A stretch of DNA of 33,564 bases, from positions 1-33,564 of the forward strand of contig JAFUGL010000094.1 in NCBI GenBank assembly GCA_017469405.1, given 5' to 3'. The number at the start of each line of letters is the position of its first letter. The first letter of the stretch is position 1. The position numbers and the translations under genes are program-made. The notes beneath the pieces were generated by a model that saw only the letters and a program-made list of their open reading frames with translations, was not told where the DNA came from and made no database searches. This document shows positions 1 through 33,564 of the stretch, piece after piece. This DNA comes from Lachnospiraceae bacterium. GTDB lineage: Bacteria > Bacillota > Clostridia > Lachnospirales > Lachnospiraceae.

Positions 1-204
1 AAGCAGACAGGATACATCATTTTTAAATGTCATATAAACTGCATTTTCAAGCGTAACAATTTCAAGCTCATCTTCATTAGTATATTCTGTATTATTTAAG
101 GCATTATAAAGTGAAAGCAATTCTTTCCTTGAATTAAAAAGCATCCGAAAAACTGTATCCTTATAGTTTCTTACTACATTTATTTTTTGTTTTTCTTCTT
201 CCAT
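1..204 (-). CDS. N-terminal part of a Rpn-like PD-(D/E)XK nuclease/transposase family protein (runs off the window)
   Basis: The reading frame runs from an ATG at 204-202 to base 1 without a stop, giving 68 residues that begin MEEEKQKINVVRNYKDTVFR. The segment 'KDTVFRMLF...LLSLYNALNN' followed by 'LEIVTLENAVYM' resembles the N-terminus of a large family in Lachnospiraceae annotated as Rpn-type recombination-promoting nucleases or PD-(D/E)XK putative transposases. The ribosome site GAGGTG lies 5-7 bases before the ATG. A small hairpin (CTGCC at 220-224 with GGCAG at 232-236) sits just upstream of it. The catalytic part would be outside the window, so activity cannot be judged. The family assignment is from memory of the N-terminal pattern. 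Confidence 0.72.
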   Translation of the reverse strand, partial: MEEEKQKINVVRNYKDTVFRMLFNSRKELLSLYNALNNTEYTNEDELEIVTLENAVYMTFKNDVSCLL

Positions 205-409
205 AAAGCACCTCTTTCCCTGCCACAAAACGGCAGTAATATTATTCTTTCTTTGAAGACAGGACACCAGATTAATAGAGATAATATCATAATAAAAAAA
301 ATATACCAGTCAAAAATTTTAGCCCTTTGGGTAAAAATTTTCGACCGGCTTGTCTTTCTTTAAATCTCTTGGTAAAAAACCTACTTTGGGAAAAATAAAA
401 CAACTTGTC

Positions 410-684
410 TTACAGTCCACCATAAGGCTCAAGTGCAACCGCAGCCCTTCTGTTAAGCTCTGTTCTGTCACCATATATAGCAACGTCCAAGCTGTTAACT
501 GCCTCTGCAGCCTTATCCTCGGCATCCTCTGCACCATTCTTTACTGCCTTAACTCCGGCAGCCATCGCCTTTGCGGCATTGATCTGGTTCTTCCATGTAT
601 TACCGATATTGCCAAGAGATTTGCAGATGTACCATCCGGAAGCTTATCAGCCTCTGATTTTAACCATGCAGGACATTTTATCTT
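410..684 (-). pseudogene. Frameshifted remnant of a small zinc-ribbon-like protein
   Basis: Read on the minus strand, one frame gives 'KIKCPAWLKSEADKLPDGT' and then breaks. A second frame continues with 'GWYICKSLGNIGNTWKN' and runs to a TAA at 412-410, ending 'NRRAAVALEPYGGL'. Together the two pieces look like one protein that began with a Cys-x-x-Cys zinc ribbon (the pattern CPxC...ADKLPDGTWYCKSCGN). A frame change near 630-640 has split it, and some ribbon cysteines are lost. No start codon with a ribosome site is present. The C-terminal part is helical and rich in Ala, Lys and Glu. The original function is not recognised. Joining two frames is my interpretation; the 3' piece alone could be chance. 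Confidence 0.35.
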
Positions 685-711
685 GTTTAATAATCAAACT
701 TATACTATAAT
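683..711 (+). promoter_or_regulatory. Candidate sigma-A promoter for the response regulator
   Basis: TATAAT at 706-711 is preceded, 17 bases earlier, by TTGTTT at 683-688. The -10 is perfect and the -35 is weak. It lies about 50 bases before the start codon at 760. Confidence 0.4.
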
Positions 712-759
712 ATCCATAGTTTTTTATTGAATTTTCAATATATGAGGTGGAATAAGCAA

Positions 760-1392
760 ATGATTAATGTAATTGTTATAGATGACCATATTATGCTTAG
801 AGATATGATATGCGATACCCTTACCAGAGAAAAGGATTTTAAGGTTATCGGTACTTCTTCCGATGCCAAGGATGCGGTAAAGCTCTGCGATGAGCTTTCT
901 CCTGATATGGTTTTGATGGATATATGCACGGAAAATAATTCGAGCGGCATAGCCTACGGAAAAAAGGTCAAGGAAAAATATCCAAAGATTAAGGTCATTG
1001 CCATGACCGGCGTTCTTGATATCAATTTTATAAATGATGCAAAGGAAGCCGAGATAGACAGCTTTGTATATAAGAATATAAGCAAGGATTCACTTATCTC
1101 CACACTTAGAAATACTATGGACGGATATTCTCTGTATCCTAATATAAATGTTAATCCTACGAGCCAAAAGAATTTACTCACACTGCTTTCAGATAAAGAG
1201 CTTGAGGTTTTGACCTCTTATTGTAAGCATCTTGACAGAGAGCTTGTGGCAGATGAACTGGGTATCTCTACGAGCACATTGAAAAGTCATGTATCTTCCA
1301 TATATCAAAAGACCGGCTTTGATAATCTTACCAAGCTCGCTATCCACTGCATATCAAACGGATTTATAGTGCCTAATCTTGAGGAAGAATAA
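760..1392 (+). CDS. NarL/FixJ-family response regulator (LuxR-type DNA-binding)
   Basis: The protein has 210 residues. Its N-terminal receiver domain (about 1-120) has acidic pair D8/D9, phospho-acceptor D54, switch T83 and K105. Its C-terminal LuxR/NarL helix-turn-helix (about 142-200) contains LSDKELEVL and 'STSTLKSHVSSIYQKTGF'. I chose the ATG at 760 because GAGGTGG (744-750) lies 9 bases before it and the receiver begins at once with MINVIVIDDH; a TTG frame at 727 would add 11 residues without a ribosome site. The gene converges on a HisKA_3 histidine kinase gene (1500-2660), a natural partner for a NarL-type regulator, though the opposed orientation is unusual for a cognate pair. A 92-base palindrome separates them. 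Family and fold are certain; pairing with that kinase and the target genes are inference. Confidence 0.93.
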   Translation: MINVIVIDDHIMLRDMICDTLTREKDFKVIGTSSDAKDAVKLCDELSPDMVLMDICTENNSSGIAYGKKVKEKYPKIKVIAMTGVLDINFINDAKEAEIDSFVYKNISKDSLISTLRNTMDGYSLYPNINVNPTSQKNLLTLLSDKELEVLTSYCKHLDRELVADELGISTSTLKSHVSSIYQKTGFDNLTKLAIHCISNGFIVPNLEEE

Positions 1393-1397
1393 TTTAT

Positions 1398-1489
1398 GGG
1401 ATGATTTTGCTGCCATATTCAGTTGCTAAGCATAGCGTTAAGTGACAACGTGCTATGCGTGTAACTGAATATGGCAGCAAAATCATCCC
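1398..1489. repeat. Long perfect palindrome (copy 1 of a two-copy hairpin family), possibly a bidirectional terminator
   Basis: The 27-base arms at 1398-1424 and 1463-1489 are perfectly complementary. They enclose 38 bases that hold a second hairpin, GCATAGC (1430-1436) with GCTATGC (1452-1458). The inner core reads TAAGCATAGCGTTAAGT then GACAACGTGCTATGCGT. The same core, with a matching pair of substitutions, recurs on the other strand inside 17111-17143. Here the element lies between two converging genes, so it may stop transcription from both sides. The right arm is followed by TATTTTATA, and the left end on the minus strand by the AT-rich end of the response regulator. Confidence 0.85.
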
Positions 1490-1499
1490 TATTTTATAT

Positions 1500-2660
1500 C
1501 TAAGCTGATACTTTGATTATAAATTCCGGTTTGGTTGTGACTGAAAATGTTCCGTTTATACTTTTTACCTTTCTCCTCATACCCCTTATACCCTCGCTTT
1601 CGGATATAATCGGTTTAGGCTTTGAGCCGTTATTGGTTATGATCATTGAAGAACCATCGGCATCATTATAAAGCCTGATGTCTATTACATTGCTGTCCGC
1701 GTGTCTTACGGCATTGGTAACAGCCTCTCTTATTATCTCAAAGAACACCTTTGCCTTATCTTTATCGTCAGGTAATTCTCCGTCTACCCTTACGCTTATG
1801 CCGATATTATTGTTTATTCTTACCAGATTTTCCAGATTAGCCTTTGAATCCTCACTATCCTCAAAATCAGAAAACATTCCCTTTATCATAAACTTTATCT
1901 CTGAAAATCTTTTTTCGTCCTCGATATATTTCATATCCTGATTGAGATATGCCTGAAGTACGGAAAGGTTCTGTCCCAGCAGGTCATGGAATTTATTTTT
2001 TACCTTTAGCGTCTGCTCTTCTTTTTCAAGCTCCTCAAGGTTTTCTATAGTCCACTCCAGCTCTTCGTTGTTTTGGTTAATAAGCTCATTTTGCTTTTCA
2101 AGCTTTTGATTGAGCACGTACTCCTCATTTATATCTGTAGCAGTAACCTCAAGGCCGTCTCTGCTTATATTAAATAACCACGCATTGTCATCCACCAAAG
2201 CCATATATTCTCTTCCTATCCTGTTTGAAGAAGCCGCCTTTATATTTTTTATAAAGTTATCTGTTATTCCGAGCTTTCCTATAAGCTCATACATAACCAT
2301 ATTTTGAAACATAATCTTGTCCTTATTTTTCAGCACAAGTATTCCGGATACGGAATTATCCACCGTATCCTTAATCAGGTTCCTGTCAATGCCTACATTT
2401 TTATAATACAACCATTCATGTAATGAGGAAAAATCTATAATGATCATCATAAAAATATAAGTCCAAATGAGCCTTTTATCATAAATAGAAATCAGCTCTT
2501 CGCCGGTGCTGATAAAGCATAATATCACTGTCCAGATTAAAAATATTATATCCAGCATATAAGAGGATATCTTAATATTTTTCATATGAAGTTTTTTCAC
2601 AAATAAATACGACTTTATTGCAATTGTAGATGCAATAAGTATTGCAAAAATTGTTATCAT
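1500..2660 (-). CDS. Membrane sensor histidine kinase, HisKA_3/NarX-DegS class
   Basis: The protein has 386 residues. Hydrophobic helices lie at about 2-20, 34-52 and 64-80. A PAS-like linker (about 90-175) and a coiled coil (about 180-222) follow. The dimerisation/phosphoacceptor motif is KFHDLLGQNL, with H225. The ATP-binding domain has N-box 'EIIREAVTNAVRHA' (N316) and a G-box region 'SEGIRGMRRKV'. This domain order is typical of kinases that phosphorylate NarL-family regulators. The gene starts one base after the stop of the seven-TM sensor gene, so the two are surely co-transcribed. The ribosome site AAGGATG lies inside the end of that upstream gene. The facing response regulator at 760-1392 is the likely partner (inference). 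The signal sensed is unknown. Confidence 0.92.
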   Translation of the reverse strand: MITIFAILIASTIAIKSYLFVKKLHMKNIKISSYMLDIIFLIWTVILCFISTGEELISIYDKRLIWTYIFMMIIIDFSSLHEWLYYKNVGIDRNLIKDTVDNSVSGILVLKNKDKIMFQNMVMYELIGKLGITDNFIKNIKAASSNRIGREYMALVDDNAWLFNISRDGLEVTATDINEEYVLNQKLEKQNELINQNNEELEWTIENLEELEKEEQTLKVKNKFHDLLGQNLSVLQAYLNQDMKYIEDEKRFSEIKFMIKGMFSDFEDSEDSKANLENLVRINNNIGISVRVDGELPDDKDKAKVFFEIIREAVTNAVRHADSNVIDIRLYNDADGSSMIITNNGSKPKPIISESEGIRGMRRKVKSINGTFSVTTKPEFIIKVSA

Positions 2661-2661
2661 T

Positions 2662-4164
2662 TTACTTCATCCTTATGGTTATTTTTGTACCGTCATCAGT
2701 ATCCTTCTTATTTATCTCATATATGTCATCATATATTCCGTCTTTCAATAACTCTTTTAAATCTCCAAGGGTTTTATCAAAGGACAATTCAAATACATCC
2801 CTTTTCATATTGATCAAAACCTCTGTGTCTTTGGTATTGTAAAATATTGAAAATACCATATCATAAAGCGATGTAATCCTGATACTCTCATAAGAAAGAT
2901 TATTAACCGCATTTATATATCCTTTTATTCCAAAAACAGCGCTGTCGGTCAAAAGCTCATTAAAAATTGTCAAAAGATTATTGGTATCGTATACTTCATC
3001 ATTATAATTTGAAACAATAAGATTGCTCATTCTCTTGCAATATGCGATTAAAAGCTTTATCTCATTTAGGCCGGCTATATCCGGCTTTTCCATGCCGTCT
3101 ATAAGCTCTTCTATCCTGATCCTTTTGCCCTCTATCTGTCTGCTTAAGGTTTCAAATATTTCATTATTAATCTTAATCTCATAAAGCTTTTCCTTAATTC
3201 TTCTCTGCTTCTTTAAAAGCCGTTCCTGCCCCTTAAGCTTTTTATTTTGCCGGTTAAGATTTTCCTTTGCAGCGTCTATATTGGAACTGTCATTTTCTAT
3301 AATCGCATATCCCTTATCAAGTCTTTCCACATCGTATGTAACACTTGGCCTTTTTTCATTTACATACTTGGTCTTGGCTCTTCCGTCCCTGATATCTTTG
3401 ATTATTTCCTCCGGAAATTCTATGGCATTGTTGGTCTCATATATCATCTTTCCATCCTGCGAAAGTACGCAAATCGGAAGATACGAATGGCAGAAAACGT
3501 CCTCATAGCTGATATTATTTGGTATCAGATTCATCAAAAATAAAGTTTCCAGACTTATCATAAATATGGTTCCAAGAATGACCGACATATCCAAATCACT
3601 CAAAAGCCTTAATCCGTTTATATATAAAAATGTGAAGATAACTCCGATGATAAGAGGAATAAAAGGAATTAAGATATTGATTTTCTTTTCCTTTGTCTTT
3701 TTTTGAACAATAAGATTAATCGTTGCATTTATCGCAAGAAAGATAATCCAGGCAAATATAACATAATAGCCTGTTACATTTTTATAATCATCCTCTTTAA
3801 ATTCAAATACCAGCTCATGAATATTGTTGGTGAGTACAAGAATTAAAAGCACAAAAGAAACAGCTATAATAAAATACGAAAGCTTTTTATTATCTCTGCC
3901 CGTAAGATATCTGCTTAACAGATAATATATTGTTGGGATAAATATCATAGAAACATAATATAGATACCAGACGAAATACGCACCGTTATACATACGAACC
4001 AGTCTTGCCATTATCCAAAACACAAGCAGTCCGCCTATGGCAAGTACATATCTCTTTGTCTTTTTATCGAAAATCTTATGGCTAAGTCTTATGGTCCAGG
4101 CCGAAAAAAGTATAAGACTTAATACTATTATTATTTCCTTTATTTCAATCTTGAATATATCCAT
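2662..4164 (-). CDS. Seven-TM sensor protein with PAS-like and coiled-coil parts but no kinase domain
   Basis: The protein has 500 residues. Roughly seven hydrophobic helices fill residues 8-225, in the layout of the N-terminal seven-TM domain found on some histidine kinases (HisKA_7TM). A PAS-like segment follows at about 235-300 ('LPICVLSQDGKMIYETNNA'), then a long Lys/Arg/Glu-rich coiled coil at about 300-350. The remaining ~150 residues show no phospho-acceptor H-box, N-box or G-box. It therefore cannot be a complete kinase by itself. The next gene, one base downstream, is a full histidine kinase, so this protein may sense or scaffold for it (inference). The C-terminal part could be a degenerate dimerisation/ATPase module too diverged to see. 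The ribosome site is AGGGG before the ATG at 4164. Confidence 0.75.
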   Translation of the reverse strand: MDIFKIEIKEIIIVLSLILFSAWTIRLSHKIFDKKTKRYVLAIGGLLVFWIMARLVRMYNGAYFVWYLYYVSMIFIPTIYYLLSRYLTGRDNKKLSYFIIAVSFVLLILVLTNNIHELVFEFKEDDYKNVTGYYVIFAWIIFLAINATINLIVQKKTKEKKINILIPFIPLIIGVIFTFLYINGLRLLSDLDMSVILGTIFMISLETLFLMNLIPNNISYEDVFCHSYLPICVLSQDGKMIYETNNAIEFPEEIIKDIRDGRAKTKYVNEKRPSVTYDVERLDKGYAIIENDSSNIDAAKENLNRQNKKLKGQERLLKKQRRIKEKLYEIKINNEIFETLSRQIEGKRIRIEELIDGMEKPDIAGLNEIKLLIAYCKRMSNLIVSNYNDEVYDTNNLLTIFNELLTDSAVFGIKGYINAVNNLSYESIRITSLYDMVFSIFYNTKDTEVLINMKRDVFELSFDKTLGDLKELLKDGIYDDIYEINKKDTDDGTKITIRMK

Positions 4165-4227
4165 AGAAAACCCCTAAATCTTCGACTCGACCAAACTCAA
4201 ACCTCGTCCCGCGTTTTCGTTAAGATT

Positions 4228-5430
4228 TTACATCAGCCATAAAAAGTTATCATCAGAATTTATAAAATCCACATTGTTTATAAAGATTATATCACTTATA
4301 CCCTCCTCATGGGCAAGCTCGCTTACGGTCTTTTCGTGATAGTATCTTAAATCCACCACGATTATCTCCTCATAATTATCTGCAAGCAAAGGAAGCAGGC
4401 TGTGGGCGTAGGAATCTTTGACTATTATCACTCTGTTAGCTGAAGTTATATTGTCAGAGACTTCGTAATCAATCTCTGCTATAGAATTACTTTCGCTGTC
4501 ATCATCTTTATTATTATCTTTGTTTGCATCAAGATATGAATTATTTCTAATCCTTATAATCGCATGATTACCGTCGAGGTACACCTGATACTTATCCTTT
4601 ATATCAAGCTTTTCATAATTATAAAGACTGTCCTGCTTAAATCCCTTGTCGATATAGTCAACCGTATAGCTGTTATTTTCATTTACATATAAGATAATCT
4701 CATCGGTATCGGCATTAAATACCGGCGCATCCGAATAAAGCGTACCAAGGAAATCGTCCCTTACCACTTCTATCTTATAAGTATCTTTCTCAACCGGTTC
4801 CCTGCCAAGAGCCTCACAAAGCTTCTTATATCCGATATAAGCACCGTTCATAGTCCAGTGATGATCAGTCTTATAATATATATAGTCATCCTTTGCACTT
4901 ACAAGTTCATCTGACACATCCACAAAATCAATCTTATCTGAGACATAATCCTTTATATGCCCGATGGTAGCTGCCTGACTGTCCACGTCAGCGTATGAAG
5001 GCATACTGTCCTCATATACATAGCAGGCATTTGGCACCATAAGCCAGGTTATGTTAAAGTCCGGATTTGCCTCGGCAAACTCATTGACAAATCCGACATT
5101 TTTGTCTATCAAAGCTGTATTTTCCTTATAATCCCTTATATATCTTCCGTCAGCAAAGTAGATACTATTTACGTAGGTCTGATTGAGCGCTTTGTTTTCT
5201 GTCACCTTAAGCTTAACCAGAAAATCCTTAAATATAATCTGGTCACTCATATACTCTTCAAAGCCGTCCGAGAAATCTCCTGAAAATACGGACTTAGCAC
5301 TAACCTCTGGAAACTGCGCAAGATTACGGTTTTCCATATCAGAAAAAATCCTGTCCTTTGCAATTATTGAACCAACTGCAAAAACAAGAATATAAAGTAT
5401 GAAAATTGTCACCGTTATCCTGTTTCTCAT
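4228..5430 (-). CDS. DHHW-motif / AlgX-like surface-acylation partner protein
   Basis: The protein has 400 residues: one N-terminal membrane anchor (about 5-24) and then an extracytoplasmic domain. The name-giving motif DHHW is at 189-192 ('YYKTDHHWTMNGAYIGYKKL'), and a late 'VKDSYAHSLLPLL' block could supply the serine or structural part of the SGNH-like fold. Family members usually neighbour MBOAT acyltransferases and are thought to transfer or accept acyl groups on exopolysaccharide or cell-wall glycans outside the membrane, like AlgX/AlgJ. The MBOAT gene lies 9 bases upstream, so the two form a transcription unit. A short low-complexity Asp/Asn/Lys run sits near residues 303-316. The substrate polymer is not deducible. 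Confidence 0.86.
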   Translation of the reverse strand: MRNRITVTIFILYILVFAVGSIIAKDRIFSDMENRNLAQFPEVSAKSVFSGDFSDGFEEYMSDQIIFKDFLVKLKVTENKALNQTYVNSIYFADGRYIRDYKENTALIDKNVGFVNEFAEANPDFNITWLMVPNACYVYEDSMPSYADVDSQAATIGHIKDYVSDKIDFVDVSDELVSAKDDYIYYKTDHHWTMNGAYIGYKKLCEALGREPVEKDTYKIEVVRDDFLGTLYSDAPVFNADTDEIILYVNENNSYTVDYIDKGFKQDSLYNYEKLDIKDKYQVYLDGNHAIIRIRNNSYLDANKDNNKDDDSESNSIAEIDYEVSDNITSANRVIIVKDSYAHSLLPLLADNYEEIIVVDLRYYHEKTVSELAHEEGISDIIFINNVDFINSDDNFLWLM

Positions 5431-5439
5431 AATACTCTC

Positions 5440-6945
5440 CTAAAATCTAAAATATAAAAACGGATTAAATGCTTCACTTGCCAGAAATGCTGTCGACATA
5501 AGCAAAACAAAAAGCAAAAATACTGCTTCCAGGATGCCTGCAGCAATACCTCTTCTTTCAACGTTTTTGACTCCGTTGTTCTTGCCGGACTCCTCGTTTA
5601 TGTTTGACTTATCACCGGCGTCTTCCTCTTTACTCTTTCCCTCAAGCTTGGCTATAAGCTTCACTGCAAGCTCCCTCGGATACGGAGTAGCCGCCACAAA
5701 GGCGATAAGCAAAAACAATCCGTAAGAAAGCAAAATATATACAGTATAATTATTGGTAAGTGAAAGACCTCCGAATCCAAACATATTTCTTACTGCGGTC
5801 TTTAATTCACCAAATTTATCATAAGCAAATATTACCCATCCAAAGTTAATGAAAAAGAGTGCATACAGATGAGCCAGAAGCTTTGGCCATTTCTCCAATT
5901 TTTTAAGCAGCCACACCTTTTCAATCACAAGTAGCACAAAATAATAAAGTCCCCATATCATAAAATTCCACGAAGCGCCATGCCAGAATCCTGTTAAAAA
6001 CCATACTATAAAAAGATTTCTATAGGTTTTAGCCGTCCCTTTTCTGTTACCGCCGAGAGGTATATAGACATAGTCCCTAAACCAGGTGGATAAGGATATA
6101 TGCCATCTCCTCCAAAACTCCGTAAGACTCTTTGATATATACGGATAGTTAAAGTTTTCAAGAAACTTAAAGCCAAACATCCTGCCTAAACCTATCGCCA
6201 TATCCGAATAACCTGAAAAATCAAAGTATATCTGAAGTGTAAATGCTATCGAACAAATCCATGATAATACTATGGTATTTTGATCCTTTGGAAGCTTGGA
6301 AAGCGTATTAAATATCTCACCTGCCATATTGGCTATAAGCACCTTTTTACCGAGTCCGGTAACAAATCTTCTTACGCACTCGCCAAAATCATCGACATTT
6401 TCCCTACGTTCTTCAAGCTGCTTGGCAACCGTCTCATATCTTACTATCGGTCCTGCGATAAGCTGTGGAAAAAGAGTAATATAAGTCGCAAGATTAATTA
6501 TATTCTTCTGCGGCTTTGCAGTCCTCCTATAAACATCTACCGAATAAGTAAGAATCTGGAAGGTATAAAAAGATATTCCAAGAGGCAGAGAAAGATTAAC
6601 CGCCTTTATATGAATGTGCGGAATCTTATTGATATTATCCGTAAAAAAGCCCATATACTTAAAGAAAAACAATATACCGAGATTGATAATAACCGCAAGC
6701 GCAACCATCCACTTTGCCGCTTTTATCTTCTCTTTGTTCACATAATAATCAGTAAGCAGACCCATAACATATCCGACAATTATGGATGCAAGCATCACAA
6801 AAACATACTTAGGCTCACCCCATGCATAAAAAAGGAGTGAAAACACCATAAGTACGAAATTCTTAATCGCCCTCGGACTTATATAATACACCAGCAAAAC
6901 CACCGGCAAAAATGCAAATAAAAAAGTGATGCTTGAAAACAGCAT
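5440..6945 (-). CDS. MBOAT-family O-acyltransferase (AlgI/DltB-like)
   Basis: The protein has 501 residues and is polytopic, with about ten or more membrane helices. Family landmarks are 'FWRRWHISLSTWFRDYVYIP' (about 277-296) and 'WFLTGFWHGASWNFMIWGLY' (about 315-334), where H322 is the expected catalytic histidine. A hydrophilic Lys/Glu/Asn stretch at about 440-465 precedes the last helix. Proteins of this family move acyl groups (usually acetyl) across the membrane onto exported polysaccharides. The DHHW partner follows immediately. The ATG at 6945 has TAGGGAG seven bases upstream. The long upstream region holds the 75-bp inverted-repeat array, whose nearest arm sits where a -35 element would be expected. 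The acyl donor and target polymer are not visible. Confidence 0.93.
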   Translation of the reverse strand: MLFSSITFLFAFLPVVLLVYYISPRAIKNFVLMVFSLLFYAWGEPKYVFVMLASIIVGYVMGLLTDYYVNKEKIKAAKWMVALAVIINLGILFFFKYMGFFTDNINKIPHIHIKAVNLSLPLGISFYTFQILTYSVDVYRRTAKPQKNIINLATYITLFPQLIAGPIVRYETVAKQLEERRENVDDFGECVRRFVTGLGKKVLIANMAGEIFNTLSKLPKDQNTIVLSWICSIAFTLQIYFDFSGYSDMAIGLGRMFGFKFLENFNYPYISKSLTEFWRRWHISLSTWFRDYVYIPLGGNRKGTAKTYRNLFIVWFLTGFWHGASWNFMIWGLYYFVLLVIEKVWLLKKLEKWPKLLAHLYALFFINFGWVIFAYDKFGELKTAVRNMFGFGGLSLTNNYTVYILLSYGLFLLIAFVAATPYPRELAVKLIAKLEGKSKEEDAGDKSNINEESGKNNGVKNVERRGIAAGILEAVFLLFVLLMSTAFLASEAFNPFLYFRF

Positions 6946-7009
6946 ATTTATCTCCCTATGATACGTTAATATTATTAATTATATATAATTCAAATTGATA
7001 CTTAATCTA

Positions 7010-7038
7010 ATTATAATCTGAACTTTTTTAATTACCTA
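7010..7038 (-). promoter_or_regulatory. Possible MBOAT promoter overlapping the first array arm
   Basis: On the minus strand TATAAT (7015-7010) lies 65 bases before the MBOAT start. The -35 position, with a 17-base spacer, falls on 7038-7033, which is AGGTAA, part of the array arm TATAGGTAA. The -35 match is poor, so if this promoter is real it would probably need an activator or be blocked by a protein bound at the arm. Other AT-rich -10-like strings nearby make this one candidate among several. Confidence 0.3.
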
Positions 7039-7372
7039 TAGAATAGGAAATAATTTCAATCTTTATAGGTAAAAATATTATTCCATTACTAAATTGATTT
7101 CTTCAATTACCTATAAAACTGATACATATTGCGCTTCTTATAGGTAAAATAATTAATAAAAGAGATGCTAAAAATCTTAAATTACCTATAAGTCTACTAC
7201 TTACTCCCCATCTTATAGGTAATACCATCAATCGGCAACCTGACGAACTTAGTAATTTACCTATAAATCTATCACATGAAATCAACCTTATAGGTAATAC
7301 CATCAATTATCAAACTGACGAACTTCATAATTTACCTATTAATCTACCTCATGAAGCTTATCTTATAGGTAA
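7033..7372. repeat. Array of five inverted-repeat units on a 75-bp period
   Basis: Each unit is exactly 41 bases: TTACCTATA, 23 variable bases, TATAGGTAA. Units span 7033-7073, 7107-7147, 7182-7222, 7257-7297 and 7332-7372, so starts are 74, 75, 75 and 75 bases apart. Nine of the ten arms are identical over 9 bases; the exception is the left arm of unit 5 (TTACCTATT). In several units the complementarity extends to 10-11 bases (TTACCTATAAG/CTTATAGGTAA). The 33-34-base spacers between units 3-4 and 4-5 are about 80% identical, while those of units 1-2 and 2-3 have diverged. The loops differ strongly, yet the arms are kept. Arm centres alternate at 32 and 42-43 bases, close to 3 and 4 helical turns. 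The array lies upstream of the MBOAT gene and downstream of the helicase gene. Confidence 0.95.
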
Positions 7373-7557
7373 TCTCAAATCACAACCCAACTTACTAAAA
7401 GCCTAAATCAGCTTAAAATATAATAATATTAATACACTACAATTTCAAGGCTAATTTAAAACAAAAAATCCGAGTGCACTGATTTAGCAAATGTTAACTT
7501 ATTGAGAAATCGTAATGATACTAATAGGCAAAAAATCAAAGTTTCTACATTGGAACC

Positions 7558-9372
7558 TCAATCCTTAAGAAAAGAACTCCTACTCTTCGGTTTCCCGGCG
7601 ACTTCTTTCGGTGTATATACATAAAGCTCGTGACGGGCACGCGTCATGGCTACATATAGCATGCGGCGTTCCTCTTCTATCTCTCCGGATGTTTTAGCCT
7701 TCTTGTATGGGATGCAGCCGTCTACTACGTTCATGATGTAGACACAGTCAAACTCAAGTCCTTTTGAACTGTGCATGGTCATAAGGCGAAGACCCTTCTT
7801 TTCTTTTTCTTCTATCTGCTGCTTCTTTAAAACCTCCGAATACTCTTCAACAAATTCAAACAACTCACCATAACTTTTAAAGTCAACTATCATGCTTGCA
7901 AACTCATCTAAAACCTCATATAACTCATTTGCATCCAACTGTCTGAACTCAGCATAGTCCTTTATGTAATCATTAAATCCGACAGCATTTCTTATGAAAT
8001 TAAGCGCCGGATATGGACGCATCTTGCTTATAAGCCTTAAGTCCGCGATAAGCTTGTCAATTCTTTCAACCACATATTCCTTATCCCTTGCCCGGTATCT
8101 TAAAGCATTAAAATCAATCTCATCCTCAAGTAGAAGATTTCTGCTTATATATCTGCTTGGCTTATTCATTATCTGCAGGAAAACCGACCTGCTTCTGTCA
8201 CCCATGGCAAAGCGCATGTAATTAAGCACACCCTTTACGACAAAATGCTCAAATATGTTTGGCAACGTATCGCTTATGGTATAAGGTATATTAAACTGAT
8301 TAAGCTTATATACAAGACGCCTTGGCTCGATATTGGTACGATAAAGCACAGCCTGTTCTTCGTAAGGTATGCCTGCCGCAAAATGCTCTCTGACATTTGA
8401 AATAATCGCATCATTTTCAGAATTGGTATCTTCTGTTTCAATTATTTCAAACTTGCCATCCGCAGCATTATTTGAAACCAGCTTTTTATCAAATCTCTTT
8501 TTATTGTCTGCAATAAGTTTGGACGATACCTTTGTAATCACTTTGTCGCATCTGTAGTTTTCTACAAGATAATATTTTCTGGTGTTTTTAAAATCCTTCT
8601 CAAATAAAAACATTATCTCCGGTCTGGCTCCGCGAAAGCCGTAAACAGACTGGTCATCATCGCCGACTACAAATACATTTTCCAAAGGCTTTGCCAAAAG
8701 CTTAAATATCTCATATTGAATTTTGTTACTGTCCTGAAATTCATCAATCATTATATACTTAAATATTTCTCTGCAGCGTTTAAGTATATCCGGTCTCTTA
8801 TTTAAAAGCTCATAGCACATAACCATCATATCGTCAAAATCAATTTTGCCGAACCGCTTCATCTCATGATTAAATCTCTTATAAATCTCTCTGAATTCAT
8901 CCTCGGGCATATCCTTGCTATAATAGTTTTCTATATCTATCATATCGCATTTAACTATACCTATCTGCGCGATAATACTTGATATGATATCCTCTTTATT
9001 TTCATATTCAAGAGACATCCCCGAAAGAATTTTATCTATTAACTTTCTCTTTTCATCATTTGAAATCACACTGGAATTGTTTAGATTGTATGCTGTCTTA
9101 ATAATCCAAAAATAAATCGAATGAAATGTACCGAATCTTACCTGATGGTTTTTCCCTCTTGTCATAGCCTTAAACCTTTGTTCCATCTCGTGGGCTGCCG
9201 CTCTGGTAAAGGTTATAACAAGAATATCTGCGGGCGAAACACCCGCAGATTCTATTAAATACTTTATTCTACCTGTAATGACTGCTGTCTTTCCGGAACC
9301 CGGCCCTGCAATAACCATACACGGCCCATCTACATGCTTAATCGCATGCTCCTGTTCCTTACTGTAATTCAT
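7558..9372 (-). CDS. UvrD/PcrA/Rep-like superfamily 1A DNA helicase (short form)
   Basis: The protein has 604 residues, shorter than typical PcrA/UvrD (about 720-750). All main SF1A motifs are visible: Q-motif region 'NYSKEQEHAI', Walker A GPGSGKT (23-29), 'YIMIDEFQDSNKIQYEIF' (Walker B), 'VVGDDDQSVYGFRGARP', 'LVENYRC', 'LMTMHSSKGLEFDCVYIMNV' and 'RRMLYVAMTRARHELYVYTP'. It should be an ATP-driven 3'-5' DNA translocase acting in repair or replication restart. The shorter length suggests reduced accessory subdomains and no C-terminal RNA-polymerase-binding tail. I chose the ATG at 9372 because AGGAG lies seven bases upstream; the longer frame from 9390 lacks a site. It lies 84 bases downstream of the SEC-C gene and may be co-transcribed with it. 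Confidence 0.92.
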   Translation of the reverse strand: MNYSKEQEHAIKHVDGPCMVIAGPGSGKTAVITGRIKYLIESAGVSPADILVITFTRAAAHEMEQRFKAMTRGKNHQVRFGTFHSIYFWIIKTAYNLNNSSVISNDEKRKLIDKILSGMSLEYENKEDIISSIIAQIGIVKCDMIDIENYYSKDMPEDEFREIYKRFNHEMKRFGKIDFDDMMVMCYELLNKRPDILKRCREIFKYIMIDEFQDSNKIQYEIFKLLAKPLENVFVVGDDDQSVYGFRGARPEIMFLFEKDFKNTRKYYLVENYRCDKVITKVSSKLIADNKKRFDKKLVSNNAADGKFEIIETEDTNSENDAIISNVREHFAAGIPYEEQAVLYRTNIEPRRLVYKLNQFNIPYTISDTLPNIFEHFVVKGVLNYMRFAMGDRSRSVFLQIMNKPSRYISRNLLLEDEIDFNALRYRARDKEYVVERIDKLIADLRLISKMRPYPALNFIRNAVGFNDYIKDYAEFRQLDANELYEVLDEFASMIVDFKSYGELFEFVEEYSEVLKKQQIEEKEKKGLRLMTMHSSKGLEFDCVYIMNVVDGCIPYKKAKTSGEIEEERRMLYVAMTRARHELYVYTPKEVAGKPKSRSSFLKD

Positions 9373-9456
9373 AAACAAACTCCTATACAATTAGTTACAC
9401 AGCATTTACAAAGTTCCTTTATACATTAGTTAAAGGCTTACATATACATATAATCT

Positions 9457-9963
9457 CTATGCATTAGCTCCGCAGCACTTCTTATACTTCTTTCCGCTTC
9501 CGCAAGGACATGGATCATTACGTCCAACCTTTGGAGGCTTAACTACAGTCTTTGAAGACTTCTGAATCTTGTATAATTCCTTACGTTTTTCCTCTGAGAA
9601 AATCTTGTCCCACTGTGGAAGTGTATATAACCACTCTGCATTACATCCAACCATATTCATATAAAGCTTTTCAGGATCAAATAAAAGTGATACCTCACTA
9701 TCCTCAGCTATATTATCAATATCATTTGGCTTTATAAGGCTTTCCTCTATACCATCAAGAAAACCTACCATAAGCTCAATCGGCATATCATACTTTTCAG
9801 CAAGTTCCTTAACAGTTCCCTTAACTTCCTTAGCAGGCTCCTCTAAAAGCTGCTCATATATAGCCTTTTCTCTTTGAAAATAATCAAGCCAGAACTTATT
9901 GCCTTCAGGTGTTCTCTCATCAAGTCCGTATGCGTGATCACGCCATTCCTTTAATAAACTCAT
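9457..9963 (-). CDS. SEC-C zinc-motif protein
   Basis: The protein has 168 residues: a mostly helical N-terminal region with no recognised domain, and a C-terminal SEC-C motif ([19 protein letters not shown]) close to the end. The four cysteines bind zinc. The same motif ends SecA and occurs in many stand-alone proteins. The start at 9963 is preceded by AAGGAG seven bases away; the frame could open at 9984 but has no ribosome site there. A good promoter lies at 10059-10087. Lachnospiraceae carry many copies of this type. Ties to protein export or translation quality control have been proposed for the motif, but no specific role can be assigned here. Confidence 0.85.
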
Positions 9964-10058
9964 ATTTATCTCCTTGTGTTTCATAAATTTTAAATTAATA
10001 TAGGCTGGTCATTTTGCTATTTATCTATTGAATTAATGCTTCATGTCAACCAAAGCAT

Positions 10059-10087
10059 AGTATATCAAAAATATGTGTTTATTTCAA
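10059..10087 (-). promoter_or_regulatory. Sigma-A promoter for the SEC-C gene
   Basis: On the minus strand TTGAAA (10087-10082), a 17-base spacer and TATACT (10064-10059) give five of six matches in both boxes. The start codon is about 95 bases downstream. Confidence 0.62.
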
Positions 10088-10156
10088 TCATTTTATTTTA
10101 TATATCTTTGTTCATTTCAAAGAACACAAACTGTTTTTTTGAGTAATATACAATTT

Positions 10157-10414
10157 TTATTCTGACTCATCATCTTTACCTGCACTGCTTAAAACCTTAC
10201 CTATCCATAAAGCCACATACATTAATAAAGGTATCGTTATAGTAAGAGCCAGAAATGGCATAAAAAGCTTGCTTCCCATAATTCCCGTAATAAAGGTAGC
10301 CACGATAAGAGCTGCGATAATAATCAAACAGATCCATGCTATAACTCTTGAAAGCTTTTTTTTAGAAAGTCTTGATAAATATTCGACATTTTCTTCTCTT
10401 ATATCTTTTGCCAT
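10157..10414 (-). CDS. Small two-helix membrane protein of unknown function
   Basis: The protein has 85 residues. A charged N-terminus ('MAKDIREENVEYLSRLSKKK') is followed by hydrophobic helices at about 24-45 and 50-75 and a short acidic tail. I do not recognise a named family. The ATG at 10414 has GAGAGGT 5-7 bases upstream. The gene lies 70 bases downstream of the MacB-type permease gene in the same direction. It may be the last gene of that operon, as no terminator hairpin is evident between them. Confidence 0.7.
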   Translation of the reverse strand: MAKDIREENVEYLSRLSKKKLSRVIAWICLIIIAALIVATFITGIMGSKLFMPFLALTITIPLLMYVALWIGKVLSSAGKDDESE

Positions 10415-10484
10415 TTTTTACCTCTCACATCAAAAAACTTGTAATATATAAATACCACCAAAGCTTATGATTTTTTATACTAAT

Positions 10485-11783
10485 CTACTCATATCTTAAC
10501 GCATCTATCGGATTTAAGTTAGCAGCCTTAACCGATGGGATAAATCCAAATACAATACCGATTACCATCGAAAATACAACGGATACAACTATGGCTGCAC
10601 CGCTTATGGCAACCGGAGTTTTGGCGACATCGGAAATGATATACGCAAGACCTATACCTGCTCCGACACCTATCATACCACCAAGGCTTGTAAGAACTGC
10701 TGCCTCTGTCAGAAACTGCGCCAGTATGACACCCTTTCTAGCACCCAATGCCTTCTTAAGACCTATCTCTCTGGTTCTTTCGGTTACAGACACAAGCATT
10801 ATATTCATAACACCGATACCACCTACTATAAGCGATATACTTGCTATCCATATAAGCTGCTTACTGGTAGAAGCACTAACCTCCTGAAGAGCCTTAGCCT
10901 TTTCAAGAAGATCCTCACTTCTGTATTTTAATGAAGCGCCCATTGACTCTTCTTCGCTCATATCACCACCTGTTTTATCATTGGCACCGATATAATCGTT
11001 TAAAATATCTGCCGTCTTTCTTCCTGCTTTTGTCATATCCTCTGTACTTCTTGGTTTTACAACCACATTATACGGCTCATCAAATCCAAAAAGCATAGGC
11101 CAGATATCATCGGTCACGAAATATTTTCCGGAAGCATCATTGTAGTAATAGGTATACCAGTCATTTAAGTTTTCAACCTTAGGACTAAATGAATCCTGCT
11201 GTTCAACCACACCTATTACAACGTAAGCATCATTTTTTATAACAACGGTTTTTCCGATATAATCCTTTTCTCCGGCAAAAAGTACATCTGCAGCAACAGT
11301 ATCAAGAATTACAAATTTATTAAAATTCTTTCTGTCATGCTCCGTAAATAGCCTTCCTTTTTTTACACTGTAGCCCATTACGGAAAAATAATCCTCATCC
11401 ACACCAACAAAGGTGGTGTTGTTCACAAGATTGTCACCATACATAATTCCGTTGTAAAGTGAACCCATTCTGTATGAAGCTACAGCAGTTACCTCGTCCA
11501 AATCAAGAATTTCATCCTTTAAAGAGTCATTAAATACAGGAAGTTTGTTTCCTCCTTGGCTATCACCTGAGGTATAATTCCAATCACCCTGATAAAGCTC
11601 AACCTTGACCACATTTGTACCTGTACCTACAAGGTTCTCTTTAATCTGCTCACTGGTTCCCTTTATGGTCGATACTATGGCGATGATGGCGGCTATACCT
11701 ATGATTATTCCCAGCATGGTAAGGAAGGAACGCATCTTATGAGCCCATATTCCCTGAAAAGATAATCTTATATTTTCAATCAT
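10485..11783 (-). CDS. MacB/FtsX-type ABC transporter permease
   Basis: The protein has 432 residues with the family's layout. One helix near the N-terminus ('MRSFLTMLGIIIGIAAIIAI', about 17-36) precedes a large extracytoplasmic domain (about 40-300). Three C-terminal helices follow, with the conserved 'ASISLIVGGIGVMNIMLVSV' and 'TREIGLKKALGARKGVILAQ' segments. It would act as a dimer with the ATPase encoded two genes upstream, using mechanotransmission to drive export of a peptide, lipoprotein or antimicrobial across the envelope. It lies 18 bases after the second adaptor gene, with GGGAGG upstream of the ATG. The substrate is not deducible. Confidence 0.93.
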   Translation of the reverse strand: MIENIRLSFQGIWAHKMRSFLTMLGIIIGIAAIIAIVSTIKGTSEQIKENLVGTGTNVVKVELYQGDWNYTSGDSQGGNKLPVFNDSLKDEILDLDEVTAVASYRMGSLYNGIMYGDNLVNNTTFVGVDEDYFSVMGYSVKKGRLFTEHDRKNFNKFVILDTVAADVLFAGEKDYIGKTVVIKNDAYVVIGVVEQQDSFSPKVENLNDWYTYYYNDASGKYFVTDDIWPMLFGFDEPYNVVVKPRSTEDMTKAGRKTADILNDYIGANDKTGGDMSEEESMGASLKYRSEDLLEKAKALQEVSASTSKQLIWIASISLIVGGIGVMNIMLVSVTERTREIGLKKALGARKGVILAQFLTEAAVLTSLGGMIGVGAGIGLAYIISDVAKTPVAISGAAIVVSVVFSMVIGIVFGFIPSVKAANLNPIDALRYE

Positions 11784-11801
11784 ATATGTTTCCTCCCTTT
11801 T

Positions 11802-13226
11802 TTAATAATACAAGCTGTCTGTTTGGGCATGTTTGGTCTTTATGCCCTCTTCAACATCACTTGCATACGGAAATGCAATATAGTCATTAAAAGAAACGCC
11901 TCTTTTAATCTCTATAAGCTCTCCCCACATAATCTTTCCTGTCTCAACATACACCTTTTTAAGCTTACCATTTTCTTCTTTCATGACATAGAAATTATCA
12001 TTATCTCTCATTACAAATGCCATTGGAAGATACATGGAACCATTTAGGCTCTCATCATTGTCGGGAAGTGTAATCTCCATATACATTCCCCTTTCAAGAT
12101 CTTCTGCATCCTCAATAGTTATGGATACAGGATAAAAGGTTTCCATCTTCTCACTATATGAATAATTGTTTGATGCCGGTATAATAGATTTATCAGTTAC
12201 GGTTCCTGTATAAGACATACCGGTATCATAGCAATAAAGATCAACAGTTTCTCCAAGTGTAACCTTGTCAAGAGACAGCTCTCCTATGGATGCCTCAACA
12301 GTATATCCTGAGGTACCGCTTATAACTATCATAGCGGTATTGCTGCTTAAAGCTTCTTCTTCATCCAAGACAGTCTTAACAACTCCGTCAAAATTAGCCG
12401 TTATCTGACCGGTTGAAAGCTGGTATTCCATTATCTCATATTCTATCTCTGCAAGCTGATATGCTGTATTAAGACTGGTTATTTCATTTTGTTTCTCCGT
12501 GATGGCCTTCTTTAAGTCCTCTCTGGTATAGGTTTCTTCAAAGTCATCTTCATCAAATGAATCCATATCCTGATTACCGGCTGAAGCATCATAATTTCGC
12601 TGTATATCAGCCATGTCAGACTGCTCGAATCCCGAATTATCATCAGCTTTTGAATCATCTGTCTGACCGGAATCTTCAGGGTTATCCATATCGGCATCTG
12701 TATCCGTGCTTATCGGAGCATCCGGATCCTCGGTATTTGGTTCCTCTGTTGTCGGTGCTTCTGTCGTCGGTGCTTCGGTAGTTGGTTCCGGCTCCGGCTG
12801 AGGCATATCCTCAATAGGAGTAATCTTTTTTAATTCCTCCAACTCTCTTTGAGCAGCAAGTATCGAAGTCCTAGCCAGCTCGACCTCTGTCCTTTTTGTT
12901 TCAAGAGCAAGATTTTGAGAGGTTACATCATACTCAACTATTACGTCTCCTACTTTTACCTCATCTCCCTCTTTGACATGAATCTCTTTAATTCTCTGCG
13001 AAGAGATAGCATAAATCTTCTGCTCCATATTGATCTGAACGGAACCGCCTATAGAGCTGTAGCTTCCAAACCAGCTTCCGTCCTGACCGATTTCATTTAC
13101 CGCATATACATCTATGGTTTTGCTGTTCGCATTCTTTTTCTTAAGAAAATGCAACACAGTAACGGTTATACCTGCTACGACAAGCGTTATAATTAAACCT
13201 ATGATTATCTTCTTTGCCTTACTCAT
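11802..13226 (-). CDS. Second HlyD/MacA-like membrane adaptor of the export operon, with an acidic Thr/Pro-rich insert
   Basis: The protein has 474 residues: an N-terminal membrane helix (about 6-28), a first lipoyl/biotinyl half ('IKEIHVKEGDEVKVGDVIVE', about 79-98) and a coiled-coil arm (about 103-136). A low-complexity insert fills about 137-232, with Pro-Thr-Thr-Glu-Ala repeats and then Asp/Ser-rich sequence. The returning helix (about 233-270), second lipoyl half and beta-barrel domain follow. The insert lies at the tip of the helical hairpin, where adaptors usually contact a partner. In a single-membrane organism it would point into the wall. The start at 13226 has AGGAGGTG before it and overlaps the ATPase gene by 8 bases, indicating translational coupling; the longer frame from 13256 is rejected. 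Confidence 0.88.
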   Translation of the reverse strand: MSKAKKIIIGLIITLVVAGITVTVLHFLKKKNANSKTIDVYAVNEIGQDGSWFGSYSSIGGSVQINMEQKIYAISSQRIKEIHVKEGDEVKVGDVIVEYDVTSQNLALETKRTEVELARTSILAAQRELEELKKITPIEDMPQPEPEPTTEAPTTEAPTTEEPNTEDPDAPISTDTDADMDNPEDSGQTDDSKADDNSGFEQSDMADIQRNYDASAGNQDMDSFDEDDFEETYTREDLKKAITEKQNEITSLNTAYQLAEIEYEIMEYQLSTGQITANFDGVVKTVLDEEEALSSNTAMIVISGTSGYTVEASIGELSLDKVTLGETVDLYCYDTGMSYTGTVTDKSIIPASNNYSYSEKMETFYPVSITIEDAEDLERGMYMEITLPDNDESLNGSMYLPMAFVMRDNDNFYVMKEENGKLKKVYVETGKIMWGELIEIKRGVSFNDYIAFPYASDVEEGIKTKHAQTDSLYY

Positions 13227-14001
13227 ACCGCACCTCCTGTCCAACAGAATCAGCATTTATTCCGTCATATGTGTGCATTATCTCTGATTCAGGCTGTTCA
13301 TTACTTATATTGGATTCTGTGTCTGATATTCCATCTCCCGTTATAAGCTCACCATCTATTATCTTGACCATTCTGTCAGCATGTGAAGCTATCTCATCAG
13401 AGTGGGTAATCATTATGATGGTCGTACCACGCTCATGAAGCTCTCTGAACAGCTCCATAACCTGTATACCGGACTTTGAATCAAGTGCTCCCGTAGGCTC
13501 ATCAGCAAGTAAAATTTTAGGCTGGTTAACCATAGCTCTTGCTATGGCAACTCTCTGCTTTTGTCCACCTGAAAGCTGTGTCGGTTTAAAGCTTACTCTG
13601 TCCGAAAGTCCGACCAGATCAAGTGCTTCAAGACACATCCTTTTTCTTTCCCTTTTAGGAACCTTGGCATACTGAAGTGGAAGACCGACATTGTCAAGAG
13701 CTGTCTGCCTCGGCATAAGATTAAAGGTCTGAAATACAAAGCCAATCTGCTTATTGCGCACAAAAGAAAGCTCTCTGTCCTTAAGAGTATTAATCTCCTG
13801 ACCATCCAGAAAATATGTGCCTGCAGTCGGCTTATCTATACAGCCTATTATATTCATAAGTGTAGATTTGCCTGAACCTGATGGTCCCATAATGGCTACA
13901 TATTCACCCTCTTCTATGGAGAGATTGATATTTTTAAGAACCGGAACATCCATATTACCCTGAATATAATTCTTATATATGTTTTTTAATTCAAGTAACA
14001 T
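13219..14001 (-). CDS. MacB/LolD-type ABC transporter ATPase
   Basis: The protein has 260 residues. Visible motifs are Walker A GPSGSGKST (39-47), Q-loop Q91, signature LSGGQKQR (143-150), Walker B ILLADEP (163-169) and an H-loop in 'TIIMITHSDE'. The subclass is the one paired with FtsX-like permeases. A non-conserved acidic tail of about 35 residues follows the usual end near residue 225. The gene overlaps the upstream adaptor by one base (TAATG) and the downstream adaptor by eight, so all are translated together. It powers the export complex from the cytoplasmic side. Confidence 0.96.
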   Translation of the reverse strand: MLLELKNIYKNYIQGNMDVPVLKNINLSIEEGEYVAIMGPSGSGKSTLMNIIGCIDKPTAGTYFLDGQEINTLKDRELSFVRNKQIGFVFQTFNLMPRQTALDNVGLPLQYAKVPKRERKRMCLEALDLVGLSDRVSFKPTQLSGGQKQRVAIARAMVNQPKILLADEPTGALDSKSGIQVMELFRELHERGTTIIMITHSDEIASHADRMVKIIDGELITGDGISDTESNISNEQPESEIMHTYDGINADSVGQEVRYE

Positions 14002-15554
14002 TACTCTGCCTCCTCTCCTGAAAAGCCAGCGTCCTCTGTTACTCCATCAAAACCGGATTCGTCTATATCATCAAACTTGCCGGATTCATCTACATCACCT
14101 GAATTATCCATAATTCCGTCAGTTCCGGTAGCTTCATCCAGGTATATTATATTACCCTGTTCATCAAATGTAATAGGGTTTCCGTCCTCATCAAATAAAT
14201 TACCGTTTTCGTTCATTTTGAGGAGATTACCGTTTTCATCATAAAACATCATATTGCCGTCATCGTCATACATGATTTCATCATCATACATAGAATCATC
14301 ATAATAATCGTCACCGTAATCGTCATATATCATTACATCCTCAAAATTATGAGTTGTTTTCATACCTTCCTTGATTCTTGCTTCCGGGAAAGCGATATAA
14401 TCCTCATTTGAAAGTCCCGAAGTAATCTCGTATGCCATCATAAGCTCATCGTAATCTCCAAGAGTAACTGTTCTTTTTTCAATCTTACCCTTTGAGTTCT
14501 CTACCCATACATATGAGCCTGATGCTTCCTGAACAATATAAAACTCGCCTAACCATACGCCTTCCTTAACATCTCCCTGACCATAGTCCGGCTCGATATA
14601 TACATGCTCTCCGAGTATAAGTCCATCCGTATTGTCAAGAGTCACATAAAACGGATAATTGCTTGTTGTATCGGAACCGCCTCCATCATAATACATACCA
14701 TCGCTATTATTACTTTCCGTATGTTCAAGGTCGATGCTTTGAATCGTACCACTCCATGTAATGCTTTCATCCAATCTTGAATGAACAATAACAGCATCTC
14801 CCTTTGACATGCTTCTTACATTAAGCTCACTTGCAGTACCCTTAATCCTGTATTCTCCGACAGCCATAATTGTTATATATGCCTTAGCATTGCTGCTTCC
14901 GGAATCATATCCATATCCATAGCCATATTCACTGTCAGAAAAAGAACTGTTATTTTCAGCTACAGACTCATCTATCTCCTTTACAATACCATCCATAGGA
15001 GCAGTAACCTTATTGTTTTCCATAGCTGCCTGCTGTCTGTCTATCTCAAGCTGCTTTGAGCTTGCATTATAATTACTCTGATTAACCTCGGCCTGAAGAT
15101 TCTGTATCTGGGCCGTATATTCTATCTTTCTGTCAGCCGGTGCCTCGTTTCTTTCCTTAACAAGCTCTGCTATCTGCTGATTGGTTGTAGTAATTCCATT
15201 ATTGATATTTTGAAGCTCGAGCTGGAGCTGCCTAAGCTTTAGCTGCATCTCCTCGGTGTCATACTCAAATAAAGCATCACCCTTTTTTACTTCATCCCCT
15301 ACACTTACATACAAGGTTTTTACCTTTTTGTCACTGTCGGGATTAACCTTTTTGGTTTCCTGAGCTTCAACTATTCCTACATATCTGCTGTCAACAGATA
15401 TACCATATCCCATGATATCACCGACTGATTCTACGTAAACGACCTCACCCGAATCATCATCATCCTTATCTCTCAATAAGAAATATGCAGTAATACCACC
15501 TGCTATAGCAAGAAAAATAATAATTGTAATTATAATTTTAATTTTCTTTTTCAT
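14001..15554 (-). CDS. First HlyD/MacA-like adaptor of the export operon, with a long acidic repeat tail
   Basis: The protein has 517 residues: an N-terminal helix (about 5-27), a lipoyl half ('VKTLYVSVGDEVKKGDALFE', about 78-97), a coiled-coil hairpin (about 102-182), the returning lipoyl half ('VTAPMDGIVKEIDESV'), a Gly/Tyr loop (GYGYGYDSG, 211-219) and beta-barrel/membrane-proximal domains to about 405. The last ~110 residues are extremely acidic and contain five short near-periodic units of the form acidic-x-Gly-Asn at about 431, 440, 449, 456 and 465. The family normally ends before this tail. It heads the operon; its leader is very AT-rich with no decisive promoter. The stop overlaps the ATPase start (TAATG). 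Confidence 0.87.
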   Translation of the reverse strand: MKKKIKIIITIIIFLAIAGGITAYFLLRDKDDDDSGEVVYVESVGDIMGYGISVDSRYVGIVEAQETKKVNPDSDKKVKTLYVSVGDEVKKGDALFEYDTEEMQLKLRQLQLELQNINNGITTTNQQIAELVKERNEAPADRKIEYTAQIQNLQAEVNQSNYNASSKQLEIDRQQAAMENNKVTAPMDGIVKEIDESVAENNSSFSDSEYGYGYGYDSGSSNAKAYITIMAVGEYRIKGTASELNVRSMSKGDAVIVHSRLDESITWSGTIQSIDLEHTESNNSDGMYYDGGGSDTTSNYPFYVTLDNTDGLILGEHVYIEPDYGQGDVKEGVWLGEFYIVQEASGSYVWVENSKGKIEKRTVTLGDYDELMMAYEITSGLSNEDYIAFPEARIKEGMKTTHNFEDVMIYDDYGDDYYDDSMYDDEIMYDDDGNMMFYDENGNLLKMNENGNLFDEDGNPITFDEQGNIIYLDEATGTDGIMDNSGDVDESGKFDDIDESGFDGVTEDAGFSGEEAE

Positions 15555-15729
15555 AACGCCTCTCCCGTATTAATTATAATTTCTTCCGACTATTTGATTA
15601 TATAAAAAATATAATTATAAATATATAGCTTAAACTTTTAAGATTTTATTAAAATTAAAAAATCGTTATTTTTATAAAGCAAATAATTAATTGATGAGTT
15701 TATTAAATAAATTATTATTAAGGCAAATA

Positions 15730-17064
15730 CTATTCAGAATTTTTATTGTCATCCTTTATATAATCAAACCATTTTTTGATGTCTTTCTCATAGCCGTTAT
15801 CTCCCGGCTCATAAAATACGCTCCCCATCAGATTATCCGGCAGATATTGTTGATTGACATAATGTTTCGTATAATCATGTGCATATTTGTAGCCTACATT
15901 TCCAAGATTCTTGGAACCCGAATAATGTGCATCCCTCAAATGATTGGGAACAGCTGCATTTGCCGTGTTTTTAACAGCATCCATGGCTGCATATATAGCA
16001 TTGGTAACCGAATTACTCTTAGGCGCGCAGGCAACATATATGGCCGCATGAGCAAGTATAAGCTGTGACTCCGGCATACCAACTCTTTCGACTGCCTGAG
16101 CACAAGCCGATGCAACAACTATAGCCTGCGGGTCGGCATTTCCCACGTCCTCACATGCGCAGATCATGATTCGCCTTGCTAAAAAGGTTACGCTCTCACC
16201 TGCGTATAGCATCTTGGCAAGCCAGTATACCGCTGCATCAGGATCGGAACCACGCATACTTTTTATAAATGCCGATATCACATCATAGTGATTATCCCCA
16301 TCCTTATCATACTTTATATTGCGTCTTTGAACGCACTCCTCTGCCACAGATAAATCTATAACTATCTTGCCGGTTTTTTCATCTCTTTCCGTGGAAAGTA
16401 TGCCAAGCTCAATTGCATTTAAAGCAGTTCTGGCATCTCCTTCAGAAACATCAGCAAGAAAGCTTACTGCATCATCTGTGATAACAGCATCAAAAGAACC
16501 CATACCTTTTTCCACGTCAGATACGGCTCGTCTGATAAGAACTTCAATATTTTCTTTTGAAAGCGGTTTTAATTGAAAAATCGTCGAACGTGATACAAGC
16601 GCATTGTTGACCTCAAAATAAGGATTTTCGGTAGTCGCACCTATAAGTATAACTGTCCCATCCTCAACAAAAGGCAAAAGATAATCCTGCTGCGCTTTGT
16701 TGAATCTGTGAATCTCGTCAACAAAAAGTATGGTCTTTTTACCATACATTTTCAGGTTATCCTGTGCCTCATTTACAACCTCTCCGATGTCCTTCTTACC
16801 GGAGGTGGTTGCATTTATCTCTCTGAAATTAGCACTTGTAGAATTGGCTATGACCATAGCCAATGTTGTTTTGCCCGTTCCCGGCGGACCGTAAAGTATT
16901 ATGGAGCTAAGTTTATCCGCTTTAATAATACGGTATAAAAGCTTATCAGCTCCCAATATATGTTCTTGACCGACAACCTCATCGAGAGTTGTCGGTCTAA
17001 GTCTCTTTGCCAGCGGAGAATCCTTTTCTTTGCTATTCTCACGCATATAATCAAACAAATCCAT
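15730..17064 (-). CDS. rarA: RarA (MgsA) replication-associated recombination AAA+ ATPase
   Basis: The protein has 444 residues and is collinear with bacterial RarA/eukaryotic WRNIP1. An N-terminal 'PLAKRLRPTTLDEVVGQEHI' precedes Walker A GPPGTGKT (59-66), Walker B with DEIHR (116-120), sensor 1 'LIGATTENP' and the family's tetramerisation/C-terminal domain ('RGSDPDAAVYWLAKML'). It acts at stalled forks and gaps. The start at 17064 gives the usual N-terminus and has GGGGAG seven bases upstream; the frame extends to 17121 but that extension runs through a palindrome. The base of that 83-base palindrome ends only about 21 bases before the ATG, so the element forms most of the leader. Confidence 0.96.
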   Translation of the reverse strand: MDLFDYMRENSKEKDSPLAKRLRPTTLDEVVGQEHILGADKLLYRIIKADKLSSIILYGPPGTGKTTLAMVIANSTSANFREINATTSGKKDIGEVVNEAQDNLKMYGKKTILFVDEIHRFNKAQQDYLLPFVEDGTVILIGATTENPYFEVNNALVSRSTIFQLKPLSKENIEVLIRRAVSDVEKGMGSFDAVITDDAVSFLADVSEGDARTALNAIELGILSTERDEKTGKIVIDLSVAEECVQRRNIKYDKDGDNHYDVISAFIKSMRGSDPDAAVYWLAKMLYAGESVTFLARRIMICACEDVGNADPQAIVVASACAQAVERVGMPESQLILAHAAIYVACAPKSNSVTNAIYAAMDAVKNTANAAVPNHLRDAHYSGSKNLGNVGYKYAHDYTKHYVNQQYLPDNLMGSVFYEPGDNGYEKDIKKWFDYIKDDNKNSE

Positions 17065-17085
17065 AGCCAGTCTCCCCACGGAACA

Positions 17086-17168
17086 TATATAATTAACATA
17101 TTTTAGGCACACGCATGGCACGTGTTACTTAACGCCATGCTTAGTGCCTAAAATTTGTTAATTATATA
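17086..17168. repeat. Long palindrome upstream of rarA (copy 2 of the hairpin family)
   Basis: Outer arms of 25 bases at 17086-17110 and 17144-17168 pair with a single mismatch. They enclose 33 bases whose minus-strand reading is TAAGCATGGCGTTAAGT followed by AACACGTGCCATGCGT. This is the core of the 1398-1489 element. The inner stem GCATGGC/GCCATGC here replaces GCATAGC/GCTATGC there, a compensatory change. The outer stems of the two copies share no obvious sequence. It separates the receiver gene (stop at 17184) from rarA and has no T-run before the rarA ribosome site, so a plain terminator role is less natural here than at copy 1. Confidence 0.85.
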
Positions 17169-17183
17169 CATCCCATGATAATA

Positions 17184-17573
17184 TTATTGTAGTCCCAGTT
17201 TCTTTATAATCTCATCGAATTTTATTATGTCGATAGGTTTACACATATACTCCTCATAATCATCACTTGCATAGCTTGAATCAAAGCCTTCATCCAAAGC
17301 ACTTATCATAATAACCTTACATCTTGAATCTCTTGCAAGTCCAAGCTTTCTCTCTGCATCTCTTATAGATGCAAGCGCCTTATACCCATCTATCTTTGGC
17401 ATCATGATATCCATGCAGATAAGATCAAATTTTTCATTATTATTGACAGCATTGACAAATTCATCTACGGCTGCTATACCATCTCTGGCAAGTACTACCT
17501 CACCATACTTTGATAAAAGCTTCTCCATGAACTTTCCACTTGCTATATCATCCTCTGCTACCAAAACCTTCAT
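17184..17573 (-). CDS. Stand-alone CheY-like receiver protein
   Basis: The protein has 129 residues and is a single receiver domain with no output domain. Acidic pocket D8/D9, phospho-acceptor D55 in 'DLICMDIMMPKIDG', a Ser in 'VIMISALDE' at the switch position, and the Lys of 'EYMCKP' are all present, so it should be phosphorylatable. The start overlaps the stop of the TetR gene by one base (TAATG), indicating translational coupling. No kinase is adjacent. It could be a shuttle or sink for a histidine kinase elsewhere, or modulate the TetR protein (inference). Confidence 0.9.
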   Translation of the reverse strand: MKVLVAEDDIASGKFMEKLLSKYGEVVLARDGIAAVDEFVNAVNNNEKFDLICMDIMMPKIDGYKALASIRDAERKLGLARDSRCKVIMISALDEGFDSSYASDDYEEYMCKPIDIIKFDEIIKKLGLQ

Positions 17574-18184
17574 TAATCCTCTTCTCCTTTCCGATCCGAA
17601 ATTATTAATAAATCAAGCCATTTATCAAGATTTTCCATAAACTCCTGTTTAAATGTCTTTTTATGATAGGTAATTCTTCTGTCTAAAATGTGTGTCATAA
17701 GCATACCGGTTGCATTATTTGCCAGTTCCTCCGGCGTAAATGTTTTAACAATCTCTCCATTTGCAATCGCACCCTTAAACATATCTTCAACAAACTGTCT
17801 GCGCTGTGTAATGCAAAGCGAAATCTTATCTCTTGTATTTACATTATGCAACAATTCTTCATACTGAAGCATAAGTGTCGACAATGAATAATAGTTATCA
17901 TAATAAGTTGCATAATCATTAAAATACATTCTTATCTTCTCGACATAAGAAATATCTTTTGAGCTTACTGTTTTTCTGATACCTTCATCAAAGCTAGAAT
18001 AGTAATCTACAACCTCGACTAAAACTTCGTCGATGCCACTGAAGTATTTGTACATAAGTGCTTCAGAAGTATTTTCTTTTTCTGCCAAATTATGCGTTGT
18101 TAATGCTGAAAGTCCCAATTCACTTATTAAATCTATAGCCGAGGATACTATTCTATACTTTCTTGAAACAAAGTTTTCTGCCAC
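17573..18184 (-). CDS. TetR/AcrR-family transcriptional regulator
   Basis: The protein has 203 residues. The N-terminal helix-turn-helix (about 10-55) reads 'ALTTHNLAEKENTSEALMYKYFSG', in line with TetR proteins; the helical C-terminal ligand/dimer domain is not assignable. The start is GTG at 18184 with GGGGGAC six bases upstream and a near-consensus promoter at 18239-18267. The gene is coupled to the CheY-like receiver gene downstream. Its targets are unknown. No obvious palindromic operator overlaps its own promoter, so autoregulation cannot be shown. Confidence 0.9.
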   Translation of the reverse strand: MAENFVSRKYRIVSSAIDLISELGLSALTTHNLAEKENTSEALMYKYFSGIDEVLVEVVDYYSSFDEGIRKTVSSKDISYVEKIRMYFNDYATYYDNYYSLSTLMLQYEELLHNVNTRDKISLCITQRRQFVEDMFKGAIANGEIVKTFTPEELANNATGMLMTHILDRRITYHKKTFKQEFMENLDKWLDLLIISDRKGEED

Positions 18185-18238
18185 AAAAAAGTCCCCCTCT
18201 CTCTTCGGTTATATACTTACCCCATACAGCTTCTTATA

Positions 18239-18267
18239 ATTGTATGATATTTGCCTTCTTTTGTCAA
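18239..18267 (-). promoter_or_regulatory. Sigma-A promoter for the TetR-receiver operon
   Basis: On the minus strand TTGACA (18267-18262), a 17-base spacer and TACAAT (18244-18239) match the consensus at 11 of 12 positions. It lies about 55 bases before the GTG start. Confidence 0.8.
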
Positions 18268-18320
18268 ATAAGAAAAAGGCTTTTGGGACACTATTTATGC
18301 CATTTTTTTATGCAAACCAT

Positions 18321-18354
18321 GAAAAGAAAAAGGCTGTCACATACTGTGACAGCC
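18321..18354 (-). terminator. Rho-independent terminator of the cold-shock gene
   Basis: A perfect 10-bp stem, GGCTGTCACA with TGTGACAGCC, and a 3-base loop lie at 18332-18354. On the minus strand they are followed by TTTTTCTTTTC (18331-18321). The hairpin stands about 110 bases after the csp stop and before the TetR promoter, insulating the two units. Confidence 0.9.
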
Positions 18355-18463
18355 CTCTTCAAGCTTTAACTCAATGATATAACAAATCCCAATTCATAAT
18401 TTTGTACTAAAAATACTACAGAATATATTTAAATAGGTACGATGTTACGTGATTAAGTTGTAA

Positions 18464-18667
18464 CTATTTTATAACAGTTACATTGGTTGCCTGAGGTCCC
18501 TTTGCACCATCAACAACTTCAAATTCTACATTCTGATTCTCTTCAAGAGACTTAAAGCCTTCCATGTTGAGACCTGAATAATGAACAAATACATCCTGTC
18601 CATTTTCATCTGTAATAAATCCAAAGCCCTTCTGGTTATTGAACCATTTTACTGTACCTTTTGCCAT
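18464..18667 (-). CDS. csp: Cold-shock protein (CspA/CspB family)
   Basis: The protein has 67 residues and is a single cold-shock OB-fold domain over its whole length: '[18 protein letters not shown]' with RNP1 KGFGFI and RNP2 VFVHY. It binds single-stranded RNA and DNA and acts as an RNA chaperone. The ribosome site GGAGGG is well placed. It is monocistronic, with a promoter at 18716-18744 and a strong hairpin terminator at 18321-18354. The leader is only about 40 bases, too short for the long thermosensing leader of E. coli cspA. Confidence 0.97.
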
Positions 18668-18715
18668 AATAAGCCCTCCAAAATATAAAATATCGCATAC
18701 TTTTTATGCTACTCT

Positions 18716-18744
18716 AAAATAGCACATTGTTTTATTTTAGTCAA
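18716..18744 (-). promoter_or_regulatory. Promoter of the cold-shock gene
   Basis: On the minus strand TTGACT (18744-18739), a 17-base spacer and TATTTT (18721-18716) give a strong -35 and a fair -10. A short GCTA/TAGC inverted repeat overlaps the -10 and start region. Confidence 0.6.
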
Positions 18745-18771
18745 GTCGTTTAATTTTTTTTGTTATCCAAT

Positions 18772-19653
18772 TTAGACAATTTTCATGCCGGCTTTTTTAT
18801 TATAAATAAACAAATTATCAGACAAAAAATCAACTTTTGGAATTACATATTTATTAACTTCCTTTATAAACATCTTTAAAGAATCTGCATCCTCTTCCAA
18901 ACCTTTTGGAATCAAAACAAGTTCATGTATGCTTGAAGGAATAATATAATACTCTTCAGACTTATTCTGACAAAAATCATCCAGAATCTCCTTATAGATT
19001 ATATTTGATGCTCCATTGATTCCACTCTCATTTGTAAGTACATATATATCATTTTCCGGAATAAACACCTCGCGTGGTGACCAGAGACTGATTATATCAG
19101 ACATCTTTTTAAGCATCGGAGGGAAAAGTTTTCCGGTATTTTCATATGCGATTTTATACAAAGAATGAGTATTAAGGCCCCAGCTGTCCATAAGCACATT
19201 TTTTACTATAGTTGAAGATACTCCTCTTTCATCCTTATGCACAAGATATCTAAATGTTATAGCCATATCCTGAAAAGGAACAAACGGACAGTCCTCAAGA
19301 ATCAATTTGTTCTTTTCATAATTGACAACCTTGATAAATAATTTATCTTTGTAATCCATAAGGTCATTTGTATGCTCTTCCAAAAATTCCAGTTTTTTTA
19401 TTGAATCCTTATAATTATCAAATATAAGTCTTACAATACTGTCGATGCTTTTTCCCTGCTTATATAAACCATAATAATAATCCATATAAATTGTTGGTGC
19501 CGCATCTTTTTCTTTCTTAGAAATTACAAGTCCCTTATAAATTACACCGTTATTTTTTACCACTTCCCTTTCATATATTTCGTCAAAATCATATGCCGAA
19601 AGATATTCCTTAATTTTGTCACACACCATTAAAGTAAATTCATTTAAATCCAT
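18772..19653 (-). CDS. DUF5688-type conserved protein of unknown function
   Basis: The protein has 293 residues, is soluble, and has no signal peptide or membrane helix. The pattern 'NNGVIYKGLVISKKEKDAAPTIYMD', then 'ITFRYLVHKDERGVSST', 'WSPREVFIPENDIYVLTNE' and 'IIPSSIHELVLIP' matches what I remember of DUF5688, common in Lachnospiraceae and often multi-copy. No catalytic signature is visible. The start at 19653 has AGGAG seven bases upstream. It has its own promoter (19727-19755) just past the hisC terminator and is followed by the cold-shock unit, so it stands alone. Confidence 0.75.
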   Translation of the reverse strand: MDLNEFTLMVCDKIKEYLSAYDFDEIYEREVVKNNGVIYKGLVISKKEKDAAPTIYMDYYYGLYKQGKSIDSIVRLIFDNYKDSIKKLEFLEEHTNDLMDYKDKLFIKVVNYEKNKLILEDCPFVPFQDMAITFRYLVHKDERGVSSTIVKNVLMDSWGLNTHSLYKIAYENTGKLFPPMLKKMSDIISLWSPREVFIPENDIYVLTNESGINGASNIIYKEILDDFCQNKSEEYYIIPSSIHELVLIPKGLEEDADSLKMFIKEVNKYVIPKVDFLSDNLFIYNKKAGMKIV

Positions 19654-19726
19654 ACTGCTTCTCCTATCCATTATAATTTTATGAACGGGAAAACGGATTG
19701 AATTAAGATTTTACAAAGACAAATAA

Positions 19727-19755
19727 ATTATATCTATGAAACTATGGCATTGCAA
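19727..19755 (-). promoter_or_regulatory. Promoter of the DUF5688 gene
   Basis: On the minus strand TTGCAA (19755-19750), a 17-base spacer and a perfect TATAAT (19732-19727). It begins six bases after the terminator hairpin of the preceding operon. Confidence 0.65.
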
Positions 19756-19760
19756 GTATA

Positions 19761-19804
19761 AAAAAAGCACCAATGTAACCAAAAGTTTACATCAGTGCTT
19801 TTTT
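19761..19804. terminator. Rho-independent terminator after hisC (near-symmetric)
   Basis: AAAAAAGCAC (19761-19770) and GTGCTTTTTT (19795-19804) form the outer stem, and ATGTAA with TTACAT the inner stem. On the minus strand it follows the hisC stop by about 35 bases and ends in a T-run. A- and T-runs on both sides would let it work in either direction. Confidence 0.9.
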
Positions 19805-19838
19805 AGCCAAATATTTACTTACTTTTTAGCATTTAAAA

Positions 19839-20885
19839 TTAAACAATTTTTTTTAAAAAATCCAAAAATATTTCCATCTCTTCACGTGTACCTATTGTAA
19901 CTCTTAAATAATTATCTATACGCGGTTTATTAAAATATCTTACAAATATTTTTTCCTCTCTTGCCTTCTCAAATATCTCTTTGGCAGCTACTTTTTCATG
20001 AGATATAAAAAGAAAGTTTGTTGCCGATGGCAATACCTTAAAACCGATATTTTCAATCTCATTTTTAAACCATTCTCTTGTATCAATAACCTTCGCCACT
20101 GTATCCTTGAAATATTCATCATCCTTAATACTTTCAGCACCCAGAATAATCGAAGGCATATTCATGGTATATGAATTATATGAAAACTTTACATCACTCA
20201 TATATTTTATGAGCTTTTCACTTCCCATGGCATAACCTATACGAAGTCCTGCCATAGAACGTGATTTTGAAAAGGTTCTTACTACCAGCAGATTATCATA
20301 TGTATCAATCAAAGGAAGTGAACTTTCTCCTCCAAAATCAACATATGCCTCATCAACTATAACAACCACATCCTGATTATGCTTAAGTATATCTTCAATA
20401 AATGTAATCGGTCTTGCTATACCTGTAGGTGCATTTGGATTAGCAATTACGACTCCGCCATTATCCTTATAATAATCCTTGGCTATTATATTAAAATCCT
20501 CATCCAGCGCAGGTCTTTCATAAGGTATACCAAGGAGCTCGGCCCAAACATCATAAAAAGAATATGTTATATCCGGAAAAAGTATTTTTTTGCCTGAATT
20601 AAAGAATGTCATAAATGCCATGGCAAGCACATCATCTGATCCGACACCGACAAAAACCTGACTACTCTTTAAGCCATGATATCCGGCTATCTCATCTACT
20701 AAAAGTGTTGCCTTATCATCCGGATAAAGTCTTAATCTGTCTAACTCAATCATCTTTTTTAAGACCTTAGGTGATGGCGGATATGGATTTTCATTGGTGT
20801 TTAATTTTATAATATTTTTTTCCTTAGGCTGTTCTCCCGGCACATACGGTTCAACCTTTCTTACATTTGCTTCCCAAGCTGACAT
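19839..20885 (-). CDS. hisC: Histidinol-phosphate aminotransferase (or related HisC-type aminotransferase)
   Basis: The protein has 348 residues and is a class I/II fold PLP aminotransferase. HisC hallmarks are 'NIIKLNTNENPYPPSPKV' near the N-terminus, 'IANPNAPTG', 'VIVDEAYVDFGG' and the PLP lysine in 'RTFSKSRSMAGLRIGYAMG'. It would interconvert imidazole-acetol phosphate and histidinol phosphate. It lies downstream of a dipeptidase gene rather than in a his operon, so it may be the only hisC or a paralogue acting on aromatic 2-oxo acids. GGAGG lies before the ATG, and a terminator follows the gene. Confidence 0.9.
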   Translation of the reverse strand: MSAWEANVRKVEPYVPGEQPKEKNIIKLNTNENPYPPSPKVLKKMIELDRLRLYPDDKATLLVDEIAGYHGLKSSQVFVGVGSDDVLAMAFMTFFNSGKKILFPDITYSFYDVWAELLGIPYERPALDEDFNIIAKDYYKDNGGVVIANPNAPTGIARPITFIEDILKHNQDVVVIVDEAYVDFGGESSLPLIDTYDNLLVVRTFSKSRSMAGLRIGYAMGSEKLIKYMSDVKFSYNSYTMNMPSIILGAESIKDDEYFKDTVAKVIDTREWFKNEIENIGFKVLPSATNFLFISHEKVAAKEIFEKAREEKIFVRYFNKPRIDNYLRVTIGTREEMEIFLDFLKKIV

Positions 20886-20948
20886 AGTTTTCCTCCTAAC
20901 TGAATTAATTATCCTATATTACTCCGATATTAATTCTGCAACTTAAAA

Positions 20949-22514
20949 CTATTTTAATCTCTTCAATATCTCAAGTACATAATCCCAATACTTTTTAGTG
21001 CTTTTAATATAAAGCTTTTCATCAGTTGTATGAATAGCCTCCATACGTGGTCCTATGGATACACAGTCGAGATCTTTTATCTTTCCTGCAAATATACCAC
21101 ATTCAAGGCCTGCATGTACAGCCTCTATCGTAGGTTTTTCCCCAAATAAATCCACATACGCATCATACATTATATTTCTAAGTTTGGAATCCTCTTTGTA
21201 TTCCCATGCAGGGTATTCACCGGTAACCTTGATGGTTCCATCAAAGATTTTAGCAAGAGCTCCTATAATATCGATAAGCTCTTCTTTTTCCGAACTTACA
21301 CTGCTTCTTATAGAAAATACCATCTTGATTTCTCTGTTTAACGCTATCTTCTCAGTACTCATAATTCCAAGATTAAGAGAGGTCTGCACAAGTCCGTTTA
21401 TATCCTGACTCATCTTTTTTACGCCATTTGGAACTGCTGCTAAAATAGTTACAAACTCATCGGTAGGATTTTTATAATCGGCACTGAAATTAACCATTTC
21501 ATCTTCAGGTGTTTCATCAGTTACCATTATCCTCTCAACACTAAGTTTTATATCAGGATCTGTTTTTTTGTATTCCTTCTTTAAAATCTTATCCAATGCA
21601 GCAACCTTATCCTGCAATACCCTTTGAACAAACTCTATCTCTTCGGGAGTATCCTCATCAAGATATACATCAAATACTGCATGTGCCTCTTTAGGAATGG
21701 CATTATCCTTAAGACCACCCCATAACTCTACAAGATTTATATATACATCTTCAGATCTGTTGAGATAATTTAATGCTCTTCCAAGCACCATATCAGCATT
21801 TGCTCCCTGCTTATGAATCTCAATACCGGAATGACCTCCTGTAACTCCGGTGACACTAAGCTTAACCCTAAAATAACTGTCATCATCGATAATTCCTTTT
21901 AATAATCCGTCATGTGATGGTCTGACAGGCTGAACCGGCGCAGGATATCTAAGTGTAACAGTCGCACCTCCTGCACAGCTTACCAGCAGCTGTCCCTCAT
22001 CCTCTGAATCAAGATTGAGCATAATTTTTGATTTAAGCTTTGAACAATCAAGTGCTGATGCACCAAGCATACCAATCTCTTCATCAACAGTTATAACTAC
22101 CTCAAGCGGAGGATGTGGTATATCATCTGAATCAAGAATTGCAAGTGCAAATGCAACTGCTATACCATCATCTCCACCAAGAGTTGTTCCCTCGGCATAG
22201 ATATACTCATCGGTCTTGGCAAGCTTTAGCCCATCCTTTTCAAAATTGATATCAGAATCCTGTGTCTTTTCACACACCATATCCATATGACCCTGAATAA
22301 TTACAGACGGTGAGTTTTCATAACCCTTTGTTCCGTCTTTAAAGATTATTACATTGCCAGCTTCATCCTGAATATATTTCAATCCCTTATCTTTAGCAAA
22401 AGACACAAGATAATCACTTATCCTTTTTGTATTTCTTGATCCATGCGGAATAGATGCTATTTTTTCAAAATATCCAAATACTTTTTTTGGTTCCAAATCC
22501 TTTAATACTGCCAT
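20949..22514 (-). CDS. pepD: Aminoacyl-histidine dipeptidase (PepD-like, M20 metallopeptidase)
   Basis: The protein has 521 residues, slightly longer than E. coli PepD (about 485). Metal-site motifs are 'IIQGHMDMVCE' (H76, D78), 'LGGDDGIA' (D115), 'ITVDEEIGMLGA' (E145/E146) and a late 'HAGLECGIF'; the dimerisation/lid domain lies at about 185-370. It is a cytosolic di-zinc enzyme cleaving Xaa-His and other dipeptides in peptide use. GGGGAG precedes the ATG. It lies between uppP and hisC with gaps of 53 and 63 bases and is probably co-transcribed with hisC. A link through histidine supply is suggestive only. Confidence 0.93.
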   Translation of the reverse strand: MAVLKDLEPKKVFGYFEKIASIPHGSRNTKRISDYLVSFAKDKGLKYIQDEAGNVIIFKDGTKGYENSPSVIIQGHMDMVCEKTQDSDINFEKDGLKLAKTDEYIYAEGTTLGGDDGIAVAFALAILDSDDIPHPPLEVVITVDEEIGMLGASALDCSKLKSKIMLNLDSEDEGQLLVSCAGGATVTLRYPAPVQPVRPSHDGLLKGIIDDDSYFRVKLSVTGVTGGHSGIEIHKQGANADMVLGRALNYLNRSEDVYINLVELWGGLKDNAIPKEAHAVFDVYLDEDTPEEIEFVQRVLQDKVAALDKILKKEYKKTDPDIKLSVERIMVTDETPEDEMVNFSADYKNPTDEFVTILAAVPNGVKKMSQDINGLVQTSLNLGIMSTEKIALNREIKMVFSIRSSVSSEKEELIDIIGALAKIFDGTIKVTGEYPAWEYKEDSKLRNIMYDAYVDLFGEKPTIEAVHAGLECGIFAGKIKDLDCVSIGPRMEAIHTTDEKLYIKSTKKYWDYVLEILKRLK

Positions 22515-22567
22515 ATTCAGTCTCCCCTATAATATAAATTAATTCTTTTAATTGTATGTATTAATAA

Positions 22568-23395
22568 TCATCCTGCAATCGCAAAATAGATAAGCACAAG
22601 CATACCTAAAACAATTCTGTACCATCCAAACAATTTGAAATCCTTCTTTCTTATATAGCTCATAAGAAACCGAATTACAAATAAAGAAACCACAAAAGCA
22701 ACCGTCATACCTGTAAGTAATATCACAAGTTCAGCATTTGAAAATGCCATTCCAAACTTAAGTATCTTAATAAAACTAAGGCCAAACATAACAGGTACAG
22801 CAACAAAAAATGTAAATTCTGCCGCTGCTACTCTGGAAACTCCTATAAGTAAAGCGCCGATAATTGTCGAACCCGAACGTGAAGTTCCGGGTATAATCGA
22901 AAGCACCTGAAATATACCTATAATCAATGCAGTTTTGTAAGTAATATCAGATAGTTCCTTGATCTTTGGCTCTCTTTTTTTATTCCAGTTTTCGACGAGA
23001 ATAAATGCTATACCATAAATAATAAGTGCAAGTGCAATAATTGTCGGAGTCTTTAGATGAGCCTCTATATAATCATCAAACAAAAGCGTAACTACCGCTC
23101 CCGGAATACATGCCACAACAACCTTAAACCATATAGAAAAAGTTTCTTTCTTAATCGCCGGTTTTTTATTATCATCTAACTTGAACGGCCACATCTTATT
23201 CCAGAAAAGAATTACAACCGCCATAATTGCTCCCAGTTGAATTACTACAAAAAACATTTCTTTAAATTCATCCGAAACATTCATTTTTATAAATTCATCA
23301 ACTAAAAGCATATGTCCGGTACTGCTTACCGGAAGCCATTCAGTAATACCCTCAACTATTCCTAAAATTATAACTTTAATGATTTCTATAAGCAT
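22568..23395 (-). CDS. uppP: Undecaprenyl-diphosphate phosphatase (BacA/UppP)
   Basis: The protein has 275 residues and about eight membrane helices. The two family signature blocks are 'GIVEGITEWLPVSSTGHML' (12-30, with E15, E19 and the SSTGH serine/histidine) and 'IPGTSRSGSTIIGALLIGVS'. It dephosphorylates undecaprenyl pyrophosphate to recycle the lipid carrier for peptidoglycan and other wall polymers; overproduction classically gives bacitracin resistance. CGGAGG precedes the ATG. A possible promoter (TTGTAT, 17 bases, TATAAT) lies in the 73-base gap after the YhaN-like gene. Confidence 0.97.
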   Translation of the reverse strand: MLIEIIKVIILGIVEGITEWLPVSSTGHMLLVDEFIKMNVSDEFKEMFFVVIQLGAIMAVVILFWNKMWPFKLDDNKKPAIKKETFSIWFKVVVACIPGAVVTLLFDDYIEAHLKTPTIIALALIIYGIAFILVENWNKKREPKIKELSDITYKTALIIGIFQVLSIIPGTSRSGSTIIGALLIGVSRVAAAEFTFFVAVPVMFGLSFIKILKFGMAFSNAELVILLTGMTVAFVVSLFVIRFLMSYIRKKDFKLFGWYRIVLGMLVLIYFAIAG

Positions 23396-23468
23396 AATCT
23401 GCCTCCGTAATTATATAATCTTATTGTTCTTAATACAAGTAAACTCTAAATATATTTTATTATTGATA

Positions 23469-25916
23469 TCATACTCTGCTTTCATGACATGTAAAATATA
23501 TGATCTGATATTCTTTGGCAATTTTATCTAAAAGTCCAAGCCCGGCTTCTACTTTATCCTTATCAAGATTAACAAAAGAATCATCAAATATGATGAACGG
23601 CTTTTCCTTTTCATACATAGCATCAACCAATGCCATACGCATACATACTCCAACCAGATCCTTATATCCCATACTAAGGAATTTTGTATCTCTGTCAAGA
23701 CCTAATTCCTTATGAGAAAGTTTAATATTGGCATCTAATCTGTATGTGTTATCTGACTTACCTGTTATCATACTATAGTATTTATCAAAACCATTTTTTA
23801 TAGGTGCAGTATATTTTGCGGTAAATGCCGCTTTTGCTTCTTCGAGTAATGTGCCTGTTTCCTTGAGCATTTTAAATTTATGCATCTTCTTTTCATAGCT
23901 TTCATTTAATTCATCAAGTTCATTTTCACATTCATTTATATATTCAAGTCGTTCCTCAAGCTCATCTATCTGGCGGTTATACCCTGCAATATTTTTATTG
24001 TGACTCTCTATCTCTGATCCTATCTTTCTTAAATATTCATCAATTTCAGTTAAAGAGTAATTTGTTTCAATCTCTTTTGCACTTAAAATAGCATCTATAT
24101 CATTGTTTATATTAAACAATTCCTTTTCTTTTGATATTTTATCAACCTCAGCCTTTAATTCTTCGATATCTCTTATCTTTTCTTCAAGAAAATCAAGCTG
24201 CTTATACATATCATCTTCAGGCTCAAAACCTAAATCTGCAAGATAGTTTTTCACATCATTATATGCACTCTTATATTCATCACTTACCTTTATATAATTA
24301 TTCTTCTTATCAGTAAGATTATTCTTTATATATATATTTTGCTCATGAAGTTTTTCAAGCTCTTTGATTCTAATTTTCTTGTCATTTAACTTTTCTTTTT
24401 TATTATTTATATAATCTTCTTTTTCTTTTAAAAAATTGTCTTTTTCATCAACAGATTCTTTCTCATTGTTAAAAGCCTTTTCTTTATCTGTGTCATTTTC
24501 ATCAGTTGAAATTATTTCCTGTTTCTTTGGCACATAAGTTATAAGCCTGCTTTGATTAGCATGTCCGGAAACACCGCTTATGGAATTATCCAAATCATTA
24601 ATGCTTTTATTTTTTTTCAGACTGAAATAATTGTATATATTTACAAATAACCCAACAATTATCACAAGCATTGCGATTGCCATAAGTGCAACAAGTGCCG
24701 GAATAACCTTTTTAAGATTTAATACAAGTACAAGGCATCCGATTCCTATTATAAGATATATAATGTCCTTTATAATCAACTTGCCATAATCTTTATATGT
24801 TTCAGATGATAAATCCGATTCCACCGTCTTTATTTTATCCATATTATTTTTCAGATTTATCTCGTCATCGGATATTTCTTTTTCAAGGGATTTCACTATA
24901 TTTTTTTCTTCTTCAATTTTTAAAGATTCATCTTTTAAAACTGTATCAATATCCGATAGTTTTGATATCTCATCTTCATTTAACTCATATATACTGAGAG
25001 CTCTCTTTTTTTCCGAAAGAGAATATGCTAATTCAAGCTTACTGTTAAGTTCTGATTTATCAGGTATGCTTGTTTTAAATATTGCTTTTTCCTTCTCATA
25101 ACTATCTTTCTTTTCTTCCAATGCCTTATTTATTCTTTCGAAGTCATTCTTTTTTATTTCTAAATCTTTATATCTGCTTGTCTCCTGCTGTCTTTTACTC
25201 CAGATTTGCTGTTCTTCCTTTAATTCTTCTATAGCCGTTTTTTCTGCCTTATTAAGAGCAACAAGATTATCCAAGGAACTTTCCAAATCGGTTCCCTGAG
25301 ATATAATCTGCTTAAGTTCTGTCATCTTATCCTTCTGTCTGTAGATATCACCTGTAGATCTCCTTGGACTCATGGAATTAAGGATGTCTGTAAGCCTCGT
25401 ACTTGCCTTCTCATAATTAATAATATCATCTGTACTATCAGTAAGATTTCCAAGTTTTGCACTGATACCGTCAGTAACGCTTGTATCACAGGCATTTTGT
25501 GATACAAAGATACTTCTGGAAAACGATTTACTATCAAGACCAAATAGTTCCTCGCCGAGCTTTTTTGAAAAATCACTACTTTCAAGTCCGGTATTATCAT
25601 CCTTTAAAACAAAAATATCATCCTTATCCTTTGCGCCAAAAACTCTTGATGCCTCATAAATCTTTCCACCTGCCTCAAAGATAAGCTGACCACCATATAC
25701 TCCTCCCTGCCAGGGTCTGAACCTTTTTCTCTCATTCTCAAATTCATCCTTTTTAGTGTCATTATCGAAGCCATACAGCATAACTTTAATAAAGGCTGCA
25801 AGAGTACTTTTACCCCAGCCGTTTTCTTCACATATAACATTCTTCTCATCATCAAAATCTATGGTAAAATCGCTAAATTTACCAAAATTTTCTATATGGC
25901 ATTTAATTATCTTCAT
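23469..25916 (-). CDS. YhaN/SbcC-like SMC-type ATPase with two central membrane helices
   Basis: The protein has 815 residues. Its N-terminal ABC half has Walker A region EENGWGKST (31-39), lacking the usual first glycine, and Q-loop region 'FVSQNA'. Long coiled coils follow (about 195-375 and 470-700), broken by two hydrophobic helices (about 386-400 and 404-428). The C-terminal half has a weak signature 'LSMGYKDLVGV', Walker B 'PFIIFDDSFVNLD' and an H-loop 'YFTCHES'. This is the layout of B. subtilis YhaN-type AAA proteins, relatives of SbcC/Rad50. The gene follows the phosphoesterase with two bases between, so they should form an SbcCD/Mre11-Rad50-like complex. The membrane helices suggest it is tethered to the membrane, unlike SbcC. 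Confidence 0.86.
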   Translation of the reverse strand: MKIIKCHIENFGKFSDFTIDFDDEKNVICEENGWGKSTLAAFIKVMLYGFDNDTKKDEFENERKRFRPWQGGVYGGQLIFEAGGKIYEASRVFGAKDKDDIFVLKDDNTGLESSDFSKKLGEELFGLDSKSFSRSIFVSQNACDTSVTDGISAKLGNLTDSTDDIINYEKASTRLTDILNSMSPRRSTGDIYRQKDKMTELKQIISQGTDLESSLDNLVALNKAEKTAIEELKEEQQIWSKRQQETSRYKDLEIKKNDFERINKALEEKKDSYEKEKAIFKTSIPDKSELNSKLELAYSLSEKKRALSIYELNEDEISKLSDIDTVLKDESLKIEEEKNIVKSLEKEISDDEINLKNNMDKIKTVESDLSSETYKDYGKLIIKDIIYLIIGIGCLVLVLNLKKVIPALVALMAIAMLVIIVGLFVNIYNYFSLKKNKSINDLDNSISGVSGHANQSRLITYVPKKQEIISTDENDTDKEKAFNNEKESVDEKDNFLKEKEDYINNKKEKLNDKKIRIKELEKLHEQNIYIKNNLTDKKNNYIKVSDEYKSAYNDVKNYLADLGFEPEDDMYKQLDFLEEKIRDIEELKAEVDKISKEKELFNINNDIDAILSAKEIETNYSLTEIDEYLRKIGSEIESHNKNIAGYNRQIDELEERLEYINECENELDELNESYEKKMHKFKMLKETGTLLEEAKAAFTAKYTAPIKNGFDKYYSMITGKSDNTYRLDANIKLSHKELGLDRDTKFLSMGYKDLVGVCMRMALVDAMYEKEKPFIIFDDSFVNLDKDKVEAGLGLLDKIAKEYQIIYFTCHESRV

Positions 25917-25918
25917 AT

Positions 25919-27019
25919 CTACACCTCTTCACCCGAAAGGATATTAATTCCATATCTTATAATCTCAGCTTTATCTTCTTCTGATATATCCTCTTTTGCA
26001 AGTACAATCCTCACAAACTCTCCTTTCAGGGATTCATCAAGCGCAAAATCCTCATATGAGACCTTAAGTTTTGTCTCATCATTTATCTTTACAAAATAAT
26101 AATCATTTTCAAACTGCTTAATTATAAAATCAATATCCTTCTCACAGAAAGCATCAACATTACCGGTTAAAATTATCTTAATAAGGCTTTCATAAGAATA
26201 CTTTTCCTTACTTAATATTTCTTTAATTTTACTGATTATCTCTGCAGAACTGTTTAGTCCGCTTATGTCAATATCAATTGCATATAGTGTTCTTTTTGCA
26301 AAAGGCACGAATTCTCTCTCACAGATTTTTTTATCCTCATCTATATCAAGCACAACAAATCCATGCTCTCCGCACTCATCAAACCCTCTTCCTTCAAGAC
26401 AGCCCGGATAACAGTAGATTCCCCTTTTATCAAGCTCTACCTCCTTATATGAATGGATATGTCCTAAAGCGAGATAATCTATACCCTTATTTCTAAGACT
26501 TCTAAGAGGTATAACAACCGTCTTATCCTTAGTCTGCGCAGCAGTTTCCTGACCATGAAGCGTAACTATATTAAAATCATCATTATTGAGTACAAGTTCA
26601 TTAAAAAGTCTGATCTTATTATCCTTATTGAGTACTGCACCTGTGATAACTATATTGGAATTTTTTCCAATCCTGTAACCGGTCCAATCCTCACCAAATG
26701 TTTTTACATTTTCAGGAATATCTTCAAGATTATCTAAAAAAATATCTTCATCATGATTTCCTTTAAGAATATAAAAATCCAAATCAGGATTATCTACAAA
26801 TGCCTGAAAAACGGTATTCGAAGCCATTTTGGTAACATTTTTCTTATCAAATAAATCTCCTGCTATCAATATAGCTTTTACATCATGCTCTGATGCATAT
26901 TTAACCATATTGTTAAATGTATTGAATAATTCAATTTTTCTTTCTTTTGCCTTCTTACGATCAAGATTTGCAGTCATCTTAGAATCAAGATGAAGATCGG
27001 CGCAATGAATTATCTTCAT
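25919..27019 (-). CDS. YhaO/SbcD-like metallophosphoesterase (Mre11 family)
   Basis: The protein has 366 residues. It has five calcineurin-like metal-site blocks: 'IIHCADLHLDSKM', 'LIAGDLFDKKN', 'ILKGNHDED', 'VTLHGQET' and 'LALGHIHSYKEV'. A C-terminal cap domain (about 240-366) would contact the ATPase partner. It is expected to be a Mn-dependent DNA exo/endonuclease acting with the next gene's YhaN-like ATPase, two bases downstream. This assigns it to the YhaO-YhaN pair rather than classical SbcD-SbcC because of the partner's membrane helices. The gap to the upstream membrane gene is 34 bases, so the three may be co-transcribed. Confidence 0.9.
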   Translation of the reverse strand: MKIIHCADLHLDSKMTANLDRKKAKERKIELFNTFNNMVKYASEHDVKAILIAGDLFDKKNVTKMASNTVFQAFVDNPDLDFYILKGNHDEDIFLDNLEDIPENVKTFGEDWTGYRIGKNSNIVITGAVLNKDNKIRLFNELVLNNDDFNIVTLHGQETAAQTKDKTVVIPLRSLRNKGIDYLALGHIHSYKEVELDKRGIYCYPGCLEGRGFDECGEHGFVVLDIDEDKKICEREFVPFAKRTLYAIDIDISGLNSSAEIISKIKEILSKEKYSYESLIKIILTGNVDAFCEKDIDFIIKQFENDYYFVKINDETKLKVSYEDFALDESLKGEFVRIVLAKEDISEEDKAEIIRYGINILSGEEV

Positions 27020-27053
27020 ATTATATCCTTTCTTTTCTGAAGTACATCTGCAT

Positions 27054-28667
27054 CTATAAACTGTTGATAAGACCCTCTATTCCTTCTTTTTTGTAGATAT
27101 CTCTGTAATATTCAACTTCATCTTTTATAAGTTCATCTATGACTTCCATTCCCAGAAGCTCAACAGGTGCCCTATCATCTGTCATGACGTAGGAACCTGC
27201 TTCATATGGTATGAGGTTAGCTGATACATCTGACATAAGACTGATCAACTCCAAATCTTTTTCTTTTGAAAGATTATCTTCAAATCGCTTTATCATCTCA
27301 GGGTTGTTGGATGCAAACAATTCTCTGTTTGTTGAATGGGCAACATCCACAGTATAAACCTCCGAAAACACACTTGAAATGGTATCGGAAAGATACTGAT
27401 TTATATTTCCTTCCTTTGATCCCCTCATATTCATATTTACAACCATAACTCCGTTTTCTTTCAGATGATTTCTGACAAGAGTAAAAAATTCCTTTGAAGA
27501 CATCTGAAACGGAATAGTTATGTCCTGGTATGCATCTACCATAATTATATCGTACTTATCATCGACAGCATTGAGGAATGCTCTTCCATCATAAGTTGTT
27601 ACTTTTATGTCATCCGGCAGCTCAAAATACTCCCTTGAAAGAGCTGTAATCTTATCATCTATCTCAACACCTTCTATATCCATCCCATCAAAATATCTGT
27701 TGCATTGGGTTGCATATGTTCCGGTTCCCATGCCCAATATAAGTACATCGAGTTCTTTATCACTATTATTTATATCGTATATGCCTGCCATGTATGGTGC
27801 TGCCATAGCATAATCATAGTACATGCCGGTCAATGCCTTCTCCTTTTGGTATACTGACTGGACTCCAAACAAAACATTTGTAGAAAGAACAACACTATCA
27901 TCATCCTCATAAACCTGCAGATAATTATATACAGACTCCCCTTCATAAGTCAGATCTTCTTGCCAAAAAGCAAAACTTGAATCGTGTCCGAATATGCAGC
28001 AAAGAATAAATAAAATCATTGCAACAGGAAGTTTTTTTACAAATATTTTTGATGACACAAAATAAATTATCGCCAATAGAAGTAAAATGCCGGCAAATAT
28101 CAAAAAAGTCACAGAAGTGCCAACCGCAGGTATACTTATAAATGTAGGGACAAATGTACCTATTATGCTTCCGATTGTGTTTGAAGCATTTAAAGAACCG
28201 ACAACCTTACCACTGTCATCCAAACTGTCAACTGTATATTTCACAAGAGACGGTGTAACAGTTCCCAGTAAAAAAAGAGGAAAAACAAATATAACCATAC
28301 ATGCCGCAAATGCTGCTATTATTAAAAATTTGCTGTTTACTGTAAATATCAAAAGAGCTGATATACCGATAATTATATATTTACCAAGCACCGGTATAGC
28401 GGCTATCCATATGGCGGCTATTATTATCCTTCCATACAACTTGTCCGGATTAGGATTTTTATCAGCAGAGCGTCCTCCATATATATTGCCCAAAGCCATT
28501 GCTATCATGATTGTAACTATGATAATAGTCCAAACTATCTGTGATGAACTAAAATAAGGAGCAAGCAGCCTGCTCGCACCCAGCTCTACAGCCATAACTG
28601 ACATACCTGCAAAAAATTCTGTAAGATAAAGATATGATTTATTTTTTAATATTTTTCTTTCTTCCAT
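27054..28667 (-). CDS. Membrane-fused spermidine-synthase-like protein
   Basis: The protein has 537 residues. Residues 12-225 hold about seven hydrophobic helices; the soluble remainder is a class I methyltransferase-fold domain with 'VLILGMGTGTYATQ' (GMGTG 312-316), an acidic residue after strand 2 ('IEGVEIDD', E335) and 'YDIIMVDAYQ' (D378). The two-part layout is common in bacterial proteins annotated as fused MFS/spermidine synthase. The usual catalytic and polyamine-binding residues of true spermidine synthase are not clearly kept, so polyamine synthesis is doubtful and the real substrate is unknown. I chose the ATG at 28667 (GGAG four bases upstream) over 28706. It is divergent from bioB. 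Confidence 0.82.
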   Translation of the reverse strand: MEERKILKNKSYLYLTEFFAGMSVMAVELGASRLLAPYFSSSQIVWTIIIVTIMIAMALGNIYGGRSADKNPNPDKLYGRIIIAAIWIAAIPVLGKYIIIGISALLIFTVNSKFLIIAAFAACMVIFVFPLFLLGTVTPSLVKYTVDSLDDSGKVVGSLNASNTIGSIIGTFVPTFISIPAVGTSVTFLIFAGILLLLAIIYFVSSKIFVKKLPVAMILFILCCIFGHDSSFAFWQEDLTYEGESVYNYLQVYEDDDSVVLSTNVLFGVQSVYQKEKALTGMYYDYAMAAPYMAGIYDINNSDKELDVLILGMGTGTYATQCNRYFDGMDIEGVEIDDKITALSREYFELPDDIKVTTYDGRAFLNAVDDKYDIIMVDAYQDITIPFQMSSKEFFTLVRNHLKENGVMVVNMNMRGSKEGNINQYLSDTISSVFSEVYTVDVAHSTNRELFASNNPEMIKRFEDNLSKEKDLELISLMSDVSANLIPYEAGSYVMTDDRAPVELLGMEVIDELIKDEVEYYRDIYKKEGIEGLINSL

Positions 28668-28933
28668 AACACTCCATATTAACGCAGTATATATGCATAA
28701 GTTCAATCCATATTATAAAAATATAATCATATGGATAAGGCTGTCTCAAATTATAAAACTTAATGCAAAATCTGCACTTTTATATTAATTTTGACATCAT
28801 TATGAAATTATATTAAAAATAACTAAAAAAATCAATATATCTGTATATTAATCAAATCAGTATTTAAAATATATAATATATCTGCATTATAATCACACGA
28901 AGCATGATTTTTTGAGCAAAATACATTAATCAT

Positions 28934-28967
28934 ATTGTCAACTATATCATCTATTTGTGTTGACAAT
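28934..28967 (+). promoter_or_regulatory. BirA-type biotin operator
   Basis: ATTGTCAAC (28934-28942), 16 bases, GTTGACAAT (28959-28967) is a perfect 9-bp inverted repeat with the shape of the Bacillota BirA box (TTGTTAAC, 14-16 bases, GTTAACAA). It covers the -35 box of the bioB promoter, so biotinoyl-AMP-loaded BirA bound here would block RNA polymerase. The birA gene is not in this window. Confidence 0.82.
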
Positions 28968-28988
28968 TATTCTCTTAATATTTATAAT
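28960..28988 (+). promoter_or_regulatory. Consensus sigma-A promoter of bioB
   Basis: TTGACA (28960-28965), a 17-base spacer and TATAAT (28983-28988): a perfect match in both boxes and in spacing. Transcription would start near 28995, about 70 bases before the bioB ATG. Such a strong promoter makes sense only with tight repression by the overlapping operator. Confidence 0.88.
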
Positions 28989-29063
28989 ATCTTAATGAGC
29001 ATTATGTTTCGAAGATATTTCTTATCTTACGATTCCATTATAACAAAAGGTATGGTAAATAAA

Positions 29064-30038
29064 ATGGACACACTTAAACTTGCAAATGATATTATTTTAG
29101 GAAAACGTATTACAAAAGATGATGATTTTTTATCCGAATTTGTTGAAACTGATTTGGCAGATTTAAAAAAGGGTGCTGATATGATAAGAACTGCTCTGGT
29201 TGGAGAAAAAGTTGACTTATGCACTATTATAAACGGGCGCAGTGGCCGTTGCAGTGAAAACTGTAAATTTTGTGCACAATCAGCACATTATCATACTTCA
29301 TGTGATATATATGATTTACTTGACGAAGACACTATAGTTAATCAGGCAAAAGCTAATGAATCTGAGGGAGTTGACAGATTCGGCATAGTATGCTCCGGAC
29401 ACCACCCTTCCGAAGCTGATTTTGAAAAAATCATACATACATTTGAACGCATGCATAAAGAGTGCAGATTAGAACTTTGTACATCACTCGGTTTTCTTAG
29501 CCGTGAACAGTTCAGGAGACTTAAAAACGCAGGTGTAACAAGCATACATAACAATATTGAAACTTCAAGAAGATTTTTTCCACATATATGTACAACTCAT
29601 ACATTTGACGAAAAAATTGAAAATATAAAACGTGCCCAGGCTGAAGGACTATATGTCTGTTCCGGCGGAATAATCGGTATGGGTGAAACCTGGGAAGACA
29701 GAATCGATATGGCTCTAACCCTTTCAGAGCTTAATATATCTTCTATCCCGATAAATTCTCTAATGCCTATACCGGGGACACCACTTTATGAAAATGAACG
29801 ATTAACTGAAGATGATATTATTAGAACTATCGCGATTTTCAGATATATCAATCCTACTGCCGGCATAAGACTTGCAGGAGGGCGTGCACTTATGAAAAAT
29901 GATGGTGAAGAGACCTTTACATCCGGAGCAAGCGCAAGTATAACCGGCAACATGCTCACAACATCAGGTTCCACCATCAAAAGTGACAAAGAGATGCTCA
30001 CACGCCTTGGACGTGATATAACTCCTGTATGGAAATAA
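29064..30038 (+). CDS. bioB: Biotin synthase
   Basis: The protein has 324 residues and is a radical-SAM enzyme. The SAM-cluster cysteines C63, C67 and C70 lie in 'RCSENCKFCAQSAHY', and family blocks include 'GLYVCSGGIIGMGETWEDR', 'PINSLMPIPGTPL' and 'GIRLAGGRAL'. It inserts sulphur into dethiobiotin to give biotin. I chose the ATG at 29064 because it gives the normal N-terminus; an ATG at 29052 is also possible, and neither ribosome site is strong (AAAGG at 29046-29050). No other bio genes are adjacent, so the cell may import or make dethiobiotin elsewhere. Expression is probably BirA-controlled. Confidence 0.96.
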   Translation: MDTLKLANDIILGKRITKDDDFLSEFVETDLADLKKGADMIRTALVGEKVDLCTIINGRSGRCSENCKFCAQSAHYHTSCDIYDLLDEDTIVNQAKANESEGVDRFGIVCSGHHPSEADFEKIIHTFERMHKECRLELCTSLGFLSREQFRRLKNAGVTSIHNNIETSRRFFPHICTTHTFDEKIENIKRAQAEGLYVCSGGIIGMGETWEDRIDMALTLSELNISSIPINSLMPIPGTPLYENERLTEDDIIRTIAIFRYINPTAGIRLAGGRALMKNDGEETFTSGASASITGNMLTTSGSTIKSDKEMLTRLGRDITPVWK

Positions 30039-30051
30039 GACAATCCCCCAT

Positions 30052-30102
30052 GTGTCACGGGGACGATTCCCGGTATTTAATCGGAACAGTTCCCGTCGAC
30101 AC
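30052..30102. repeat. REP-like palindrome of the 'ACGGGGACG / CCCGT' type
   Basis: GTGTCACGGGGAC at the left and GTTCCCGTCGACAC at the right pair imperfectly around a CCGGTATTTAATCGG centre. Similar 'GGGACGGTTCCCGT' palindromes are scattered through many Clostridia genomes and are associated with REP-type elements moved by Y1 (RAYT) transposases; that association is from memory. It lies 13 bases after the bioB stop and may also help end transcription. Confidence 0.6.
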
Positions 30103-30128
30103 TATTTTTATGTCATAAACATATATAT

Positions 30129-30169
30129 GGCAAGGGACAGGCACCATATCACATGCCTGTCCCCTTGTC
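30129..30169. repeat. REP-like palindrome of the 'GGGACAGGCA / TGCCTGTCCC' type
   Basis: CAAGGGACAGGCA (30131-30143) pairs with TGCCTGTCCCCTTG (30154-30167) apart from one bulged C, with a 10-base loop. It is GC-rich, unlike its surroundings. It differs in sequence from the palindrome 27 bases to its left, so two families have landed side by side between convergent genes. It may act as a bidirectional terminator for bioB and the zinc-ribbon gene (inference). Confidence 0.65.
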
Positions 30170-30183
30170 ACAATATTATTATA

Positions 30184-30690
30184 TTATTTACTGTTCCCCA
30201 GTTTAACTAACTTTGCCAATATAAAATAATTAAAAGCACGTATTAGATGTCGTAAAATAAATACAACCACAATACCAAGGCAGATTCCTCTAAATAAACC
30301 TTTAATTACTATAGCTCCTATTATTGCTCCAAGCGGTATGAACAAAAGACCGCTCAAAAAGCTGATTCGTCCAAACAGAAACTGTGAAAGCCAGGTAATC
30401 ACACAGGCAGATGCCATAAAATACAGTAATCCGTTCATATGTAAGAAAAATGCTATAAGACCAATCAATGCAAGCACAAAATGCATATAGTATTTTATTG
30501 TAAAATAACCTCCGACTACATTTCCTATGGTTTCATCGGCAGTTTTCCCATTTTTTCCCACAGGATCAGGTTTACGGCTGTTTTTATCTATCTTTGCACC
30601 ACAAACAGGGCATATAAGATTATCAAGGTCTTCCATGCTCTTTATCTTAAAATCATATTCCTTTTGACAATTGGCACAGTATCTGTTCAT
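30184..30690 (-). CDS. Zinc-ribbon membrane protein of unknown function
   Basis: The protein has 168 residues. An N-terminal zinc ribbon has 'RYCANCQKEYDF' and 'NLICPVCGAKI' (two CxxC pairs, about 4-36). A Lys/Asp-rich linker follows, then about four hydrophobic helices (70-88, 90-108, 112-135, 135-155). No family name comes to mind; such ribbon-plus-helices proteins are common in Bacillota and usually uncharacterised. The gene lies 31 bases after the disordered hypothetical and probably ends the prmC-prfA operon. The ribosome site is AGGAAGAG. Confidence 0.75.
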   Translation of the reverse strand: MNRYCANCQKEYDFKIKSMEDLDNLICPVCGAKIDKNSRKPDPVGKNGKTADETIGNVVGGYFTIKYYMHFVLALIGLIAFFLHMNGLLYFMASACVITWLSQFLFGRISFLSGLLFIPLGAIIGAIVIKGLFRGICLGIVVVFILRHLIRAFNYFILAKLVKLGNSK

Positions 30691-30721
30691 TTTCTCTTCC
30701 TAATCTCCGTTTTTTCATACA

Positions 30722-31594
30722 CTACTTATATCTGTCTGCATCGTCACGGTCTGAAAGCACTCTATTTTCAAGATTTTTACATGCCTCATCTATCTGCTCA
30801 CGCATAGATTCGGTTGTTCCTGTAGTTTCGCCATAATTAAGATATGCCAATACTGTAAGCATTTCAGATTCACTATCTGCAAAGTATCCTGTACCCTCCT
30901 GCTTCATATTGCCCATGTTTTTAACAAGCTCAAGCATTTTATTAGGCAAAGTACGATAATCCCATGCATATAGAAGTTCCTGTCCAAGTTTACCGCCTGT
31001 TCCCGGTTCAGGTTCTCCAAGCCTTCTTCCGCCGGATGTATCTTTATCTTTATTACTTAAAGTGATTCTGAAATTACTTTCTCTTGCACCGTATTCATCC
31101 TTGATATATCCTGCCTTTTCACCCAGACCATGGTCACTACTGTGAAGACCGCCTCCAAAATCAATGTTTAATCCCAGACTTGGTCTTTCTTCTTCATTAT
31201 TAATATCATCAAATTCAGACCTGTCTCTAAGTCCAAATTTCAAGTCATTGTCACGCCCTCTTGAGCCATAATTTGATTCTGAATAATCATCTCTTGACGA
31301 AAGTCCGGAAGAAAAATCATCATTTTCAAATGATTCACTTCTATATGAATCCATTCCGCTAAGCTCACTTCTGTCACCAAAATCATCAAAATTTATAAGT
31401 CCTATATCGTCAGAATCGTCGTCACTATAATTATTGATTAAATCATCCGATGGAGCATCATCATCAAAAATTTTCTCAACCTTCTCAAGCTGCTCCTCTC
31501 TTATTGCGTCCTCAGCCCTGATATTACCCTTGAGAATATTTAAAATGGTATCATCAATTTTGTTTTTTCCTTCCATATTTTCATTATCAAGCAT
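30722..31594 (-). CDS. Acidic, largely disordered protein of unknown function in the prfA operon
   Basis: The protein has 290 residues. Residues 1-55 are helical and charged ('DTILNILKGNIRAEDAIREE'); 55-200 are low-complexity with Asp/Ser/Gly/Arg-rich stretches ('SSRDDYSESNYGSRGRD') suggesting disorder; 200-290 looks folded and helical ('LGQELLYAWDYRTLPNKMLE', 'MLTVLAYLNYGETTGTTESM'). It has no signal peptide and no known domain that I recognise. GGGGG lies before the ATG at 31594, 19 bases after prfA. Its place beside release-factor genes hints at a cytoplasmic housekeeping role but does not prove it. Confidence 0.72.
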   Translation of the reverse strand: MLDNENMEGKNKIDDTILNILKGNIRAEDAIREEQLEKVEKIFDDDAPSDDLINNYSDDDSDDIGLINFDDFGDRSELSGMDSYRSESFENDDFSSGLSSRDDYSESNYGSRGRDNDLKFGLRDRSEFDDINNEEERPSLGLNIDFGGGLHSSDHGLGEKAGYIKDEYGARESNFRITLSNKDKDTSGGRRLGEPEPGTGGKLGQELLYAWDYRTLPNKMLELVKNMGNMKQEGTGYFADSESEMLTVLAYLNYGETTGTTESMREQIDEACKNLENRVLSDRDDADRYK

Positions 31595-31613
31595 AATAAA
31601 AACCCCCTTTTTC

Positions 31614-32690
31614 TTATGCTACTTCATTCATCTTTGCCAGCTTTGCTGCCTGATCGGCCGCAATACAACCATCGATAATCTCCTGTATATCACCATTCAT
31701 AATCTTATCAAGTTTGTAAAGAGTGAGACCTATTCTATGATCGGTTACACGTCCCTGAGGAAAATTATATGTTCTTATCTTTTCAGAACGGTCACCTGTT
31801 CCTATCTGACTTCTTCTGGCCTCTGCCTCTGCATCATGCTGCTTCTGGCACTCCATATCATATAATTTGGCACGAAGTAATGCAAATGCCTTCTCTTTAT
31901 TTTGAAGCTGCGACTTTTCAGTCTGGCTATATATTACTATACCGGTAGGATAATGTGTAAGACGTACAGCCGAATCGGTAGTATTGACACACTGTCCACC
32001 ATTTCCCGATGCACGCATTACATCGATACGTATATCCTTTTCATCAATCTTGATATCAACCTCTTCTGCCTCAGGCATAACAGCAACGGTTATGGTTGAA
32101 GTATGGATTCGTCCGCCTGATTCGGTCTCAGGTACTCTCTGGACACGGTGTACACCGCTTTCATACTTGAGCACAGAATAAGCACCCTTTCCTGTTACCA
32201 TAAATGTAACGGATTTCATACCGCCTATGCCGATTTCTTCAACCTCCATAGTCTCAACCTTCCAGCGTCTTCCCTCAGCATAATGTACATACATACGGTA
32301 AATCTCTGCCGCAAAAAGAGCAGCCTCATCTCCACCTGCACCGGCTCTTATCTCAACGATAACATTTTTATCATCATTAGGATCCTTTGGTAAAAGAAGA
32401 ATCTTAAGTTCCTGCTCACATTTTTCAACCTGCGCTTTTGCATCATTTAATTCTTCTTTAACGAGTTCTCTCATTTCCTCATCATTTTCTTCATCAAGCA
32501 TAGCAATACTATCCTCGATAGTCTGCTTTGCACCCTTGTACTCCTGAAATTTTTCCACAATTGGTGAAAGCTCACTTTGTTCCTTCATAAGATTCTTAAA
32601 TCTCTCAGGATTTGAAGCAACCGAAGGGTCACTTAATTCACTCTGTAATTCATCCAGACGTGCAACTAAATCTTCTAATCTGTCAAACAT
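31614..32690 (-). CDS. prfA: Peptide chain release factor 1
   Basis: The protein has 358 residues, the normal length. The stop-codon-reading motif is PxT as PET (187-189) in '[18 protein letters not shown]', marking RF1 (UAA/UAG) rather than RF2 (SPF). The catalytic GGQ (231-233) lies in '[18 protein letters not shown]', with Cys where many bacteria have His. The glutamine is the substrate of the PrmC methylase encoded just upstream. The start at 32690 has GGAGG and gives the conserved N-terminus; the frame's extension to 32756 is not used. It lies 100 bases downstream of prmC. Confidence 0.97.
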
Positions 32691-32790
32691 AATTTCCTCC
32701 AAAAAATCAAATATAATAAGTTTACAGCTGCCTTTAAAGGATAATTTAAAATGCATAATTATCCCTTAAATATAAAGAATAATTGCACCG

Positions 32791-33564
32791 CTAATAATCA
32801 TGTTCAGTTGCATAAGCCACAACAATTCTGTCAAGGCCTGCATAATCCTTTATAACACTTATATTATTAAAATCATTATCAATTAACAATTTTCTCACAT
32901 CCTCATACTGATCAAATCCGATTTCCATAATCAGGATACCACCTTTATACAGATATTCTCCTGCACAGGCGGCAAGTCTTTTATAAAATGAAAGACCATC
33001 CATATCTCCATCCAGGGCAATGCGTGGTTCAAACTCCCTTACCTCTTCCATAATATCATCTATATCAGAGGTTCGTATATATGGTGGATTTGACATTATT
33101 ATATCATATCTGTCCTTAATATTTTCAAATAAATCTGTTTTTATTATACTACATTTGGCACCAAGCTTATACTTATTTTTTTCAGCCACATAAATCGCAT
33201 CTTCAGATATATCTGCAAGATGTACCTCATCATCTTTATGTCTATTCTCTCTTCTTTTTAATTCATAGCTTATGCCAATACAACCCGATCCGGTACACAT
33301 ATCAAGTGCCTTTACAGACTTCATGCCGCTTGTAAGTTCAAGTGCCTTTTCAACCAATAGCTCAGTTTCCTGACGCGGTATCAGGACACCATCCTCGGTA
33401 CCAAATTCATAACCCATAAATTCCTGACATCCTGTAATATACTGGCACGGCATATGTGTTGACCTTAAGCTTATACAATCCATGAAAAAATCCGCATCCT
33501 CATCCGGCATTTCATCAGTCATCTTCATAAACATGTCCGTATATGATATATCAAATGCAAACAT
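32791..33564 (-). CDS. prmC: Release-factor glutamine methyltransferase PrmC (N-terminus outside the window)
   Basis: There are 257 residues up to the window edge. The SAM-binding motif is 'LDMCTGSGCIGIS' (87-99) and the catalytic NPPY (159-162) lies in 'DIIMSNPPYIRTSDI'; 'VLIPRQETELLVEKAL' is the usual PrmC block. The family is about 280 residues, so about 25-30 N-terminal residues are missing and the ATG at the very edge is probably internal. It methylates the GGQ glutamine of RF1/RF2. Adjacency to prfA is the standard arrangement. Confidence 0.94.
   Translation of the reverse strand: MFAFDISYTDMFMKMTDEMPDEDADFFMDCISLRSTHMPCQYITGCQEFMGYEFGTEDGVLIPRQETELLVEKALELTSGMKSVKALDMCTGSGCIGISYELKRRENRHKDDEVHLADISEDAIYVAEKNKYKLGAKCSIIKTDLFENIKDRYDIIMSNPPYIRTSDIDDIMEEVREFEPRIALDGDMDGLSFYKRLAACAGEYLYKGGILIMEIGFDQYEDVRKLLIDNDFNNISVIKDYAGLDRIVVAYATEHDY

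Follow-up and report, generated by a model that had tools for sequence, protein, structure and literature searches.

An array of short inverted repeats between two genes of a Lachnospiraceae bacterium raises the question of what keeps its arms and its spacing constant when the sequence between the arms is free to change. The window, that is the whole stretch of DNA analysed (33,564 nucleotides), contains this array and its two neighbours in the following arrangement.

7032..7372, no strand assigned: whole inverted-repeat array, helically phased, with four steps of exactly 75 bp each
7032..7072, no strand assigned: array unit 1, left arm TTACCTATAG (one change), right arm perfect
7107..7147, no strand assigned: array unit 2, both 10-bp arms perfect
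7182..7222, no strand assigned: array unit 3, both 10-bp arms perfect
7257..7297, no strand assigned: array unit 4, both 10-bp arms perfect
7332..7372, no strand assigned: array unit 5, left arm TTACCTATTA (one change), right arm perfect
5440..6945, minus strand: MBOAT-family O-acyltransferase gene, a neighbour outside the element, start 87 bp from the array
7558..9390, minus strand: UvrD-family helicase gene, a neighbour outside the element, stop 185 bp from the array

The conserved arm of this array is 10 bp long, TTACCTATAA, inverted as TTATAGGTAA, and eight of the ten copies are perfect, which gives a loop of 21 bp, a spacer of 34 bp and a unit of 41 bp, repeated with a period of 75 bp or 7.1 helical turns. 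The first-pass annotation had described five inverted-repeat units of 41 bp with nine of ten 9-base arms perfect, and a recount confirmed both statements, with units starting at 7032, 7107, 7182, 7257 and 7332. Its regular period also stands, but not the variation of 74-75 bases attributed to it; the span given as 7033-7372 is correct at its end and begins one base too late, and the 9-base arm with a 23-base loop is really a 10-bp arm with a loop of 21 bp. The proposal that all ten arms lie on one face of the helix depends on the point within the arm from which the distance is measured, whereas the period is independent of this choice.

Several simple identities were tried for this array and abandoned. 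A coding repeat, suggested by the period of 75 bp (25 codons) and by one frame that stays open through the last units, was rejected, as stops are found in every frame of the window array and, bar one frame of L011, in all frames of the eight other arrays of the same genome. The window has no Rfam match at the gathering score, the best sub-threshold match having an E-value of 0.64, and a known Rfam RNA family was hence rejected, as was a snoRNA identity, for which there were weak Rfam matches at chance level only. The 741 bp around the array show no excess of promoter-like sites (4 vs 4.3 in shuffles) and contain one terminator-like site, located within the MBOAT gene. CRISPR loci consist of direct repeats that are identical, about 23-47 bp long and separated by unique spacers, and a CRISPR repeat was rejected since the conserved part is here only 2 x 10 bp and in inverted orientation.

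The arms, in fact, are the part of the array that is kept. Among 12 homologous array pairs, whose members were mostly both found via exact-arm patterns and which include some paralogous copies, changes affect 8 of 860 arm positions (0.9%), compared to 124 of 890 in loops (13.9%) and 144 of 1049 in spacers (13.7%), and hence loops and spacers diverge about 15-fold faster than arms. The bias due to arm patterns was checked by searching the bacterium's own genome with up to three mismatches and by fetching regions through their flanking genes only. Two of 25 orthologous regions fetched in this manner held units, all with perfect arms (three units in G020 and one in G014); in the other regions, some of which are cut by contig ends, no unit with up to three mismatches was observed, and lone matches with four mismatches occurred in L072 and L077. 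None of 20 UvrD regions fetched from other genus members has an array following UvrD, and in the fetched genus regions with MBOAT still adjacent and both ends read, the UvrD-MBOAT gap measures 0-107 bp. Loops of random unit pairs share a median identity of only 30%, with their length kept at 19-22 bp. The earlier view that the arms are under selection and the loops and spacers are free is thus upheld by these counts, and neither arms decaying like loops nor random spacing was encountered.

The window array is one of a dispersed set. In the own genome (G000; 2.75 Mb, 138 contigs, 91.5% complete), the two-arm pattern with perfect 9-bp arms gives 41 matches as compared to 0 for the reversed control pattern, and all 41 fall in nine arrays on nine contigs; the total is 43 units when unit 5 of C30 and unit 7 of C56, with loops of 20 and 22 bp, are counted. 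A search of the same genome with the loop fixed at 21 and up to three mismatches recovered 41 units and no solitary or decayed unit outside the nine arrays. Of 112 occurrences of the exact 10-mer, about 82 lie inside arrays, and a control word occurs 24 times, so that exact arms outside arrays are near chance frequency. Searching for the arm pattern in related genomes, as the first-pass annotation had recommended, gave two-arm matches in six of 25 genus genomes and in none of 16 genomes of other families. These six are among the seven closest by full-length UvrD (77-100% identity); no two-arm match was found in G023, the remaining one of the seven, or in G016, represented only by an 84% UvrD fragment. 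A sample of 390 other genomes of the class contained no three-arm match. Arrays of the TTACCTATAA type in the MAG collection belong mostly to Lachnospiraceae-named MAGs of rumen or related sources, with a few further MAGs (RGIG5067, Saccharofermentans RUI507, RGIG5971 and S27M_St_58, i.e. G441), the separateness of these lineages being judged from record titles and array geometry. The general layout across arrays is TTACCTATAA N19-22 TTATAGGTAA. One MAG, G004 (84% complete), contains an array of four units, each with altered arms, as well as a lone unit whose arms are perfect. Viral contigs yielded no three-arm array, and the lone units in IMG/VR (L112, L113), one of which sits inside a gene, look accidental. 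A Geobacteraceae locus (L015) was rejected as the same repeat; L015:1014-1127 holds an unrelated cluster of GTTCCCTATATAGGGAAC-like palindromes.

Unit spacing in TTACCTATAA arrays is restricted to 71-76 bp (7 turns) or 83-85 bp (8 turns), with hardly anything else. Among 140 spacers from 45 arrays, counted after 23 loci were dropped (duplicates, single or unrelated units) and with L101 (the same stretch as L033) and orthologues such as L040/L019 retained, 105 measure 32-35 bp, 32 measure 43-44 bp and three, from one orthologous trio, measure 13 bp, and none is of 36-42 bp; several arrays combine the two main classes. In the S27M_St_58 lineage, the fifteen arrays that were read keep to steps of 84 bp apart from isolated steps of 73, 74 and 69 bp, and the 69-bp step leads to a unit with four mismatches. 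Departures from the usual spacing include a 69-bp step in L115.

What protein might read such sites was approached by clustering the neighbours of arrays. GGDEF/EAL and ABC clusters were set aside as abundant families, and outside these ubiquitous kinds a single family adjoins arrays in three lineages: the genus (L012, L037, L106), G439 (L034) and G441 (L114). Its gene in the own genome lies beside one of the nine arrays:

C134:8566-9417: own-genome gene of the likely partner

The partner protein has about 270 aa, its start codon lies 10-204 bp from the array end, and the proteins linked to TTACCTATAA arrays share only 37-40% identity across the three lineages. The partner belongs to no Pfam or NCBIfam family, with weak matches in one or two members only, and a profile search for relatives in PDB returned nothing below E 0.29. 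Read from sequence, the N-terminus appears coiled-coil-like. Over the last 110 residues or so, all 20 homologues match PADLOC PDC-S68 and 12 of 20 match HEAT_CxxC_PDDEXK, and E181, E198, P211-D212, E227-H228 and K244 are among the residues invariant in 20 sequences; profile similarity together with the conserved acidic and PD residues points to a PD-(D/E)XK-nuclease-like C-terminal domain. This domain is hence common with candidate defence proteins (PDC-S68/S69, HEAT_CxxC_PDDEXK), although the best PDC-S68 models are of about 1,200 aa and match with their C-terminal ends only, and models of about 290 aa match over 80-90 aa. Class-wide, the family is found in 37 of 391 genomes, often in several copies, with the weaker matches covering the C-terminal domain only. 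No relatives were found in viral contigs; a 4.2-kb record named 'Bacteriophage sp.' encodes a 33% homologue with no array by the first finder described below. Two plasmids, NZ_AP028130.1 and NZ_CP013539.1, encode proteins annotated as AAA family ATPase that contain a match to part of the nuclease-like region (31.6% identity over 54% and 37.3% over 38% of the query, respectively).

The partner, as a 284-aa protein, is present in 19 of 37 genus genomes irrespective of TTACCTATAA arrays, and its dismissal on this ground was overturned, since most of these genomes that lack TTACCTATAA arrays carry arrays built on other arm words. Indeed, most of 20 further genus regions with partner homologues have such arrays, with arm words such as GGTAACAAA (L123), TACGGACTA (L124), TTACAGTA, TACGGACT, AGTCAACC, GTCCGTGC, TTACGGATA, TGGGTATG, TTGGAGTA and more. 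A second family member, on C96 of the own genome, is accompanied by a GGCTA-type array. In G020 (88% complete) and G024 (97%), both of which bear arrays, the C134 protein has only 38-47% homologues and no close one, and the homologue loci read there show TACGGACT arms in G020 and GGCTA-type arms in G024. No partner homologue was found in G004 at E<=1e-10 (84% complete MAG).

This linkage was quantified with two finders. The first, strict one reported arrays at 11 of 20 homologue loci vs one of 41 control loci, the latter being an orphan array of G023 with TACGGAC arms. The second, applied with 68 loci added, reported arrays at 57 of 88 homologue loci, 50 of them within 600 bp of the gene and 44 of these upstream, compared to one of 20 same-contig loci away from the gene (weak), none of 40 genus loci and none of 68 shuffles (Fisher 5e-17); the 88 loci include orthologues, and counting one per arm word gives 47. 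The genus control set omits L070 and L086 (TTACCTATAA units), L090 and L091 (short) and L081 (orphan array, positive), and with L081 kept among the controls the count becomes two of 61 (Fisher 7e-16). The L081 array (L081:1305-1520, on C9 of G023) has TACGGAC arms and a 53-bp period and lies away from a partner gene; the partner-linked array of G023 has arms related to it. Among the 31 of 88 finder-negative loci, visual inspection reveals weaker or single units in L125, L131, L134 and L136, and several match only the C-terminal domain of larger proteins. Arm similarity moreover rises with protein identity, in a covariation that is weak in size (Spearman rho 0.20 over 1081 pairs, with none of 500 permutations as high), also for pairs below 40% identity (rho 0.17, two of 500 permutations as high), in a set of 44 of the 50 near arrays with at least three exact arms plus L012, L034 and L114.

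The partner-linked arrays with other arms had been picked by protein and not by period, so that their spacing constitutes an independent test of the phasing idea. Their 63 distinct periods, from 50 arrays, cluster at 51-54, 61-64, 71-75, 83-86, 94-96 and 104-108 bp, and the best-fitting repeat is 10.49 bp with a phase near zero (R=0.765; none of 2000 random sets was as good), R being 0.82 with one period per arm word (n=47). A distance of up to 1.5 bp from a multiple of 10.5 is observed for 55 of 63 periods, the eight off-rule ones being 48, 61 (twice), 71, 86, 108, 111 and 113 bp; steps of 104-113 bp are probably skipped units, and excluding them 52 of 57 fit. Seven of the 57 positive loci, with arrays more than 600 bp from the gene, were excluded from these statistics; of these, L129 with its 50 bp departs from the rule, L137, L140, L203, L204 and L208 fit, L172 is mixed, and with such loci included 62 of 72 periods fit. 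Helical phasing is thus borne out, since in both arm sets nearly all shifts in spacing amount to whole turns.

The constancy of the arms, the freedom of the loops and the whole-turn spacing are explained most simply by a DNA-binding partner, and the array-linked gene is the best candidate for it. The first-pass suggestion of a multi-site protein-binding array fits the conserved arms and whole-turn spacing, and we infer binding from these; its alternative of a gene-specific operator is not supported for this array, as the nine own arrays have unrelated neighbours and arrays overall favour convergent intergenic space. No neighbour gene common to the arrays emerged as a regulatory target, and none of ten genomes showed a solitary close operator with outward arms at a distance of 0-30 bp.

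The preference for convergent space could also reflect an array kept by the host for chromosome architecture or as a transcription boundary, with the protein binding gene-end arrays and bridging loci or blocking read-through, its nuclease-like fold serving for binding only, and copy number and sites being host-selected and not selfish. Among 36 array loci (orthologues collapsed by hand), the 28 with both neighbours comprise 11 convergent, 14 tandem and three divergent pairs, vs two, 36 and 11 among 49 other gaps of 150-1500 bp at array loci (p=1.5e-4 for the convergent bias). Such a bias is accounted for equally well by neutral tolerance of sites at 3' ends, and although strict phasing, arms kept at several orthologous sites and the chance level of exact arms outside arrays speak for a host function, the patchy occurrence in close species, with units in two of 25 orthologous regions, speaks against it; we regard this reading as possible and rather doubtful. 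A selfish origin as MITE-like elements, in which the arms are terminal repeats for a transposase or nuclease and the arrays are tandem insertions with no cell function, is in our estimate unlikely. The arrays of C27, C76 and C107 do share short flanks of up to 60-85 bp at unrelated sites, blocks were gained or lost at C56, where a gene of 730-740 aa replaces the array in two relatives (L067, L073) with a remnant of it in a third, and at C119, where G014 carries an ATPase-like gene (so named from motifs), and the arrays occur in several rumen-derived MAG lineages. However, copies of one element should share their loops, contrary to the low loop identity at a held length, integer-turn spacing is unexpected from tandem insertion, and no target-site duplication or clean empty site was recognisable at C56, C119, C27 and C103 against array-less relatives, in which the content differs. 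Another dispersed intergenic element of the genus, a CGGCAGTTACACCC...CTGCCG hairpin, stands beside several arrays (L007:3690-4022, L010, L046, L089). Rfam families at array loci amount to RNase P, a T-box and a tRNA, in three of 12 loci scanned.

A transcribed hairpin array, either a TIGR- or CRISPR-like guide precursor with loops or spacers as guides or a set of 3'-UTR hairpins, would have its arms pair in RNA, and the five consecutive hairpins of the first-pass annotation receive weak support from folding z-scores of -5.6 (plus strand) and -4.7 (minus strand), which is as expected of any inverted-repeat array. In 169 distinct units, five two-sided, compensated arm changes stand against 56 one-sided ones, and hence most arm changes are uncompensated. 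Loop ends pair beyond shuffles in the non-genus lineages (18 units; position 11 in 16 of 18 vs 9.9, p=0.0025, and position 13 in 10 of 18 vs 5.5, p=0.0045) and no more than chance in the genus (54 units). In RGIG5067 and RUI507 (L014, L019, L023, L040), the stem often gains a few pairs from the loop, in contrast to the genus. The box-D-like CTGA, with both strands counted, is present in 83 of 172 distinct TTACCTATAA-array spacers vs 32 in shuffles, near the spacer middle in the logo, an enrichment that related sequences inflate and that may reflect a second contact; box C (TGATGA) is not enriched in these spacers (3 of 172 vs 3.2 in shuffles), and a Pfam scan of 20 partner homologues gave no Nop-domain match at E<=0.1. 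As whole-turn B-DNA spacing would moreover have no reason in RNA, we consider a transcribed hairpin array very improbable.

Among known systems, plasmid partition or replication iterons and multi-site operators offer helically spaced sites for one DNA-binding protein, usually beside its gene. Iterons are direct repeats on replicons; here, in contrast, the arms are inverted, the copies are chromosomal, intergenic and at many loci, and the protein is nuclease-like. TIGR-Tas, according to PMC12045711, likewise has tandem palindromic units beside a single gene, with a repeat kept within a locus and different between loci; the present arrays differ by their conserved arms with variable loops, dispersed orphans and DNA-helix phasing. 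A close comparison is offered by REPIN/BIME-RAYT, in which REP doublets, with palindromic REPs, are associated with the REP-associated tyrosine transposase, as set out in PMC3116915 and PMC2817692. The former describes extragenic doublets of inverted short repeats with a middle spacer, dispersed and sometimes clustered, with each repeat type tied to specific RAYT genes. However, the partner here is PD-(D/E)XK-like and RAYT is Y1/HUH, and units lie at integer helical turns, with arms that are simple words of 8-10 bp instead of the palindromic REPs of those accounts. Y1_Tnp (PF01797) was matched in none of seven array-bearing genomes (incomplete MAGs) and in five of 14 control genomes.

In the window, tblastn with 20 homologues found no partner gene, making its array an orphan copy, and we think it probable that this is a gene-less copy of a two-part element composed of a nuclease-domain protein and helically phased arrays. 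From the geometry, arm conservation, dispersal, gene-array linkage, helical law and arm/protein covariation, it can be proposed how such an element might bind, stack, cut, copy and serve a biological role. One part would be the short tandem array of inverted 10-bp arms with units at integer helical turns, and the other the protein of about 270 aa with its PD-(D/E)XK-nuclease-like C-terminal domain, encoded beside one array. The protein would bind each arm, two protomers in inverted orientation filling one unit, and units 5, 6, 7 or 8 turns apart would stack side by side along the same face of the helix, building a cooperative nucleoprotein assembly. Autoregulation and addressing would fall to the gene-linked array, which usually lies a short way upstream of its gene, and orphan arrays elsewhere would be bound in trans by the same protein. 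Copying may have placed such orphans at intergenic sites, most of them at 3' ends, in the way assumed for REPINs and RAYT, with the nuclease domain as the best candidate for the breakage step. The favoured role of the assembly is the spread of arrays; a role in architecture or as a gene-end boundary and one in defence, the latter from domain kinship only, were also considered.

More broadly, though with somewhat less assurance, we favour the view that these loci represent an undescribed class of two-part genetic element common in Clostridia, in which a fast-diversifying PD-(D/E)XK-domain family, with several paralogues per genome in some cases, has each member read its own inverted-arm word in integer-turn arrays (mainly 5 to 9 turns), with orphan arrays chromosome-wide, either as a nuclease-based counterpart of REPIN-RAYT or as a phased nucleoprotein scaffold or defence. 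A search of open-access PMC found no description of phased arrays with a nuclease-like partner. A large, unannotated set of phased repeats thereby obtains a named candidate partner gene, and one protein family with many DNA specificities is seen to keep a single geometric rule, that of whole helix turns, so that the rules by which DNA stacks cooperatively, and by which a nuclease-like fold changes its specificity, may be readable from sequence. The nuclease-like domain of the partner is common to candidate anti-phage proteins. If the protein spreads arrays, this would be a second way, independent of REPIN-RAYT, of doing what that system is supposed to do, and if the arrays are kept by the host, they would add a new layer of chromosome organisation.
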